From Sphingopyxis microcysteis (GTDB lineage: Bacteria; Pseudomonadota; Alphaproteobacteria; Sphingomonadales; Sphingomonadaceae), in NCBI RefSeq assembly GCF_012274265.1, contig NZ_JAANYY010000003.1, forward strand, positions 186,001 through 250,000: DNA of 64,000 nucleotides. The letters run 5' to 3'. The notes below the pieces were generated by a model, which did no database searches, was not told the DNA's origin, and worked only from the letters and a program-made list of their open reading frames with translations. Numbering within the stretch: the stretch's first letter is position 1; the number at the start of each line of letters is the position of its first letter. The translations under genes and the position numbers were made by a program. Positions 1-64,000 of this stretch are shown in pieces.

Positions 1-1
1 C

Positions 2-133
2 GAGATTTGCGGGCGCCCTGCCGACGAAAAGCCGCTGATGCTGATCGTGACCGGCCACCCCGCGCCCGACGCCACCGTTCCCGTCTATGCGACACGGAAA
101 AAGCCGCTCGACCAGATCACCACCTGGCTGTAG
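2..133 (+). CDS. nitroreductase family protein, C-terminal end only
   Basis: Partial gene entering from the left edge; only the last 43 codons are present and it ends with TAG. The visible tail contains PLMLIVTGHPAPDA, followed by a short KKPLDQI stretch and a terminal Trp-Leu. This resembles the end of FMN-dependent nitroreductase-like oxidoreductases, where a GxP segment is followed by KKPLEEI. The substrate cannot be judged from this fragment. The downstream DUF418 gene starts about 28 bases later on the same strand, so the two may be co-transcribed. Confidence 0.6.
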   Translation, partial: EICGRPADEKPLMLIVTGHPAPDATVPVYATRKKPLDQITTWL

Positions 134-161
134 TATAGAACTAGTACAGATGGAGAGCGGC

Positions 162-1424
162 ATGCGCGAAGATCAACCCGTTTTGCCCGGCCGCCTCGTC
201 TCGCTCGACGCGATCCGCGGAGTTGCGGTGATGGGCATTTTGGCGATGAACATCGTAGCCTTTGCGCTCCCCTTTCCGGCCTATTCCAATCCCGCCGCGG
301 GCGGGCCGCCGAGCGACATCGACCTCGCGACCTGGTTCTTCAATTTCGTCTTTGTCGATTCCAAGATGCGCGGGATGTTTTCGCTGCTGTTCGGCGCCAG
401 CACGCTGCTGGTGATCGACAGCGCGGCGATGGCCGGGCGCAATCCCGCCGGCGCCCATTATTCGCGCATGTTCTGGCTGGCGCTGTTCGGCCTCGCGCAT
501 TTCTATCTGGTCTGGTTCGGCGACATTCTGTTCCTCTATGCGATTTGCGGGCTGCTGCTGTTCCTGTTCCGCAACCTGTCGGCAAAGGCGCTGCTGCTCT
601 GGTCGCTGCCGTTTTTCCTTGTCGGGATCGGCTTGCCGGCGAGCCTGTGGGCCATGTTGTCGATGGCGCAGGCTGGTGGGCTTCCTGCCGAGGCCGCGGC
701 AGAGATGCAGGAAGCGCTGCGGCAGATGAACGCCGATATGGGTCCGTCGACGCCGACCTATGGCAAAGAGACGGCGCTCTACCTCGGCAGCTACGCCAGC
801 ATTGTTGGACATCGTACCAGCGCGATGGCTGGCGATCCGCTCTATTTCGTCGGCATGTTCCTGTGGGAGGCGATGGGGCTGATGCTGATCGGCATGGCGC
901 TGTTCAAATCGCGGATGCTGACCGGCGACTGGCCGATCGCGCGCTATCGCAAATGGGCGATCGCCTGCTTCCTGATCGCGATTCCGCCGCTGGTCATGCT
1001 GGCGCTGTATCAGATGCGCTCAGGCTATGACGCGGTGGCGATTTTCGGCGCTTCGCTCGCGCTATCGATCCCCTTTGACACGCTGTTGACGGTCGGCTGG
1101 ATCGCGCTGATCATGCTCTTGATCAAGTCGGTGGCCAGCGACGCCGTGCGCGAGCAGCTCGCCGCCGCGGGCCGCATGGCGTTCACCAACTATCTCGTCA
1201 CCTCGATCGTGATGACGACGATCTTTTACGGCTATGGGCTGGGGCTGTTCGGCAGCGTCGGGCGCGCTGCGCTCTATCTTTTCTGCTTCGGCATGTGGAC
1301 GGCCATGCTCTTGTGGTCGAAGCCGTGGCTCGACCGTTTTCACTATGGCCCGTTCGAATGGCTGTGGCGCAGCCTGTCGCGCGGTGCGGTTCAGCCGATG
1401 CGGAAATCGCCGCCGGTTCAGTAA
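162..1424 (+). CDS. DUF418 family membrane protein
   Basis: A 420-residue polytopic inner-membrane protein. It begins with a short cytoplasmic stretch and the motif SLDAIRGVAVMGI, typical of the YeiB/DUF418 family, and carries about eight to ten hydrophobic segments. The C-terminal third, with GRMAFTNYL and a late FGPFEWLWR-like end (here YGPFEWLWR), is the DUF418 domain proper. Function in the family is not established; a transport or acyl-transfer role has been proposed for relatives. Start chosen at 162 because GGAG lies six bases upstream; an in-frame ATG at 150 is the alternative. Its 3' end overlaps the convergent Hpt gene by seven bases. Confidence 0.85.
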   Translation: MREDQPVLPGRLVSLDAIRGVAVMGILAMNIVAFALPFPAYSNPAAGGPPSDIDLATWFFNFVFVDSKMRGMFSLLFGASTLLVIDSAAMAGRNPAGAHYSRMFWLALFGLAHFYLVWFGDILFLYAICGLLLFLFRNLSAKALLLWSLPFFLVGIGLPASLWAMLSMAQAGGLPAEAAAEMQEALRQMNADMGPSTPTYGKETALYLGSYASIVGHRTSAMAGDPLYFVGMFLWEAMGLMLIGMALFKSRMLTGDWPIARYRKWAIACFLIAIPPLVMLALYQMRSGYDAVAIFGASLALSIPFDTLLTVGWIALIMLLIKSVASDAVREQLAAAGRMAFTNYLVTSIVMTTIFYGYGLGLFGSVGRAALYLFCFGMWTAMLLWSKPWLDRFHYGPFEWLWRSLSRGAVQPMRKSPPVQ

Positions 1425-1822
1425 CCGACCGCGCGGCCGAACCCGGTAGGGCGGCGTTGGACCAGCGGATTGGCCTCGCGCTCCAGCGCGCTCAGCGTTT
1501 CTTCGAACAGTTGGCGCAGTTCGACGACGCGCGGCAGATATTCCTCGGGGCTGATCTGACTTTCGACACAGTGGCGCGCGAACATTTCGATGTCCTCGGC
1601 GACCGCACCCAGTCTTTCGCCGCCGAACTGGCGCGCTTCACTTTTCAGCGTATGCGCGGGCATGACCAGCCCGCGCGCGTCGCGGGCGCGCATGGCGTCC
1701 TCGATCGCCGCCACCGATTTGGTGCCGTCTTCGCGAAAATAGCCCAGAATCCGGACAAACGCGGCGCCCAGCTGGGTGCGCGTGGCGCGGAATTCATCCC
1801 AATCGACCAGCACTTCGTCCAA
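1418..1822 (-). CDS. Hpt domain (histidine phosphotransfer) protein
   Basis: A 134-residue single-domain histidine phosphotransfer protein. The phospho-acceptor is His57 in AHTLKSEARQFG, which fits the Hpt HxLKxxA pattern; the rest is predicted to be helical, as expected of a four-helix bundle. Such proteins relay phosphate between hybrid sensor kinases and response regulators in the cytoplasm. No kinase or receiver-domain gene is present in the window, so its partners are encoded elsewhere. Tail-to-tail overlap of seven bases with the DUF418 gene. Confidence 0.85.
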   Translation of the reverse strand: MDEVLVDWDEFRATRTQLGAAFVRILGYFREDGTKSVAAIEDAMRARDARGLVMPAHTLKSEARQFGGERLGAVAEDIEMFARHCVESQISPEEYLPRVVELRQLFEETLSALEREANPLVQRRPTGFGRAVGY

Positions 1823-1937
1823 TGTCGTGTCCCTTGGTATTCAAATTCGGTCGTGGTCCCGCCCGACACATGCCCAGTTTGGGTAAAAAAGACGTTACGA
1901 CGGCGGGCCTTTGCCACCAAAGCCGCCCCATTTTGGG

Positions 1938-2165
1938 TCAGCGGCGACGCACACGCCAGCGCTGGGCATCGTCGGCCGCCGCCTCGACCTCGACCGTCCA
2001 GCCATGTTCGGCGGCCAGCGCCGTCACTTCGCGCCCGGCCTGCGGATCATCGGCGATCAGCTGCACTTCGGCAGAATCGCGCATTGCGCGCGCCAGCCGC
2101 AGCGCGGGCCAGGGGCAGCGCATCCCCCGCGCATCGACGACCAGCGCCGACGCTCTATTCGTCAT
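1938..2165 (-). CDS. TusA/SirA-like sulfurtransferase family protein
   Basis: A 75-residue protein with the family signature CPWP (Cys17) in DARGMRCPWPALRLA. TusA-like proteins carry sulfur as a persulfide on this Cys, for tRNA thiolation, molybdenum cofactor or other sulfur-transfer uses. Its ATG overlaps the end of der by 11 bases, so translation is probably coupled to der. This link to der suggests a housekeeping relay, but the acceptor cannot be named. Confidence 0.85.
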   Translation of the reverse strand: MTNRASALVVDARGMRCPWPALRLARAMRDSAEVQLIADDPQAGREVTALAAEHGWTVEVEAAADDAQRWRVRRR

Positions 2166-3534
2166 AGGGGTTGCGCGAATTGCGGAAGTTCAGCCGCACC
2201 GGCACGCCCTGAAACCCCAGTTCCTTGCGCATGCCGTTGACCAGATAGCGTTCATAGCTGCCCGGCAGGCTATCGGTGCGCGAACCGAACACGACAAAGG
2301 TCGGCGGCCGCGTCCGTGCCTGGGTGATATAGCGCAGCTTGATCCGCTTGCCGCCGGGCGCGGGCGGCGGGTTGGCATCCACCGCACCCTCGAACCAGCG
2401 GTTGAGCCGCGCCGTCGATACCCGGCCCGACCATATCGCGCGCTGTTCGAACGCGACGCGCACCAATGTGTCGATGCCCTTCCCCGTCGCGCCCGAAACG
2501 GTGAGCACGGGGACGCCCTTGACCTGACTGAGCCCATCGTCGAGCGCGTTTCGCACGCCGTTGAACAGCGCCGACGCCTCCTCGGCGACATCCCATTTGT
2601 TGAGCGCGACGATCAGCGCGCGCCCTTCCTGCAGCACCTTGTCGGCAATGCGCAGATCCTGCGCCTCCAGCCCCTTGGTCGCATCGAGCAGCAGCACGAC
2701 GACCTCGGCGAAATCGACCGCATGGAGCGCATCGGCGACCGACAATTTTTCGAGCTTGTCGACCACCTTGGCGCGCTTGCGCATGCCCGCGGTGTCGAAC
2801 AGCTGGATTTCGTGGACCTCGCCGTCCTTTTCCCATTGCCAGTCGACGCGGATCGAATCGCGGGTGATGCCCGCCTCGGGGCCAGTGATCAGCCGGTCTT
2901 CGCCGATCATGCGGTTGATCAAGGTCGACTTGCCCGCATTCGGCCGCCCGACGATCGCGAGCTTCATCGGGCCGAGCGGGGCGTCCTCATCCTCATCGCT
3001 TGCGGCAGCAACGTCGTCTTCGATCGCATCGAACGGCTCGACGATCGGGCGCAGCGCGTCGAACAGGTCGACGACGCCTTCGCCATGCTCGGCGCTGAGC
3101 GCGATCGGATTGTCGAAGCCGAGCGAATAGCTTTCCATCAAGCCATTCTCGCCCTGCTTGCCCTCCGCCTTGTTGACCAGCAGGATGATCGGCGTGTCCT
3201 CGCTGCGCAGCCAGCGCGCGATTTCCTCGTCGAGCGGCGTGACCCCGGCACGGCCATCGATCATGAACAGCGCGGCATCGGCCTCGCGCACCGCCTTTTC
3301 GGTCTGGACACGCATCCGTCCGGGCAGCGTCGCGGCATCCTGATCCTCGAAGCCCGCGGTGTCGACGATGCGAAATTCCAGCCCGAGCAGCTTGGCGTCG
3401 CCCTCACGCCGGTCGCGCGTCACCCCGGGCTGGTCGTCGACCAGCGCCAGCCGCTTGCCGACCAGCCGGTTGAACAGCGTCGATTTGCCCACATTCGGGC
3501 GGCCGACAATGGCGATCGTCGCGAATCGCGACAT
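2155..3534 (-). CDS. der: ribosome biogenesis GTPase Der (EngA)
   Basis: A 459-residue protein with two tandem GTPase domains, the hallmark of Der, which acts in 50S subunit assembly. The first P-loop is GRPNVGKS at residues 11-18; the second domain opens with GRPNAGKS. Each domain has its DTAG switch II motif, and NKWD in the second provides the guanine-specificity motif. The C-terminal part is the KH-like domain, ending near NFRNSRNPYDE. An acidic linker (SDEDEDA) joins the G domains. It lies downstream of bamB with a 49-base gap. Confidence 0.97.
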   Translation of the reverse strand: MSRFATIAIVGRPNVGKSTLFNRLVGKRLALVDDQPGVTRDRREGDAKLLGLEFRIVDTAGFEDQDAATLPGRMRVQTEKAVREADAALFMIDGRAGVTPLDEEIARWLRSEDTPIILLVNKAEGKQGENGLMESYSLGFDNPIALSAEHGEGVVDLFDALRPIVEPFDAIEDDVAAASDEDEDAPLGPMKLAIVGRPNAGKSTLINRMIGEDRLITGPEAGITRDSIRVDWQWEKDGEVHEIQLFDTAGMRKRAKVVDKLEKLSVADALHAVDFAEVVVLLLDATKGLEAQDLRIADKVLQEGRALIVALNKWDVAEEASALFNGVRNALDDGLSQVKGVPVLTVSGATGKGIDTLVRVAFEQRAIWSGRVSTARLNRWFEGAVDANPPPAPGGKRIKLRYITQARTRPPTFVVFGSRTDSLPGSYERYLVNGMRKELGFQGVPVRLNFRNSRNPYDE

Positions 3535-3583
3535 GACAATTTATCCCTGTTGTTGCGCCGGGCCGCCCCGGCCCGGACGCTTG

Positions 3584-4918
3584 TCAGCGCCAGGCCGTGA
3601 TTTGCCCGTCATCCGCCAAAATATATAAAATATTGTTCGCCACCACCGGCGCCTGCGAAAGCGACGATTTGAATTCGGTTGACCCGAGCAGCGAGCCGTC
3701 GGTCGGCGAGAATTCCTGCATCATCCCTTCGCTGTTGACCGCGATCAGGCGGCCACCGGCCAGAATCGGGCCGGTCCAGCGGATCGGATCCTTCTTCTTC
3801 TTTTCGGTTTCGACGCGGAAGCGCGCGAGCTGTTGCAGCCAGCGCACCTTGCCCGTCGTGCGCGCGACGCACAGCAGCTTGCCGTCGTCGGTCATCGCAT
3901 AGACCCATTCGCCGACCACATAAGGCGTCGAAATGCCCGCGATCGAGATTTCCCAGCTGCGCTGGCCGGTGAGGAGCTCGTAGCTCGCCATGCGGCCGCC
4001 TTGGCCCAGCGCAAAGACGCGGCCATTGTCGACGACCGGGTCGGCATCGACGTCGGTCAGCGTCGAAACCGACAGCGCCATCGAGGTGCGCGCCAGCGCA
4101 TCTTCCCACAGGTCGCGACCATTTTCGTACCGATAGGCCTGGACTTCGCCCGACGAATAGCCGGCGACGATCGTCCCCTGCCCCGCCGCGGGCGACGCCG
4201 CCCCGAACACGCTGCCGGGTTCGAGCGAAGCGGTCGCCTGCCACAGCACCGCTCCGTTCGCGGCATTCAGCGCGATGATCTGGTTGTCCTGGCTGATCAC
4301 ATAGACACCGCCAAAGGCAATCGTCGGCGCGCCGCGCAGCGGCCCCGCGGGCTTCACCTTCCAGATCACCGATCCGTCGGCGGCATTCAGCGCCGCAACG
4401 TCGCCGACGCCGCTGGTTGCATAGACGACATTGCCGTCGACCCCGGCACCGCCGCCGAACAGCGAGTCCTTGAAATCCTTGCCCGTGCTGCCGATCGAGG
4501 TGCGCCACAGCGGCGCCCCGGTGTCGGCGGCAAACGCCTGAACGACCGCTTCGGTATCGACCGCAAACAGGCGGTTGTCGGCGATCACCGGCGAAGCGGC
4601 CAGTCGCTGCTTCTTGTTGCTGCCGGCGATATTCGCCTGCCACAGCTTGCTGCGCGTCGCGCCGAGCGCCGGGTGGCCCATCGATTTCGATGCGTTGCCG
4701 CCCGACTGCGCCCAAGCGGCGTTGACCGCGGGTTCGGGCAGGACGACGGCGATCGCCGCGGTTGCCGGATCAACCTTGATGCTATTGTCGTTCGACAGGA
4801 TCGACACCCGCTCGCCGACGGTCGGCGTCTTGGGGCCGCCGTCGCCCTTCAGCACGCCGCAACCCGCGAGAGGCAGCGCCAGCAGCGCCGCATAGAATCC
4901 GTAACGCGTCTTCCGCAT
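3584..4918 (-). CDS. bamB: outer membrane protein assembly factor BamB
   Basis: A 444-residue lipoprotein with a signal peptide and lipobox LAGC (Cys20). The mature part is an eight-bladed PQQ-type beta-propeller, visible as repeated segments such as DTGAPLWRTSIGS, DGSVIWKVK, NGAVLWQA, TGKVRWLQQL and DGSLLGS. BamB is a periplasm-facing member of the BAM complex that folds outer-membrane beta-barrels. The start at 4918 gives a proper lipoprotein signal; longer in-frame extensions would lie inside the upstream gene. It starts one base after the YfgM-like stop, in the conserved order yfgM-bamB-der. Confidence 0.95.
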   Translation of the reverse strand: MRKTRYGFYAALLALPLAGCGVLKGDGGPKTPTVGERVSILSNDNSIKVDPATAAIAVVLPEPAVNAAWAQSGGNASKSMGHPALGATRSKLWQANIAGSNKKQRLAASPVIADNRLFAVDTEAVVQAFAADTGAPLWRTSIGSTGKDFKDSLFGGGAGVDGNVVYATSGVGDVAALNAADGSVIWKVKPAGPLRGAPTIAFGGVYVISQDNQIIALNAANGAVLWQATASLEPGSVFGAASPAAGQGTIVAGYSSGEVQAYRYENGRDLWEDALARTSMALSVSTLTDVDADPVVDNGRVFALGQGGRMASYELLTGQRSWEISIAGISTPYVVGEWVYAMTDDGKLLCVARTTGKVRWLQQLARFRVETEKKKKDPIRWTGPILAGGRLIAVNSEGMMQEFSPTDGSLLGSTEFKSSLSQAPVVANNILYILADDGQITAWR

Positions 4919-4919
4919 A

Positions 4920-5693
4920 TTAATTGGCTTCCTCAACTGGGGCGGCTGCCGCTGCCTTCGGCGCGGCATTGCCTTTCTGGTCCTCTGCGGCGCTTTCGTC
5001 CGCGCGGTCGGCGACCGCATCGACGCCGAGCATGCCCGCCATCTGCACCGACCGCGATTGCAGCGATTTGGCCACGCCGGGCGATTTGGCGATGCGGCCA
5101 TAAAGCGCGCCTGCCTGATCATATTGGCCGAGCTGATAATGGGCGGTCGCGGACAGTTCGGCGGCGCTGGCGAACCAGCTCGACACGGGATCCTTGGCAT
5201 CGACCAGCGGCTTCATGCGCGCGATCACCGCTTCGGGTTTCAGACTGTCATATTCGAACGCGGTCTGGCGGATCAGCGCCAGGTCGCGCAGCGCCTGATC
5301 GAGCTTGGTGTCGGCAGCGACTTTCGCCATCAGCGCGGCAGCGGCTTTCAGGTCGCCGCCCTGCGCCTTGATATTTGCCTGCTGCATCATCGCGACCGCG
5401 CGGTAGGCGGGATCGCCCTCCGCCGCGATCTTTTCAAGTTCGGCGGCGGCGGCGCGCGGCTGGTTCGTCGACAGTTTCTGGAACGAGGCGATCAATTCTT
5501 CGGCCTGCTCCCCGCGCGCGGCATCCTGGCGATGGCTCCAGTACAGATAACCGCCGAAGGCCAGCAAAGCGGCGATTACCCCGCCGAAAATCCAGCGGCC
5601 ATAGCGCTGCACGATCGTGTCCAGCCGGTCCTTGCGGACGGCTTCGTCGACTTCTTGCAACAGCGCGGCATCGTTGGTCGGGCTCAGGGCCAA
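4920..5693 (-). CDS. YfgM-like TPR-like membrane protein
   Basis: A 257-residue protein with a short cytoplasmic N-terminus, one transmembrane helix at about residues 34-52, and a periplasmic alpha-helical TPR-like domain (TPR_21 type). It ends in a low-complexity Ala/Pro/Glu tail. In gammaproteobacteria YfgM is an ancillary SecYEG-associated protein that works with periplasmic chaperones. Its position directly before bamB supports this family assignment. The helical repeats are visible as paired segments around FQKLSTNQPRAAAAELEKIA and YQLGQYDQAGALYGRIA. Confidence 0.85.
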   Translation of the reverse strand: MALSPTNDAALLQEVDEAVRKDRLDTIVQRYGRWIFGGVIAALLAFGGYLYWSHRQDAARGEQAEELIASFQKLSTNQPRAAAAELEKIAAEGDPAYRAVAMMQQANIKAQGGDLKAAAALMAKVAADTKLDQALRDLALIRQTAFEYDSLKPEAVIARMKPLVDAKDPVSSWFASAAELSATAHYQLGQYDQAGALYGRIAKSPGVAKSLQSRSVQMAGMLGVDAVADRADESAAEDQKGNAAPKAAAAAPVEEAN

Positions 5694-5800
5694 TCAAACC
5701 TCCATTTGTCATTCATGGCTCTGGGGCCGCGGCTTCCTTAGCGACGGCGTCGAAAAAGGCCAAGCGATTCACTGTGCCTTGATCGGTACCGCGCGCCGTC

Positions 5801-6664
5801 TCAACCCGCGTAGGTCTGATCCTCGGTCGGGAATGAACGAGACCTGACTTCATCGGCATAGTCCTTGACCGCACCGCTGACGACGCCCGCCATGTCCTGG
5901 TATCGTTTCACGAATTTGGGAACGCGTTCGAACATGCCGAGCATGTCGTCGGTGACCAGCACCTGCCCGTCGCACTGTGCCGACGCGCCGATCCCGATCG
6001 TCGGGCAATCTACCTTGTTCGTGATCTCGATCGCGATCGATTCGAGCACGCCCTCAATCACGATCGAAAACGCCCCGGCCTGCGCCACCGCAACCGCATC
6101 TTCGACGATCGAGCGGGCTTCTTCCTCGCTCTTGCCGCGCACGCCATAACCGCCGAGGATGTTGACCGCCTGCGGGGTCAGCCCGACATGACCCATCACC
6201 GGGATGCCGCGCTGGGTCAGGAATTCGATCGTCGGCGCCAGCACCTTGCCGCCCTCGACCTTCACCGCGGCGGCGCCGGTTTCCTTCAGCAACCGCGCAG
6301 CATTGTCGAACGCCTGTTCGGGGCTGCCCTCATAGCTGCCGAACGGCATGTCGACGATCACCGCAGCGTGATAGCTGCCGCGCACGACCGCGGCGCCGTG
6401 CAGCGCCATCATGTCCATCGTCACCCCGACCGTATGCGGCAGGCCATAGATCACCTGCGCCAGCGAATCGCCGACCAGCAGCATGTCGCAATGCGGGTCG
6501 AGCAGCTGCGCCATACGCACCGTATAGGCGGTCAGCATGACGATCGGCTCGCCACCCTTGCGCTGGCGGATACGCGGCACCGTCAGGCGCTTCATCGGCT
6601 GCGGCGTCGGATTGGCGCGGCTGGTGGAGGTGTCGAGGGTGAGCGTTTTGGGCAGCGTGGACAT
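5801..6664 (-). CDS. panB: 3-methyl-2-oxobutanoate hydroxymethyltransferase
   Basis: A 287-residue PanB, the ketopantoate-forming enzyme of pantothenate and coenzyme A synthesis, which uses methylene-tetrahydrofolate. Recognisable blocks include VMLTAYT, LLVGDSLAQVIYG (metal and substrate site), VVDMPFGSYE-like VDMPFGSYEGSPE, VKVEGG, PVMGHVGLTPQ and the IGIGASAQCDGQVLV region. The start at 6664 gives the usual length. No panC or panD is nearby. The 107-base gap before the YfgM-like gene leaves open whether they share a transcript. Confidence 0.95.
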   Translation of the reverse strand: MSTLPKTLTLDTSTSRANPTPQPMKRLTVPRIRQRKGGEPIVMLTAYTVRMAQLLDPHCDMLLVGDSLAQVIYGLPHTVGVTMDMMALHGAAVVRGSYHAAVIVDMPFGSYEGSPEQAFDNAARLLKETGAAAVKVEGGKVLAPTIEFLTQRGIPVMGHVGLTPQAVNILGGYGVRGKSEEEARSIVEDAVAVAQAGAFSIVIEGVLESIAIEITNKVDCPTIGIGASAQCDGQVLVTDDMLGMFERVPKFVKRYQDMAGVVSGAVKDYADEVRSRSFPTEDQTYAG

Positions 6665-6734
6665 AGGATGCGGGCTTAGCGGCTTATGTTGCGGTGCGAA
6701 AGCGGCAAAGCCCGGTGATGTCATTGACGGTTGA

Positions 6735-6762
6735 CTCAATGTTAAGAATATTAGACATTGAG
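6735..6762. promoter_or_regulatory. perfect inverted repeat, candidate operator
   Basis: CTCAATGT at 6735-6742 is repeated inverted as ACATTGAG at 6755-6762, with a 12-base AT-rich centre. A possible promoter overlaps it: TTGACG at 6724-6729, then 17 bases, then AATATT. It lies 27 bases upstream of the small membrane protein gene whose partner is an XRE regulator, so autoregulation by that regulator is the simplest reading. This is inference from position and symmetry. Confidence 0.5.
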
Positions 6763-6789
6763 TTCGAATCATATGACATGGAGTTTGAC

Positions 6790-7209
6790 ATGGCGTTTCG
6801 CGAGAAAATTCACTGGGTGGCCTTCGTCACCATGTTGCTCGCCTTTGGCTGGTATTTTCTGGCCTTTCCCTGGCGCGATGCTGCATCGCCCGGGGCGCTG
6901 TGGACCGCGGGCGGCATGCTCATCCCGCTGACGCTGGGAATCATCGTCGCCATGACCGTGGCGACCGCGATCATGGCAATCCGCAACCGCAGCGAAGTGA
7001 ATCTGGCCGAAGATGAACGCGACCGCGCGATCCACTGGCGCGGAACGCATCTGGCCTATTATCCGATGGTCGTTGGTACCTGGGCCTGCATCGGGCTGAT
7101 CTTCACCGGCGCGCCGCCCGCGATCCTACTCAACCTGCTGCTGGCGATGGTCGTGCTGTCCGAACTCGTGCGGATCGGATCGCAGATTTGGCTGTATCGG
7201 CGGTCCTGA
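6790..7209 (+). CDS. small four-helix membrane protein paired with XRE regulator
   Basis: A 139-residue protein with four predicted transmembrane segments (about 7-26, 38-60, 86-105, 108-130) and a short charged loop around residues 68-84 (SEVNLAEDERDRAIHWRG). That loop matches the DERD motif common in small bacterial membrane proteins encoded beside a YozG-like XRE regulator. Function unknown. GGAG at 6780-6783 lies six bases before ATG 6790, so this start is preferred over in-frame ATGs at 6739 and 6778. The XRE gene follows after 167 bases. Confidence 0.75.
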   Translation: MAFREKIHWVAFVTMLLAFGWYFLAFPWRDAASPGALWTAGGMLIPLTLGIIVAMTVATAIMAIRNRSEVNLAEDERDRAIHWRGTHLAYYPMVVGTWACIGLIFTGAPPAILLNLLLAMVVLSELVRIGSQIWLYRRS

Positions 7210-7376
7210 GCGCCTTTGCTGACCTTTGAGCTGGGATTCGCACATGCTGCTGATCGAACAAATCGGATGGCTGACGCTGATCGGCGTCATTTGCGACTAC
7301 GGCCACCATTTTCGCGGCCCGCTTCCGGACTTCGTTCCGCTGGCCGCAATGACACTCTGCCTTTGGAGGGACCAAC

Positions 7377-7598
7377 ATGGCTAGACTCCCCTTCACCAAC
7401 GACATCCGCACCCTGCGCTTTCTGGCGGGCGAGATGACACAGGGCGATCTTGGCGAGCGCGTCGGCGTGACGCGCCAGACGATCGCGGCGATCGAACAGG
7501 GCAAATATTCGCCGTCACTAGAGGTCGCGTTTCGCATCGCCCATGTTTTCGGCAAGCCGCTCGAAGCGGTATTCCAATGGGAAAATGGCACCGGTTGA
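7377..7598 (+). CDS. XRE/Cro-CI family transcriptional regulator
   Basis: A 73-residue one-domain regulator. The helix-turn-helix covers about residues 19-42 (MTQGDLGERVGVTRQTIAAI) and is followed by GKYSPSLEVAFRIAHVFG, the usual YozG/HTH_3 continuation. GGAGGG six bases upstream sets the start. Such short regulators have no ligand domain. It follows a four-helix membrane protein gene with a palindrome upstream, so it probably controls that pair. Confidence 0.9.
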   Translation: MARLPFTNDIRTLRFLAGEMTQGDLGERVGVTRQTIAAIEQGKYSPSLEVAFRIAHVFGKPLEAVFQWENGTG

Positions 7599-7694
7599 AG
7601 ACAGCGCGGCCGCGCGGCCCGGCCCACGCTTCCCCCCGGGGGCGTCGGGCCGGGTTTTGGGCGGCTTTGGGGTGGTTTTCAGACGTCTCCTATT

Positions 7695-7776
7695 CCGTTC
7701 GTGTCGAGCGAAGTCGAGACACGCCGACCGCTCACGCCAAGCCACGCGTATCTCGACTTCGCTCGATACAAACGGG
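7695..7776. repeat. palindromic intergenic repeat, family B copy 1
   Basis: Left arm begins CCGTTCGTGTCGAGCGAAGT and the right arm, read inverted, ends in CTCGATACAAACGGG. About 30 variable bases lie between the arms. It fills most of the 227-base gap between the convergent XRE and phosphodiesterase genes, so it may also act as a two-way terminator. Further copies lie at 18711-18791 and 23219-23300. Confidence 0.85.
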
Positions 7777-7825
7777 AATTGGATTGGGCGGCTGCTTCCG
7801 ATCGCAACCCGTCACTAGCGAATGC

Positions 7826-8899
7826 TTAGCGTTGTGCCACTTTCGTCGCCGCCACCGCCTCGCGCACATTGTCGCTGAACAGGCCGTCGATCCCGGTCGC
7901 CAGATAGGCGGCGATCTCGGCCCCCAGGTCGCCGTGCGCCGACGGGTTCAGCCCGCCCTTGTCGCCCAGCGGCAGGAAATAATTCTCGCGCCGGAACGTC
8001 CACGGGTGGACTTTCAACCCTGCGGCATGCGCATCGCGCACTAGGCTGGTCGGTTCGCCAAGCGAGCCGAGCGTCGCGCGCGGGATCACCATCGCCTTGT
8101 TCGGGCCGATCCCGTCGGCATAGCTGGCGATCCGCGTCAGCCCCGCAGGCGTCGCCATCACGGCATAGCTGGTTTCGGGCATGTCGGGCGGCCCCCCTTC
8201 GCTATCTATCAGCTGGATCAGCGGCAGGTCGCTTTTGGCGCGCAGGTCCATCAGGTTCCGCACTTCGAAACTCTGGATGAAAACCGGCGCCTTGCGCCCG
8301 CGATAGCCGAAGCGATCGAGCAGCGCGAGCAGCGGCGCTTCGTGCGGAAGGCCGATCGCGATGAAATGGCTGGGATGCTTGGTTTCGGGATAGACGCCGA
8401 CCGGCTTGTCGCGGCCGCGGTTAACCTCGGCCAGCAAAGCCAGAATTTCCTCGAACGTCGGAATATCGAACTGGCCATCATAGTCGGTCGAGCGCAGTTT
8501 CGGCAGCCGTTCGCGCGCGCGCAGCGTCTTGAGTTCGGCGAGCGTGAAGTCCTCGGTAAACCAGCCGCTGACCTCGCGCCCGTCGATCGTCTTGGTCGCC
8601 TTGCGATCCGCAAATTCGGGGCGGTCGGCGACGTCGGTGGTCTCCGAAATTTCATTCTCGTGCCGCGCGACCAATATGCCGTCTTTGGTCAGCACCAGGT
8701 CGGGCTCGATAAAATCGGCGCCCTGCGCGATCGCCAGCCGATACGCCGCGATCGTATGTTCGGGCCGCTCGCCCGACGCGCCGCGATGCGCGATGACGAT
8801 CGGCGGCTGGCCGTCGAGGGTCGGCTGCATCGTCACCGGATCAGCCGCGCAGCCGGCGAGCAGCGGCAGGGCGAGCGACGCCAGCAGCCAGCGGATCAT
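7826..8899 (-). CDS. secreted glycerophosphodiester phosphodiesterase (GlpQ-like lipoprotein)
   Basis: A 357-residue protein with a lipoprotein signal (LLAGC near residues 13-17) and a GDPD TIM-barrel. The catalytic HRGA is in VIAHRGASGERPEHT, and the metal-binding acidic pair is in FIEPDLVLTKDG. It would cleave glycerophosphodiesters to glycerol-3-phosphate and an alcohol in the periplasm. The ATG overlaps the upstream ArsC-like stop by four bases. Length and an insert between the two motifs fit the periplasmic GlpQ branch rather than the shorter cytoplasmic UgpQ. Confidence 0.9.
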   Translation of the reverse strand: MIRWLLASLALPLLAGCAADPVTMQPTLDGQPPIVIAHRGASGERPEHTIAAYRLAIAQGADFIEPDLVLTKDGILVARHENEISETTDVADRPEFADRKATKTIDGREVSGWFTEDFTLAELKTLRARERLPKLRSTDYDGQFDIPTFEEILALLAEVNRGRDKPVGVYPETKHPSHFIAIGLPHEAPLLALLDRFGYRGRKAPVFIQSFEVRNLMDLRAKSDLPLIQLIDSEGGPPDMPETSYAVMATPAGLTRIASYADGIGPNKAMVIPRATLGSLGEPTSLVRDAHAAGLKVHPWTFRRENYFLPLGDKGGLNPSAHGDLGAEIAAYLATGIDGLFSDNVREAVAATKVAQR

Positions 8900-9246
8900 G
8901 CCGCAAAACGGGCCTGCCAGTCGGCGGGCGAAAAACCGACGCTGATCGCGCCCGCGGCATCGACGACCGGGCGGCGGATCATCGCCGGTTGATCGAGCAT
9001 CAGCGCCTTGGCCGAAGCCGCGTCGAGCCCGTCCTTTTGCGCGTCGGGCAGCTTGCGAAAGGTCGTGCCTGCCTTGTTGAGCAGCTTTTCCCAGCCCAGC
9101 GCATCGATCCAGCCTTGCAGCCGTTCAGCGTCCAGCCCGTCCTTGCGAACATCGTGAAAGCGGTACGCGACACCCTGTTCGTCGAGCCAGCGCCGCGCCT
9201 TTTTCACCGTGTCGCAATTCGAAATGCCATAGAGAATCATCGTCAT
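8896..9246 (-). CDS. ArsC/Spx/YffB family thioredoxin-fold protein
   Basis: A 116-residue ArsC-family protein. It has one N-terminal Cys in YGISNCDTVKKARRWL (Cys11) and the family helix LNKAGTTFRKLPDAQKDGL, followed by MIRRPVVD. This pattern matches YffB-like proteins rather than proven arsenate reductases; arsenate reduction is not implied. ATG 9246 was chosen (MTMILYG); ATG 9240 would drop two residues. It lies between a cyclic-nucleotide-domain gene and the phosphodiesterase gene. Confidence 0.88.
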   Translation of the reverse strand: MTMILYGISNCDTVKKARRWLDEQGVAYRFHDVRKDGLDAERLQGWIDALGWEKLLNKAGTTFRKLPDAQKDGLDAASAKALMLDQPAMIRRPVVDAAGAISVGFSPADWQARFAA

Positions 9247-9304
9247 GGCGGCGGGATTAGCAGGCCGCGATGACAAGTTCGAGGCGTCGCAGCGGTTATC
9301 ACGC

Positions 9305-9982
9305 TCACACGATCGGCGCCCGGTCGGCGATCCGGGTATTCGCGCTGGCCAATTTGCCGCGCAGCGCGCGCGCAAAACCCTCGTGCAGCGTGCTCGCGAT
9401 GGCGGGATTGGCCGCCAGATAGGCGCGCAGCGCCGCTGCGGGGACAAACCACAACCGTGCATTGCTGCCCAGCAGCACGGTGCCGGTCGCGTGGGTGCCG
9501 TCGAGCACCGTCGCTTCACCGATCAGCGCGCCGTCGGTCAATTTGCCGACCTCGGTGCCATCGCGGAGAATCGCTGCCTGTCCTTCGGCCAGATAGAAGA
9601 GGCTGGGCGCCGCCTGATTTTCGCGGATCAGAATTTCGCCGCGCTTTGCTGAAATCCAATGCCCCTGATCGATCAGCCCGCGCGCCGCCACGGGATTGAG
9701 GCCGTTGAAATGCTCGCGCCGCAGCGCCTCTTCCTCGGCCGAAAAGCTCACCTGGCGCTGGCGCAGCCACAACCGCGCCAAAATGCCCAGGTTGACGACG
9801 AGGATCGCCAGCACCAGCATGCCATAGCCGACGTCGGGTTCGCGGAACAAAACCAATGGCACCGCGACCAGCGCTGCCGCGGCCAACCCGATCCGGACAT
9901 AATCGATGCGCACGACAAAGCTGGTCGCGAGCAGCAACAGCAATGCCCCATATACAAACCATGCGGACTCGAAATTCGCCAT
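9305..9982 (-). CDS. membrane protein with C-terminal cyclic-nucleotide-binding-like domain
   Basis: A 225-residue protein with three closely spaced transmembrane helices in the first about 75 residues and a Crp/CAP-like beta-roll from about residue 100 on. The roll shows RGEILIRENQAAPSLFYLAEG and GALIGEATVLDGTHATGTV. The phosphate-binding cassette keeps Gly-Glu but has HAT where the nucleotide-contacting Arg is expected, so cyclic-nucleotide binding is doubtful. There is no DNA-binding domain. It starts the minus-strand set with the ArsC-like and GlpQ-like genes, with 58 bases to the next gene. Confidence 0.8.
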   Translation of the reverse strand: MANFESAWFVYGALLLLLATSFVVRIDYVRIGLAAAALVAVPLVLFREPDVGYGMLVLAILVVNLGILARLWLRQRQVSFSAEEEALRREHFNGLNPVAARGLIDQGHWISAKRGEILIRENQAAPSLFYLAEGQAAILRDGTEVGKLTDGALIGEATVLDGTHATGTVLLGSNARLWFVPAAALRAYLAANPAIASTLHEGFARALRGKLASANTRIADRAPIV

Positions 9983-10235
9983 AGCCAGTCGCTTTGCGTG
10001 GAGACCCGGTATCGGGTCGTTGCATCCATAACGTCGCCGATAGCCAGATGCCTTGGATGCGCCGGTTGCATTCCAAAACCATGAAACAAACTATCAGTTT
10101 TTGGTCCCCAAGAAAAGCATAGGTGCGCAAATGTCACGATAATGCTAATTTTATCGTTCGCGAATTGGCATAGATTGCATCGACGCGACATTCGCGCCAT
10201 GGCGGCGCCCGGTTTGAAGACAAGAAGACAGGCAG

Positions 10236-11609
10236 ATGACGAAGAATTGGCAACCGCATAGCTGGCGCTCGCACGACGCCCGCCAGCTGCCCACCTATCG
10301 CGACGCCGAAGCGCTCGCGGCGGCCGAGCATGAGCTCAGCAATTACCCGCCGCTGGTCTTTGCCGGCGAAGCGCGCGACCTGACCGCCGACCTTGGCCGC
10401 GTCGCCGAAGGCAAGGCGTTCCTGCTCCAGGGCGGCGACTGCGCCGAAAGCTTTGCCGAATTCCATCCGAACAACATCCGCGACACCTTCCGCGTGCTGC
10501 TCCAGATGGCGGTCGTGCTGACCTTTGCCTCGAAAATGCCGGTGGTGAAGCTCGGCCGCATGGCGGGCCAGTTCGCCAAGCCGCGCTCGGCCGACATGGA
10601 AGAGGTCGATGGCGTGTCGCTGCCGAGCTATCGCGGCGACATCATCAATGACATCGCGTTCGAGGAAGCGGGCCGCGAACCCGACCCCACGCGCATGGTG
10701 AAGGCGTATAACCAGTCGGCGGCGACGCTGAACCTGCTGCGTGCTTTCGCGAACGGCGGCTATGCCAATCTGCACCAGGTCAACGCCTGGACCCACGACT
10801 TCATGGACCGCAGCCCGTGGGCGAAGAAATATCAGGAAACCGCCGCGCGCATCTCCGAAGCGCTCGCCTTCATGGAAGCTTGCGGCGTGACGCCGGAGAC
10901 GGTGCCGCAGATCAAGGGCACCAGCTTCTACACCAGCCACGAAGCGCTGCTGCTCCCCTATGAACAGGCGCTCACCCGGCAGGACAGCCTGACCGGCGGC
11001 TGGTACGACACGTCGGGCCATTTCCTGTGGGTCGGCGACCGCACCCGCTTCGAGGGATCGGCGCATATCGAGTTTCTGCGCGGCATCGGCAATCCGGTCG
11101 GCATGAAATGCGGGCCGAGCCTCGAGGCCGACGTGCTGCTGCGCCTGCTCGACACGCTCAACCCCAATCATGTCGCGGGGCGCATGACGCTTATCACGCG
11201 CTACGGCCATGACAAGATCGAGGCGCATCTGCCCAAGCTGGTGCGCGCGGTGAAGGAATCGGGGCATCCCGTCGTCTGGTCGTGCGATCCGATGCACGGC
11301 AATGTCATCAAGACCTCGACCGGCTACAAGACGCGCCCGTTCGAACGCATCCTGGCCGAAGTGCGCGGCTTCTTTGCCGTCCACCGCGCCGAGGGCACGC
11401 ATGGCGGCGGCATCCATATCGAGATGACCGGCCAGAATGTCACCGAATGCACCGGCGGCGCGATGGACGTGACGCAAATGGACCTCGCCGATCGCTATCA
11501 CACGCATTGCGACCCGCGGCTCAACGCGGGGCAATCGCTGGAGCTGGCGTTCCTGCTGGCTGAGATGCTCAATCAGGAAATGAGCGAGCGGGCGAAGCAG
11601 GCGGCTTAG
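10236..11609 (+). CDS. class II 3-deoxy-7-phosphoheptulonate synthase (DAHP synthase)
   Basis: A 457-residue type II (plant/mycobacterial-like) DAHP synthase, which condenses phosphoenolpyruvate and erythrose-4-phosphate at the entry to the shikimate pathway. Diagnostic blocks: W-x-P-x-SWR near the N-terminus, [11 protein letters not shown] with the metal-binding Cys, [44 protein letters not shown] and [15 protein letters not shown]. It stands alone; a REP-type palindrome follows the stop. The 253-base gap upstream is AT-richer than its surroundings and should hold its promoter, but no convincing box pair was picked out. Confidence 0.96.
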
Positions 11610-11616
11610 TTTTTAC

Positions 11617-11694
11617 CGTCGCCCCCGCGAAGGCGGGGGCCGCTATCGGCCTTGCGTAAGGTTGCCAGCGGCCCCCGCCTTCGCGGGGGCGACG
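11617..11694. repeat. palindromic intergenic repeat, family E copy 1
   Basis: GTCGCCCCCGCGAAGGCGGG and its inverted copy flank about 30 bases between two convergent genes, the DAHP synthase and the M28 peptidase. Each arm is itself a near-palindrome (CCCCCGCGAAGGCGGGGG), so nested hairpins are possible. Likely a REP-like element that may also terminate transcription from both sides. Related copies: 20795-20880 and 25389-25478. Confidence 0.85.
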
Positions 11695-11722
11695 TTATCA
11701 TTCTGCCATTATTCGGCGAAGC

Positions 11723-13228
11723 TCACTTCCCCGGCCACGCCTTCACATCGGCGAACGCCCGCCCAAGCCCGACGTGCAGGTCGGCATCTTCCGCCGCGCC
11801 GCCGAGCGGGATCTTGTCGCTGAAATTGTCGTTGGGCCCATGATAGTCGCTGCTCAGAAACGCTTCGAGCAGCGGCATGTCCGAAAAGCTGCCGCCGACC
11901 ATCAGCGACGTCACGCCCTTCGCGCCGAGTGCCCAGCCGTCCTGACGCTGGATAAAGGCGTCGGCCTCGCCATCCTCGTCGAGCTTGCGGCCAAGCTTCG
12001 TCGCCACCTGGCGCACCACCGCGTCATAGGCGGGCTGGCCGCGGCCGATCGTCGCAACCGGGGTGCCGCGCGGCGAAATCGCGATCGTGTCGACGTTGAG
12101 CGCGACGGTAATGTTGGTCAGCGGCACGACGGGATGGTCGGCAAAATAGCGCGCACCCAGCAGGCCTTTTTCTTCGGCCGTCGTCGCCAGGAAATAAATG
12201 TCGCGGTCGGGACGCGCGCCGGACGCCAGTCGCTTGGCAACCTCGATCAGCACTGCGATGCCGCTGGCATTGTCGACCGCGCCGTTGCAGATCCGGTCGG
12301 CCTCGCCTTCGTCGCCGCAAATGCCGAGATGATCCCAATGGCCAAGGAACAGCACCGCCTTGCCGTCGGGCTTGGCGCCGGGCAGCTTTGCGATGACATT
12401 GTTGCTGATAAAGGGCCGGATCGCCGACTGTGTCGTCAGATCGGCGCTGACCGGCAGTACCGCGCCGCGATAGTCGGGCGACTTTGCCGCCTCCCGCAGC
12501 GTCCCGCCATCCTGACCCGCCTTGGCGAGCAGCGCGTCGGCGGCTTCGAGCGACAGGAAGCCGCTGACCGGCGCCGCAGGCTTGGCATCGGCGAGCCGCA
12601 TCGACGTAGCGCCCGCGCTGTCGTGCAGCTGCGCCCATGGCACTGCATCGGTCGCTATCACCAGCACCGCCGCAGCACCCGCGTCGGCAAGCAGTTGGCG
12701 CCGCTCGCGATACCGCGGCAGCTTGTCGCCGAACGGCGCATTGTCGAACAACATGATCGCCAGCTTGCCGGCGACGTCGGCATTGACCTTGCCCGTGCCA
12801 TCGACCCCGTAGCCGACAAACACCGCGGGGACATTGGTCAGCGCCGCCGACGCTTCGCGCCCGGTCAGGATGATGCCGTCATCCTCGATCGCGAAATCGC
12901 GGCCATGCACCTTGAACCTGGCGGTGCCGCTGACGGCGCGGCTCTCGACAAAGGGGATCGGCTGCAACCATGGCGTCGCGCTGCCCGGCACGGCTTGGAG
13001 GCCTGCCTTGGCCCATTCGCCGACGATATAGGCGATCGTGCGATCCTCGCCATCGGTTCCCGGCGCCCGCCCTTCGAACGCGTCGTCGGCGAGTATCTTG
13101 ATATGCGCGGCCAGCTGAGCCTCGGTGACCGGCGGGTCGGCCTTGGCGGGCGCGGCCGCGGCGGCGGCGGGGACACAGGTGACAAGGGCGACGGCCGCGA
13201 TTGCGGCGCGGAAATGAATGATCTTCAT
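11723..13228 (-). CDS. secreted M28 family zinc aminopeptidase
   Basis: A 501-residue exported peptidase with a Sec signal peptide ending in an Ala-rich stretch, then a PA-domain-like insertion (about 100-240) and the M28 catalytic domain. Zinc-ligand motifs are visible in order: GHWDHLG, GAVDNASG, TTAEEKGLLG (catalytic and bridging acids), NVDTI and DYHGPNDNF. M28 enzymes remove N-terminal residues from peptides; here in the periplasm or outside. The start at 13228 (MKIIHF) gives the signal peptide; an upstream in-frame ATG at 13246 adds six residues of poor signal character. Confidence 0.9.
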   Translation of the reverse strand: MKIIHFRAAIAAVALVTCVPAAAAAAPAKADPPVTEAQLAAHIKILADDAFEGRAPGTDGEDRTIAYIVGEWAKAGLQAVPGSATPWLQPIPFVESRAVSGTARFKVHGRDFAIEDDGIILTGREASAALTNVPAVFVGYGVDGTGKVNADVAGKLAIMLFDNAPFGDKLPRYRERRQLLADAGAAAVLVIATDAVPWAQLHDSAGATSMRLADAKPAAPVSGFLSLEAADALLAKAGQDGGTLREAAKSPDYRGAVLPVSADLTTQSAIRPFISNNVIAKLPGAKPDGKAVLFLGHWDHLGICGDEGEADRICNGAVDNASGIAVLIEVAKRLASGARPDRDIYFLATTAEEKGLLGARYFADHPVVPLTNITVALNVDTIAISPRGTPVATIGRGQPAYDAVVRQVATKLGRKLDEDGEADAFIQRQDGWALGAKGVTSLMVGGSFSDMPLLEAFLSSDYHGPNDNFSDKIPLGGAAEDADLHVGLGRAFADVKAWPGK

Positions 13229-13320
13229 GGCGCCGCCGCATGGCATTTCCGCCCCGGTCAGGCAAGGCGCGTTCGTCGAACGACAAATGCCGTTGGGCGT
13301 TGCGCTGCCATTCTGGCTTC

Positions 13321-13396
13321 GTCAACCCGGCGATGGCCGGGGTCTCACCGTCGCATCCTAACGTACCGCCGAGATCCCGGCCTTCGCCGGGATGAC
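13321..13396. repeat. palindromic intergenic repeat, family A copy 1
   Basis: The right arm is GAGATCCCGGCCTTCGCCGG followed by GATGAC. The left arm, GTCAACCCGGCGATGGCCGG, is a diverged inverted copy. It lies in the 176-base gap between the CitE-like stop and the M28 start. Better-matched copies are at 29950-30025 and 61999-62074. Confidence 0.8.
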
Positions 13397-13404
13397 GGAC
13401 ATAT

Positions 13405-14208
13405 TCAGCGCCGCGCCAGCAGCGCCCGTGCCGCCGCGACGTGCATATCCTCGATCATCCGCCCCTCATGCCGCTGCGCGCCCCCGGTGGCCGCGGCGAC
13501 CAGCGCCTCGGCGGCGGCGATCTCGCGCGCCGATGGGGCAAAGGCGGCGTTGCACGGATCGACCTGCGACGGGTGGATCAGCGACTTGCCGTCGAAGCCC
13601 AGCCGCCGCCCCTCGTCCGCTTCGGCGGCAAAGCCCGCCGCATCGTCGATCGCATTATAGACGCCATCGAACGCCCACACCCCGGCGGCGCGCGCCGCCA
13701 GCACGATTGCCTGGATCGCGTGGCTCATCGCCCCGCGGTCCATTCCGGCGGGCAGTTTCAATTCGTGCGCAAGGTCGTTCAGGCCCGCGATCAGCCCCGC
13801 GACCGCCGGATCGGCGGCGATGTCGCGCGCCGCGTAGATGGCCGTCGGCGTCTCGATCATCGCCAGCAGCGGCAGTCCCAATCCGCGCGCGGGATCAAGA
13901 TCGGCGGGGGCATCGACCTTGGGCAGCACCAGCGCATCGAGCGTCAGGTCCGCGATCGCATCGATGTCGGCGGCCTGCTCCGCCGTCCCGGTCGCGTTGA
14001 TCCGTACCGCGACGCGCTTGCCGGCAAAGCCCGCGATCACCGCGGCGCGCATCGCGGCGCGCGCTTCGTCCTTGCGATCCGCGGGAACCGCGTCCTCCAG
14101 ATCGATGATCAGCATCTCGGCGGCCAGCCCGCCTGCCTTTTCCAGCGCACGCGCGTTGGAGCCGGGAACATAGAGCAGCGAGCGGGGCGCGAACATGTGT
14201 TGGGTCAT
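13405..14208 (-). CDS. HpcH/HpaI aldolase / citrate lyase beta-like (CitE family) protein
   Basis: A 267-residue CitE-like TIM-barrel lyase. Motifs: [17 protein letters not shown] at the start, [17 protein letters not shown] (metal-binding acids), [33 protein letters not shown] and the late [13 protein letters not shown]. Members cleave or form acyl-CoA thioesters such as malyl-CoA, citramalyl-CoA or beta-methylmalyl-CoA; the substrate here is not determined by context. No citDEF-type partners are nearby, so a stand-alone CoA lyase is more likely than citrate lyase. Start 14208; an ATG at 14196 is the alternative. Confidence 0.88.
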
Positions 14209-14290
14209 GCGCTTTTGTCTGGCGCAAGGCAGCGGTTCCCGCAATAAAGGAGTGCGGCCCGGGCGGCCTGCATCGCGGAGGGGATTTTCG

Positions 14291-15211
14291 ATGGATTATT
14301 GGTTTCCGATCGCACTCGTCGTACTCGCGGCGGTGTTCCTGCTGTGGGCGCTGACCCCGGTTCGGCAGGGTTACAGCTATACGATCGAACGCTTCGGCCG
14401 CTACACCCACACTGCGCAGCCGGGCCTCAATTTCATCATGCCGATCTTCGACCGCGTCGGGCGCAAGGTGAACATGATGGAACAGGTGCTCGACATCCCG
14501 GGCCAGGAAATCATCACCAAGGACAATGCGATGGTCGCGGTCGACGGCGTCGTGTTCTTTCAGGTGCTCGACGCCGCCAAGGCGGCCTATGAGGTCAGCG
14601 ACCTTTACTTGGCGATCATGAACCTCACGACCACCAACCTGCGTACCGTGATGGGTTCGATGGACCTCGACGAAACGCTTTCGAAACGCGACGAGATCAA
14701 CGCCCGCCTGCTGCACGTCGTCGACGATGCGACAACGCCGTGGGGGGTCAAGATCACCCGCGTCGAAATCAAGGACATCCGCCCGCCCGCCGACATCTCG
14801 AACGCGATGGCGCGCCAGATGAAGGCCGAGCGCGAAAAGCGCGCCAACATCCTCGAAGCCGAAGGCATGCGGGCGTCGGAAATCCTGCGCGCCGAGGGCG
14901 AGAAGCAGGGCCAGATCCTGCAGGCCGAGGGCCGCCGCGAAGCCGCCTTCCGCGACGCCGAAGCGCGCGAACGCGAAGCCGAGGCCGAGGCCAAGGCGAC
15001 GATGATGGTCAGCGACGCGATCGCCGGCGGCAACGCGCAGGCGATCAATTATTTCATCGCGCAAAAATATGTCGAGGCGGTCAGCCAGTTCGCGACCAGC
15101 CCGAACAGCAAGACGATCCTGTTCCCGGTCGAGGCGACACAGCTGATCGGCACGCTGGGCGGCATCGGCGAGCTGGCGCGCGACGCGATCGAACGCAAGA
15201 CGGGAGCCTGA
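14291..15211 (+). CDS. qmcA: SPFH/band-7 membrane protease-associated protein, QmcA-like
   Basis: A 306-residue stomatin/paraslipin-type protein. It has one N-terminal membrane anchor (about residues 5-22), an SPFH domain ([20 protein letters not shown] to about residue 190), and a long charged helical region rich in [20 protein letters not shown] repeats. QmcA-like proteins form inner-membrane scaffolds linked to FtsH-type quality control. GGAGGGG seven bases upstream supports ATG 14291. One base separates its stop from the NfeD gene, the conserved partner. Confidence 0.93.
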
Positions 15212-15212
15212 C

Positions 15213-15659
15213 ATGCCCGATTGGCTGAGCAATATGTCACCGCATTGGGCCTGGCTGACCATCGGGGTGCTGCTGTGCGCCGCCGAAATCGTTGCGCCGG
15301 GATTCTTCCTCGTATGGCTGGGGGTCGCCGCGATCGCCACCGGCGTCCTCGCCTTTCTGCTGCCGGTCGGGGTGCCGATGCAGCTCGGTATCTTTGCCGT
15401 GCTGGCGTTCATCGCGCTCTACGGCGCGCGCCGCTGGCTCAAGGCCAATCCGATCGAGTCGACCGACCCGCTGCTCAACCAGCGCGGCGGGCGGCTGGTC
15501 GGCGAAGTGCTGACGCTGGTGACCGCGATCGAAAACGGCCGCGGGCGCGCCAAGGTCGGCGACGGCGAGTGGCCGGTGCGCGGGCCGGATGCCGCCGAGG
15601 GGACAAGGGTTCGGGTGATCAGCGCCGACGGCGGGGTGTTGGTGGTCGAGGCGGCGTAA
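15213..15659 (+). CDS. NfeD family membrane protein
   Basis: A 148-residue protein with two or three N-terminal transmembrane helices (about residues 14-33, 35-52, 55-70) and a C-terminal OB-fold domain (about 85-148, with GRGRAKVGDGEWPVRGPDA). NfeD proteins act together with SPFH/stomatin partners in membrane organisation. The gene directly follows qmcA, with one base between stop and start. A large palindromic repeat follows. Confidence 0.9.
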   Translation: MPDWLSNMSPHWAWLTIGVLLCAAEIVAPGFFLVWLGVAAIATGVLAFLLPVGVPMQLGIFAVLAFIALYGARRWLKANPIESTDPLLNQRGGRLVGEVLTLVTAIENGRGRAKVGDGEWPVRGPDAAEGTRVRVISADGGVLVVEAA

Positions 15660-15660
15660 A

Positions 15661-15793
15661 AATCCTCCCCGCTCGCGGGGAGGTGGCAGCGGCGTAGCCG
15701 CTGACGGAGGGGGGTCGCGTCCTGCAACCGCCGCTCAATGCCGATAGCCCCCTCCACCGCTTCGCGGTCCCCCTCCCCGTTCCGGGGAGGATC
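15661..15793. repeat. long palindromic intergenic repeat, family D copy 1
   Basis: Left part: AATCCTCCCCGCTCGCGGGG then AGGTGGCAGCGGCGTAGCCG and CTGACGGAGGGG. Right part: CCCCCTCCACCGCTTCGCGG, then CCCCTCCCCG...GGGGAGGAT. The whole 133-base stretch between the convergent NfeD and acetyltransferase genes is this element. The second copy is at 22151-22290. Confidence 0.85.
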
Positions 15794-16324
15794 TTATCCC
15801 CCGCGCGGCCGTCCATAAATCGCCACCACATGCCCCAGCGCGTCGCTGTCGCCGATCCGCCGGAACCCCAGCTTCGCCGCCACCCGCTCCGACGCGTCAT
15901 GCCCCGGATCGATGATGCAGCGCACCTCGCCGGCATCGAGATTGGCGTCGGCCCAGCCGAGTATCGCGCGCATCGCCTCGGTCGCATATCCAGCGCCCCA
16001 ATGGTCGGCGTCGAACGCCCAGCCCGCCTCGGGCAACCCTTCCAGCTCGGGAATCCCGCGGCCGAAATAGGACAGCCCCCCCATGCCGACGAGCGCGTCG
16101 CTCGCCTTGTCGGCGAACACCCAGTAACCGAACCCCATCACCGGCCACAGCCCCGCCGAGCTCAAAAACTTGCCCCAGCTGACATCGGGCGCGCGCGGTT
16201 CGCCGCCGATGAAGCGGGTGACGCGCGCGTCAGCCCACATGGCGATATGGACGTCCTTGTCGGACAGACGGCCGGGGCGCAGGCGCAGGCGCTCAGTTTC
16301 GATGACGGGGGCGATATGGAACAT
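15794..16324 (-). CDS. GNAT family N-acetyltransferase (RimJ/RimL-like)
   Basis: A 176-residue acetyltransferase of the Acetyltransf_3 type, opening with VIETERLRLRPGRLSDKD. The acetyl-CoA region is around WGAGYATEAMRAILGWA, and the end has HDASERVAAKLGFRRIGD. This class transfers acetyl from acetyl-CoA to small molecules or protein N-termini; the substrate is unknown. It lies 31 bases downstream of the methyltransferase-like gene on the same strand and may be co-transcribed with it. Confidence 0.9.
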   Translation of the reverse strand: MFHIAPVIETERLRLRPGRLSDKDVHIAMWADARVTRFIGGEPRAPDVSWGKFLSSAGLWPVMGFGYWVFADKASDALVGMGGLSYFGRGIPELEGLPEAGWAFDADHWGAGYATEAMRAILGWADANLDAGEVRCIIDPGHDASERVAAKLGFRRIGDSDALGHVVAIYGRPRGG

Positions 16325-16355
16325 GCGCGGGGTGTGCCGAAGCCCGCGCAGCGGG

Positions 16356-16916
16356 TCAATCGGGGATCAAATAATGATCGAACAGGTCGTGCAGCACCGC
16401 CTTGCCATCGACCTGCTGCTTGGCCCGCATCACCGCGAGCGTGTCGACGCGGGTCAGCACATCGACATGTTTTTGCACCACATGATAATGCGGCCGGTCG
16501 GTGAAATCGTGGAACAGAAAGACGCATTCGGGCTTGCAGTGGATGATCGCCTGCAACAGGCACGCGACGCGAAAACGCCCGTCGATCAGAACCGCATCCG
16601 GGCTGCCCCCCATCCCGCGCCAGATCTGGCTGTGATAGCGCGGCCAGTCGCGGAGGCGGCCTTCATCGGTCGGATAACCCCATTCGCCGACCGGGCCGAT
16701 GTCGATATGCACGGGCGTGAATTCGACCGCCGCGCCCGCAAGATCGGCCTGCACCTTCGCCAGCCAGGCCGCATCGCTGTCGACGCTGACGATCCGCCGC
16801 ACCTGCCGCGCCGCGATCAATGTGCTGCCGCCGCAGCCGAACTCCAGAAGCGACGACAGCCCCGCCAGTTGCAGCTCGAACTGTATGACCTCGGCCGCCG
16901 TCATCTGTGGTTGCAT
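16356..16916 (-). CDS. class I SAM-dependent methyltransferase-like protein
   Basis: A 186-residue Rossmann-like protein with motif I LLEFGCGGSTLIAA and an acidic second strand (RIVSVDSDAAWLAKVQ), both typical of SAM binding. The later AVLIDGRFRVACLLQAI and VFLFHDF segments match a family of small putative methyltransferases often found near polysaccharide genes. Target unknown. GGAGGGG directly upstream supports ATG 16916. Confidence 0.8.
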   Translation of the reverse strand: MQPQMTAAEVIQFELQLAGLSSLLEFGCGGSTLIAARQVRRIVSVDSDAAWLAKVQADLAGAAVEFTPVHIDIGPVGEWGYPTDEGRLRDWPRYHSQIWRGMGGSPDAVLIDGRFRVACLLQAIIHCKPECVFLFHDFTDRPHYHVVQKHVDVLTRVDTLAVMRAKQQVDGKAVLHDLFDHYLIPD

Positions 16917-16994
16917 GGTCCCCTCCACTGGCAAGGGGATATGGGACGCGGGGCGCGGCGTCTAGGGCGGTCCTGTCATCCGGGTCGCCCGTCA

Positions 16995-17061
16995 CCGTAG
17001 CCCTGAGCTTGTCGAAGGGCGCCTCACCGAGAAGCGCCCTTCGACAAGCTCAGGGCTACGG
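16995..17061. repeat. palindromic intergenic repeat, family C copy 1
   Basis: CCGTAGCCCTGAGCTTGTCG with AAGGGCGC is repeated inverted (GCGCCCTTCGACAAGCTCAG, then GGCTACGG), with about 11 bases between. It sits in the gap between the PF10118 gene stop and the methyltransferase start. The second copy is at 37761-37827 and has CCTGTCG in place of CTTGTCG in the left arm, with a matching change in the right arm. Confidence 0.88.
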
Positions 17062-17101
17062 TAGAATATGATGTGAACGAAATGGCGGGTAGCAGTCCAA
17101 A

Positions 17102-18001
17102 TCAGGCCGCCGCCGCGACCCGATCCGCCATCGACGCCTGCGCCGGCATCACCGCATCGGCATAATCGCTCTCGTACAGCTTGATCAGCGCGCGATCGTC
17201 ATGGTTCCACGGGTGGAAGCCCGGCAGGAAATAGCTCAGCCACGGCAGGAAGCTTTTGCGCAGCACGCCGGGCTTGCCGAGCAAGTACCACCAGATGCGC
17301 GCAGTGATGCGCCAACCGGTCAGCCCGTCCTGCTTCAGCAGATTTTTCATGCCCTTGATCCGCTTCGGCCAGAAACGGCTGGTGACGAGCAGCATCATGA
17401 TCGACTTGGCGCGCCAGCGCTTGAACCGGCTCCAGTCCTTTGTCGCGTGCAGCCAGGTATCGTATGCGACGCCCTTGTGCTCGATCTCCTCGATCGCGTG
17501 CCATTTCCACAAGGCCGCCCATTCGGGTTCTGCGCCCGCATACATGCTCTCGTCGCGCAGCATCACCGAGGCCATCATCGCGGTGTAATGTTCCAGCGCG
17601 ATCGTCGCCATCAGGTTGACGATCTGCGGGCGCGTCTTGATCAGGTCGAGCACCTGATTGACGTCGTCTTCCAGCTCGCTGAGGTCGTAGCCCGCCTCCG
17701 CAGCTTTCTTGTTGAACACGACATGTTCGCGGCTGTGGATCACTTCCTGCTGCGTAAAGGCGCGGATTTCGCGCGCCAGCTTCTCCGGAACCCCGTCGCG
17801 ATGCGCCTTCACCGCCTCGATGAACATCGCTTCACCGCGCGGGAAGGTCACCGACAGCGCGGTGTGGAAGGCCGATGCGATCGGGTCGCCGTTCAGCCAC
17901 CAGCGCCCCTGTTTGTCGTCACGGCCAAAGCGCATGTCGCGCGGGGTGATCGACAGGTCGGCGGGGGTCGGGGAGAGGGAAAGGCTGGACATATGGTTCA
18001 T
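17102..18001 (-). CDS. PF10118-type metal-dependent hydrolase family protein
   Basis: A 299-residue helical protein of the PF10118 (putative metal-dependent hydrolase) family. Likely metal ligands are in FTQQEVIHSREHVVFN, LEHYTAMMA and HAIEEIEHKGVAYD, which together resemble a ferritin-like di-iron set of Glu and His residues. The reaction is not known; oxidation or hydrolysis of a lipid-type substrate has been suggested for relatives, so this is left open. It is divergent from a TetR gene 49 bases away, which probably regulates it. Start 18001; ATG 17992 is an alternative. Confidence 0.82.
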   Translation of the reverse strand: MNHMSSLSLSPTPADLSITPRDMRFGRDDKQGRWWLNGDPIASAFHTALSVTFPRGEAMFIEAVKAHRDGVPEKLAREIRAFTQQEVIHSREHVVFNKKAAEAGYDLSELEDDVNQVLDLIKTRPQIVNLMATIALEHYTAMMASVMLRDESMYAGAEPEWAALWKWHAIEEIEHKGVAYDTWLHATKDWSRFKRWRAKSIMMLLVTSRFWPKRIKGMKNLLKQDGLTGWRITARIWWYLLGKPGVLRKSFLPWLSYFLPGFHPWNHDDRALIKLYESDYADAVMPAQASMADRVAAAA

Positions 18002-18044
18002 ACCGTCGAAAAGGGGCGATGGGGTGGTTGAATAGGGTTTACTT

Positions 18045-18050
18045 ACATAT

Positions 18051-18054
<4 letters not shown>
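18045..18054. promoter_or_regulatory. ACATATATGT palindrome at TetR start, candidate operator
   Basis: A perfect 10-base palindrome overlaps the TetR start codon (ATG at 18051) in the 49-base region between two divergent genes. A TetR dimer bound here would block its own translation start and could cover the hydrolase promoter. Role inferred from position and symmetry only. Confidence 0.4.
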
Positions 18055-19879
<1,825 letters not shown>

Positions 19880-19943
19880 CGTCCTGATTTCAGGAACGAA
19901 TTGGGCGGGGGCGCTTTGTAGCATAAACAACAAGGAATTCCGG

Positions 19944-20750
19944 ATGTTCTCCCACCCCCGTGCGACCAAGCTTCTGCTCTGTATTGCGCCCCTTCTGGGC
20001 GTCGCCGCCCTCCCCGCCCATGCGCAGGAAACCGCCGGCGGCTCGGAAACGCGCACCCGCGTCATTTTGGGTCCGCAGCTGTCGCCGTCATGGCCGGGAT
20101 CGAAGGATTTGTCGGTCGGTCCCTATATCGACGTCTCGCGCGAACGTGTCGGCACCGAATTCACTTTCGAAGCCGCCGACGAAAGCTTTGGCGGACCGCT
20201 CATTCAAAGCGGAAACTTTGCGTTCGGACCGTCGCTGGGGTTCATCGGCAAACGCACCGCCGCCGACATTGGCGCGGACCTCCCCAAAGTCGGCTTTTCG
20301 TTCGAGGTCGGCGGGTTCGCGCAGGTCAACCTGACCCCGGCGCTCCGCGTCCGCGTCGAAGGCCGCAAGGCGGTGAGCGGCCACGAGGGCTGGGCGGGCG
20401 AAGTCAGCGCCGATTATGTCGCGCGCGAGGGCGACGACTGGCTGCTCTCGATCGGCCCGCGCGTGACGCTGGGTGACGCCAAATATAAGAGCGCCTATTT
20501 CGGGGTGACCCCCGCCGCAGCCACGACCTCCGGCCTCGCGGCCTATGTCGTCGATGGCGGCATCCAATCGGTCGGCCTGACCGCCGGCTATCACCGGATG
20601 CTCGGGCGCCGCTGGGGCGTGGCGGTCTATGGCCGCTACGACCGGCTGGTCGGCGACGCCGCCGACTCGCCGATCACCCGCGAACTCGGCAGCCGCGGCC
20701 AACCGTCGGTGGGGGTTGCGCTGAGTTATACCTTCGGGGGCGGGGGTTGA
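19944..20750 (+). CDS. MipA/OmpV family outer-membrane protein
   Basis: A 268-residue protein with a Sec signal peptide cleaved near AHA-QE (after residue 27), followed by alternating beta-strands characteristic of MipA/OmpV porin-like barrels. Visible pieces include RVILGPQLSPSWPGSKDLSV, the opening of the domain, and the late GVAVYGRYDRLVGDAADSPI. The family includes scaffolds and porins of the outer membrane; specific role unknown. AAGGAA six bases upstream supports ATG 19944. It lies 64 bases after obgE. Confidence 0.87.
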   Translation: MFSHPRATKLLLCIAPLLGVAALPAHAQETAGGSETRTRVILGPQLSPSWPGSKDLSVGPYIDVSRERVGTEFTFEAADESFGGPLIQSGNFAFGPSLGFIGKRTAADIGADLPKVGFSFEVGGFAQVNLTPALRVRVEGRKAVSGHEGWAGEVSADYVAREGDDWLLSIGPRVTLGDAKYKSAYFGVTPAAATTSGLAAYVVDGGIQSVGLTAGYHRMLGRRWGVAVYGRYDRLVGDAADSPITRELGSRGQPSVGVALSYTFGGGG

Positions 20751-20794
20751 TCGGATTGGTCGGCCGTTCCGACCGCATTCGACCGAAGTAAGAC

Positions 20795-20880
20795 GTCGCC
20801 CCCGCGCAGGCGGGTGCCGCTGTCGGTTTACGCAGCGACGCAGAACAAGGCCGGTTGCGGCCCCCGCCTGCGCGGGGGCC
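20795..20880. repeat. palindromic intergenic repeat, family E copy 2
   Basis: GTCGCCCCCGCGCAGGCGGG and a right arm CGGCCCCCGCCTGCGCGGGG flank about 40 variable bases. It sits in the 293-base gap between the OmpV-like gene and proB. The rest of that gap (20881-21043) shows no gene; an open frame runs upstream of proB without a start codon. Confidence 0.8.
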
Positions 20881-21043
20881 GATGGTCTATTGGAACGGCA
20901 GCTCGCCACGCATCACCGCCAAGCTCCGCCCCTAGGGGCCGATGCAGTGACAAGTCCGACAACTTTGGAATAAAATTACGCTGACCGATGCCCTCGAGAC
21001 ATTCGCATTGGCGGCGGCGGTGCATCGCGCTATCGGCGGCGCG

Positions 21044-22150
21044 ATGAGCCTGTTTCCGCCCGCCGCCTGCCACCGCCTGATCGTCAAGATCGGGTCGGCG
21101 CTGCTCGTCGATCCCGCGGGCGCGGTGCGGCGCGATTGGCTGGTCGGGATCGCCGCCGACATCGCCGAGCGAGCGCGCGCGGGGCAGCAGGTCGCGGTCG
21201 TCTCGTCGGGCGCGATCGCGCTCGGGGCGCGGCGGCTCGGGCTGGCGAAGGGTGGGCGCGGGACGCTGGAGGATGCGCAGGCCGCCGCGGCCACCGGGCA
21301 AATCGCGCTGTCGCAAGTATGGGCCGAGGTGCTGGCCGCTGAAGGGCTGACCGCGGCGCAGATGCTGGTGACGCTCGACGATCTCGAAGACCGGCGGCGC
21401 TATCTGAACGCCGCCGCGACGCTCGACCGCTTGCTCACGCTGGGCGTGGTTCCGATCATCAACGAGAATGACAGCGTCGCGACCGAGGAAATCCGCTTTG
21501 GCGACAACGACCGCCTCGCCGCGCGCGTCGCGCAGGCGGCGGGCGCGGGGGGCGTGGTGCTACTGTCCGACATCGACGGGCTTTACGACAAGAATCCGGC
21601 GCTACCCGGCGCCAGCCATATCGCACGGATCGAGCGCATCGATGCGGCGATCGAGGCGATGGCCGATACCGGATCGGCGTCGGGCATGGGATCGGGCGGC
21701 ATGGTGTCGAAAATCGCCGCAGCGCGCATCGCCAATGCCGCGGGCGCGCACCTCGCCATCGCCTCGGGACGCATCGACCGGCCACTGTCGACCGCCGCCC
21801 GGCACAGCCTGTTCGTCGCCGAAAAGGGCGCGAGTGCGCGCAAGGCGTGGCTGGCGGGAGGGCTGACCGCCAAGGGACGGCTGACGATCGACGCCGGAGC
21901 AGCAAAGGCGCTGCGCGGCGGCGCCAGCCTACTCGCGGCGGGAGTCAGCGGCGTCACGGGCAGCTTTGCCCGCGGCGACGTGCTCGACATCGTCGGCCCC
22001 GACGGCGCGGTGATCGCGCGCGGCCTGTCCGAATATACCGGCGCCGACGCCGCGGCGATCGTCGGCCTTGGCCGCGACGCGCAGGAGGCTGCGCTCGGCT
22101 ATGCCCCGCGCAGCGCGATGGTTCACCGCGACCATATGGTGCTCTTATGA
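21044..22150 (+). CDS. proB: glutamate 5-kinase
   Basis: A 368-residue ProB, the first enzyme of proline synthesis, which phosphorylates glutamate. The amino-acid kinase domain shows LIVKIGSALLVD, VVSSGAIALG, LVTLDDLEDRRRYLNA, PIINENDSVAT, FGDNDRLAARVA and LLSDIDGLYDKNP, plus the GTGGM-like SGMGSGGMVSKI. The C-terminal 80 residues form the PUA domain (AAKALRGGASLLAAGVSGV). proA is not in the window. The start MSLFPP at 21044 gives the standard length. Confidence 0.96.
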   Translation: MSLFPPAACHRLIVKIGSALLVDPAGAVRRDWLVGIAADIAERARAGQQVAVVSSGAIALGARRLGLAKGGRGTLEDAQAAAATGQIALSQVWAEVLAAEGLTAAQMLVTLDDLEDRRRYLNAAATLDRLLTLGVVPIINENDSVATEEIRFGDNDRLAARVAQAAGAGGVVLLSDIDGLYDKNPALPGASHIARIERIDAAIEAMADTGSASGMGSGGMVSKIAAARIANAAGAHLAIASGRIDRPLSTAARHSLFVAEKGASARKAWLAGGLTAKGRLTIDAGAAKALRGGASLLAAGVSGVTGSFARGDVLDIVGPDGAVIARGLSEYTGADAAAIVGLGRDAQEAALGYAPRSAMVHRDHMVLL

Positions 22151-22290
22151 TCCTCGCCATTCATGGGGAGGTGGCAGACGCGCAGCCGTTGACGGAGGGG
22201 GGGTGCGTCCTTCAGCGACGTAGCGAAACACCGCCACCCCCCTCCACCACCGCTTCGCGGCGGTCCCCCTCCCCACAAGTGGGGAGGATT
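22151..22290. repeat. long palindromic intergenic repeat, family D copy 2
   Basis: The gap between proB and the SDR gene is a family D element. It has GGGGAGGTGGCAGACGCGCA and TTGACGGAGGGGGGG on the left, and CACCCCCCTCCACCACCGCT, CGGTCCCCCTCCCCACAAGT and GGGGAGGA on the right. It overlaps the likely Shine-Dalgarno of the next gene (GGGAGGA about 8 bases before ATG 22293). Confidence 0.82.
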
Positions 22291-22292
22291 TT

Positions 22293-23210
22293 ATGAGCGC
22301 TGTGCTGGCGATGACCGGCGCGACCGGCTTTGTCGGCGGCGCCACGATGCGGCAGGCGATCGACGCAGGGTGGCATGTCCGCGCCCTCACCCGCCGTCCG
22401 CAACCAGACCGCGAGGGCGTGACCTGGATCGCGGGCGCGCTCGACGACCCGGACAGCCTCAACGAAATGACCGCGGGCAGCGACGTCGTCATGCACATCG
22501 CCGGGGTGGTCAATGTCCCGACGCGCGCCGCGTTCGAGGCAGGCAATGCCACAGCGACCGGCCATGTCATCGATGCGGCGCGCGGTGCCGGGGTGACGCG
22601 CTTCGTCCATGTCTCGTCACTCGCGGCGCGCGAGCCCGGCCTGTCAGATTATGGCTGGTCGAAGGAACGCGCCGAGGCCGCCGTGACCGCAAGCGGGCTC
22701 GACTGGACGATCGTCCGCCCACCCGCGGTCTTCGGCCCCGGCGATACCGAAATGCTCGACCTATTCCGCATGGCTCGTCGCGGCATCGCGCTGCTGCCGC
22801 CCAAGGGACGCATGTCGGCGATCTATGTCGACGATCTGGCGCGGCTGCTCGTCGCGCTCGCCGCCGATCGCAGCACAAGCATCGGCGCCATCTACGAACC
22901 CGATGACGGCCAGGCGGGCGGCTGGTCGCACCGAGGCTTTGCCCACGCGATCGGACGGGCGGTGGGGCGCCGCCGGATCGCGACGCTAGCGGTTCCCGGC
23001 GCGGTGCTGAAGGCCGGAGGTCGGATCGACAAGCTGGTGCGCCGCGGTGGCGCCAAGCTGACCCCCGACCGCGCGCGCTATATCGCGCATCCCGACTGGG
23101 TTGCGGCAAGCGGCGCCCAGCCCCCCGCTGCGCTGTGGCAACCCGAATGGGCGACCGACGACGCGCTCGCCGAAACGGTAGGCTGGTACCTGCGTGCCGG
23201 CTGGCTCTAG
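22293..23210 (+). CDS. NAD(P)-dependent epimerase/dehydratase-like extended SDR protein
   Basis: A 305-residue Rossmann protein with the nucleotide motif MTGATGFVGGATM (residues 7-19) and the catalytic YGWSK (Tyr-x3-Lys). The HVSSLAAREP segment supplies the active-site Ser. This is the NDUFA9/WcaG-like branch of extended SDRs, acting on nucleotide sugars, sterols or quinone-related substrates; the substrate is unknown. The gene follows proB, separated only by a repeat. Confidence 0.88.
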   Translation: MSAVLAMTGATGFVGGATMRQAIDAGWHVRALTRRPQPDREGVTWIAGALDDPDSLNEMTAGSDVVMHIAGVVNVPTRAAFEAGNATATGHVIDAARGAGVTRFVHVSSLAAREPGLSDYGWSKERAEAAVTASGLDWTIVRPPAVFGPGDTEMLDLFRMARRGIALLPPKGRMSAIYVDDLARLLVALAADRSTSIGAIYEPDDGQAGGWSHRGFAHAIGRAVGRRRIATLAVPGAVLKAGGRIDKLVRRGGAKLTPDRARYIAHPDWVAASGAQPPAALWQPEWATDDALAETVGWYLRAGWL

Positions 23211-23218
23211 CCTTGGTT

Positions 23219-23300
23219 CCGTTCGTGTCGAGCGAAGTCGAGACACCGCGAAAACGCGCAAAGCCGATGGGCATCTCGACTTCGCTCGATGCGAACGGGG
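23219..23300. repeat. palindromic intergenic repeat, family B copy 3
   Basis: CCGTTCGTGTCGAGCGAAGT on the left, CATCTCGACTTCGCTCGATG with CGAACGGG inverted on the right, with a variable centre. It lies in the 180-base gap between the SDR gene and sppA. Confidence 0.85.
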
Positions 23301-23390
23301 ATTTGGGGACGTAGTCGTCCATAGGACTGGGTTCCCCACCCGTCGAAGCGTGCATTGCCAACGGCCAGCCGCATCCCTAGGTTTGCAGCC

Positions 23391-25373
23391 ATGACCGACA
23401 CCACCGCCAACACCCCGAACGATCCAGCCGGCCCCTGGGCCATTCCGGTACGCCGCCCGCTACCCGGCGACGACAAGCCGAAATCGGGAACCAGCTTTCC
23501 GCGCAAGGTGTGGCGGTTGCTGGTTGCGATCAAGGATGGATTGGCGCTGATTTTCCTGCTGCTGTTCTTCGTCGCGATTTTCGGCCTGCTCGCGGGCCGT
23601 CCCAACGCCGGTCTGCCGGTCAGCGAGGGCGCGCTGCTGATCGAACTCGATGGGGTGGTCAGCGAACAGCCCGCCGAGGTCGACACTGTCACCGCGCTGT
23701 CGGGCGGCGACCAGCTGCAGGAAATCCGCGTCCGCGACGTCGTTCATGCGCTGGAAACAGCCGCCAACGACAAGCGCGTGACCTCGGTCGTGCTGGACCT
23801 CGACCGCTTTCTGGGCGGCGGCCAGGTGTCGCTCGCCGAAATCGGCGCTGCGGTCGACAAGGTGCGCGCCAAGAAAAAGCCCGTACTCGCCTTTGCCACC
23901 GCCTACACCACCGACAGCTATCAGATCGCCTCGCACGCCAGTGAAATCTGGGCCGACAGCGTCGGCGGGGTGGCGATCGCGGGTCCTGGTGGTTCGCGGC
24001 TCTATTACAAGGGGTTGATGGACCGCCTTGGCATCACCGCGAACATCTACCGCGTCGGCACGTTCAAGAGCGCGGTCGAACCCTTCCTGCGCAGCGACCA
24101 GTCGCCCGAAGCGAAGGAGGCCAATCTCGCCTACGCCAGCGTGCTGTGGGACAATTGGCTGACCGACGTCAAAAAGGCGCGCCCGGCGGCCAAGATCGAC
24201 GCCTATATCGCCGACACCGCGGGCGCGGTGCGCGCCGCGGGCAACGATCTGTCCAAGGCATCGCTCGACGCGGGGCTGGTCGACAAGCTCGGCAGCCGGA
24301 TGGCGTTCAACACCCGCGTCGCCGAAATCAGCGGCGCTTATGACGACAGCAAGCCGTGGGAATATAATGCGATCCCGCTCGAAAACTGGGTCGCCGCCAA
24401 CCCGCCTGCAACAAAGGGCAGCGCCATCGCGGTCGTTCCCGTCGTCGGCGAGATCGTCGATGGCGAGGCGCCGACCGGGGTCGCGGGCGGCACCACGGTC
24501 GCGCAGCATATCCTCGACGCCGCGGCCGACGACAGCACGAAGGCGATCGTGCTCCGCGTCGATTCGCCCGGCGGATCGGTGCTGGCGTCCGAAGAGATCC
24601 GTCAGGCCTTGCTCGTCGCCAAGGCGAAAAAGCTGCCGATCGTCGTGTCGATGGCGAATGTCGCAGCATCGGGCGGTTACTGGATTTCGACCCCCGCCGA
24701 CCGCATCTTTGCCGAACCCGAAACGATCACCGGATCGATCGGGGTGTTCGGAATCCTGCCGAGCTTCGAGCAGGCGCTCGCCAAGATCGGGGTCACCGCC
24801 GACGGCATCGCGACGACGCCGTTGTCGGGTCAGCCCGACGTGGTCGGCGGCGTCAACGACGAGTTCAACGCGCTGGCGCAGGCGAGCGTCGAGGACGTCT
24901 ATGCGCGCTTTACCGGGCTCGTCGCGAAAAGCCGCAAGCAGCCACTCGAAAAGGTGCAGGCGATTGCCGAGGGCCGCGTCTGGGCCGGGGGCACCGCGCG
25001 GCAGCTGGGGCTGGTCGACCAGTTCGGCGGCCTGCCCGACGCGCTGGCCGCGGCGGCGAAACTCGCCAAGGTCGAGGGCGATTTTCACGCTCAATATTAT
25101 GAGGACGAACCGAGCGAATTCGCCAAGATGCTGGCCAATTTGGGCAAGAGCGAAGAGGAAGTCGCCGCCGCACCGCGCGGCTGGTTCGGCATCGCGGCGA
25201 TGAACCGCCAGCTGACCGAACGGCGGCTGGTGCAGGATATGGCGCTGCTGACGCAGACGGGATCGGTGCAGGCCGCGTGCCTCGACTGCCGCGGCTACCT
25301 GCCCGCCGTGCCGCGGTCGGGTGCGGCGGAAGCGAAGGGGTTCTTCGCGACGGTGGCGTTGTTCCTGAAATAA
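23391..25373 (+). CDS. sppA: signal peptide peptidase SppA, 67K type
   Basis: A 660-residue membrane-bound serine protease that clears cleaved signal peptides. One N-terminal transmembrane helix (about residues 50-72) anchors two tandem ClpP-like domains. The dyad is Lys226 in GTFKSAVEPF (first domain) and Ser427 in AASGGYWIS (second domain), as in E. coli SppA. Other family marks are RVDSPGGSVLASEEI and ETITGSIGVFG. A short C-terminal region after about residue 570 is less conserved. ATG 23391 (MTDTTAN) is used; an upstream TTG would add 12 residues. Confidence 0.95.
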   Translation: MTDTTANTPNDPAGPWAIPVRRPLPGDDKPKSGTSFPRKVWRLLVAIKDGLALIFLLLFFVAIFGLLAGRPNAGLPVSEGALLIELDGVVSEQPAEVDTVTALSGGDQLQEIRVRDVVHALETAANDKRVTSVVLDLDRFLGGGQVSLAEIGAAVDKVRAKKKPVLAFATAYTTDSYQIASHASEIWADSVGGVAIAGPGGSRLYYKGLMDRLGITANIYRVGTFKSAVEPFLRSDQSPEAKEANLAYASVLWDNWLTDVKKARPAAKIDAYIADTAGAVRAAGNDLSKASLDAGLVDKLGSRMAFNTRVAEISGAYDDSKPWEYNAIPLENWVAANPPATKGSAIAVVPVVGEIVDGEAPTGVAGGTTVAQHILDAAADDSTKAIVLRVDSPGGSVLASEEIRQALLVAKAKKLPIVVSMANVAASGGYWISTPADRIFAEPETITGSIGVFGILPSFEQALAKIGVTADGIATTPLSGQPDVVGGVNDEFNALAQASVEDVYARFTGLVAKSRKQPLEKVQAIAEGRVWAGGTARQLGLVDQFGGLPDALAAAAKLAKVEGDFHAQYYEDEPSEFAKMLANLGKSEEEVAAAPRGWFGIAAMNRQLTERRLVQDMALLTQTGSVQAACLDCRGYLPAVPRSGAAEAKGFFATVALFLK

Positions 25374-25388
25374 AGCGACATTTTATGG

Positions 25389-25478
25389 CCTGTTTCCCCG
25401 CGAAGGCGGGGATCCATCTCCTGCTGGCGCAACCTTGCACCGACGGGAGATGGGCTCCCGCCTTCGCGGGAGAACAGG
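25389..25478. repeat. palindromic intergenic repeat, family E-like copy 3
   Basis: CCTGTTTCCCCGCGAAGGCG on the left and CTCCCGCCTTCGCGGGAGAA with CAGG on the right. An inner pair (ATCCATCTCC / GGGAGATGGG) brackets the centre. It separates the convergent sppA and alpha/beta hydrolase genes and could terminate both. It is more diverged from copies 1 and 2 than they are from each other. Confidence 0.75.
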
Positions 25479-25498
25479 CTCATTTCCAATGCCCTGCT

Positions 25499-26401
25499 TT
25501 ACGCCGCCACCGCGCCCCCCTTGGCATGCCCCGCAATCGCGTCGGCCAGCGTATCGACCAGCGCCAGCGGCAGGTCATGCCCCATCCCCGGGATCGTCAG
25601 CAGTCGCGCGCCCGCGATGTTGGCCGCCGTATCGCGCCCTGCGGCGAGCGGTACCAGCGGATCATCCTCGCCATGCACGACCAAGGTCGGCGCGGTGATC
25701 GTCTTCAGCAAAGGGCGCCGGTCGCCGTCGGCGACGATCGCCGCCATCTGCCGCGCGACCCCCTGTGGGTACCAACCGCGCTCGAAATCGGCACGGACAC
25801 GGCGCTGCAACCGCTCCTCGGCAGCGGGATAGGCGGGGCTGCCGATTACCCGCGCGGCGCGCACCGAATAGGCGATCATGTCTTCGGGATCGCCGCTCAT
25901 CGGCCGGTTCGCCAGCACTTGCATCGCTTCCTTACGCGCGCGCGGCAGGCGGCGGTTGCCGGTGCTCGACATGATCGAAGTCAGCGACAGGGTGCGATCG
26001 GGATAGCGCGCGGCGATATGCTGCGAAATCATTCCGCCCATCGACGCACCGACGATATGCGCGCGCTCGATCGCCAGATGATCAAGCAGCGCGACGCCGT
26101 CGGCGGCCATATCGGCGAGCGTGTAGGCGGAACGGACCGGAAGCCCCAACATCGACTTGACGACCATCCACTTGACGTTCGGCACCCCCGCCGCGTCGAA
26201 GCGCGTCGACAGGCCGACGTCGCGATTGTCGTAACGGATGGTACGGAATCCGTGCGCGTTCAGCGCATCGACAAACTCGTCGGGCCACAAGGTCAGCTGC
26301 CCGCCCAGCCCCATGACGAGCAGGATCGTAGGCGCATCGCGCGGTCCCTTGTCTTCATAGGTAATCGTTATGCCATTGGCGGTCGTCTGCGCGGTGGTCA
26401 T
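25499..26401 (-). CDS. alpha/beta hydrolase
   Basis: A 300-residue alpha/beta-fold hydrolase with nucleophile elbow GASMGG (Ser), oxyanion region VMGLGGQLTLWP, and C-terminal catalytic pair in HGEDDPLVP (Asp) and GMGHDLP (His). It resembles aclacinomycin methylesterase- or haloperoxidase-like hydrolases; the substrate is unknown. No signal peptide is visible, so cytoplasmic. It stands alone between sppA and the UPF0126 gene. Confidence 0.9.
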   Translation of the reverse strand: MTTAQTTANGITITYEDKGPRDAPTILLVMGLGGQLTLWPDEFVDALNAHGFRTIRYDNRDVGLSTRFDAAGVPNVKWMVVKSMLGLPVRSAYTLADMAADGVALLDHLAIERAHIVGASMGGMISQHIAARYPDRTLSLTSIMSSTGNRRLPRARKEAMQVLANRPMSGDPEDMIAYSVRAARVIGSPAYPAAEERLQRRVRADFERGWYPQGVARQMAAIVADGDRRPLLKTITAPTLVVHGEDDPLVPLAAGRDTAANIAGARLLTIPGMGHDLPLALVDTLADAIAGHAKGGAVAA

Positions 26402-26494
26402 GCTGCGGAAATCCTTCGGCCGGTTTTCCTTAGCATGGCGCAGTTGACGCGAACGTCAAGTCGGGCATCCAGAACCTTACGCGCCGCCTCTCGT

Positions 26495-26516
26495 CCGTTC
26501 GTGTCGAGCGAACGGG
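26495..26516. repeat. collapsed copy of repeat family B
   Basis: CCGTTCG - TGTCGAG - CGAACGG plus a G: the two outer ends of family B are joined with the whole centre missing. It still forms a 7-base stem with a 7-base loop. It sits in the 130-base gap upstream of the alpha/beta hydrolase. Confidence 0.65.
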
Positions 26517-26531
26517 ATGGTGGACAGCGCC

Positions 26532-27164
26532 CTAAGCGCCTGTTTTGGGATCGCGATAGGCGGGCAAAGCTAGCGACCAGCGGATCGCTGCGCCGCGCAG
26601 GATGAACCCGGCAACCGCGCCGACCACCGCCGCAACCGGGGTTCCGGCGCCGAGCCACAGCAAGAGCAGGAACAGCCCCGACGCGAGCGCCGCCGCGGTA
26701 ACGTAAATTTCGGGGCGCACGATGATCGACGGCACCCCTGCCAATATGTCGCGGATCGTGCCGCCAACGCAGCCGGTGATGACGCCCATAAGCAGCGCCG
26801 GGGCGGGCGGCACCCCCCATGCAAGCGCCTTGGCGGTGCCGAACACCGCGTAGGCCGCCAGCCCGACCGCGTCGGCCCATTCGAGCAACTGCCCCTGCCA
26901 CCAGCGTTCGGGGGTCAGCCACACGATCAGCGCGATCGCGATGCACACCGCCGATATCGCGCCATCCTGCACCCAGAACACCGGCGCGCCGATCAACAGG
27001 TCGCGCACGCTGCCGCCGCCGACCCCGGTGACCAGCGCAAAGAAGGCGGCGGTGACCAACGTCTGGCGCAGCCGCACCGCCATCAACGCGCCCGACAAGG
27101 CAAACACGCCAATCCCCGCCAGGTCGAGCAGGCGAACGATCAGCGCATTGTCGACGTCGAGCAT
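26532..27164 (-). CDS. UPF0126 (TRIC-like) membrane protein, YicG/YadS type
   Basis: A 210-residue polytopic inner-membrane protein made of two tandem UPF0126 units of three helices, plus a seventh helix. Each unit carries the family Gly-rich turn with Arg-Asp: GVGGGSVRDLLIGAPVFW in the first and GCVGGTIRDILAGVPSII in the second. Bacterial members are homologous to trimeric intracellular cation channels. It starts six bases after the M20 amidohydrolase stop, so the two are likely translated from one message. Confidence 0.92.
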   Translation of the reverse strand: MLDVDNALIVRLLDLAGIGVFALSGALMAVRLRQTLVTAAFFALVTGVGGGSVRDLLIGAPVFWVQDGAISAVCIAIALIVWLTPERWWQGQLLEWADAVGLAAYAVFGTAKALAWGVPPAPALLMGVITGCVGGTIRDILAGVPSIIVRPEIYVTAAALASGLFLLLLWLGAGTPVAAVVGAVAGFILRGAAIRWSLALPAYRDPKTGA

Positions 27165-27170
27165 CGGCGC

Positions 27171-28508
27171 CTATTTCGCGCTCGGCCATACCCCGCCGAT
27201 GACCGACAGGACGATCGCCGACACCGCGCCGCGGATCACCGGCTCGGCCTGGGGCGCAAAGAAAGGCGAGTGGTTGGTCGGGATCGGCTGCCCCTTCGCC
27301 TTCAGGTCGGCGAGGACCGCGGGATCATAGCCGCCGATCGCGAAATAGAGCGACGGGATGCCGGCATCGACGAATTCCGAATAATCCTCGCTCGCCGAAA
27401 CCGGCGCCGCGCTGGCGGGGGCGAACAGCAATTTGTCGCCGAACACCGGTTTCAGGATTTCGAAGCCGTTGGCGGCCATCGACTCATTGTTCACCAGGCT
27501 CGCGGTGCCGGTCAGGTAGGTGATCGTCGGTTCGGGGGCATTGCCCATCATCGCCGCCGCCTTCGCCGAACGCTCGGCGCCCGAGCGCAACAGCTGGCGC
27601 ACCTCGGGGGTGAGCGAGCGGATGTTGACCTTTACCTCGGCGCTGTCGGGGATGATGTTGGGCGCGCTGCCCGCGTTGATCGCGCCGATCGTCAGCACGC
27701 CGAATGCGTAGGGATCCTTTTCGCGGCTGATCACCGTCTGAACATCGGTCACAAAGCGCGCCGCGATCGGTATCGGGTCGAGCGTCGCCGACGGCATCGA
27801 GCCATGACCGCCGCGACCGTGGAACGTGATCGAATAGCTGTCCGACGCCGAAAAGGCGGTCCCCGCCTTGATCCCCACCGTCCCTGTCGGGCCGTTCAGC
27901 ACATGCGCCGCGAAACCATAATCGGGCTTGGGGAAGCGCGTCAGCAGCCCGTCGTCGAGCATCGCTTTCGCGCCCTTCAAAATCTCCTCGGCAGGCTGGC
28001 CAATCAGCACGACGGTGCCCGACCAGCTGTCGCGCATCGCGGCGAGCGCCTGCGCGACCCCGACCAGATAGGCGACATGCGTGTCATGGCCGCACGCGTG
28101 CATGACGGGGACATCCTTGCCCTCATAGGTGGCGCGCGCCTTGCTCGCCCAGGCGAGCCCGGTCTTTTCCTCCATCGGCAGCGCGTCCATGTCGGCGCGG
28201 ATCAGGATCGTCGGCCCCTCGCCGTTCTTGAGCACGCCGACGACGCCGGTGCCGCCGACCTTTTCGGTGACGGTAAAGCCTGCTTTACGCAGATGTTGCG
28301 CGAGGATGCCCGCGGTGCGGACCTCCTGCATCCCGAGTTCGGGGTTCTGGTGCAGATCGCGATACAGCGCGTCGAGCGCCGGATAATTTTTGTCGAGCAG
28401 CGCGGTCAGCCGCGCATTGGCGGCGACAAGGTCGGGCGCCGCCTGCGCGCTCGTTGCGGTGAGGGAGAGAGACAGCGAAGCCGCTACCCCGAGCCAATGC
28501 TTCGCCAT
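27171..28508 (-). CDS. secreted M20 family amidohydrolase
   Basis: A 445-residue M20D-type amidohydrolase with a Sec signal peptide (AQA-AP near residue 23). Metal-site motifs: LIRADMDALPMEE, MHACGHDTHVA, IGQPAEE and the late FFAPQAEPVI. The dimerisation domain includes HGRGGHGSMP. Relatives remove acyl groups from N-acyl amino acids or aromatic acyl conjugates; export to the periplasm is notable. It lies 25 bases downstream of lpdA on the same strand and could be read from the TCA transcript. Confidence 0.9.
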   Translation of the reverse strand: MAKHWLGVAASLSLSLTATSAQAAPDLVAANARLTALLDKNYPALDALYRDLHQNPELGMQEVRTAGILAQHLRKAGFTVTEKVGGTGVVGVLKNGEGPTILIRADMDALPMEEKTGLAWASKARATYEGKDVPVMHACGHDTHVAYLVGVAQALAAMRDSWSGTVVLIGQPAEEILKGAKAMLDDGLLTRFPKPDYGFAAHVLNGPTGTVGIKAGTAFSASDSYSITFHGRGGHGSMPSATLDPIPIAARFVTDVQTVISREKDPYAFGVLTIGAINAGSAPNIIPDSAEVKVNIRSLTPEVRQLLRSGAERSAKAAAMMGNAPEPTITYLTGTASLVNNESMAANGFEILKPVFGDKLLFAPASAAPVSASEDYSEFVDAGIPSLYFAIGGYDPAVLADLKAKGQPIPTNHSPFFAPQAEPVIRGAVSAIVLSVIGGVWPSAK

Positions 28509-28533
28509 AATTCTCTCCCCCTCGATATTCGTG

Positions 28534-29937
28534 TCAGACGTGGATCGGTTTGCCCGTCACCGCCATCGCGGCTTCCTTGATCGCCTCGCTGTGCGTCGGA
28601 TGCGCATGACAGGTATAGGCGATGTCTTCGGAGGTCGCGCCGAACTCCATCGCCTGCGCCGCCTGCGCGATCATCGTGCCCGCGACGCTTGCGATGCACC
28701 ACACGCCGAGCACCCGGTCAGTCTTGGCGTCGGCGATAATCTTCACAAAACCGTCGGGTTCGTGGTTGGTCTTGGCGCGGCTGTTACCCGCCATCGGGAA
28801 TTTGCCGACCTTGACCTCGCTCTTTTCCTTCGCCTGCTCTTCGGTCAGGCCGACCCCGGCGATTTCGGGCCAGGTGTAAACGACCGACGGGATCACATCA
28901 TGGTTCACGATGCCGGTCTGGCCCGCGATATTTTCGGCGCAGGCGATGCCCTCGTCCTCGGCCTTGTGCGCCAGCATCGGACCGGGGATGACGTCGCCGA
29001 TCGCCCAGATGCCGGGCACCTGGGTGCTGAAATCATGGTCGGTTTCGATCTGGCCGCGCGCATTGACCGCGAGCCCCGCCTTGTCGAGCGCGAGCCCGTC
29101 GGTGTTCGGCCGCCGTCCGATCGACACCAGCACGACATCGGCCTCGAGCGTTTCCGCCTCGCCGCCCGCCGCGGGTTCGAGCGTCAGAACGGCTTTCTTG
29201 CCCTTCACGACCGCGCCGGTGACCTTGGTCTTCAGCTTGAATTCAATGCCCTGTTTCTTGAAGATGCGGTTGGCATCCTTGCGCACGTCGGCGTCCATGC
29301 CGGGCAGGATCTGGTCGAGAAACTCGACGCAGGTGACCTTGGCGCCCAGACGGCGCCATACGCTGCCCAGCTCAAGCCCGATCACGCCGCCGCCGATCAC
29401 GACCATATGCCCCGGCACCTTCGCCAGTTCGAGCGCACCCGTTGAATCGACGATCACCTGCTTGTCATTGTCGACCTCGACACCGGGCAGCGGGGTTACC
29501 GACGATCCGGTGGCGATGATGATATTCTTGGCGCGATAGGTCTTGCCCGCAACCTCGACACTGTCCTTGCCGGTAAACGCGGCATAGCCCTTCAGCCAGT
29601 CGACCTTGTTCTTCTTGAACAGGAATTCGATGCCTGCGGTCAGCCCCTTCACCGCATCGACGCGCTGCGCATGCATCGCGGGCAGGTTGAGCTTGGGCGT
29701 CACGTCGATCCCCATCTTCGCCATCGCGCCGTTGGCGGCTGCGTCAAAATATTCCGACGCATGCAGCATCGCCTTCGACGGGATGCAGCCGACGTTGAGG
29801 CAGGTGCCGCCCAGCGTTTCGCGCCCGTCGGCGCAGGCGGTCTTCAGCCCCAGCTGCGCTGCGCGGATCGCCGCGACATAACCGCCGGGACCGGCACCGA
29901 TGACAAGGACGTCGTAGTCGTAGGATTGCTCGCTCAT
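28534..29937 (-). CDS. lpdA: dihydrolipoyl dehydrogenase (E3 of 2-oxoglutarate dehydrogenase)
   Basis: A 467-residue flavoprotein that reoxidises the lipoyl groups of SucB with NAD. FAD motif GAGPGGYVAA near residue 14, redox-active pair in GGTCLNVGCIPSKAML, second Rossmann VIGGGVIGLELGSV, and the C-terminal catalytic His-Glu in HAHPTHSEAIKEA. It closes the mdh-sucD-sucA-sucB-lpdA set. A family A palindrome separates it from sucB. Confidence 0.97.
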   Translation of the reverse strand: MSEQSYDYDVLVIGAGPGGYVAAIRAAQLGLKTACADGRETLGGTCLNVGCIPSKAMLHASEYFDAAANGAMAKMGIDVTPKLNLPAMHAQRVDAVKGLTAGIEFLFKKNKVDWLKGYAAFTGKDSVEVAGKTYRAKNIIIATGSSVTPLPGVEVDNDKQVIVDSTGALELAKVPGHMVVIGGGVIGLELGSVWRRLGAKVTCVEFLDQILPGMDADVRKDANRIFKKQGIEFKLKTKVTGAVVKGKKAVLTLEPAAGGEAETLEADVVLVSIGRRPNTDGLALDKAGLAVNARGQIETDHDFSTQVPGIWAIGDVIPGPMLAHKAEDEGIACAENIAGQTGIVNHDVIPSVVYTWPEIAGVGLTEEQAKEKSEVKVGKFPMAGNSRAKTNHEPDGFVKIIADAKTDRVLGVWCIASVAGTMIAQAAQAMEFGATSEDIAYTCHAHPTHSEAIKEAAMAVTGKPIHV

Positions 29938-29949
29938 GTCTCTTCTCTC

Positions 29950-30025
29950 GTCATCCCGGCGGAGGCCGGGATCTCTACGTTGCGTCGGACCTTACCGTCG
30001 AGATCCCGGCCTTCGCCGGGATGAC
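29950..30025. repeat. palindromic intergenic repeat, family A copy 2, inside the TCA operon
   Basis: GTCATCCCGGCGGAGGCCGG and GAGATCCCGGCCTTCGCCGG are inverted repeats, with GATGAC at the right end. The element fills most of the 100-base gap between sucB and lpdA. In a shared transcript it would form a stable hairpin, which could protect the upstream part or lower lpdA expression. Confidence 0.85.
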
Positions 30026-30037
30026 GGGTAAACCAGT

Positions 30038-31264
30038 TCAAAGGTCGATCAACAACCGCGTCGGATCCTCGATCGCTTCCTTGATCGTCTTGAGGAAGGT
30101 TACCGCCTCGCGACCATCGATCAGACGGTGGTCATAGCTGAGCGCCAGATACATCATCGGACGGATGACGATCTCGCCGTTGCGCACGACCGGGCGGTCC
30201 TCGATGCGGTGGAGGCCGAGCACCGCCGACTGCGGCGGGTTGATGATCGGGGTCGACATCAGGCCGCCGAACACACCGCCGTTCGAAATGGTGAAGGTGC
30301 CGCCGGTCATGTCGTCCATCGTCAGCGTGCCCTCCTTGGCGCGCTTGCCAAGATCGGCGATCGCCTTTTCGATGTCGGCGAACGACAGGCTGTCGGCGCC
30401 CCGCACGACGGGGACGACCAGGCCGTTCGGCGCGCTGACCGCGACCGAGACGTCGAGATAGTCGTGATAGACGATCTCGTCGCCGTCGATGCGCGCGTTG
30501 ACCGCGGGAATGTCATGCGCGGCGAGCGCCACCGCTTTGGTGAAAAAGCTCATGAAGCCAAGGCGCACGCCATGCTTCTTTTCAAAGCTTTCGCGATATT
30601 TATCGCGCGTCGCCATCACCGCCGACATATCGACGTCGTTGAACGTCGTCAGCATTGCCGCAGTGTCCTGCGCCGACTTGAGCCGCTTGGCGATCGTCTG
30701 GCGCATCCGCGTCATCTTGACGCGTTCTTCGCGGCGGCCCGATGCACCGCTGGCGGCGGAAGCGGGGGCGGGCGCAGCAGCCGGAGCCGGGGCGGCTGCG
30801 GGCGCCGCGCTCGCGGCGGCGAGTACATCTTCCTTGGTCAGGCGGCCGTCCTTGCCGCTGCCCTGGATCTTCGTCGGGTCAACGCCATGTTCGAGCACGA
30901 GGCGGCGCACCGCGGGTGACATGGTCGTGACCGTATCGACGCCCTCGCCCGCCGGAGCGGTCGCGGCAGGCACCGGCGCGGCGGCTTCAGCCTTTGCCGC
31001 CGGGGCGGGCGCAGCGGCAGCGGCGCTACCGGCTTCGATCGTGGCGATCACCGCGCCGACATTGGCCGTGTCGCCAACCGCGACAACCTGCTGCCCCATC
31101 ACGCCCGCGACCGGCGAAGGCACTTCGACCGCGACCTTGTCGGTTTCAAGGCTCGCGATCGGCTCGTCGAGTGCAACGGCTTCGCCCGGCTGTTTCAGCC
31201 ACTCGCCGATCGTCGCTTCGGTGACGCTTTCGCCCAGCGTGGGGACTTTGACTTCGGTGCTCAT
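30038..31264 (-). CDS. sucB: 2-oxoglutarate dehydrogenase E2, dihydrolipoyl succinyltransferase
   Basis: A 408-residue E2 subunit. One N-terminal lipoyl domain carries the lipoylated Lys43 in [10 protein letters not shown]. An Ala/Pro linker leads to the peripheral subunit-binding domain ([20 protein letters not shown]), a second Ala/Pro linker, and the catalytic domain with the active-site [13 protein letters not shown]. It transfers succinyl from lipoamide to CoA. It starts 32 bases after the sucA stop. Confidence 0.97.
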
Positions 31265-31296
31265 AGGTGCAGTTCCTTGGGGGTCTTGTGCCTGGC

Positions 31297-34131
31297 TCAG
31301 GCTTTATTCTTGCTGCGGCGAATTTCGGCACGGACACTGAGGCCCAGTGCGTCGGCGACCAGCGCCGACTGCTCGGTCTGGTGGCGGCTCATCAGGCCCG
31401 TCGCGGGCGACGCCGCGGCGGCGCGTCCCGCATAGCGCGGGCGCATGCCCTTGTGGCCCGCTTCGTTCAGCGCCTCTTCGATAAAGGGCTCGACAAAGAA
31501 CCAGCTGCCGTTGTTGCGCGGTTCTTCCTGCGCCCAGACGACCTCCTCCAGCTTCGGCATCCGCTTCAAGCGCACCGCGAGCGGATCGCCCGGGAAGGGA
31601 TAGAGCTGTTCGATACGGATCACCGTCGTGTCGGTCAGCCCCGCGGCGTCGCGCGCTTCCATCAGGTCGTAACCGACCTTGCCCGAACACAGCACGACGC
31701 GCTTGATGTCGGCGTCAGCGGGCGGCGTGCGGTCGGACATGATGCGGCGGAAATGCGCGTCACCGATAAAGTCGCTGCGCTGCGACACCGCCAGGTTGTG
31801 CCGGAGCAGCGACTTCGGCGTCATGATGATCAGCGGCTTGCGGAACGGGCGCAGCATCTGGCGGCGCAGGACGTGGAAATAGTTCGACGGGGTCGAAATA
31901 TTGCACACCTGGATATTGTCGCCCGCACAGAGCTGGAGGAAGCGCTCGAGGCGTGCGGAGCTATGCTCCGGTCCCTGCCCTTCATAACCGTGCGGGAGCA
32001 GCATCACGAGCCCGTTGGCGCGTAGCCATTTGGCTTCGCCCGACGCAATGAACTGGTCGATCATGATCTGCGCGCCGTTGGCGAAATCGCCGAACTGCGC
32101 TTCCCACAATACCAGCGATTTCGGATCGGCCATCGCATAGCCATATTCAAAACCGAGCACGCCATATTCGGAGAGCGGGCTGTCGAGCACCTCGAACCGG
32201 CCGTGCGGGACGGTGGTCAGCGGCACATATTTCGCCTCGGTCTTTTGATCGACCCAGACCGCGTGGCGCTGGCTGAAGGTGCCGCGCCCCGAATCCTGGC
32301 CCGACAGGCGGACCTGATAGCCTTCGCTGAGCAAGGTGCCGAAGGCGAGGCTTTCGGCGGTCGCCCAGTCGAACACTTCGCCGTCGCTCTTGTCGGCGAA
32401 CATCGCGCCGCGTGCGTCGATGACGCGGCGCAGCGTCTTGTGGACTTCGACGTCGGCGGGGATCGTCGTCAGGACGCGCCCGATCGAATCGAACAATTTG
32501 TCCGAAACCCCGGTCGAGATGTTGCGGCGGGCATTTTCGGGATCGGCGGGAGCGTGTAGCCCCGACCAGCGCCCGGCGAACCAGTCCGCCTTGTTCGGCT
32601 TATAGCTCTTGGCGCCCTCGAAATCGCTTTCGAGCCGCGCAATGAACTCGGCGCGGCGCGCGTCGGCCCAACCGGCGTCGATCACGCCTTCGCTTTCCAG
32701 CTTGGCGGCGCAGAGCTGCGACACCGGCGGGTGCTTGCGGATGCGTTCGTACATCAAAGGCTGGGTGAACGACGGTTCGTCGCCCTCGTTATGACCGAAG
32801 CGGCGATAGCACCACATGTCGATCACGACGTCGCGTTTGAACTGCTGGCGAAAATCGATCGCGAGCTTGCACGCGAAGGTCACCGCTTCGGGATCGTCGC
32901 CATTGACGTGCAGGATCGGCGCCATCACGCCCTTCGCCACGTCCGACGGATAGGGCGACGAGCGCGCATATTGCGGGCTGGTGGTAAAGCCGATCTGGTT
33001 GTTGACGATGAAGTGGATGCAGCCGCCGGTATTGTAACCGCGGATGCCCGAGAAGCCGAGGCATTCCCACACGATCCCCTGCCCCGCGAACGCCGCGTCG
33101 CCATGGATCAGCACCGGCAGCACCTGTTCATGCTTGGCGAGGTCGTCACGCACCACCTGCTGCGCGCGCACCTTGCCGAGCACGACCGGATCGACCGCTT
33201 CGAGGTGCGAAGGGTTGGGAACCAGCGACATATGCACCGACGCGCCGCCGAACTCGCGGTCGGTCGAGGTGCCGAGGTGATATTTGACGTCGCCCGAACC
33301 GCCGATGTCGTCGGGGTTCGCCGATCCGCCGGCAAATTCGTGGAAGATGATCTTGTACGGCTTCGCCATGACGTTCGCGAGCATGTTGAGCCGCCCGCGA
33401 TGCGCCATGCCATAGACGATTTCCTTGACCCCATATTGGCCGCCATATTTGATGATGGCTTCCATCGCGGGGATCATGCTTTCGCCGCCGTCGAGGCCGA
33501 AACGCTTGGTCCCGACATATTTCTTGGCGAGGAATTTCTCCCATTCCTCGGCCTCGATCACCTTGTTCAGGATGGCGCGTTTGCCCTCGACCGAAAATTC
33601 GATGATCTTGTCGGCGCCTTCCATCCGCTCCTGCAGGAACTGGCGTTCCTTGAGGTCGGCGATGTGCATATATTCGAGGCCGACATTGCCGCAATAATTG
33701 GCGCGCAGGATCGCCACGATCTCGCGGATCGTCGCTTTTTCCAGGCCCAGCGTGCCGCCGATATAGACCGGGCGGTCCTGATCGGCGCCAACGAAACCGT
33801 GATATTCGGGGGTCAGGTCGGCGGGCAGCTCGCGCGTACTGAGCCCCAGCGGATCGAGATTGGCGGCGAGATGCCCGCGCACGCGATAGGTGCGGATCAG
33901 CATCATCGCGCGGATCGAATCATTCGCCGCGCGCTCGACTTCAGCATTCGACAGCGGCGCACCCGCCTTGGCCGCGGCGGCCTTGACCGCGACCTGCATC
34001 TGCTGCGGATCGAGCGCGGCGGTCAGGTCGTCGCTGTCGATCTGGGGCCAGTTCTTCGGCGCCCAGCTGGGACCAGCCTGCGGCTCGTCGATGTCAAAGC
34101 TTTGTCGTTCGAGGTTCATTGTCTTTTCCAT
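31297..34131 (-). CDS. sucA: 2-oxoglutarate dehydrogenase E1 component
   Basis: A 944-residue thiamine-diphosphate enzyme that decarboxylates 2-oxoglutarate. Family blocks: [55 protein letters not shown] and the late [13 protein letters not shown] and RIEQLYPFP. The N-terminal about 90 residues contain the E2-interacting segment. The start could be 34131 (MEKTM) or 34119 (MNLER); the latter has GGA upstream. It lies 78 bases downstream of sucD. Confidence 0.97.
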
Positions 34132-34209
34132 TCTCGAAAGAGAAATGGCTCCGGGGAGGGTATGGGAGCGACGCCCGCTGACAACGGCTGTTGACAGCGG
34201 GCGCTTAAA

Positions 34210-35100
34210 TCAAACGCGTTCTTTCAGCACTTCGACAAGCGTCGTGCCGAGTTCGGACGGGCTCGCCGACATGGTGATGCCCGCGGCTTCCATCGCCGCG
34301 ATCTTGCTTTCGGCGTCGCCCTTGCCGCCCGATACGATCGCGCCGGCATGGCCCATGCGGCGGCCCGGAGGCGCGGTGCGGCCCGCGATGAAGCCGGCCA
34401 TCGGCTTTTTGCGGCCGCGCTTGGCTTCGTCGATCAGGAACTGCGCCGCCTGTTCCTCGGCGTCGCCGCCGATTTCGCCGATCATGATGATCGACTTGGT
34501 CGCTTCGTCAGCCAGGAACAGCTCGAGTACGTCGATGAAATTGGTGCCGTTGACCGGATCGCCGCCGATGCCGACCGCGGTGGTCTGGCCGAGGCCCGCG
34601 TTGCTCGTCTGGAACACCGCTTCATAGGTCAGCGTACCCGAACGCGAGACGACGCCGACGCTGCCTTTCGAGAAGATGCTGCCGGGCATGATGCCGATCT
34701 TGCATTCGCCCGGCGTCAGCACGCCGGGGCAGTTCGGGCCGATCAGGCGCGACTTCGAACCCGACAGCGCGCGCTTCACCTTGACCATGTCGAGCACCGG
34801 GATGCCCTCGGTGATGCAGACGATCAGCGGGATTTCGGCGTCGATCGCCTCGAGGATCGAGTCCGCGGCGAACGGCGGCGGCACATAGATGCAGCTTGCG
34901 GTCGCGCCGGTCGCATCTTTCGCTTCGGCAACGGTGTCGAACATCGGCAGGCCGATGTGCGTCGTGCCGCCCTTGCCCGGCGTCACGCCGCCGACCATCT
35001 GCGTGCCATAGGCGAGCGCCTGTTCGGTGTGGAAGGTGCCGGTGGCACCGGTCATCCCTTGCGTGATGACCTTGGTATTCTTGTCGATGAGGATGCTCAT
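34210..35100 (-). CDS. sucD: succinate--CoA ligase subunit alpha
   Basis: A 296-residue alpha subunit. CoA-binding Rossmann part: [16 protein letters not shown] and [11 protein letters not shown]. Phosphorylated His251 is in [39 protein letters not shown] and [12 protein letters not shown] are also diagnostic. It needs the beta subunit SucC, whose gene is not in the window; sucC usually precedes sucD directly. Here the ATG overlaps the stop of a small membrane protein gene by four bases. Confidence 0.97.
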
Positions 35101-35408
35101 TCGAAAGTCTCTCCGAGTTTTGACCTAGCGCGATTGTCATCGAACCGAGTCTTCAAATAGCGAACGCTCCAACCGATACAGTGGGCCAAAGACATTCCTG
35201 CGATCAGCACGCCCAAGAAATAAGGGAAAATCTGGGCGCCATATTCATTCAACGATGGATCGTTCGGGTCGCCAGTCCAATGGAGGTATAAGATGTATAC
35301 CAGCCACAAGCCCAGCAACCCGACGATAGCCGCCGTCACCTTCCATTTCCCGAAATACCCCAGCAGCAAAAACGGCAGGGGAAGAAGCAGGAAGAGGATG
35401 GCGACCAT
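35097..35408 (-). CDS. small three-helix membrane protein of unknown function
   Basis: A 103-residue protein with hydrophobic segments at about 2-17, 23-43 and 61-82 and a polar C-terminus ([18 protein letters not shown]). I do not recognise a family. It starts seven bases after the mdh stop and its TGA overlaps the sucD ATG, so it is embedded in the operon where sucC would be expected. Its base composition is close to half GC, clearly lower than its neighbours, suggesting recent acquisition. No strong Shine-Dalgarno precedes ATG 35408. Confidence 0.7.
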
Positions 35409-35415
35409 ATCCGGC

Positions 35416-36690
<1,275 letters not shown>

Positions 36691-37734
36691 ATGACGCGGG
36701 CAATCATCAGTTTCGATACCGAGCTGTCCGCCGGGCTATACCAGCGCGGCGCCGATGCGCGCGCCAATTTCGAAAGCTCGATCCTGGGGCGCTGCCGCGA
36801 AGGCGATTTCGGCATCCATTTCCAGATGGACATGCTCGAACGCCACGGCCTGACCGGGGTGTTCTTTATCGATCCGATGCCGGCGCTGGTTTACGGCCCC
36901 GAAGTCATCGATGCGATCGTCCGCCCGGTGCTGGACCGTGGGCACGAGGTGCAGGTCCATATCCACACCGAATGGCTCGCCTTCGCCCGTTTCAACCCGG
37001 TCGGGCGATTGACCGGACGGAACATCGGCGACTTTCCGCTGGCGGCACAGAAAAGGCTCATCGCGCTCGCGCGCGACATTCTGGTCGGCGCGGGGGCGCC
37101 CCGACCGACCGCGTTTCGGGCCGGAAATTTCGGCGCCAACGACGATACGCTGCGCGCGCTCGCCGCGCTGGGCTTTCGTTTCGACAGCAGTTTCAACGCG
37201 GCCTATCTGGGGCATGGCTGCGCCATCTCGCTCGACGCGGGCAACCAGGGCATGCGCGAGCATCATGGCGTGATCGAAGTGCCGGTCAGCGGCCTGATGG
37301 ACCGCGCCAACCGCTTTCGCCCGGCGCAGCTGTGCGCGATGTCCGAAGAGGAAATGCGCGACGCGCTCGACCATAATGCCGCCAGCGGCGCGATCCAGTT
37401 TTCAGCGTTCAGCCACAGCTTCGAATTGCTGAGCCGCGACCGCAAGGTCGCCAACCGGCTGGCGATTTCGCGGATGGAGGCGCTGTGCCGCGCCGTTGCC
37501 GACGATGCCCGCGTGACCAGCGGCGGGCTGATCACCCTGCCCGCGCCGCCCGCGCGCCCCCGCCGTATCCATGTTCCCGCGCCGCGCCCGTTTCGCACGT
37601 TGCGCCGGGTCATTCAGCAAGGGCTGGGCCACCTCGCGCATGAGGTGCGCTATGTCCGCGATGTCATCGCGGTGACGATCAATTCGTCACGCTGGGGCAA
37701 AATTGCCACCGGCGTCCTGCTCGCCATGGCTTGA
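36691..37734 (+). CDS. polysaccharide deacetylase-like protein
   Basis: A 347-residue protein with the NodB-type barrel of polysaccharide deacetylases in its first about 230 residues. AIISFDTELSAG carries the usual Asp; the metal-binding HxxxH equivalent is in GHEVQVHIHTEWLAF; RAGNFGANDDTLRALAALGF and FRFDSSFN follow. A basic Pro-rich stretch (about 290-312) and an amphipathic tail end the protein. Relatives act in polysaccharide or exopolysaccharide metabolism. No signal peptide is visible. Deacetylase activity itself is inference. Confidence 0.82.
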   Translation: MTRAIISFDTELSAGLYQRGADARANFESSILGRCREGDFGIHFQMDMLERHGLTGVFFIDPMPALVYGPEVIDAIVRPVLDRGHEVQVHIHTEWLAFARFNPVGRLTGRNIGDFPLAAQKRLIALARDILVGAGAPRPTAFRAGNFGANDDTLRALAALGFRFDSSFNAAYLGHGCAISLDAGNQGMREHHGVIEVPVSGLMDRANRFRPAQLCAMSEEEMRDALDHNAASGAIQFSAFSHSFELLSRDRKVANRLAISRMEALCRAVADDARVTSGGLITLPAPPARPRRIHVPAPRPFRTLRRVIQQGLGHLAHEVRYVRDVIAVTINSSRWGKIATGVLLAMA

Positions 37735-37760
37735 GCCTGCTTCGGGCGGGTCGACTCTAA

Positions 37761-37827
37761 CCGTAGCCCTGAGCCTGTCGAAGAGCGCTTACCCAAGAAG
37801 CGCCCTTCGACAGGCTCAGGGCTACGG
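37761..37827. repeat. palindromic intergenic repeat, family C copy 2
   Basis: CCGTAGCCCTGAGCCTGTCG on the left and GCGCCCTTCGACAGGCTCAG with GGCTACGG on the right, inverted. It lies between the convergent deacetylase-like and zapE genes. Compared with copy 1 both arms carry the compensating T/C and A/G change, which keeps the stem paired. Confidence 0.88.
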
Positions 37828-37850
37828 CTCAGATTGGCCGGAGCAATATG

Positions 37851-38972
37851 CTAAACGGTGGCGTCCTGCTCGCCATGGCCTAGCGCGAGGTAGTGGTCCG
37901 ACTGCATTTCGGACAAGCGGCTTGCGGTGCGTTCGAATTCGAACGCGCCGTCGCCCGCGACATACAGATCATCGGGCATCGCCGCGGCGCTAGCCAGCAA
38001 CTTGACCTTATATTCGTACAGCGCGTCGACCAGCGTCACGAAGCGTGCCGCCTCGTTGCGATTTTCCGGCCCCATGCGCGGAATGCCGACGATGATGACG
38101 GTATGAAAATGCCGCGCGACCGCCAGATAGTCCGATGCGCCGCGCGCCTCGGCGCACAGCCGCTTGAACGAAAAGACCGCGACCCCTTTCAGCGCCTTTG
38201 GCACGTGTAGCGTCCGCCCACCGCCAAGGTCGAGATCGAGCGTCGGGACATGCGCGCGGTCTTCGGGCGGATAGTCGGTGAGGCGAAAAAAGGCCGCCGA
38301 CAGCGCGGCGCTCGCCGCCTCATCGGCGGGGACGAACCAACGCGCGCCATCACCCAGCCGGTCGCGGCGATAATCGGTCGGCCCGTTCAGGCCCATCACG
38401 TCGAGCTTCGCCTCGACCAGCGCAATGAATGGCAGGAAATGCTCGCGGTTGAGCCCGTCCTTGTAAAGGTCGGACGGCGGACGGTTCGAGGTCGCGACCA
38501 CCGTGACGCCGCGGTCGATCAGCGCGGTGAACAGCCGCGAGAGGATCATCGCATCGGCGCTGTTGTTCACGACCATTTCGTCGAACGCGAGGCAGCGGAC
38601 ATTTTCGACCAGCGCGTCGGCCACGAGCGGAATCGGGTCGCCGGCCTCGCTTTTGCGCACCTCGCGCATCCGCGCATGGACGTCGAGCATGAAGGCGTGG
38701 AAATGGACGCGCCGCTTGCGCTGGATGTGCAGCTGGTCGTAGAACAGGTCCATCAGCATCGACTTACCGCGCCCGACCGCGCCCCACAGATAGACGCCGC
38801 GCGGGCTCTCGGGCTTGCGCCCGGTCAGCCGCCAAAGCAGGCTCCCGCGCGGCGGCACCGCTTCCAGTTCGGCCTGCAACGCGTTCAACCGTTCGGCGGC
38901 GGCGCGCTGCTCGGCGTCGGGGCGGAGTTCGCCGCCCGCGACGAGCGCATCATAGGCGGCGAGAACCGACAT
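37851..38972 (-). CDS. zapE: cell division protein ZapE / AFG1-like ATPase
   Basis: A 373-residue P-loop ATPase of the AFG1/ZapE family. N-terminal helices, then RGVYLWGAVGRGKSMLMDLFY (Walker A GAVGRGKS), VHFHAFMLDVHARM, CLAFDEMVVNNSADAMILSR (Walker B and sensor), and VATSNRPPSDLYKDGLNRE. ZapE acts at the division site in E. coli; the mitochondrial relative AFG1 acts in respiratory-complex quality control, which fits its position downstream of sdhB. The start shares one base with the thioesterase stop (TGATG). Confidence 0.92.
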   Translation of the reverse strand: MSVLAAYDALVAGGELRPDAEQRAAAERLNALQAELEAVPPRGSLLWRLTGRKPESPRGVYLWGAVGRGKSMLMDLFYDQLHIQRKRRVHFHAFMLDVHARMREVRKSEAGDPIPLVADALVENVRCLAFDEMVVNNSADAMILSRLFTALIDRGVTVVATSNRPPSDLYKDGLNREHFLPFIALVEAKLDVMGLNGPTDYRRDRLGDGARWFVPADEAASAALSAAFFRLTDYPPEDRAHVPTLDLDLGGGRTLHVPKALKGVAVFSFKRLCAEARGASDYLAVARHFHTVIIVGIPRMGPENRNEAARFVTLVDALYEYKVKLLASAAAMPDDLYVAGDGAFEFERTASRLSEMQSDHYLALGHGEQDATV

Positions 38973-39469
38973 CAGCCGCGATCCTTGCTCGCCTTGCGGA
39001 TGGTGCCCGAAAAGCTGAGCACGATATGACTGTCGTCTTCACCCTGCACCACCAGTCCGCGCAGAAAGATCAGGCGACCGGTCTCGCGGACCAGCTCGAC
39101 CACCGCGTCCAATGGTTCGCCGAGCCGACCCGCGCCGACAAACTGCGTCGACAGGTCGAGCGTCACCGAATGGCCTGCATTGAGCGATCCGAACTGGTGC
39201 GACGCCGCGAACAGCGCAATGTCGACCAGTGCCAGCGTGACCGCGCCGTGGACATTATCCCCCAGATTGCTGTGCTTGCGCTCCGGGATCATGCGCACCC
39301 GCGCACAGGGGCGGCCGTCGGACGTGGGCGGCTCGACCCGTACCGTCAGCGGCTCGATAAAGCTGTTGAAGCGGCTCGCGTCCTTGAGATCCCAGCTCAG
39401 CCAGCCGTCGTCGAGTGCCTCGGCGCTGAAATGGTCACGCCGCTTCGGTTCCTCGATCCCGTCGTTCAT
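38972..39469 (-). CDS. PaaI-type hotdog-fold thioesterase
   Basis: A 165-residue hotdog protein of the acyl-CoA thioesterase (PaaI/YiiD) class. The helix segment NVHGAVTLALVDIALFAASH is the family signature, followed by HSVTLDLSTQFVGAGRLGE. It likely hydrolyses a cytoplasmic acyl-CoA; the chain preference cannot be read. The ATG overlaps the stop of the metallo-hydrolase gene by four bases and the stop overlaps zapE by one, so it is fully embedded in the sdhB run. Confidence 0.88.
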   Translation of the reverse strand: MNDGIEEPKRRDHFSAEALDDGWLSWDLKDASRFNSFIEPLTVRVEPPTSDGRPCARVRMIPERKHSNLGDNVHGAVTLALVDIALFAASHQFGSLNAGHSVTLDLSTQFVGAGRLGEPLDAVVELVRETGRLIFLRGLVVQGEDDSHIVLSFSGTIRKASKDRG

Positions 39470-40439
39470 GCCGTGCAATATCCGTCCAGTTTTCCCGCGC
39501 GGATCAGCCCGCCATAATAGTCCGCCATCGCTTTGGCCCGCACGCTGTCATCGCCGATCCACCGCGACGCGGCCGCGAGCCAGCCCGCCGAGCAGCCCTC
39601 AAGCGCGCCTGCGCCGCGCGCGCAAGCGATAAAATCGCCAAAGGCGTCGCGCCAGCGATGAAAATCGGCGGTCGACATGATCGGGCCATGACCCGGGACG
39701 ACCTGTTCGGCACCCGAAGCGGCGACGTCATCCAGCGCCGCCAGCCAGCCTTCGGGGCAGGCGGTGTCGAGGAATGGTGCGGGTAACGTGACCAGATCGC
39801 CCACGATCGCGCGTTTCTGGTCCGCATCGTAAATCCACAGGTCGCGCTCGGTCGCCGCGAGGTGGGCGACGCGAAGCGACAGCGGACGCCCGGCGATGAC
39901 CATGTCGCGCGTTTCGTCGACGATCACATCGGGCCGAAGCTCCGTCCCCCGCGCGATGGTCGCCAAGTCGCCCTCGACGTCGCCGACGGCCGCGGCGGGG
40001 ACGGCGCCCTCGGCAAGCGCCTTGCGCGAGGCGGCAGCACTGTTCGCGAGAAAGCCCATCAGCGCGCCGTCGATCGCCGAGGTGCCATAGACCTTGAGCC
40101 TCGGGAAAGCTGCCTTCAGCGCCGGATTGCCGCTCACATGGTCAAGATGCCAATGGGTGTTGACGATGGCGACCAGCGACATGCCGATTCCGCTCAGCCC
40201 CGTTTGATCAGGGTCAGATGCTCGGCATGGCGCCCCGTGTCGACAACGATCGCCCCCTCCGGCCCATACAGGATCACGCTGTTGCCGTCCGGCGAGCGGC
40301 CGGGCGGGAAAGTGCCGCCGATCAGGAAGGTCGCGCCGCCAATTCCGTGCGCATAAGTGCGCGGCGCCGGAACGGTTTCGACTGCGGGCGTTGCCGTGCA
40401 GGAGGCGAGCGCCAGCGCGGCGAACACCCCCCAGCGCAT
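39466..40439 (-). pseudogene. MBL-fold metallo-hydrolase lipoprotein gene split by a one-base frameshift
   Basis: Two adjoining frames encode one metallo-beta-lactamase-fold protein. The first (40439 to 40194, 81 residues) has a lipoprotein-like signal (ALASC) and GPEGAIVVDTGRHAEHLTLI, then stops at TGA. The second frame, read without its own start, continues into GLSGIGMSLVAIVNTHWHLD (zinc motif HxHxDH) down to 39466. Adding one G to the four-base run at 40198-40201 would join them into about 324 residues. The rest appears intact, including GHGPIMS. A restart at ATG 40182, 11 bases after the stop, could still make the second part. It could also be a sequencing error. Confidence 0.8.
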
Positions 40440-41221
40440 CAGACCTGCCGCTCGGCTTCCATTTTCTTGATCTCGGCGATCGCGCGCGCGGGGCTCAGTC
40501 CCTTGGGGCAGGCGTTCGAGCAGTTCATGATCGTGTGGCAGCGATAGAGGCGGAAGGGGTCTTCCAGCTCGTCGAGGCGCTCGCCGGTCATTTCGTCGCG
40601 GCTATCGGCGAGCCAGCGATACGCCTGAAGCAGGATCGCGGGGCCCAGGAACTTGTCGCTGTTCCACCAATAGCTGGGGCAGCTGGTCGAGCAGCAGGCG
40701 CACAGGATGCACTCATAAAGCCCGTCGAGCTTTTCGCGCTCGGCGGGCGATTGCAGCCGCTCCTTGCCGCTCGGCGTCGTCGTCTTGGTTTTCAGCCAGG
40801 GTTCGATCGACGCATATTGCGCATAGAAATGGGTGAAGTCGGGAACCAGATCCTTGATCACGTCCATCGCGGGCAGCGGCGTGATCGTGATGTCGCCCTT
40901 CAGATCCTCGATCGCGGTGGTGCAGGCGAGGCCGTTCTTGCCGTTCATGTTCATCGAACAGCTGCCGCAAATCCCCTCGCGGCACGAGCGGCGGAAGGTC
41001 AGCGAGCTATCCTGTTCGCTCTTCATCTTGATCAGCGCATCGAGCACCATCGGGCCGCACTTCTGGGTGTCGATCTCGAAGGTATCGAAGCGCGGATTCT
41101 GGCCGCTGTCGGGGTCGTAGCGATAGACTTTGAACGTCTTGACCGCGGCCGCGCCTTCGGCCTTGTGGACCTTGCCCGTCTTTTGCGGGCGGCTGTTCTT
41201 GGGCAGACGGAATTCGGCCAT
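40439..41221 (-). CDS. sdhB: succinate dehydrogenase iron-sulfur subunit
   Basis: A 260-residue SdhB. The 2Fe-2S cluster ligands are in [16 protein letters not shown] and a following GLAC; the 4Fe-4S and 3Fe-4S ligands are in [16 protein letters not shown] and [15 protein letters not shown]. It passes electrons from SdhA to ubiquinone at the inner membrane. sdhC, sdhD and sdhA are not upstream as they usually are; the next upstream gene reads the other way. A promoter-like pair lies 28 bases upstream. The stop shares one base with the next gene. Confidence 0.96.
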
Positions 41222-41532
41222 GTCGCGGGCTCCCTGTACGATTGCGGGCTGACTAGACCCGATTGGCAGGGACGACAAGGGGTTGGATAGGGTGAAATCG
41301 CCCTGAAATTGCCTTCCCCCTTGATAGGCGAAGGATACTCAGCCTTGCCGCAAAGCGGCTAGGCGAAGTTGGATGGGGGTGAGGGTGCGCCCTGGCACCG
41401 TGGTTTCAGGCCGACAGCGCACCCCCTCCGCTGCGAGTAAGCCAGCAAGCTGGCAAGTCTCGCTGCCTCCCCCATCAAGGGGGGAGGGAAGATTGCTTTA
41501 TTCGTCAGCCAACAAACGCTACGTGCGCAGCG
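41222..41532. other. 311-base divergent intergenic region (sdhB / flippase) with repeat
   Basis: No gene was found. The left end holds the presumed sdhB promoter. From about 41310 to 41492 there is a large imperfect palindrome: CCTTCCCCCTTGATAGGCGA and GATGGGGGTGAGGGTGCGCC pair loosely with CACCCCCTCCGCTGCGAGTA and CCCCCATCAAGGGGGGAGGG. It looks like a distant relative of repeat family D. Confidence 0.6.
41250..41278 (-). promoter_or_regulatory. putative sdhB promoter
   Basis: On the minus strand TTGTCG (41278-41273) and TAGTCA (41255-41250) are 17 bases apart, and the -10 ends 28 bases before the sdhB start. AGGGAG stands about 8 bases before ATG 41221. Matches to the sigma-70 boxes are moderate. 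It supports sdhB being transcribed on its own. Confidence 0.4.
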
Positions 41533-43077
41533 ATGAGCGAAAGCGCCGCCCAACCCGCCGTCACCAGCCGCAGCGTCGCGCGCGGACTGGGTACCACGGT
41601 ACTCGCGCGGCTCGGCGCGGTGGTCGAAATCGTCGCACAGCCGCTCTATGTACTGATGTTCGGGCTGGCCGGATACGGCCTCTATGCGGTGCTGTGGGCG
41701 GCGATCAACCTGCTCGAAAATATCTTCGACATGGGCATGACCAGCGCGATGCAGCGCACCGTGCCGCAATCGGCGAGCGACGCCGAAGCAGCGGCGGCGC
41801 TGCGTACGGCGATGATTTTCGGCGTCGGCCCGTGCATCCTTGTCGCGGCGCTGATCGCCGCATTTGCTGCCGATCTTGGTCCGCTGCTCAATGTCGCCGC
41901 CAGCGACCGCGACCTCGTCACGCCTGCGATCCGGGTGTTCGTGTGGGCATTGCCGTTATGGGCCTTTGTCGAGATTGCAACGTCGGCGCTGCGTGCGCGG
42001 ATGGTGTTCGGCGCCGAAATCCGGCTGCGGATCGTTTGGGAACAGGTGCTGCGACTGGTGTTCGCCGGGCTGTTTTTTGCGGGCGGGCTCGGGCTGAAAG
42101 GATTGTTCATCGCGCACCTCTGCTCGCTGGCGATCACCGCGATCCTGTGCGTCCGGTTGCTTGCCCAACATTACGACCTCAGCGGCTTTTGGCGCGGCCC
42201 CCGCGGCACCGAAACGGCGCGCAATACCTTTTGGGCCGGGCTGTCGATCCTGCCGTCGAACATTATCGCGCGCCTGTTCGGTGACGCCCCCGCGCTAGTG
42301 CTGAACCTGCTGTTGCCCGGCGCGGCGGGCGCCGCGGCGGCGGGGCTGTTCACCATCGCGCGCAAGCTGTCGAGCGTCGTCCAGCTTGTTCGCATCGCAT
42401 TTGTCTATGTGATGGCGCCGCTCGCGGCCAGCGCCGAGCGCCGGGATCGGGCGCAAGTCGCTGATATTTATGCCTATGCAACCCGGCTGATCTCGGCGAT
42501 CGCGCTACCGCTCGCCGCCGTCCTCGCAGCGGGCAGCGCGTCGCTGCTCAGCCTGTTCGGCGCACAGGCGCAGGCCGCGCAGGCCGCGCTCGTGATCCTG
42601 CTGTTCGCGCGCGCCGCCGAAGCGGTGCTCGGCATTTCGTCGCCGGTGTTGCAGGTCGTATCGGCGTTTCGCCACCAGCTCACCGCCAGCATCTTTGGCG
42701 TCGCCGTGGCGGTCGGCGCCGGCTGGCTGATCCTTGGGCATATGGATGCGCTCACCGGGGTCACGCTCGCGACGTCGATCGGTCTGGTGGTGATGGCGGG
42801 TATTCCGACCCTGCAGCTGGCCATGAACGAAAAGCTGCACCCGTTCGACCATCAGTTCCCGGTCGTTGCGACGCGCGGCATGGCGCTGACCTTGGTCGCG
42901 GGCGCCGCGGCGCTGCTCGCCGACCGATTGCCCGATCCGGTTGCGCTGCCGCTGATCGTGATCATCGCGCTGGGATCGATATGGGCCGCGATCCGTTTCG
43001 CGCTACCCTATGCCGACCGCGCGTCGCTCGGCAAAGCGGGACGGAAATTGCGGCTGATCGGGGACGATACCCCATGA
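41533..43077 (+). CDS. polysaccharide/lipid flippase of the MOP superfamily (Wzx-like)
   Basis: A 514-residue membrane protein with about 12-14 transmembrane helices and the polysaccharide-biosynthesis layout (first helix pair ARGLGTTVLARLGAVVEIVA, central ARKLSSVVQLVRIAFVYVMA). MOP flippases carry lipid-linked sugars or lipids across the inner membrane. It heads the plus-strand set of five overlapping genes for alcohol-phosphate chemistry, so its cargo is presumably their product. The next gene's ATG overlaps its stop by four bases. Confidence 0.88.
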   Translation: MSESAAQPAVTSRSVARGLGTTVLARLGAVVEIVAQPLYVLMFGLAGYGLYAVLWAAINLLENIFDMGMTSAMQRTVPQSASDAEAAAALRTAMIFGVGPCILVAALIAAFAADLGPLLNVAASDRDLVTPAIRVFVWALPLWAFVEIATSALRARMVFGAEIRLRIVWEQVLRLVFAGLFFAGGLGLKGLFIAHLCSLAITAILCVRLLAQHYDLSGFWRGPRGTETARNTFWAGLSILPSNIIARLFGDAPALVLNLLLPGAAGAAAAGLFTIARKLSSVVQLVRIAFVYVMAPLAASAERRDRAQVADIYAYATRLISAIALPLAAVLAAGSASLLSLFGAQAQAAQAALVILLFARAAEAVLGISSPVLQVVSAFRHQLTASIFGVAVAVGAGWLILGHMDALTGVTLATSIGLVVMAGIPTLQLAMNEKLHPFDHQFPVVATRGMALTLVAGAAALLADRLPDPVALPLIVIIALGSIWAAIRFALPYADRASLGKAGRKLRLIGDDTP

Positions 43078-43784
43078 CCGGTTCCCCCGCGCGCATCGCC
43101 ATTTACGATCTTGACCGCACCGTGCTGCGCAAGCCGACATTCACCCTGTTCCTCTTGTGGGCGCCGGCCCGCGAGGCGCCGTGGCGCCTGTTGCTGCTCC
43201 CGCTGCTCGCCGCGCTGATGATCGGTTACGCGCTGCGCCTTTACGGTCGCGACCGGTTCAAGCCCGCCGCCATCCACCTGATGCTCGGATCGCATTTGAC
43301 GCCCGCGCGCGCGGCGCGGCTTGCTGCCCGTTTTGCCGCCTGGCGCGTGCCGCGCGATGTGCCGCCGGGCGCCCGGGCCTGCATCGCGCGCGACCGGGCC
43401 GAGGGCTACCGGCTGTTGATGGCGACCGCGGCGCCCGAATTTTACGCGGGCGCGATCGCCGACGCGCTGAACTTCGACGCGATCGTCGCCTCGCGCCACC
43501 AGCGCGACGCCGACGGCAATTGGCTGCCGCTGCTCGACGGCCCCAATTGCTACGGCGCCGAAAAAGCGCGGCGGGTCGCCGAATGGATCGAAAGTCACGC
43601 GGCTGGCGCGACGCATATCCGCGCCTATTCGGACCATGTCAGCGACGCGCCGACCTTTGCCCTCGCGGACGAAGCGTGGCTGGTCGGGCGCGGCGAAAAA
43701 TCTGTCCGGCTGGCAGCGCGGCACGGCTGGCAGGTAGCCGACTTTGAAAGTGAGGCGGCGGGCACCGCTGCCAAGGTGCGGTAA
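43074..43784 (+). CDS. HAD-IB family phosphatase
   Basis: A 236-residue HAD hydrolase with the nucleophile motif IYDLDRTVLRK, the alpha-helical cap typical of subfamily IB (related to PSP and CicA), a Lys-bearing GAEKARRVAEW and the motif IV acids in YSDHVSDAPTFALAD. A hydrophobic stretch at about residues 30-50 may dip into the membrane. It probably dephosphorylates a small phosphate ester, here perhaps an intermediate of the neighbouring pathway. ATGA overlap with the flippase gene; TAATG overlap with the next. Confidence 0.88.
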   Translation: MTGSPARIAIYDLDRTVLRKPTFTLFLLWAPAREAPWRLLLLPLLAALMIGYALRLYGRDRFKPAAIHLMLGSHLTPARAARLAARFAAWRVPRDVPPGARACIARDRAEGYRLLMATAAPEFYAGAIADALNFDAIVASRHQRDADGNWLPLLDGPNCYGAEKARRVAEWIESHAAGATHIRAYSDHVSDAPTFALADEAWLVGRGEKSVRLAARHGWQVADFESEAAGTAAKVR

Positions 43785-44923
43785 TGCGCATCCTGTTCCT
43801 GTTCATCGGCGAACCGCACCAGATTTTCCACGCGCTGCCGATCGCGGCCGAAATGGCGGCTGCGGGCAGCGATGTCGAGGTCGCGGTCGCCAGCACCGGA
43901 CATCTGCCGGTGGTCGAACGGGTAATGGCAGCCTATCCCGGCTTTTCGCCCCGGATCAGGCTGCTCGGGCAGCGCGGGATCAGCCACTGGCTGCGCGCGC
44001 GTGCGATCATTCGCCATCCGCGCCTGCCGATCCTGTTCGGCGCGCTGCGCTTTTTGCGCCAGTTCGACGCGATCGTCGTACCCGAACGGACGACAACCGC
44101 GATCCGCCACTTCCTGCCGCGCCGCACCCGGCTGATCTTTACCCCGCATGGCGCGGGCGACCGCGCGATCATGCTCGACCCGCGCGACCGCCATTTCGAT
44201 TTTGTGCTGGTCGCGGGCGAAAAGAGCGAACAGCGCCTGCTCGATGCCGGAACCATCCGACCGGGCCATTATGCGCTCAACGGCTATGTGAAGCTCGACC
44301 TGATGACGCGTCTGGACAAGACGCGCGCGCGGCTGTTCGACAATGATCGCCCGACCGTCCTCTATGCACCGCATTTCCATCGCGGGCTGTCGTCGTGGGA
44401 CCGGTTCGGGCGCGACATCATCGACTGGTTCGCGGCGCAGGGCCGGTACAACCTCGTCGTTGCGCCGCACATCCGCCTGTTTGCCGAGGCCAGCGACGGC
44501 GATCGCGCGGCGATCAAAACGCTGGCTATTCCGGGCAAGATTCTGATCGATCTCGATTCCGACCGGCTGTTCGACATGAGCTACACCAGCGGCTCCGACC
44601 TCTATCTGGGCGATGTCAGCAGCCAGGTTTACGAATTTCTGGCGACCCCGCGCCCCTGCCTGTTTCTCAACGCGCATGACGCGCAATGGGTCGGCGACCC
44701 CGACTATCTGTTCTGGACGCTCGGCGACGTCATCGACGATGTGGCAGACCTTCCCAATGCGCTCGATCAGGCGACAGCGCGTCATTCGCGCTATATCGAC
44801 GCGCAACGCGAGCGGCTGGCGGAATCGATCGGCGGCGATCCGGCGGGCGCGGCGCAGCGCGGGGCCGAGGCGATCGCGCGCTTCCTTGCAAAGGATGCTG
44901 CACAGGATAAGAGCGGCGGATGA
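43784..44923 (+). CDS. CDP-glycerol glycerophosphotransferase-like protein
   Basis: A 379-residue GT-B-like protein of the Glyphos_transf family. The N-terminal half starts MRILFLFIGEPHQIFHALP; the C-terminal half has VLYAPHFHRGLSSWDRFG and SDLYLGDVSSQVYEFLATPR, the blocks that bind the CDP-alcohol in teichoic-acid-type enzymes. It would move a polyol phosphate from a CDP-polyol to an acceptor. Such genes are unusual in Gram-negative bacteria and are mostly found in surface polymer loci. Overlaps both neighbours. Confidence 0.82.
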   Translation: MRILFLFIGEPHQIFHALPIAAEMAAAGSDVEVAVASTGHLPVVERVMAAYPGFSPRIRLLGQRGISHWLRARAIIRHPRLPILFGALRFLRQFDAIVVPERTTTAIRHFLPRRTRLIFTPHGAGDRAIMLDPRDRHFDFVLVAGEKSEQRLLDAGTIRPGHYALNGYVKLDLMTRLDKTRARLFDNDRPTVLYAPHFHRGLSSWDRFGRDIIDWFAAQGRYNLVVAPHIRLFAEASDGDRAAIKTLAIPGKILIDLDSDRLFDMSYTSGSDLYLGDVSSQVYEFLATPRPCLFLNAHDAQWVGDPDYLFWTLGDVIDDVADLPNALDQATARHSRYIDAQRERLAESIGGDPAGAAQRGAEAIARFLAKDAAQDKSGG

Positions 44924-46023
44924 GCGAACCAACGACCCTGCCCGCGCTGGCACTGATCGGCGACAATCCGACCCTGCTATGGGGAATGACCAACGCCGAA
45001 CGGCTGCGCCGCATGGCGCGCGCCGAAGGCTTGCCCGACACGCCGCCTGCGTCCGGGACGCGGCTGTTCGTCAACCTCGACTATGTGTTCGACCCGGTGT
45101 GGCTGCGGCATATCGTGACGCTGCCCGGCACCGTCGTGATGGACGGCGATGCGCTGGTGATGGCGCATCTGACCGGCGGCCTCGGTCCCGATGACATCGC
45201 GGCGCATCGGGATGCGCTCACGATCATCGACTACCGCGACAAGCCGCAAATCTATAACCGCCAGCTGCGCAAGCTCGATACGCCGTTCATCCAGCGGCTG
45301 ACCCCCGAAACGCGACGCGAAATCGAACGCAAAAGCTATTTCGGCGCCTATAAGGGCGTTACCGACGTGCTGACCAAATATCTGTGGCCCGAACTCGCGC
45401 TATGGCTGACGCGGATCGCCGCCAGCATCGGCATGACCCCGAATATGGTCACCGCGATCGGCGCCGCGCTCTGCGTCTACGCGACCTATTTGTTTGCCTA
45501 TGGCCATTACTGGACCGGAATGCTCGCCGCGTTCATTTTCATGGTTTTCGACACCGTCGACGGCAAGCTCGCGCGCTGCACGATCACCTCGTCGAAATGG
45601 GGCAATGTCGCCGATCATGGCGTCGACCTGATCCACCCGCCCTTCTGGTGGTATTTCTGGGGCGTCGGGCTCGGCAGTTGGGGGCTCGCGCTGTCGACAC
45701 AGACCTTCCTGTTCGTGATGATCGCCGTGCTCGCTGGCTATGTGCTCCAGCGGGTGATCGAGGGGATGTTCATCAAGGATTTCGGGATGGACGTCCATGT
45801 GTGGCGGCGCTTCGACAGCCAGTTCCGCCTGATCACCGCGCGGCGCAACCCGAATATCGCGATCCTGTTTTTCGCGACGCTTGCCGGGCGCCCCGACATC
45901 GGGCTGATCGCGGTCGCGTGGTGGACGATTATTTCGCTGGTCGTTCATGCGGTGCAGCTGGTTCAGGCCTATGCGCAGCGGCGCGCCGGGCGCCCGATTG
46001 TCAGCTGGATGGAGGAAGCATGA
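44920..46023 (+). CDS. CDP-alcohol phosphatidyltransferase family protein with extra N-terminal domain
   Basis: A 367-residue protein. The C-terminal 200 residues form the CDP-alcohol phosphatidyltransferase membrane domain, with the full signature D-x2-DG-x2-AR-x8-G-x3-D-x3-D in DTVDGKLARCTITSSKWGNV and ADHGVD. The first about 130 residues are soluble; the segment LIGDNPTLLWGMTNAERLRR and MDGDALVMAHL recall nucleotidyltransferase domains that are fused to such enzymes in inositol-phosphate synthases, but the P-loop is not seen. YNRQLRKLDTPFIQRLTPET and KSYFGAYKGVTDVLTK link the parts. The CDP-alcohol used is unknown. Confidence 0.88.
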   Translation: MSEPTTLPALALIGDNPTLLWGMTNAERLRRMARAEGLPDTPPASGTRLFVNLDYVFDPVWLRHIVTLPGTVVMDGDALVMAHLTGGLGPDDIAAHRDALTIIDYRDKPQIYNRQLRKLDTPFIQRLTPETRREIERKSYFGAYKGVTDVLTKYLWPELALWLTRIAASIGMTPNMVTAIGAALCVYATYLFAYGHYWTGMLAAFIFMVFDTVDGKLARCTITSSKWGNVADHGVDLIHPPFWWYFWGVGLGSWGLALSTQTFLFVMIAVLAGYVLQRVIEGMFIKDFGMDVHVWRRFDSQFRLITARRNPNIAILFFATLAGRPDIGLIAVAWWTIISLVVHAVQLVQAYAQRRAGRPIVSWMEEA

Positions 46024-46448
46024 ACGACACCATCGCGAAATTCGGCTACCCCGCGACGCTGATCGCCGAATATGACCATTGGGTCGTGCTGCTGCGCCCC
46101 GCCCAGCCAACGCTCGGCGCGCTGGTGCTGGCCGCAAAATCCGACGCCACGGCGTTCGGCGATTTGCCCGCGGCGGCGCACGCAGAACTCAAGGTCGCGA
46201 CGTCGGCGATCGAGGCCGCGTTGAGTCAAGCGGTCGGCTATACCCGGATCAATTATCTGATGCTGATGATGGTCGATCCGCACGTCCATTTCCACGTCCT
46301 GCCGCGCTATGACGGCGAACGAATGGGCGCGGGCCTTGCGGTCACCGATACCGGTTGGCCGGGGCCGCCCGATCTGGCGCAGGCGGTCAAGCTGGGCGAT
46401 GCACAGATCGCCGCGCTCACCGGCTGGCTCAAACCCTATTTCGCGTAG
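46020..46448 (+). CDS. HIT family protein
   Basis: A 142-residue histidine-triad protein with HVHFHVLPR as the nucleotide-hydrolase or transferase motif. The N-terminus (FGYPATLIAEYDHWVVLLRP) matches HIT proteins near lipid and polymer genes. It may hydrolyse or transfer a nucleotidyl group. Its ATG overlaps the stop of the CDP-alcohol transferase gene. The 3' end overlaps the convergent cytidylyltransferase gene by 13 bases. Confidence 0.9.
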   Translation: MNDTIAKFGYPATLIAEYDHWVVLLRPAQPTLGALVLAAKSDATAFGDLPAAAHAELKVATSAIEAALSQAVGYTRINYLMLMMVDPHVHFHVLPRYDGERMGAGLAVTDTGWPGPPDLAQAVKLGDAQIAALTGWLKPYFA

Positions 46449-47200
46449 CGGCCTTCCTCGGCCCATTTCGCGGTAAGCGCATCGGCGGCTTCGACGTCCT
46501 GCGGGAAGTCGACTTCCTGCCAGTCCAGCCCCTCGATCGACGCGGTGCCGACGCGGTTGCCCTTGGCGATGACATCGATCGCGCGCAGATACCAGCGCTC
46601 GACCCCTTCGGGAGTGCGCATCATCTGGTCGACCTGGCTGCGGAAAATCGACGGGCCGTCGCCGACGAAGGCGAGCATGCCGATCGATTCCGCATTGGTA
46701 TCGGGGGGCAGCAGGCGCTTGCCGATATGGTGCAGGCGGCCGTCGGCGTCGCGGTTCACTTTCATATCGTCGTCGTCATAGTCGGCCTTGACGTCGACGG
46801 TGACGGTGATCGGCTCATGGGCGCCCGCGATCAACTTCGCGACGATCTCTTCCGAAACGATGGTGTCACCGTTGAGGATGATGAAATCGCGGTCCATCTC
46901 CTCGCGCGCGATCCAGCAGGTGCCAAGATTGTCGGCGACCTGAAAGAAGGGGTTGAACAGGGTGCGGATGCGCACGCCGGTATCGCGGTAAAGCTGCAAT
47001 GCATGATCCTCGACACGCTCGGTACGGAACCCGGTGACGACGACGATGTCCTTGATACCGTTGGCGGCAAGCGCCGCGACCTGCCAGCCGATCAAGGTCC
47101 GGCCATTGAGGTCGATCAGGCATTTGGGAATGTCGCGGGTCAGCGGCAACAGGCGCGAACCCTGCCCGGCCGACAGAATGATGGCTTTTTCGATGGTCAT
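46436..47200 (-). CDS. COG1213-type phospho-alcohol cytidylyltransferase
   Basis: A 254-residue nucleotidyltransferase with the signature AIILSAGQGSRLLPLTRDIP (residues 6-25), KCLIDLNGRTLIGWQ, GTCWIAREEM and ILNGDTIV (metal Asp). This is the family of phosphocholine and inositol-phosphate cytidylyltransferases. It would form CDP-alcohol from CTP and an alcohol phosphate, and so could supply the CDP-alcohol and glycerophosphotransferases encoded opposite. Its ATG overlaps the preceding nucleotidyltransferase stop by four bases. Confidence 0.88.
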   Translation of the reverse strand: MTIEKAIILSAGQGSRLLPLTRDIPKCLIDLNGRTLIGWQVAALAANGIKDIVVVTGFRTERVEDHALQLYRDTGVRIRTLFNPFFQVADNLGTCWIAREEMDRDFIILNGDTIVSEEIVAKLIAGAHEPITVTVDVKADYDDDDMKVNRDADGRLHHIGKRLLPPDTNAESIGMLAFVGDGPSIFRSQVDQMMRTPEGVERWYLRAIDVIAKGNRVGTASIEGLDWQEVDFPQDVEAADALTAKWAEEGRYAK

Positions 47201-47982
47201 AGCGGCTGCCCTATAGCGGCTTGCCGCCGCGCGGCAAAGATTTGCTCGATCAGCACGATGTCGGCGGGCTTGTCGGCGTCGATGCACGCCTCGGCCTCGG
47301 ACATCGGTACCACGCTGGCGTGGAGGCCGAAGCGCAGACCCGCGCGCGCGACGCCCTGCTGGATCGTGAACAGGCGAAGCAGCGCGCCGATCAGCAACCA
47401 TGGGCCAAAGGCAGCGATGATCTTCAGCCCCTTTTTGCGGTCGCGTTCGATGCGGCCCCAGAAATCGAGCAGCGGCAATACGCGCCGTCCGCGCAGGTAG
47501 AACATGTTCGCCCCCGACCACCAGCCGCCGCGGAATTTCAGCCAGGTGCGTTTCGATTCCGGATAGCGCGCGAGCAGCACATCACGCTCGACCATCGCCA
47601 CCGCAACATCCTTGTCCGCGGCACCGTGCAGGAATTCGGCGATCATCGTCGGCGTCAGCAACACATTGTCGGCGGTCGTCACCAGCAGCGGTTCCTCACC
47701 GGCGGGGAGCGCCGCGGCGAGCGAGCTGCTGATCCCCTGCCCCGAGTCCGCAAAATGCAGGTCGGCGAACCCTGCCAGCCCCGACGCCGCCGCCAGCTCG
47801 GCGCTGTTCTGCGCCAGTATCGTGATCGGGCCGACATCGGGCGACGCCCGTAATGCGCCGACGACATGGACCAGCATCGCGTCGCCCGCGATCGGCAGCA
47901 GCGCCTTGGTCGATACGCCGCTCCCCGTCAGCAGCGGGTCGGGACCGGGACGGCTGCCCGCGAGGACGATCGCGGGGATCAT
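47197..47982 (-). CDS. MobA-like nucleotidyltransferase
   Basis: A 261-residue protein of the NTP_transf_3/MobA-like class. It begins PAIVLAGSRPGPDPLLTGSG and STKALLPIAGDAMLVHVVGA, with VTTADNVLLTPTM in place of the usual Asp-rich metal site. It may activate a sugar or alcohol phosphate. Both ends overlap neighbours by four bases, placing it in the same message as the cytidylyltransferase. The C-terminal part (about residues 165-215) is hydrophobic and may contact the membrane. Confidence 0.82.
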   Translation of the reverse strand: MIPAIVLAGSRPGPDPLLTGSGVSTKALLPIAGDAMLVHVVGALRASPDVGPITILAQNSAELAAASGLAGFADLHFADSGQGISSSLAAALPAGEEPLLVTTADNVLLTPTMIAEFLHGAADKDVAVAMVERDVLLARYPESKRTWLKFRGGWWSGANMFYLRGRRVLPLLDFWGRIERDRKKGLKIIAAFGPWLLIGALLRLFTIQQGVARAGLRFGLHASVVPMSEAEACIDADKPADIVLIEQIFAARRQAAIGQPL

Positions 47983-48938
47983 TGCGCAAGCGGCGCCGGT
48001 GCGATGCGCCGCGCCGTGGCGCCGCGCAGGAAATCGGTCATTTCGGGCAGGATCGGCCCCTTGTACGCCAGCGGTTTGGTGAGCGCCATGACGAGGTCGT
48101 TGTGGCTGAGCCCGTCATATTCGCGTAGCGTTGCCGAACCGCCAACCTTGTGCATCGCCGCCGCCAGTCGCTGGCTATTGCGCACGCGTACCACCGTGTC
48201 GGCGGTGCCATGGCCGAGCCACAGCGGCGGCGCGTCGCCGCGCACGAAACGGATCGGCTGCGTCCGTTCGATGGGGCGAATGTCGCCCATCGCCACATCG
48301 GCGCGGCCACCCTTTTCGAAAGGCGCAAAATCATAGGGGCCGGCAAGCGCCGCGACGCCGCGGATCACCGACGTATCGCTGCCCGCCGCGCGCAGCCATT
48401 GCGGGTCGAGCGCCAGCATCACGGCATTATAGGCGCCCGCCGAATGGCCCGCCAGTGCGATGCGATCGGGATCGCCGCCATAATTGCCGATATGCGCGTC
48501 GGTCCACGCCACCGCGGCGGCGCTGTCGTTCAGGAAGTCGGGCCAATGCCCGTCAGGGACGATGCGATAATCGGGGATGACAACGACAAAGCCCCGTTTG
48601 GCAAAGGCGCGACCGGCAAAACCATAGTCGTCGCGCGCGCCGCTGTACCAGCCACCGCCATAGAGGAAAACGAGCACCGGCAGCCTGTCGGTCTTGTTCG
48701 TTCCCGTCGGCACCCAGATGTTGAGCTTGTTGCGCGCGCCCGCGCCATAGGGCTGCCCTGCCACCTGCAAAGTCGCGCCGCCACCGTCGCCCAGCAACCG
48801 GTCGCCGAGGTTGAGCGACTTTGCCCCGCCCGCAACGATCACCCGCGCCGCGCCGCCGAACAACAGCACCAGCAGCACGGCCACCAACAGATATTTGATC
48901 AATCGCCGTCCTTTGGAAATCGGTGCTGCCATCGTCAC
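47979..48938 (-). CDS. membrane-anchored alpha/beta hydrolase (BD-FAE/esterase-like)
   Basis: A 319-residue protein with one N-terminal membrane helix (about residues 14-35) and an alpha/beta hydrolase domain. The oxyanion motif is YGGGWYSG (an HGGGW variant), the nucleophile Ser is in GHSAGAYNA, and the charge relay is late in HGTADTVV and LSHND. It resembles esterases and kynurenine-formamidase-like enzymes; role in this locus unknown, perhaps deacylation. It is first of the three-gene minus-strand set. Confidence 0.85.
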   Translation of the reverse strand: MTMAAPISKGRRLIKYLLVAVLLVLLFGGAARVIVAGGAKSLNLGDRLLGDGGGATLQVAGQPYGAGARNKLNIWVPTGTNKTDRLPVLVFLYGGGWYSGARDDYGFAGRAFAKRGFVVVIPDYRIVPDGHWPDFLNDSAAAVAWTDAHIGNYGGDPDRIALAGHSAGAYNAVMLALDPQWLRAAGSDTSVIRGVAALAGPYDFAPFEKGGRADVAMGDIRPIERTQPIRFVRGDAPPLWLGHGTADTVVRVRNSQRLAAAMHKVGGSATLREYDGLSHNDLVMALTKPLAYKGPILPEMTDFLRGATARRIAPAPLAQ

Positions 48939-49060
48939 GCCCTATCGCGCGGCGAAGCGGGGAACAAGCGGCGGACGAACCGCGCATCTGTGATCAGGGA
49001 GGCGCCGGGATGACGAAATTCAGTGGCCACCTTTTTCGTCCTCATGCGTAGGAAAATCCG

Positions 49061-49891
49061 ATGACCAGCCCCTTCACTCGCCCCGCCCTGATCTGCAACA
49101 CGCAAAGCGGCAGTCATGACGATGCCGTGCGCGAGCAGATTGCCCAGCTATGCCAAACGCATGGCACGCCGCTCGTGGCGACCTTCGCCCTGCCCGAAGG
49201 CGAGATTCCGGACGCCGCCGAGTTGCAGCTGCAGCGCATCGACCTGCTCATCGTGTGGACCGGCGACGGCACGATCAACGCCGCGGCAACCCGGGCCGCG
49301 GGTTGGGGCGGCGCGATCCTGCCGCTCCCCGGCGGTACGCTCAACCTGTTGTCGAAGGCGCTGCACGGCGACCGGCCAGCGACCGAGATCGTCGCCGACG
49401 CCCTTGACGGCAAAGTGCGGCGCTGCCCGATCCCGACCATCGAATCCGACGGCGGCACCGCGTTCATCACCATCGTCGCCGGACCCGCGACACGCTGGGC
49501 CGAAGTGCGGGAGACGATGCGGCAGGACGGGTTGATCGAGGCGAGCCGCGCGGCGCCCGACGCGCTCGACGAGATGATGAACGCCCCGGGCGTGCGTGTC
49601 GGCGAGGACGGCAAGGCCTATCCCGCGGTGATCCTGACCCCGACGCCGATGGGAATTCACGCCGACGGGATCCTGACCGAGGGCACAGCCGACGTGCTAC
49701 GCCATGGGCTCGCCTGGCTCAGCGGCGATTTCCGTGATGGACCAAGCGAACCGATCGTCACCGACGCGACGATCCTATTGGAAAGCGAACAACCGATCAG
49801 CCTGGAATATGACGGCGAGCTCGACGAAGTCGCATCGCCAGCGACGTTCCGCCTTGGCACCAGCGCGGTCGATTTCATCGCCACGGCATGA
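49061..49891 (+). CDS. diacylglycerol kinase catalytic-domain protein
   Basis: A 276-residue protein of the DAGK_cat (LCB5/YegS) superfamily, with the nucleotide motif WTGDGTINAAA and the following ILPLPGGTLNLLSKA. These kinases phosphorylate diacylglycerol, sphingosine-type bases or related lipids; sphingolipid kinase activity would be plausible in a sphingomonad, but this is inference. The next gene's ATG overlaps its stop (ATGA). Confidence 0.88.
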   Translation: MTSPFTRPALICNTQSGSHDDAVREQIAQLCQTHGTPLVATFALPEGEIPDAAELQLQRIDLLIVWTGDGTINAAATRAAGWGGAILPLPGGTLNLLSKALHGDRPATEIVADALDGKVRRCPIPTIESDGGTAFITIVAGPATRWAEVRETMRQDGLIEASRAAPDALDEMMNAPGVRVGEDGKAYPAVILTPTPMGIHADGILTEGTADVLRHGLAWLSGDFRDGPSEPIVTDATILLESEQPISLEYDGELDEVASPATFRLGTSAVDFIATA

Positions 49892-50736
49892 CGCGACTGT
49901 TCCATATCAGCGACCTGCATTTCGGGCTGGAGGATCGCGCCGCGCTCGACTGGTTCCGCGAATGCGTGCGCCGCGAACAGCCCGATGCGGTGCTGATTAC
50001 CGGCGACCTCACGATGCGCGCCCGGAGCCATGAATTTGCCGCCGCATGCGACTGGATCGAGGCGCTTGATGTGCCGGTGACGGTTGAGGTCGGCAACCAT
50101 GACCTGCCCTATTTCAACCCGTTCGCGCGTTTTTTCTGGCCCTATCGCCGGATCCGGCGGATCGAGCGGCTCGTCGAGCGCGAGCTGAACCTCGCCGGGG
50201 TCGCCGTCGTGCCGCTCAAAACCACCGCGCGCGCGCAGTGGCGGCTCGACTGGTCGAAAGGCTGGGTGACGCGCGATGCGCTCGCCAAGACGCTGGCTGC
50301 GGTCGATGCGCTGCCCGTCGGCACCACCGCGCTGGTCACCGCGCACCATCCGCTGGTCGAAGCCGGGACGAAAGGCCGCGCGCTGACCCGCGGCGGCGCG
50401 CGCGCGCTCGAAGCGCTGGCCGCGCGGGGCGTCGCGGCGGTGCTGACCGGCCATGTCCATGACGCATTCGATCTGGTTACCCCGACCGCCGCGGGACCGA
50501 TCCGCATGATCGGCGCCGGAACGCTGTCGCAGCGTATCCGGTCGACCCCGCCCAGCTTCAACGAGCTCCGCATCCGGGATGGCGAAGTCGCGGTTCGGGT
50601 CCGCAACAGCGCCGCGGTGCCGACCCCCGACATGCTCATCGACGCCGTCCCGCCCAACGCCCTCCCTCCGCGCGAACCCGGCGAGCCGGTGGCGCCGATC
50701 CACGCCGTACCCCCGGTCGACCCGCCGGTGCATTGA
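49888..50736 (+). CDS. calcineurin-like metallophosphoesterase
   Basis: A 282-residue metallophosphoesterase with the complete di-metal set: LFHISDLHFG, LITGDLT, VEVGNHD, TAHHPLV and LTGHVHDAF. This branch includes cyclic-nucleotide and phospholipid phosphodiesterases. The C-terminal tail is Pro-rich (PPNALPPREPGEPVAPIHAV). Overlap with the lipid-kinase-like gene suggests a linked role in lipid phosphate turnover. It is cytoplasmic; no signal peptide is seen. Confidence 0.9.
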   Translation: MTRLFHISDLHFGLEDRAALDWFRECVRREQPDAVLITGDLTMRARSHEFAAACDWIEALDVPVTVEVGNHDLPYFNPFARFFWPYRRIRRIERLVERELNLAGVAVVPLKTTARAQWRLDWSKGWVTRDALAKTLAAVDALPVGTTALVTAHHPLVEAGTKGRALTRGGARALEALAARGVAAVLTGHVHDAFDLVTPTAAGPIRMIGAGTLSQRIRSTPPSFNELRIRDGEVAVRVRNSAAVPTPDMLIDAVPPNALPPREPGEPVAPIHAVPPVDPPVH

Positions 50737-50788
50737 CGCCGCGCCGCATCGCGTTAGGTTGCAAGAAAAAACGGGATGAGGAAAAGCG

Positions 50789-51877
50789 ATGCTGACCAAG
50801 GGCGACGATTTCCCGCTGCACCAGAGCGCCGAGCCGATCGCGTTCGCGGGTACCGACCGCAATTTTTACGACCGCTATTTCTTCAACGGCTATGCGCCGG
50901 ACGGATCGATATTCTTCGCCGCCGCGATGGGATTTTATCCGCAGCTGGGCATCGTCGATGCGGCGTTCTGTGTGCTGATCGACGGGGTGCAGCATAATCT
51001 GCGGGCCAGCCGTCGCTCGGGTGGCGAGCGGCTTGACCTGGCGGTCGGGCCGATCGCGATCACCATCGACGAACCGCTGGAGCGGCTGACGCTGACCGTG
51101 GCCGCGAACGACGGCCCGCTCGCCGGCGAGCTGCATTTTACCGCGCGCCATTTCCCGATTCTGGAACCGCGCTTCACCCGCCGCAACGGCACCCGCCTGT
51201 TCATGGACTATACGCGCATGACCCAGAACGGCCATTGGTCGGGGTGGCTGGCGGTCGATGGACAGCGGATCGAGGTCGGCGCGGATTGGGCCGGAACCCG
51301 CGACCGCAGCTGGGGCATCCGCCCGGTCGGCGCCGCCGAACCGCAACCGCCGCCGCAGGGCAATTTCCACCAATTCTTCTGGCTGTGGACACCGTGCAAT
51401 TTCGCCGACCGCTCGCTCTTCTTTCACAGCAATGACGATGGCGAAGGTGCGCCATGGAACCGCCGCGCGGTGCTGGTGGGCGGAACCGGCGGTGAGCGCC
51501 ATTTCGCCGATCCGGCCTTCGCCGCCGAATGGCAGCAGGGTACGCGGCGACTGAACAAATTGACCGCCGACTTCGACCGCAGCACCCGCCTGACCCTGAC
51601 CCCCGACGGCCCTTTGTTCGCGATGAGCGGGCTGGGTTACACCCACCCTATTTGGGGTCATGGCTTCGATCATGGCGACCTCGAAGTGGCGCACGACAGC
51701 CTGTCCGCAGCCGAGCGGGCGTGGGGCAATCCGCTGGCGATGCATGTACAGGCGCTGGTTCGCGCCGAACTCGTCGATGGCGACGCGGTGCATCAAGGCG
51801 TCGGCGTGCTCGAACAATTGTTCGTCGGCCCGCACGCGCCCACCGGCCTGAACGGGTTGATGGACCCCGCTGCATGA
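50789..51877 (+). CDS. uncharacterised protein, possibly lipocalin-like
   Basis: A 362-residue soluble protein that I cannot assign with certainty. It has a conserved opening with TDRNFYDRYFFNGYAPDGSI, many beta-rich segments (WSGWLAVDGQRIEVGADWAG, RDRSWGIRPVG), and a Trp-rich centre (FFWLWTPCNF). Such a layout fits the AttH/CrtC-like double-lipocalin folds seen beside sterol or lipid catabolic genes. GATGAGGA precedes the start. The APH-type kinase gene overlaps its stop by four bases, so the two probably function together. Confidence 0.7.
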   Translation: MLTKGDDFPLHQSAEPIAFAGTDRNFYDRYFFNGYAPDGSIFFAAAMGFYPQLGIVDAAFCVLIDGVQHNLRASRRSGGERLDLAVGPIAITIDEPLERLTLTVAANDGPLAGELHFTARHFPILEPRFTRRNGTRLFMDYTRMTQNGHWSGWLAVDGQRIEVGADWAGTRDRSWGIRPVGAAEPQPPPQGNFHQFFWLWTPCNFADRSLFFHSNDDGEGAPWNRRAVLVGGTGGERHFADPAFAAEWQQGTRRLNKLTADFDRSTRLTLTPDGPLFAMSGLGYTHPIWGHGFDHGDLEVAHDSLSAAERAWGNPLAMHVQALVRAELVDGDAVHQGVGVLEQLFVGPHAPTGLNGLMDPAA

Positions 51878-52914
51878 GCTTTCCGACCTCGCCCGAGGCG
51901 ATGACTGCCGAATGGCTCGGGGCCGTCCTGGGGTGGCCGGGTAAACTCAAGGCATTTACCGCGACCAAGGTCGGCACCGGGCAGATGTGCGACAGCTATC
52001 GCCTGACGCTCGACTGGCAGGGCGACACCGACGCGCCCGCAACCGTCATCGCGAAATGCCCGAGCCACGACGCGGCGAGCCGTAACATCGCCAAGCTCAC
52101 CGGCACCTATGTCAAGGAAGTCAGCTGGTACCGCGAGCTTGCCGCGGCAAGCGGCGTCCCCGCGCCGCATTGCCACTATCACGCCATTGCCGATGAAGAG
52201 GTCGATTTCATCCTCATCCTGTCCGACCTTGCCCCGGCGCGGCAGGGCGACCAGCTGGCTGGGCTGGGGCTTGCCGGGCTCGTACCGTGCATCGAAGCGG
52301 CCGCTAGCCTCCATGCGCACCTCTGGAACGATCCGCACCTCGCGCAGCTGCCCTGGCTCGCGCGCGACAATGGCGAACTGGTCCGCGCGCTGTTCCCTGA
52401 GCTCTATCTGGGATTTCGCGAGCGCTATGCCGCGCGCCTAGCCTCCGAAATCCTCGACATCGGCGCGGGGATCGTCGCCAAGCTCGACGCTTATCTGGCG
52501 CGCGAACCCGCGGCGCGGACGCTGGTCCATGGCGACCTGCGCATCGACAATATCCTGTTCGCGCCCGACGGAGATGCGTGCTGGCTGGTCGACTGGCAGA
52601 CGCTGGGGCGCGGCAGCAGCGCCGCCGACCTTGCCTATCTGGTCGGCACCAGCATCGCCGACCCGTTCGAGCGCGCCGCCGCCGATCGCCCGGCGTTCGA
52701 CCACTGGATCGCGGCGCTGCGCCGACACGGGGTCGATCCCGACCCGGCGCCCCTGTGGGACGATTACCGCGTCGGCGCCTTGAGCGGCTATTTCATGGCC
52801 GTATTCGCGTCGATGAACGTCGAGCGCACCGAGCGCGGCGACGAAATGTTCGCGGTGATGGCCGAACGCCCGGCGCGGCAGGCATTGGCGCTGGAGAGCC
52901 TGGAGCTGCTGTAG
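51874..52914 (+). CDS. APH/phosphotransferase family kinase
   Basis: A 346-residue aminoglycoside-phosphotransferase-like kinase (EcKinase/DUF1679-like branch). The catalytic loop LVHGDLRIDNILF (HxDxxxxN) and the metal site LVDWQTLGRG are intact; the N-lobe Lys is likely in TVIAKCPSHDAASRN. It would phosphorylate a small hydroxylated molecule. Starts by ATGA overlap with the uncharacterised upstream gene. Similar kinases cluster with sterol or acyl-CoA genes, but no such genes lie here. Confidence 0.88.
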   Translation: MSFPTSPEAMTAEWLGAVLGWPGKLKAFTATKVGTGQMCDSYRLTLDWQGDTDAPATVIAKCPSHDAASRNIAKLTGTYVKEVSWYRELAAASGVPAPHCHYHAIADEEVDFILILSDLAPARQGDQLAGLGLAGLVPCIEAAASLHAHLWNDPHLAQLPWLARDNGELVRALFPELYLGFRERYAARLASEILDIGAGIVAKLDAYLAREPAARTLVHGDLRIDNILFAPDGDACWLVDWQTLGRGSSAADLAYLVGTSIADPFERAAADRPAFDHWIAALRRHGVDPDPAPLWDDYRVGALSGYFMAVFASMNVERTERGDEMFAVMAERPARQALALESLELL

Positions 52915-52923
52915 TCGGCGACT

Positions 52924-53481
52924 TCAGGAAATCAGCGCGATGCCGATAAAGGCCGCCAATCCGGCTGCGGAGGCCAGAATTGCGGGGCGCTTCATGGCGC
53001 GGACGCGCCACGCCATCAGCAGTCCCGAGACAACGAGGAACAGCAACCCCAGCGCCAGCACCACCGCATAGATTTTGAACGCGATGCCGCCCTTCGCCTT
53101 GTGCATCTGGACCAGCCAGCGGTGCCAGCCGGTATCCTTGACGGTCAGCTTGGCAGTCAGGGCTTCGGCGGTCGGATCGAGCAGGACGTCGCGGCGCGTG
53201 CCCGTCCACTCCAGCTGAAAGGCATCGCCCATCGACTTCACCGATGCAGCGCCGGACGGCAGATCGATCTGGCGGCGCCTCAATTCGGCGGCGGCCACGG
53301 CCTGCAACGCATCCTTGTCTTTGGTCAGGGGGGCGGCGAGCGCCACCTCATATTCGGCCGACGCGTAGTCGCCCTTGATCCCCCAGGTGTACAGCGCACC
53401 TGTCGCCAGAAAGAGCAGAATGGCGGGAAACAGAAATGCCGCGGTCAGCATATGCCACCGGATCAGCGTTGCATGGGTCAT
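52924..53481 (-). CDS. PepSY-domain membrane protein
   Basis: A 185-residue protein with an N-terminal transmembrane helix (about residues 12-33), a periplasmic PepSY-like domain (LQAVAAAELRRRQIDLPSGA to about 110), and two C-terminal helices separated by a short loop (RVRAMKR). The HRWLVQMHKAKGG segment before the second helix is typical of PepSY-associated TM proteins, often linked to iron or heme uptake. Nothing else here indicates an iron-uptake role. It converges with the kinase gene with a 9-base gap. Confidence 0.82.
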   Translation of the reverse strand: MTHATLIRWHMLTAAFLFPAILLFLATGALYTWGIKGDYASAEYEVALAAPLTKDKDALQAVAAAELRRRQIDLPSGAASVKSMGDAFQLEWTGTRRDVLLDPTAEALTAKLTVKDTGWHRWLVQMHKAKGGIAFKIYAVVLALGLLFLVVSGLLMAWRVRAMKRPAILASAAGLAAFIGIALIS

Positions 53482-53563
53482 GAGGGGCTTTCGATAGGAG
53501 GAGGCTGCACATCGCCATGTCCGTCGCGCGATGTCAACGCCGAGACCCGGCGCCCCGACGAAA

Positions 53564-53591
53564 AAGGGCGGCCCGTTGCCGGACCGCCCTT
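53564..53591 (-). terminator. intrinsic terminator after the autotransporter gene
   Basis: On the minus strand the hairpin AAGGGCGG - TCCGGCAACGGG - CCGCCCTT is followed by TTTC, 21 bases downstream of the stop codon. The same sequence is used after rpsI at 57259-57286. Confidence 0.8.
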
Positions 53592-53612
53592 CCCCCTTTG
53601 GTCAGGGTTCGA

Positions 53613-56600
53613 TCAGAAGTGGAAGGTCACCGAACCGCGATAGCTCTGGTTCGACACGTCCTTGCGTCCGATCGTCGTGTCGGCGCCGATCGACAGGTCG
53701 ACATTGCCCGTCTTGAACGTGACCCCGCCGCCGACTTCGAACCAGTCCTTGTCGGTCCCGGCAAGGCCGAAGATCGCATTGGGTCCGGGGCCACCGACGA
53801 AGGTCGCACCGAACGATGCCGGGGCGTCTTCGAATTCATGGACATAGTCGGCGCTGAGGTGCGGCTGGAAGCTGCTGCGGCGCTTGCCCGACAGCGCGAG
53901 GCCGAGGCGTGCCTGCAGGCTGTTGAAGCTCGACCGGTCGAGCTGCAGCGCGGGCCCGCCGCCATTTTCCTTGATGTCCGAAAAGCCGATATGGCTCGCC
54001 CGCAGTGCAGCCCGCGGCCCGAATTCGACCGAACCGAGGTCAAAATTCTTGGCCAGGCTGACTTCGCCGGTGAAGACCAGCGCGCTGTCTTCGCCAGTCA
54101 GCGTATAGGGCGTGCCAACCAGATCGGCGACCCGCGTCGTACGCGAATCAAACGCACCGGCGCTAACCTGCGTCGCGAGTTCGAGCCCGCCGCCCAGCAT
54201 CGCCTTGCCGTAAAGCGTCCCCTGGTACAGGCTACCGCTGGCCTTCTGGCCCGCAATCGGGGTGGTGCCGTCGACGTCGGTGTAGTTGAGTGCGAAGCCG
54301 ATCACGCTGCCCTCGTCGAGCGCCTTTTCGATGCCGCCCGCCAGGTAGAAGCCGTCGAACTGGTCGCGGCCGCCACCCGGCAGCGCGCTCGCCATCGGGC
54401 GGCTGTCGCCGTCGAGATAGCCACCCGCCAGGAAGGCGCTGGTATCTTCGGGCAGGCGGCCCTGCTGCACTGTCACTGCATCGCTGTCCGACCGCACCGC
54501 CATCGTATCGGCGCCGACCGCGGTCATGTTGAGCTGCGCGAGTTGCACCGGACGGCCGATCATCGACAGGGTACCGCCCATGTCGCCGTCGTCGAGCTGG
54601 AGCAGGCGATCGCGAGTGAAACGTGACATATTGTCGACCGCCACCGTCGCGAGCGAACCGCGCAGCGTTTCGGTGCGCGGCGCCCAGCTTTCAAGCGTCG
54701 CGCGGATCGTCGCGGCGTTCTGGAGGTCGAGCGGACCATAGACGCTGGCAAGCCCGGCTGTGCCGCGCGACTGGTCGAGCAGCTGCGCATAGGCGCCCTG
54801 CACCGCGGTGGCGGCGACGACGTCGCGGTAGAGACCGGCCTGGATTTCGACCGACACGCTGTTCGGACCATAGGTCAGACGCGGGGTCAGGATCGCCGAC
54901 AGCGCGTTCGCCGAGCTGAAGGTGCCCGTCACCCCGCCCGCGGCGGTCAGGAAGGTATAGCGATTGCCTGCCGTGACCTGCGTCCCCGCGACGGGCGAGA
55001 AGCTCACTGCGCCGCCCAGCGTCGCCGATCCGGTCGATGTGCCGTTCGCGACGACCGCGAGCACGTCCGACGTGCCGTTGGGGCCGAAGTTGATGAACAG
55101 GTTGCTGCCCGAGGACAGCACCAGATTACCGCCCACGGTCAACGTGCCGATCGTGGTCGGGGTGCCCGGGGCGATCTGGCCGAGGACGCTGGTCAGGAAG
55201 GGCGCGTTGATCCGGCCCGACCCCATCAGGCCGCCACCGAACAGGCTATAGTCACCGACCGAGCTCAACGTGCCGTTGACTGTCACCATCCCCGCGAGCT
55301 GGTTGACGTTGATCAGCGACGACAGCGATGCGCCCGAGTCGATCTGCAACGCCGCGCCCGCGGTGCCGATGGTCAGCCGGTCGATCGTGATATTCGCGCC
55401 CGACAGCGTCGTGAGCCCGGTCGCGCTGAGCGTCACGTCGAAATAGCGCGGCGGCGTCCCCGTGGTGCGGACCGGTTCGACATTGTTCGGAACGAAGTTG
55501 GTGGCGCCGGGCAGACCATTGGCGAGCGTCGCAGCGGGCAACGGGGTTGCCGCTGCCTGTGCCTCCGGCTGCGCACCGGGCATCAACGCGTCGCGCGAGG
55601 CGGTCGCGCCGCCCGTAATGTCGGCGATCGAGGCCGAACCGGCGTTGTCGCCCGAGGTACCGATCGGCCGGTTTTCGACGACCTCAATCCCGGTGCGGGT
55701 GTCGAGGCAATCGCTGACCCCGCCGCTCTGGAAACAGATTTGGCCGAAATCGCCGCTGGTGCCGGTCTTCTGTTCGCCGGTCAGCGCCGGGATGCCGTTG
55801 ACGAGCTGCCCGCCCGATTCGATCATGTACGACGGGTCGATCGTCGACACCCAATGATTGGGGTCGGTCCACGACCCGTTGCCCGCCTTCGCCGACACAT
55901 AATGATAGGGATTGTTCGCTGCGATCCAGTCCCAATAGAGATAGAGCGGCTGGTAGAAGGACACCGTGCCATAACCATTGGCCGGCTGTCCGGTGAAGAA
56001 GCGGGTATAGCCGCCCGACAGAACCCCGATGACGACCTGGCGTGCAAAGGCGTTCTGCAGGATCAGCGGGCCACCCGAATCGCCCTGCGACGTGATACCT
56101 TCCAGCGAGGCACCGTTCGGGTTGGTGCGCGCGTTGTCGCGGAACGCGTTGAAATCGAAGGGGCTCGCGCCGGTCATCCCGCGCCGCGGATCGTCGAAGT
56201 CGAGGAAATAGAGATTCTGGGTCAGACCGTTGGGCGCGCCGCCGAACAGAAAACCTTCGAACGTCTGCAAGTCGGTCAGCGCGCCGAGGATATTTTCGGC
56301 CGCACGGCGGCGGAAATCGCTGCCCGAGGCGCCGCTGGTGCCGGTGCCATTGTTGCCATAACCGACGATACCCACGTCATAGCCGGTCCCCGAAGCACCG
56401 ATGGTGCCGGTGTTGGTGAGCGGCGAGAACAGCAGCGCCCATGTCGGAACATTTGCCGCCGGGGTATCGAGCGAAGCGACCGCGACGTCACCGTAAAGGA
56501 AGCTGCGCGCCGCGGGTTCGAGCGACAGCGGGTTATAGGCCAGCCAGTTCGAATTGTAGAACGCCTGCGCGGTATTGGTCTGATATTTGCCGGCACCACC

Positions 56601-57116
56601 GGCGCCGCCGAGCAGCCAGCGCACCAGTTCGTCGGTCTGCCCCGCGGCGTTCGCGCGGGTGTTGGTTTCAAAACCGAAGCCGATCGCGGTGCCGCCCGAA
56701 TTCGCGCCATAAGCCGTCGCGGCGCGGGTGTTCACGCAATGCGCCGCCAGCAGCACGGTGCGCGGATTGATCAGCGTGCCGGTGCACAGGCCGACAAAGC
56801 CCCCGCCATTGTCGATGATCATCTGGCCGACGCCGGTGATGTTCACCGGGTCGCGCGCCGTCGTCGGGGTCCCGGGATTGGCGATCAGGATTTCGGGTTC
56901 GGGGGTGATCTGCTGGATCGTCGGCCCGGGGGTTACCGGGACCAGATTGGCCTGCGGTTCGGGTATCGTGACCGTGATATGGCCTTCGCCGCCGGTCGGC
57001 ACGATGCCCGCATCAGCCTCGGCGAGCGCGGGTGCCGCCTGCAGCAGGCCCGCGACGCAGACCGACGTGAGCAACGCTCCGCGGCGCATGCGCCGCGAAT
57101 CAAAACGAAAATTCAT
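53613..57116 (-). CDS. trypsin-like serine protease autotransporter
   Basis: A 1167-residue type V secretion protein. Signal peptide to about residue 32 (ALA-EA). The passenger begins with a Pro-rich segment and a trypsin-like protease domain of about residues 85-410, with the complete triad His126 (LLAAHCVN), Asp210 (YGDVAVASLD) and Ser347 (GDSGGP). A repetitive beta-helix-like stretch follows (about 520-800), then a C-terminal autotransporter barrel of about 270 residues that ends with SVTFHF. GGAGGAGG lies more than 20 bases before ATG 57116, farther than usual. Substrate unknown. Confidence 0.93.
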   Translation of the reverse strand: MNFRFDSRRMRRGALLTSVCVAGLLQAAPALAEADAGIVPTGGEGHITVTIPEPQANLVPVTPGPTIQQITPEPEILIANPGTPTTARDPVNITGVGQMIIDNGGGFVGLCTGTLINPRTVLLAAHCVNTRAATAYGANSGGTAIGFGFETNTRANAAGQTDELVRWLLGGAGGAGKYQTNTAQAFYNSNWLAYNPLSLEPAARSFLYGDVAVASLDTPAANVPTWALLFSPLTNTGTIGASGTGYDVGIVGYGNNGTGTSGASGSDFRRRAAENILGALTDLQTFEGFLFGGAPNGLTQNLYFLDFDDPRRGMTGASPFDFNAFRDNARTNPNGASLEGITSQGDSGGPLILQNAFARQVVIGVLSGGYTRFFTGQPANGYGTVSFYQPLYLYWDWIAANNPYHYVSAKAGNGSWTDPNHWVSTIDPSYMIESGGQLVNGIPALTGEQKTGTSGDFGQICFQSGGVSDCLDTRTGIEVVENRPIGTSGDNAGSASIADITGGATASRDALMPGAQPEAQAAATPLPAATLANGLPGATNFVPNNVEPVRTTGTPPRYFDVTLSATGLTTLSGANITIDRLTIGTAGAALQIDSGASLSSLINVNQLAGMVTVNGTLSSVGDYSLFGGGLMGSGRINAPFLTSVLGQIAPGTPTTIGTLTVGGNLVLSSGSNLFINFGPNGTSDVLAVVANGTSTGSATLGGAVSFSPVAGTQVTAGNRYTFLTAAGGVTGTFSSANALSAILTPRLTYGPNSVSVEIQAGLYRDVVAATAVQGAYAQLLDQSRGTAGLASVYGPLDLQNAATIRATLESWAPRTETLRGSLATVAVDNMSRFTRDRLLQLDDGDMGGTLSMIGRPVQLAQLNMTAVGADTMAVRSDSDAVTVQQGRLPEDTSAFLAGGYLDGDSRPMASALPGGGRDQFDGFYLAGGIEKALDEGSVIGFALNYTDVDGTTPIAGQKASGSLYQGTLYGKAMLGGGLELATQVSAGAFDSRTTRVADLVGTPYTLTGEDSALVFTGEVSLAKNFDLGSVEFGPRAALRASHIGFSDIKENGGGPALQLDRSSFNSLQARLGLALSGKRRSSFQPHLSADYVHEFEDAPASFGATFVGGPGPNAIFGLAGTDKDWFEVGGGVTFKTGNVDLSIGADTTIGRKDVSNQSYRGSVTFHF

Positions 57117-57258
57117 AAATTACCCCCAAAGTATAAGTGTACACCTCCTCCGGGTCAGAGAGTCGGCGCATAGGGGTAGCTTAGCTGCGCGCGGCCAATA
57201 GACAATGGCCTATTTACCGTCGCTTAACTCTGTTCATCGCGTCGGCGCCGGAACGAGA

Positions 57259-57286
57259 AAGGGCGGCCCGTTGCCGGACCGCCCTT
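57259..57286 (-). terminator. intrinsic terminator after rpsI
   Basis: Hairpin AAGGGCGG - TCCGGCAACGGG - CCGCCCTT on the minus strand, followed by TCTCGTTCC, 28 bases after the rpsI stop. It is identical in the stem and loop to the autotransporter terminator. Confidence 0.8.
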
Positions 57287-57314
57287 CCTTTCTCCACCCG
57301 TCGGCGGAGGAAAC

Positions 57315-57812
57315 TTAGCGCTTCGAGAACTGGAAGCTGCGGCGGGCCTTCGCCTTGCCGTACTTCTTACGCTCGACCGCGCGGCTGTCGCGGGTCAGGA
57401 AGCCGGCCGCCTTGACCGGGCTGCGCAGCGCCGGTTCGAAACGGGTCAGCGCCTGCGCGATGCCGTGCAGCACGGCACCCGCCTGGCCCGACAGGCCGCC
57501 GCCCTTGACGGTCGCGATGACGTCATACTGGCCAACGCGATCGGTCAGGCCGAACGGCTGGTTGATGACGAGGCGCAGCGTCGGACGCGCGAAATAGACT
57601 TCCTGGTCGCGGCCGTTGACGGTGATCTTGCCCGTGCCGGGCTTGACCCACACGCGGGCGACGGCGTCCTTGCGGCGGCCGGTCGCATAAGCGCGACCCT
57701 GCTTGTCGACCTGCTTCTCGCGCAGCGGCGTGTTGCTGGTCGGAGCGGCAACGGTGCCTTCGACGGCGCCGGCGAGATCCTTGAGATCGGTCATGGTCTG
57801 TTCGTCAGCCAT
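57315..57812 (-). CDS. rpsI: 30S ribosomal protein S9
   Basis: A 165-residue S9. An alphaproteobacterial N-terminal extension of about 30 residues precedes [20 protein letters not shown]. The end has [20 protein letters not shown] and SKR, typical of the S9 tail that reaches the decoding site. Its ATG shares one base with the rplM stop (TAATG), and a terminator follows. Confidence 0.98.
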
Positions 57813-58291
57813 TATGCACCCACCTTGTTCTTGCGGTTCATCGACGCAACGTCGATCACTTCGGGGTTCTGCCCGTCATGCGGATGTTCGCTGCCGGCGA
57901 AGATGCGCAGGTTGCGCATCTGCTGGCGGCCGAGCGGGCCGCGCGGGATCATGCGCTCAACGGCCTTTTCGAGCACGCGCTCGGGGAAACGGCCTTCGAG
58001 GATCTTCGCCGGGCTGGTTTCCTTGATGCCGCCGGCATAGCCGGTGTGCTTGTAGTACCGCTTGTCCTGCAGCTTGTTGCCGGTGAACGCCACCTTTTCG
58101 GCGTTGATGACGATGACATTGTCACCGCAATCGACGTGCGGGGTGAACGACGGCTTGTGCTTGCCGCGCAGGATGTTGGCGATGATCGAGGCAACGCGGC
58201 CCACGACGAGACCTTCGGCGTCGATCAGCACCCATTTCTTTTCGACCGTGGCGGCATTCGCCGAAACGGTCGTCTTGGTCAGCGCCTTCAT
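57812..58291 (-). CDS. rplM: 50S ribosomal protein L13
   Basis: A 159-residue L13 with [38 protein letters not shown] and [26 protein letters not shown] six bases upstream sets the start at 58291. Co-transcribed with rpsI, as in nearly all bacteria. CTTGACT on the minus strand (58415-58409) about 120 bases upstream is a likely -35 box; the -10 is unclear. Confidence 0.98.
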
Positions 58292-58436
58292 GGCACGCTC
58301 CTTGACAGATATGGACCGGAGCAACAGCGCTCCGAAACAGTTGCGCCGCGTGTCCAAGGCGGACGCAGCGGCGCTTCGGAGCGGGCCAATGGCTGTATGC
58401 AGCTAAAAAGTCAAGCAGGGAGCGGCTTTGCTGACA

Positions 58437-58450
58437 GGTATCATGATACC
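58437..58450. promoter_or_regulatory. perfect 14-base palindrome upstream of rplM
   Basis: GGTATCATGATACC is a perfect palindrome 146 bases upstream of rplM and 7 bases past the stop of the secreted-protein gene. It is separate from the repeat families. It could be an operator upstream of the rplM promoter or the stem of a small terminator, although no T-run follows on the minus strand. Confidence 0.4.
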
Positions 58451-58457
58451 TTGCGAT

Positions 58458-59255
58458 TTACGAGGCAGGCTCGACCGCCCTCACCCGTTCCTCGACCAGC
58501 GTCCGCGCCGCGCCGTCCGGTTCGACGATCCAGCTCTGGCGACGTTCCTCCATCACCAATCCCGTGGCGGTATCGACGGTCCACAACTGGTCGATGTGCA
58601 ACGGCGCCGCGTCCGTGCCGCCGACGACGGCGGTGTCGGCGGTCGCGATCGTGCGCAGCGTTCCGCCATGCCGCGTCGAGACGCTTGCACCATCGGCCGC
58701 TGCGGCGGTGGTGATCGCATCATTGGCCGCCGCAACGAGCGCGCGGGCGTCGGCGGTCGCCAGCCGGTCGCGTTCGACCGCGGGAAGTGCCGCGATCAAC
58801 TGCGCCAGCCGCCTGGCCTCGGCGCGGTTACCCTCGGCCGCCGCAGCCTCGACCCGCGCGGTCGCGCGGTCCCACAGGCCGTCGGGATCGACCAGCTCGA
58901 CGCGGCTGCCGTCGGACGCGACCAGATAGGCCAGTTCTTCACCGACCAGCGGCTGAAGCATCAAGGTCAGCGCGCGCGTGACTGCCGGCGGCGCATCGGA
59001 ATCGATGCGTTGCAGCACCGATCGCAACTGATAGCCGCGCCCCATTCGCTGCCATTGCAAAGCATAGACCAGCGAAAAACTGATCAACGACCCATCGCGC
59101 CCGATGCGACGCGTGGTCACGCGATAGGTCATCGGGCGATCGACGGGCGGGGCAAACTGAAATGCCGGGGCGGCCGCGACCGACACACCGCCCGGCGCGG
59201 GTACGGGTTGAGCGACCAGCAGCAGCGCGCTGCCCAGGCCGCCGAGCAGGGTCAT
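58458..59255 (-). CDS. secreted protein of unknown function, linked to ctaA
   Basis: A 265-residue protein with a short N-terminal signal (LLGGLGSALLLVAQP), a beta-rich first half and a helical Ala-rich middle (RVEAAAAEGNRAEARRLAQL). I do not recognise a family. Its ATG overlaps the ctaA stop by four bases, so it is translated with the heme A synthase; a role in cytochrome oxidase biogenesis is possible but unsupported. A REP-free gap and a 14-base palindrome follow. Confidence 0.72.
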   Translation of the reverse strand: MTLLGGLGSALLLVAQPVPAPGGVSVAAAPAFQFAPPVDRPMTYRVTTRRIGRDGSLISFSLVYALQWQRMGRGYQLRSVLQRIDSDAPPAVTRALTLMLQPLVGEELAYLVASDGSRVELVDPDGLWDRATARVEAAAAEGNRAEARRLAQLIAALPAVERDRLATADARALVAAANDAITTAAAADGASVSTRHGGTLRTIATADTAVVGGTDAAPLHIDQLWTVDTATGLVMEERRQSWIVEPDGAARTLVEERVRAVEPAS

Positions 59256-60301
59256 GCCGCCGCGCGGCCCTGCCGGTGCAATGCGGCGGCGGCGATGGCG
59301 ACGAGGATCGCCCCGACCACCTGATGCGCGACCGCGACCCACATCGACACCCCCGATATGACGGTCCAGATGCCGAGCAGCATCTGCACCGCGACGACCG
59401 CGACCAGCAACCGCGCCTCGCGCCCCGCGCCGCGCCGTGCCAAATTGCGTGCGAGCAGCAGCAGGGCCAGCGCCGCGATCCACGACCACCAGCGATGCAG
59501 GAAATGGATCAGAAACGGATCATTGGTGAGCGCGAGCCACGCGCCGCCCGCCCAGTCGATACCTTCCGGCACGAAATGGTCGTTCATCAGCGGCCAGGTA
59601 CTGGCGACGAAGCCGGCGTTCAGTCCGGCGACCCATGCGCCGAGCAGCAGCTGGACGAACAGGATCGCGATCACCGCGATGCCGCCGCCGGTCAGCCGCG
59701 CGGGCCGTGCCGACGGATCGCGTGCCAACGCATCGAGATCGCGCGCCGTCCAGACGAGGCCAGCGAGCAAAAACAATGCGGTCAGCAAATGCGCGGCGAG
59801 CCGGAAATGGCTGACGTCGGTACGATATTCGAGCCCCGATGCGACCATCCACCAGCCGAGCGCGCCCTGCAGCCCGACGAGCGATGTCAGCGCGAGCAGG
59901 CGCCCGCCATAGCCCGCCGGGATCGCGCGGCGCCATGCGTACCAGGCCAGCGGCAGCACCATCGCCATGCCGACGACGCGGCCCAGAATGCGGTGCAGCC
60001 ATTCCCAGAAAAAGATCGCCTTGAACCCGGCCAGCGACATGCCGCGGTTGATTTCCTTATATTCCGGGATCTGCTTGTATTTCTCGAATTCCTTGACCCA
60101 ATCGGCCTCGTTCAGCGGCGGCAGCACGCCCGATACCGGCCGCCATTCGGTGATCGAAAGCCCCGATTCGGTCAGCCGGGTAATGCCGCCGACCCCGACG
60201 ACGATGACCACCAGCAATGCGACGGCCCACAGCCAGCGCGCGAGCGCGGCGGGGCGGGGTTGGCGAGCGGCGGGCGAGGACAGGGAGGCGGCGTTCGTCA
60301 T
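59252..60301 (-). CDS. ctaA: heme A synthase (COX15/CtaA)
   Basis: A 349-residue integral membrane enzyme that oxidises heme O to heme A for cytochrome aa3 oxidase. It has about eight helices with four conserved His: FWEWLHRILGR, SHFRLAAHLL, FLIHFLHRWWSW and AVAHQVVGA. GITRLTESGLSITEW at the end of the first helix and TWPLMNDHFVP are also diagnostic. No ctaB or oxidase genes lie in the window. Confidence 0.95.
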   Translation of the reverse strand: MTNAASLSSPAARQPRPAALARWLWAVALLVVIVVGVGGITRLTESGLSITEWRPVSGVLPPLNEADWVKEFEKYKQIPEYKEINRGMSLAGFKAIFFWEWLHRILGRVVGMAMVLPLAWYAWRRAIPAGYGGRLLALTSLVGLQGALGWWMVASGLEYRTDVSHFRLAAHLLTALFLLAGLVWTARDLDALARDPSARPARLTGGGIAVIAILFVQLLLGAWVAGLNAGFVASTWPLMNDHFVPEGIDWAGGAWLALTNDPFLIHFLHRWWSWIAALALLLLARNLARRGAGREARLLVAVVAVQMLLGIWTVISGVSMWVAVAHQVVGAILVAIAAAALHRQGRAAA

Positions 60302-60405
60302 CGCCCCGCCCTATCGGCGCTTGTCGGGCGATAGGCAAGAGGTGGGCAGCGGCGTGGACAGGGAAATTCATGGCCGCGACAGGCGCGCATTGATAAGCGG
60401 AACCA

Positions 60406-61398
60406 ATGCCGCATCGTGCCTCCGCCCTTGTCGTCGCCCTGTCGCTGCTCGCCGCCGTGCCCGCGGGTGCCGCAGCGCCCGCCGATCCGTCGCCCTATGC
60501 GGCGCTGGCCGCGATCGAGGCGCGCGTCGCGGCGATCGGTTTTCGGCTGACCACTGCCAATGCCGCCTGGTGCCCGGTGCAGCAGCCGCAGTTCGGTTGG
60601 ATCTGGGGCGATCCGCGGCTCTATGATGCGGATCGGCGGGCCGAGGCGCTTGCGGCCTATGACGCAGCCGACCGCGATGCACCCTTTGTCGCGGCGATCG
60701 CGCCCTCGTCGCCCGCGGCCGCCGTGGGCCTGCGCGTCGGCGCGGCGGTCACCGGGATACAGGGCAGCGCGGTTCCCGATGGCGCCGACGCGCACCCCTT
60801 TGCGCGGATCACCGCGATCGAAACATGGCTCGCGGCGCTGCCGCCCACCGCACCGCTCGCACTCGACGCGGGAGATGTGGGGCCGCTGACGCTGACCCCG
60901 GTTGCGGGATGTGTGAGCGATTTCCGCGTCGAGGCGAGCGAAAAGGCGGGCGCCGTCGCCGACGGCCGGATGGTGCTGGTCAATCAGGGGCTGGCGCAAT
61001 TTGCCGCCGATGATGACGAGCTCGCCGCGGCGATCGCGCACGAGCTGGCGCATAACATCCTCCGCCACCGCGCCCGGCTCGACGCCGCCGGGGTCGATCG
61101 CGGGCTCGGCAAGCAGTTTGGCCGCAGCGCCCGGCTGTTCAAGCAGACCGAGATCGAGGCCGACCGGCTGTCGGTGTGGCTGCTCGCCGGGGCCGGATAT
61201 GATCCGGCGGCGGCAGCGCGATTCTGGACGCGCTTCGGCCAGCGCAAGGGGCGCCCGCTGATCCAGGCGGGAACGCATCCGCCTTGGCGCGACCGTGTCA
61301 CGTCGCTCGAGGCCGAGGCCGCGCTGATCGCCGCGGCGCGAACGGCAGGCCAGCCGCTGCGCCCGCCGTTGATCGACGCACCGCCGCCCTTGGAATAG
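60406..61398 (+). CDS. secreted M48 family metallopeptidase with PDZ-like insert
   Basis: A 330-residue exported peptidase. Signal peptide to about residue 23 (AGA-AAP), then a small domain, a PDZ-like segment with [20 protein letters not shown], and the M48 domain with zinc motif HELAHN (His212, His216) and the third ligand in [20 protein letters not shown]. The HAD-like ending [12 protein letters not shown] is normal for the class. Likely a periplasmic protein-quality protease. Divergent from ctaA, 104 bases apart. Confidence 0.88.
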
Positions 61399-61453
61399 CC
61401 GCCGCCGCTCCCTATCTGGGCAACTCTCCCTCCCCCGACCAAGGATCGACCCG

Positions 61454-61987
61454 ATGACGCATGAGACCGCCATTTTTGCCGGAGGCTGCTTTTGGTGCAC
61501 CGAAGCCGTGTTCCAGTCGCTCGCCGGGGTAGAGACGGTCGAAAGCGGCTATATCGGCGGCCATGTCGCAAACCCGACCTACAAGCAGGTGTGCGGCGGC
61601 GATACGGGCCATGCCGAGGCGATCCGCATCACCTTTGACCCCGCGGTCATCACCTATGACGATCTGCTCGACGTCCATTTCGCGACGCATGATCCGACGA
61701 CGCTGAACCGCCAGGGCAATGATGTCGGCACCCAGTATCGCAGCGCATTGTTCCCGCTCGACGCCGCGCAGGGCGACGCGGCGCGCGCGGGCATCGAACG
61801 CGCCGCAGCCGATTGGCCCGCACCAATCGTTACCACCATCGAGCCTGCCGCCGACTGGTATCCCGCCGAGGATTATCATCAGTCCTATTGGGACGGCGAA
61901 GGCCAGCGCAATCCCTATTGCATGGCGGTCATTCCCCCCAAGCTCGCGAAATTGCGCAAGGGCTTTGCCGACCGGCTGCGCGCCTAA
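61454..61987 (+). CDS. msrA: peptide-methionine (S)-S-oxide reductase MsrA
   Basis: A 177-residue MsrA that repairs oxidised methionine. The catalytic GGCFWC (Cys12) is intact, with [25 protein letters not shown] and the [14 protein letters not shown] block. It ends shortly after the [15 protein letters not shown] region, with a second Cys that may act as resolving residue. Another Cys is in the middle (VCGGD). It follows the M48 gene by 55 bases. Confidence 0.96.
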
Positions 61988-61998
61988 GTTATCAGGTC

Positions 61999-62074
61999 GT
62001 CATCCCGGCGAAGGCCGGGATCTCAACGTGGCATCCTGTTGCACCGGCGAGATCCCGGCCTTCGCCGGGATGAC
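61999..62074. repeat. palindromic intergenic repeat, family A copy 3
   Basis: GTCATCCCGGCGAAGGCCGG and GAGATCCCGGCCTTCGCCGG, then GATGAC, form a near-perfect inverted pair. It lies in the 243-base gap between msrA and the YfiR-like gene, 11 bases after the msrA stop; the rest (62075-62230) shows no gene and likely contains the yfiR promoter. Confidence 0.87.
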
Positions 62075-62230
62075 GAGATATGGGCATGATCGCTCGCCAT
62101 TCGGGTCCGGCGCACTGTTGCCAAATGGCCGCATGACGTCACTTTTCATTGACTTTCCAATCCTTTTGACTAGCGGACGCCCCCGCGCTGGGGCAGACTG
62201 GAGTCGAGCGCAGTTGGGGGTCGCTGCAAA

Positions 62231-62776
62231 GTGTTGGCATCGCTGTTTCTGATTGGCGCGTCGCTGACGACGCCGCAGATGTCGGTTCAGGCCGCAAGCC
62301 AGACGATTGTCGAAGACAGCGACGGCGGCATGAGCCGAGCGGTGAACCGCATGGTCGGCGGCATCGTCAGCTATGCGCGCTGGCCCGAAGGTACGGCGGA
62401 CACCCCGCGCGTGATGTGCGTGATCGGAGCCCCGCGGCTGACCAATCGCATGGCGCCCGACGTGCCTGGCGCCGGGTCGGTCACGGTACGCCGGTTGAGC
62501 GCCGGGACCGTGGCGGGCCGGTCGGATTGCGACATCCTGTTCCTGGGCCGCATGGCGATCGCCGATCGGCGGCAATTGATCGCCTGGGTCCGGGGCCGCC
62601 CGATCCTGACCATCACCGACGACGATGCCGCGTGCATTTATGGCGCGATGTTCTGCCTGAGCAATCGCACGGCGAGCCTCAGCTTTTCAGTCAATCTGGA
62701 CGCGATCGCGCGCGGGCCGCTGCGTATCGATCCGCGGGTGCTGAGCATCGGACGCAGCGCCGGAGGCCCGCCATGA
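62231..62776 (+). CDS. YfiR family periplasmic protein (DUF4154)
   Basis: A 181-residue exported protein with a signal peptide at the start (LASLFLIGASLTTP) and a YfiR-type domain: VGGIVSYARWPEG, VMCVIGAPRLTNRM, CDILFLGRMAIADRRQL and TITDDDAACIYGAMFCL. YfiR represses the diguanylate cyclase YfiN (TpbB) from the periplasm in pseudomonads and enterobacteria. GTG at 62231 is the only suitable start in frame that keeps the signal. The cyclase gene overlaps by ATGA. Confidence 0.85.
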   Translation: MLASLFLIGASLTTPQMSVQAASQTIVEDSDGGMSRAVNRMVGGIVSYARWPEGTADTPRVMCVIGAPRLTNRMAPDVPGAGSVTVRRLSAGTVAGRSDCDILFLGRMAIADRRQLIAWVRGRPILTITDDDAACIYGAMFCLSNRTASLSFSVNLDAIARGPLRIDPRVLSIGRSAGGPP

Positions 62777-63990
62777 CGGGCCAGACCCCCGAACGGATCG
62801 GCGCGCGCACGACGCTGCAAAAGCTGTTGTCGCGCTTCCATTTCGGCATCACCCTGTTCGCGGTCGCGCTGTCGGGGCTGACGATCCTGCTTGCGGGGGT
62901 GTCGGCGCTGCGCGGCTATGCCGATCGCAACATGGAGCTGGCGGCGCAGCTTGGCGCCTATGGTGTCGAACCCGCGCTGGTGTTCAACGACCCGCAGGCG
63001 GCGCGCGAAGGGCTGGAGCCGCTGACCCGCATTCCCGGGATCGCCCGGCTGCGCGTGCTGAACGATCGCGGCCAGCCGCTCACCCAATGGTCGTCGCCGA
63101 TGGCCGACCCGGCGCCGCTGCTGACCCGGATGTTTTTCCCGCGCCCCTTTGCGGTGCCCATCGAGCGCAACGGATCGGCGATCGGAACGATCGAGGTCTG
63201 GGGCGATAGCTCCACCTTGATCGACTATGTCCGCATCGGCTTGCTCGCCGGTCTCGGCTGTTTGCTGATTACCGCCTTGGGGACAATCTTTCTGGCGCGG
63301 CGGTTCGAATATGAGCTGGTCAAGCCGCTCAACGAAATTGCGACGGTCGCGCACGATGTCCGGCTGCACCGCCGGTTCGACAAGCGCGTCAAACCGCTGG
63401 GCATTGCCGAACTCGACCGCCTGGGCGGCGATATCAACAATTTGCTCGACGAACTTCAGGGCTGGCAGGGGCATATGGAAAGCGAGCGCGCCATGCTCGC
63501 CCACCGCGCCTCGCACGACACGCTGACCGCCATGCCGAACCGCCACGCGTTCGACGAGCAGCTGGCGCAGCGCATCGCGTCGGCCGATGCGCGCGGCGAC
63601 CGCTTTGCGTTGCTGTTCATCGACGCCGACAATTTCAAGGCGGCGAACGACAGTTTCGGTCATGCCGCGGGCGACGCGGTGCTGGTCGCGCTGTCGGCAT
63701 GCATCAAGGACACGCTGCGCAAGGGCGATTTCGCGGCGCGCATCGGCGGCGACGAGTTCATCGTCATCGTCGACCCGCTCGACGCCGACACCGTCCCCGC
63801 CGACCTCGCCAACAGTATTCGGGCCTGCGTTGCCCAGCCCGTCAAGCTGCCCGGCGGCGAGAGCTACCATGTGTCGGTCAGCGTCGGCGTGGCGGTTTAC
63901 CCTGACGGCGGGCGCGACGCGACCGCGCTGCTCACCACCGCCGATGCCGCAATGTATGCCGACAAATTGCGCAACCGTTCCCGTGTATGA
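62773..63990 (+). CDS. YfiN/TpbB-like diguanylate cyclase
   Basis: A 405-residue membrane cyclase that makes cyclic di-GMP. Transmembrane helix about 25-46, a periplasmic CHASE8-like domain (about 50-150), a second helix at about 152-174, HAMP (about 175-225) and a GGDEF domain from about residue 245. The active-site GGDEF is at 325-329 and is complete; the inhibitory site RxxD is at 316-319 (RKGD), five residues before, so product feedback is expected. Paired by overlap with the YfiR-like gene. Confidence 0.93.
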   Translation: MTGQTPERIGARTTLQKLLSRFHFGITLFAVALSGLTILLAGVSALRGYADRNMELAAQLGAYGVEPALVFNDPQAAREGLEPLTRIPGIARLRVLNDRGQPLTQWSSPMADPAPLLTRMFFPRPFAVPIERNGSAIGTIEVWGDSSTLIDYVRIGLLAGLGCLLITALGTIFLARRFEYELVKPLNEIATVAHDVRLHRRFDKRVKPLGIAELDRLGGDINNLLDELQGWQGHMESERAMLAHRASHDTLTAMPNRHAFDEQLAQRIASADARGDRFALLFIDADNFKAANDSFGHAAGDAVLVALSACIKDTLRKGDFAARIGGDEFIVIVDPLDADTVPADLANSIRACVAQPVKLPGGESYHVSVSVGVAVYPDGGRDATALLTTADAAMYADKLRNRSRV

Positions 63991-64000
63991 CCATCGGAGT
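63987..64000 (+). CDS. start of a next gene in the YfiR/cyclase operon
   Basis: ATGACCATCGGAGT begins at the overlap with the cyclase stop (ATGA) and runs off the right edge; only MTIG and part of the next codon are visible. In YfiBNR operons an OmpA-like lipoprotein follows, but these residues do not suggest a lipoprotein signal. Identity unknown. Confidence 0.35.

What the first reader, a model, noticed from the sequence alone, without database searches (positions are those of the whole stretch)
41533..48938. Convergent eight-gene locus for a CDP-alcohol phosphate product
Seen: on the plus strand five overlapping genes (MOP flippase, HAD-IB phosphatase, CDP-glycerol glycerophosphotransferase-like enzyme, CDP-alcohol phosphatidyltransferase, HIT protein) meet three overlapping minus-strand genes (COG1213 cytidylyltransferase, MobA-like nucleotidyltransferase, anchored alpha/beta hydrolase), with a 13-base tail overlap. 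Known: these enzyme families make and use CDP-polyols in teichoic-acid-like polymers, phosphocholine decoration and inositol-phosphate compounds. Inference: an undescribed pathway that activates an alcohol phosphate with CTP, transfers it to a lipid or glycan and flips it. Teichoic-type transferases are rare in Gram-negative bacteria.
Basis: partly seen in the sequence, partly recalled or inferred. Interest (0 to 1): 0.72.

Follow-up and report, generated by a model that had tools for sequence, protein, structure and literature searches.

The report
Sphingolipid phosphoglycerate head-group gene locus
A sphingomonad gene locus that very probably builds the acidic phosphoglycerate head group of bacterial sphingolipids, a pathway recently worked out in Caulobacter, and whose comparison with relatives suggests further enzymes that may belong to that pathway.

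Summary
In detail: genes, order, overlaps and the 13-base tail overlap are there. The reading "undescribed CDP-alcohol pathway" is partly right. Five of eight genes are orthologs of the Caulobacter ceramide-diphosphoglycerate (CPG2) cluster: F = CpgD (51% identity; 12 of 13 published active-site residues kept), D = CpgA, G = CC_1153, C = CC_1167, E = CC_1157. The genome also carries spt, cerS, CpgC, a weak CpgB and LptF2/LptG2, 70-80 kb away. The activated alcohol is most likely glycerate, the acceptor ceramide phosphoglycerate. New here: (1) D and F come as a pair (order: 19 of 19 D genomes, one F without D; class: the same 20 of 289); (2) HIT protein E follows D in 18 of 19 and 15 of 20 (8 class genomes have E alone), though CC_1157 was set aside in print; (3) HAD phosphatase B and phosphoesterase CC_1158 never share a D locus (14 and 16 of 40); (4) TagF-like C, set aside too, sits beside G and B in many genomes without D and F; (5) in one same-genus relative this site holds another flippase, another C and a glycosyltransferase: perhaps a head-group swap locus. 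No chemistry was tested.

The parts
41533..43077 (+). A: MOP-superfamily flippase, presumed to flip the finished lipid; not detectably similar to the Caulobacter flippase CC_1166
   Evidence: Pfam PF13440/PF01943; no blastp match to CC_1166; A-like flippases (29-34%) lie between lptG2 and cerS in G017 and G023
43074..43784 (+). B: HAD-IB phosphatase, presumed stand-in for phosphoesterase CC_1158
   Evidence: Pfam PF12710, motif DLDRT at residue 12; B and CC_1158 never in the same D locus, 14 and 16 of 40. The family also has members outside the pathway
43784..44923 (+). C: TagF-like GT-B transferase, ortholog of Caulobacter CC_1167
44920..46023 (+). D: CDP-alcohol phosphotransferase, ortholog of CC_1159 (CpgA)
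   Evidence: 44%, E 4.7e-88 in a Caulobacter vibrioides genome; signature DxxDGxxAR(8)GxxxDxxxD intact at 211; fold like AF2299 and IPCT-DIPPS (model pLDDT only 69.9)
46020..46448 (+). E: HIT protein, ortholog of CC_1157
   Evidence: 56% over 124 aa; HVHFH at residue 88; present in 18 of 19 (order) and 15 of 20 (class) D genomes, and in 8 class genomes without D
46436..47200 (-). F: COG1213-type cytidylyltransferase, ortholog of CpgD (CC_1152): CTP + 2-phosphoglycerate to CDP-glycerate
   Evidence: 51% over 242 aa; 12 of 13 published active-site residues identical
47197..47982 (-). G: MobA/CofC-like nucleotidyltransferase, ortholog of CC_1153
   Evidence: 37% over 247 aa; found in all 94 of 147 genomes that hold CpgC, and in one more
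47979..48938 (-). H: alpha/beta hydrolase with a hydrophobic N-terminus (my reading); link to the pathway only by neighbourhood
   Evidence: Pfam BD-FAE, GHSAG at 164; beside G or the flippase in G094, G077, G118, G139, G080, G130

Best explanation
The locus is the head-group half of a ceramide phosphoglycerate pathway. Ceramide 1-phosphate and ceramide phosphoglycerate (CPG) are made by genes elsewhere in the same genome. F couples CTP to 2-phosphoglycerate and makes CDP-glycerate; D, a membrane CDP-alcohol phosphotransferase, hands the phosphoglycerate to CPG and gives CPG2; G and the phosphatase B act in the same branch; E, a HIT hydrolase, serves the D-F step, perhaps by clearing a nucleotidylated by-product; C adds a further phospho-alcohol unit independently of D and F; A flips the lipid and the Lpt2 proteins carry it to the outer membrane. 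Shown here: orthology, kept active-site residues, D-F pairing, presence of backbone genes. Published for Caulobacter: CpgD chemistry, CpgB chemistry, mutant lipid profiles. Inferred: everything said of C, E, B, A and H, and the acceptor of D.
For: Orthology to the Caulobacter cluster, anchored by exact matches to the published cpgD and cpgB primers: F, G, D, C, E. Active site: N90, N110, M147, K161 and S170, glycerate contacts of CpgD (PMC13228409, first two of five parts read), are identical in F; N110 and M147 are kept in 37 of 37 orthologs but in 1 of 16 paralogs. Pairing: D in 19 and F in 20 of 147 genomes of the order, 19 shared; in 289 genomes of the class the same 20 hold both. spt lies in the same fetched stretch (at most 19 kb) as D in 11 of the 19 class D stretches. 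Same genome: spt 53%, CpgC 41%, cerS 42%, LptF2 30%, LptG2 28% and an ORF that I read as an ACP at G000:C3 about 145-157 kb; locus at 227.5-235 kb. In print (PMC11324152, sections read): CC_1152 and CC_1153 mutants make no detectable CPG2, and a CC_1159/CC_1160 double mutant needs both genes back for CPG2.
Against: No lipid was measured. The own-genome CpgB candidate is only 27% identical to CpgB over 309 aa. No CC_1158 ortholog was found in the locus (J is 26%, E 9e-9). A, B and H have no match in the Caulobacter stretches searched. E is not obligate: 5 of 20 class D genomes lack it and 8 genomes have it without D. C is absent from 7 of 19 order D genomes. G occurs in 75 genomes that have CpgC but no D, so it cannot be a CPG2-only gene everywhere. 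B-like HADs also occur in 10 genomes without CpgC. Related genomes inflate the Fisher values.
Confidence: 0.8

Rival explanations
1. F and D still work on CDP-glycerate, but the product differs from Caulobacter CPG2: C extends it into a longer or mixed phospho-alcohol chain, a short teichoic-like polymer on ceramide. (A variant of the best explanation, so the odds overlap.)
For: C is TagF-like by fold and weakly by Pfam and lies in one overlapping gene run with D; in Caulobacter it stands beside flippase CC_1166; the spt mutant shows cofitness 0.57 and the CC_1159 mutant 0.54 with CC_1167 mutants (PMC11324152).
Against: C has no strong tie to D or F: 12 of 19 order D genomes have it, and 27 of 39 C genomes lack D. 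The fold does not separate TagF from UDP-GlcNAc 2-epimerase.
Confidence: 0.25
2. A capsule or teichoic-like surface polymer that has nothing to do with sphingolipids.
For: Flippase, TagF-like transferase and nucleotidyltransferases are usual in capsule loci (families; the usage is recalled).
Against: All 19 order D genomes hold CpgC; in 11 of the 19 class D stretches spt is in the same stretch; F keeps the CpgD glycerate contacts.
Confidence: 0.07
3. Phosphocholine or inositol-phosphate chemistry: F as LicC-like or inositol-1-phosphate cytidylyltransferase, D as DIPP synthase.
For: F's best PDB sequence match is a CTP:phosphocholine cytidylyltransferase, 1jyk; D's model resembles IPCT-DIPPS 4mnd, among others.
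Against: F is far nearer to CpgD (51% over 242 aa) than to 1jyk (a 107-residue match at 54 bits), and the glycerate contacts are kept.
Confidence: 0.03

Closest known systems
Caulobacter crescentus ceramide diphosphoglycerate (CPG2) cluster CC_1152-CC_1168 (PMC11324152: sections 8 part 1 and 9 and passages seen; PMC12275187 and PMC13228409: first parts read; PMC10331486: passages only)
   Same: Orthologs of CpgD, CpgA, CC_1153, CC_1157 and CC_1167; backbone genes in the same genome
   Different: Head-group genes separated from the ceramide genes by 70-80 kb; HAD-IB phosphatase and no CC_1158 ortholog seen; flippase without detectable similarity to CC_1166; extra esterase H
Sphingomonas wittichii CPG2 orthologs (PMC11324152, section text read; its tables and figures not seen)
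   Same: A sphingomonad with orthologs of the cluster outside one block, reported to lack CC_1158
   Different: Reported as scattered over 6 regions; here five of them are packed into one locus
IPCT-DIPPS / AF2299 CDP-alcohol phosphotransferases
   Same: D's (weak) model resembles both in fold (4o6n, 4mnd): a small alpha/beta domain before a CDP-alcohol phosphotransferase domain
   Different: The activating enzyme F is a separate protein; D's first 140 residues show no cytidylyltransferase motif (my reading)
Wall teichoic acid TagF / TarL
   Different: C is below Pfam's cut-off for the family; no TagD-type enzyme among the eight genes; donor of C unknown

Membership tests
CPG2 head-group locus | CpgD ortholog with CTP and phosphoglycerate contacts | tested here: met
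   51% identity; 12 of 13 residues identical, the exception a backbone contact
CPG2 head-group locus | CpgA (CC_1159) ortholog with intact catalytic signature | tested here: met
   44% identity, single match in the Caulobacter genome; signature
CPG2 head-group locus | CC_1153 ortholog | tested here: met
   37% over 247 aa
CPG2 head-group locus | spt, cerS and CpgC in the same genome | tested here: met
   53%, 42% and 41% identity
CPG2 head-group locus | CpgB ceramide kinase in the same genome | tested here: inconclusive
   Candidate beside CpgC, but only 27% over 309 aa; cerR and aasR were not seen in the stretches read and not searched elsewhere
CPG2 head-group locus | CC_1158 phosphoesterase (not essential in Caulobacter; reported absent in several proposed CPG2 makers) | tested here: not met
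   In the window only the distant J, 26%; HAD B in the locus; rest of the genome not searched for it
CPG2 head-group locus | CPG2 is made | not testable with these tools
   Needs lipid mass spectrometry
TagF/Glyphos_transf family (for C) | Pfam PF04464 at its gathering score | tested here: not met
   13.5 bits against 22.1; 19 of 20 alignment members match at E 0.1 or better; some relatives carry PF04464 in precomputed lists
TagF/Glyphos_transf family (for C) | GT-B fold closest to TagF | tested here: inconclusive

The most novel reading that the evidence does not exclude
The site between sdhB and the H-I-J-K genes is a head-group typing locus for phosphosphingolipids, the sphingolipid counterpart of an O-antigen locus: fixed flanks, a shared core (G, B, TagF-like C, a flippase) and exchangeable cassettes, either CDP-glycerate (D, E, F) or glycosyltransferases. 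C, the HIT protein E and the HAD phosphatase B are then unrecognised members of the phosphosphingolipid pathway, two of them (CC_1167, CC_1157) set aside as probably unrelated in print.
Probability: 0.4. Interest if true: 0.7.

Novelty: new variant of a known kind. Interest (0 to 1): 0.5.

Why it matters
Anionic sphingolipids help Caulobacter to live without lipopolysaccharide (PMC12275187), and the enzymes that turn CPG into CPG2 are still open. The pairing of D and F supports CpgA as the user of CDP-glycerate, as proposed in print, and the profiles nominate a HIT protein, a HAD phosphatase and a TagF-like transferase as further parts. Each can be tested by a single gene removal. If the site is a swap locus, sphingomonads vary their sphingolipid head groups much as other bacteria vary O-antigens.

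Tried and rejected
Rejected readings: phosphocholine or inositol chemistry (F is nearest CpgD); defence genes (no PADLOC match for 8 proteins at E 0.001); a structured RNA (no Rfam family at gathering score in 40000-50000); a second COG1213 enzyme in the genome (the other three matches to F cover 65-75 residues only). I first thought the neighbours I (DAGK_cat) and J (metallophosphatase) were CpgB and CC_1158: I shows no significant match to CpgB (E 0.028) and J is only 26% to CC_1158, so I left both out. I first thought C is the user of CDP-glycerate; its profile does not follow F, D's does.

Led nowhere: the fold of C does not tell TagF from epimerase; the model of D is poor. The order-wide search for CpgB did not complete, so CpgB's distribution is unknown; CC_1158 was looked for only in fetched stretches. 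Paper searches listed nothing new to the point.

Full report
What is there. The window lies at G000:C3:186001-250000 of a 3.46 Mb genome, probably Sphingopyxis: the nearest named relatives of C and D are Sphingopyxis. Searches confirm all eight genes, the overlaps and the 13-base tail overlap. Two relatives of the same genus, G094 and G077, keep the whole order.

What it is. A pattern search with the published cpgD primer found two Caulobacter vibrioides records; in the genome of one of them (L006, G147) both published cpgB primers match exactly. Numbering of the other CC_ genes follows gene order and the published description, so it is inferred. F matches CpgD at 51% over 242 aa, G matches CC_1153 at 37% over 247, D matches CC_1159 at 44%, C matches CC_1167 at 43% over 374, and E matches CC_1157 at 56% over 124. 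A, B and H have no match in the three Caulobacter stretches at E 0.001. CpgD makes CDP-glycerate from CTP and phosphoglycerate (PMC12275187: parts 1 and 2 of 4 read; PMC13228409: parts 1 and 2 of 5 read). Of the 13 CpgD residues that I took from these papers, 12 are identical in F; the exception, T88, is a backbone contact. Glycerate contacts N110 and M147 are kept in 37 of 37 orthologs (18 order, 19 class; the split G023 copy was left out) and in 1 of 16 paralogs. K161 does not discriminate (16 of 16 paralogs keep it), nor does T93 (33 of 37 orthologs and all 16 paralogs have S), and 12 of the 16 paralogs show gaps at K26 and W201, so those two columns are not used.

The rest of the pathway. 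The same genome holds spt, a CpgC and a weak CpgB candidate side by side, LptF2, LptG2, a fatty acid desaturase-family gene and cerS at G000:C3 about 146-157 kb. The locus is at 227.5-235 kb.

Phylogenetic profiles. Order (147 genomes each): D strong (E below 1e-40) in 19, F strong in 20, 19 shared, the exception being G002 with F alone. Weaker matches, 11 genomes for D and 24 for F, were dropped as paralogs before the count. E in 18, all within the 19, G053 lacking it. C strong in 39, after dropping one weak match in G045. CpgC in 94, G in 95, 94 shared; the extra one, G040, is 64% complete. All 39 C genomes and all 19 D genomes hold CpgC and G. B in 54 at E 1e-14, of which 10 lack CpgC, and several genomes, the own one included, hold two copies, so this HAD family is not confined to the pathway. 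Class (289 genomes each; 4 of them also in the order sample): D 20 and F 20 at E 1e-30, identical sets; E 23 at E 1e-10, of which 15 with D. In G100 and G119 D and F are on different contigs, in G140 and G110 more than 0.7 Mb apart on one contig, in G320 about 0.13 Mb apart, so linkage alone does not explain the pairing. In four genera of the order (g1, g2, g12, g15) some members have D and some do not, and F follows D in each. Fisher values ignore relatedness and are not used as probabilities.

B and CC_1158. In 40 D loci (39 fetched, from 37 genomes, plus the window) B occurs in 14, CC_1158 in 16, both in 0, neither in 10. Under independence the chance of no overlap would be 8e-5, again without correction for kinship. 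Genome-wide, 5 of the 19 order D genomes lack B: G020, G026 and G031, which carry CC_1158 in the locus, and G127 and G145, where neither was seen. In 20 stretches around C in genomes without D: B 14, CC_1158 1, both 0, neither 5. B and G lie within 55 bases of each other, or overlap, in 16 of the 56 stretches (match edges, not gene ends). In print the CC_1153 and CC_1158 mutants both accumulate CPG, and the authors suspect another gene that partly substitutes for CC_1158 (PMC11324152). A HAD phosphatase in that role is my inference.

C. Pfam puts it below the TagF family cut-off. The model (pLDDT 84.7) is GT-B; TagF and UDP-GlcNAc 2-epimerase tie. C is not tied to F, so a donor other than CDP-glycerate, possibly made by G, fits better; this is a guess from neighbourhood.

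A variable site. SdhB lies next to the locus in the window, G094 and G077, and within the fetched stretch in G118, G139, G071, G134, G123, G047 and G133. In G118, of the same genus, the flanks match well (SdhB 92%, G 79%, H 69%, I 64%, J 84%, K 78%) and B matches at 66%, but C is 35%, A, D, E and F are not found in the stretch, and a CC_1166-like flippase and a GT2 glycosyltransferase stand there, beside a short ORF without a Pfam match. G139 and G047 carry a GT4. The interior was read in four variants only: G118, G133, G139, G047; G133 has an A-type flippase (72%) but no C, D, E or F match in its stretch.

Against known work. The library holds three papers with the term CDP-glycerate; PMC11324152 calls CC_1157 and CC_1167 'probably unrelated'. 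In the listings of searches I saw no paper that joins a HIT, HAD or TagF-like protein to the pathway, but only searched for such a family by name, and HIT or HAD were not search terms there; in PMC11324152 HIT does not occur as a word. Most subscription papers are not held; the first CPG report, reference 6 of PMC12275187, did not come up. The known part is therefore a new variant of a known locus; the new parts are hypotheses from comparison of genomes.

Noticed in passing
window 41309-41490: A roughly 180-base element with 23-base inverted terminal arms (83% complementary) between sdhB and A, like a small non-coding mobile element; could mark exchange at this site.
   Followed up: partly
window 49061-50736: A DAGK_cat lipid kinase overlapping a metallophosphatase by 4 bases; both conserved beside H and G in G118 and G139, but the kinase shows no significant match to CpgB and the phosphatase only 26% to CC_1158.
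   Followed up: partly
G000:C3 about 154.4-155.5 kb (L097:18408-19514): A fatty acid desaturase-family gene between lptG2 and cerS; in Caulobacter a DesA-type hydroxylase acting on sphingolipids lies elsewhere (PMC11324152).
   Followed up: no
order-wide: The CC_1153-type nucleotidyltransferase and CpgC occur in practically the same genomes (94 of 94 and 94 of 95), though CC_1153 is described as a CPG2 gene and CpgC as a CPG gene.
   Followed up: partly
L174, L175, L176, L178, L182: A second, more distant CDP-alcohol phosphotransferase (34-36% to CC_1159) lies between lptG2 and cerS in five class genomes; four of them (G183, G310, G407, G331) are among the five class D genomes that lack the HIT protein.
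   Followed up: no
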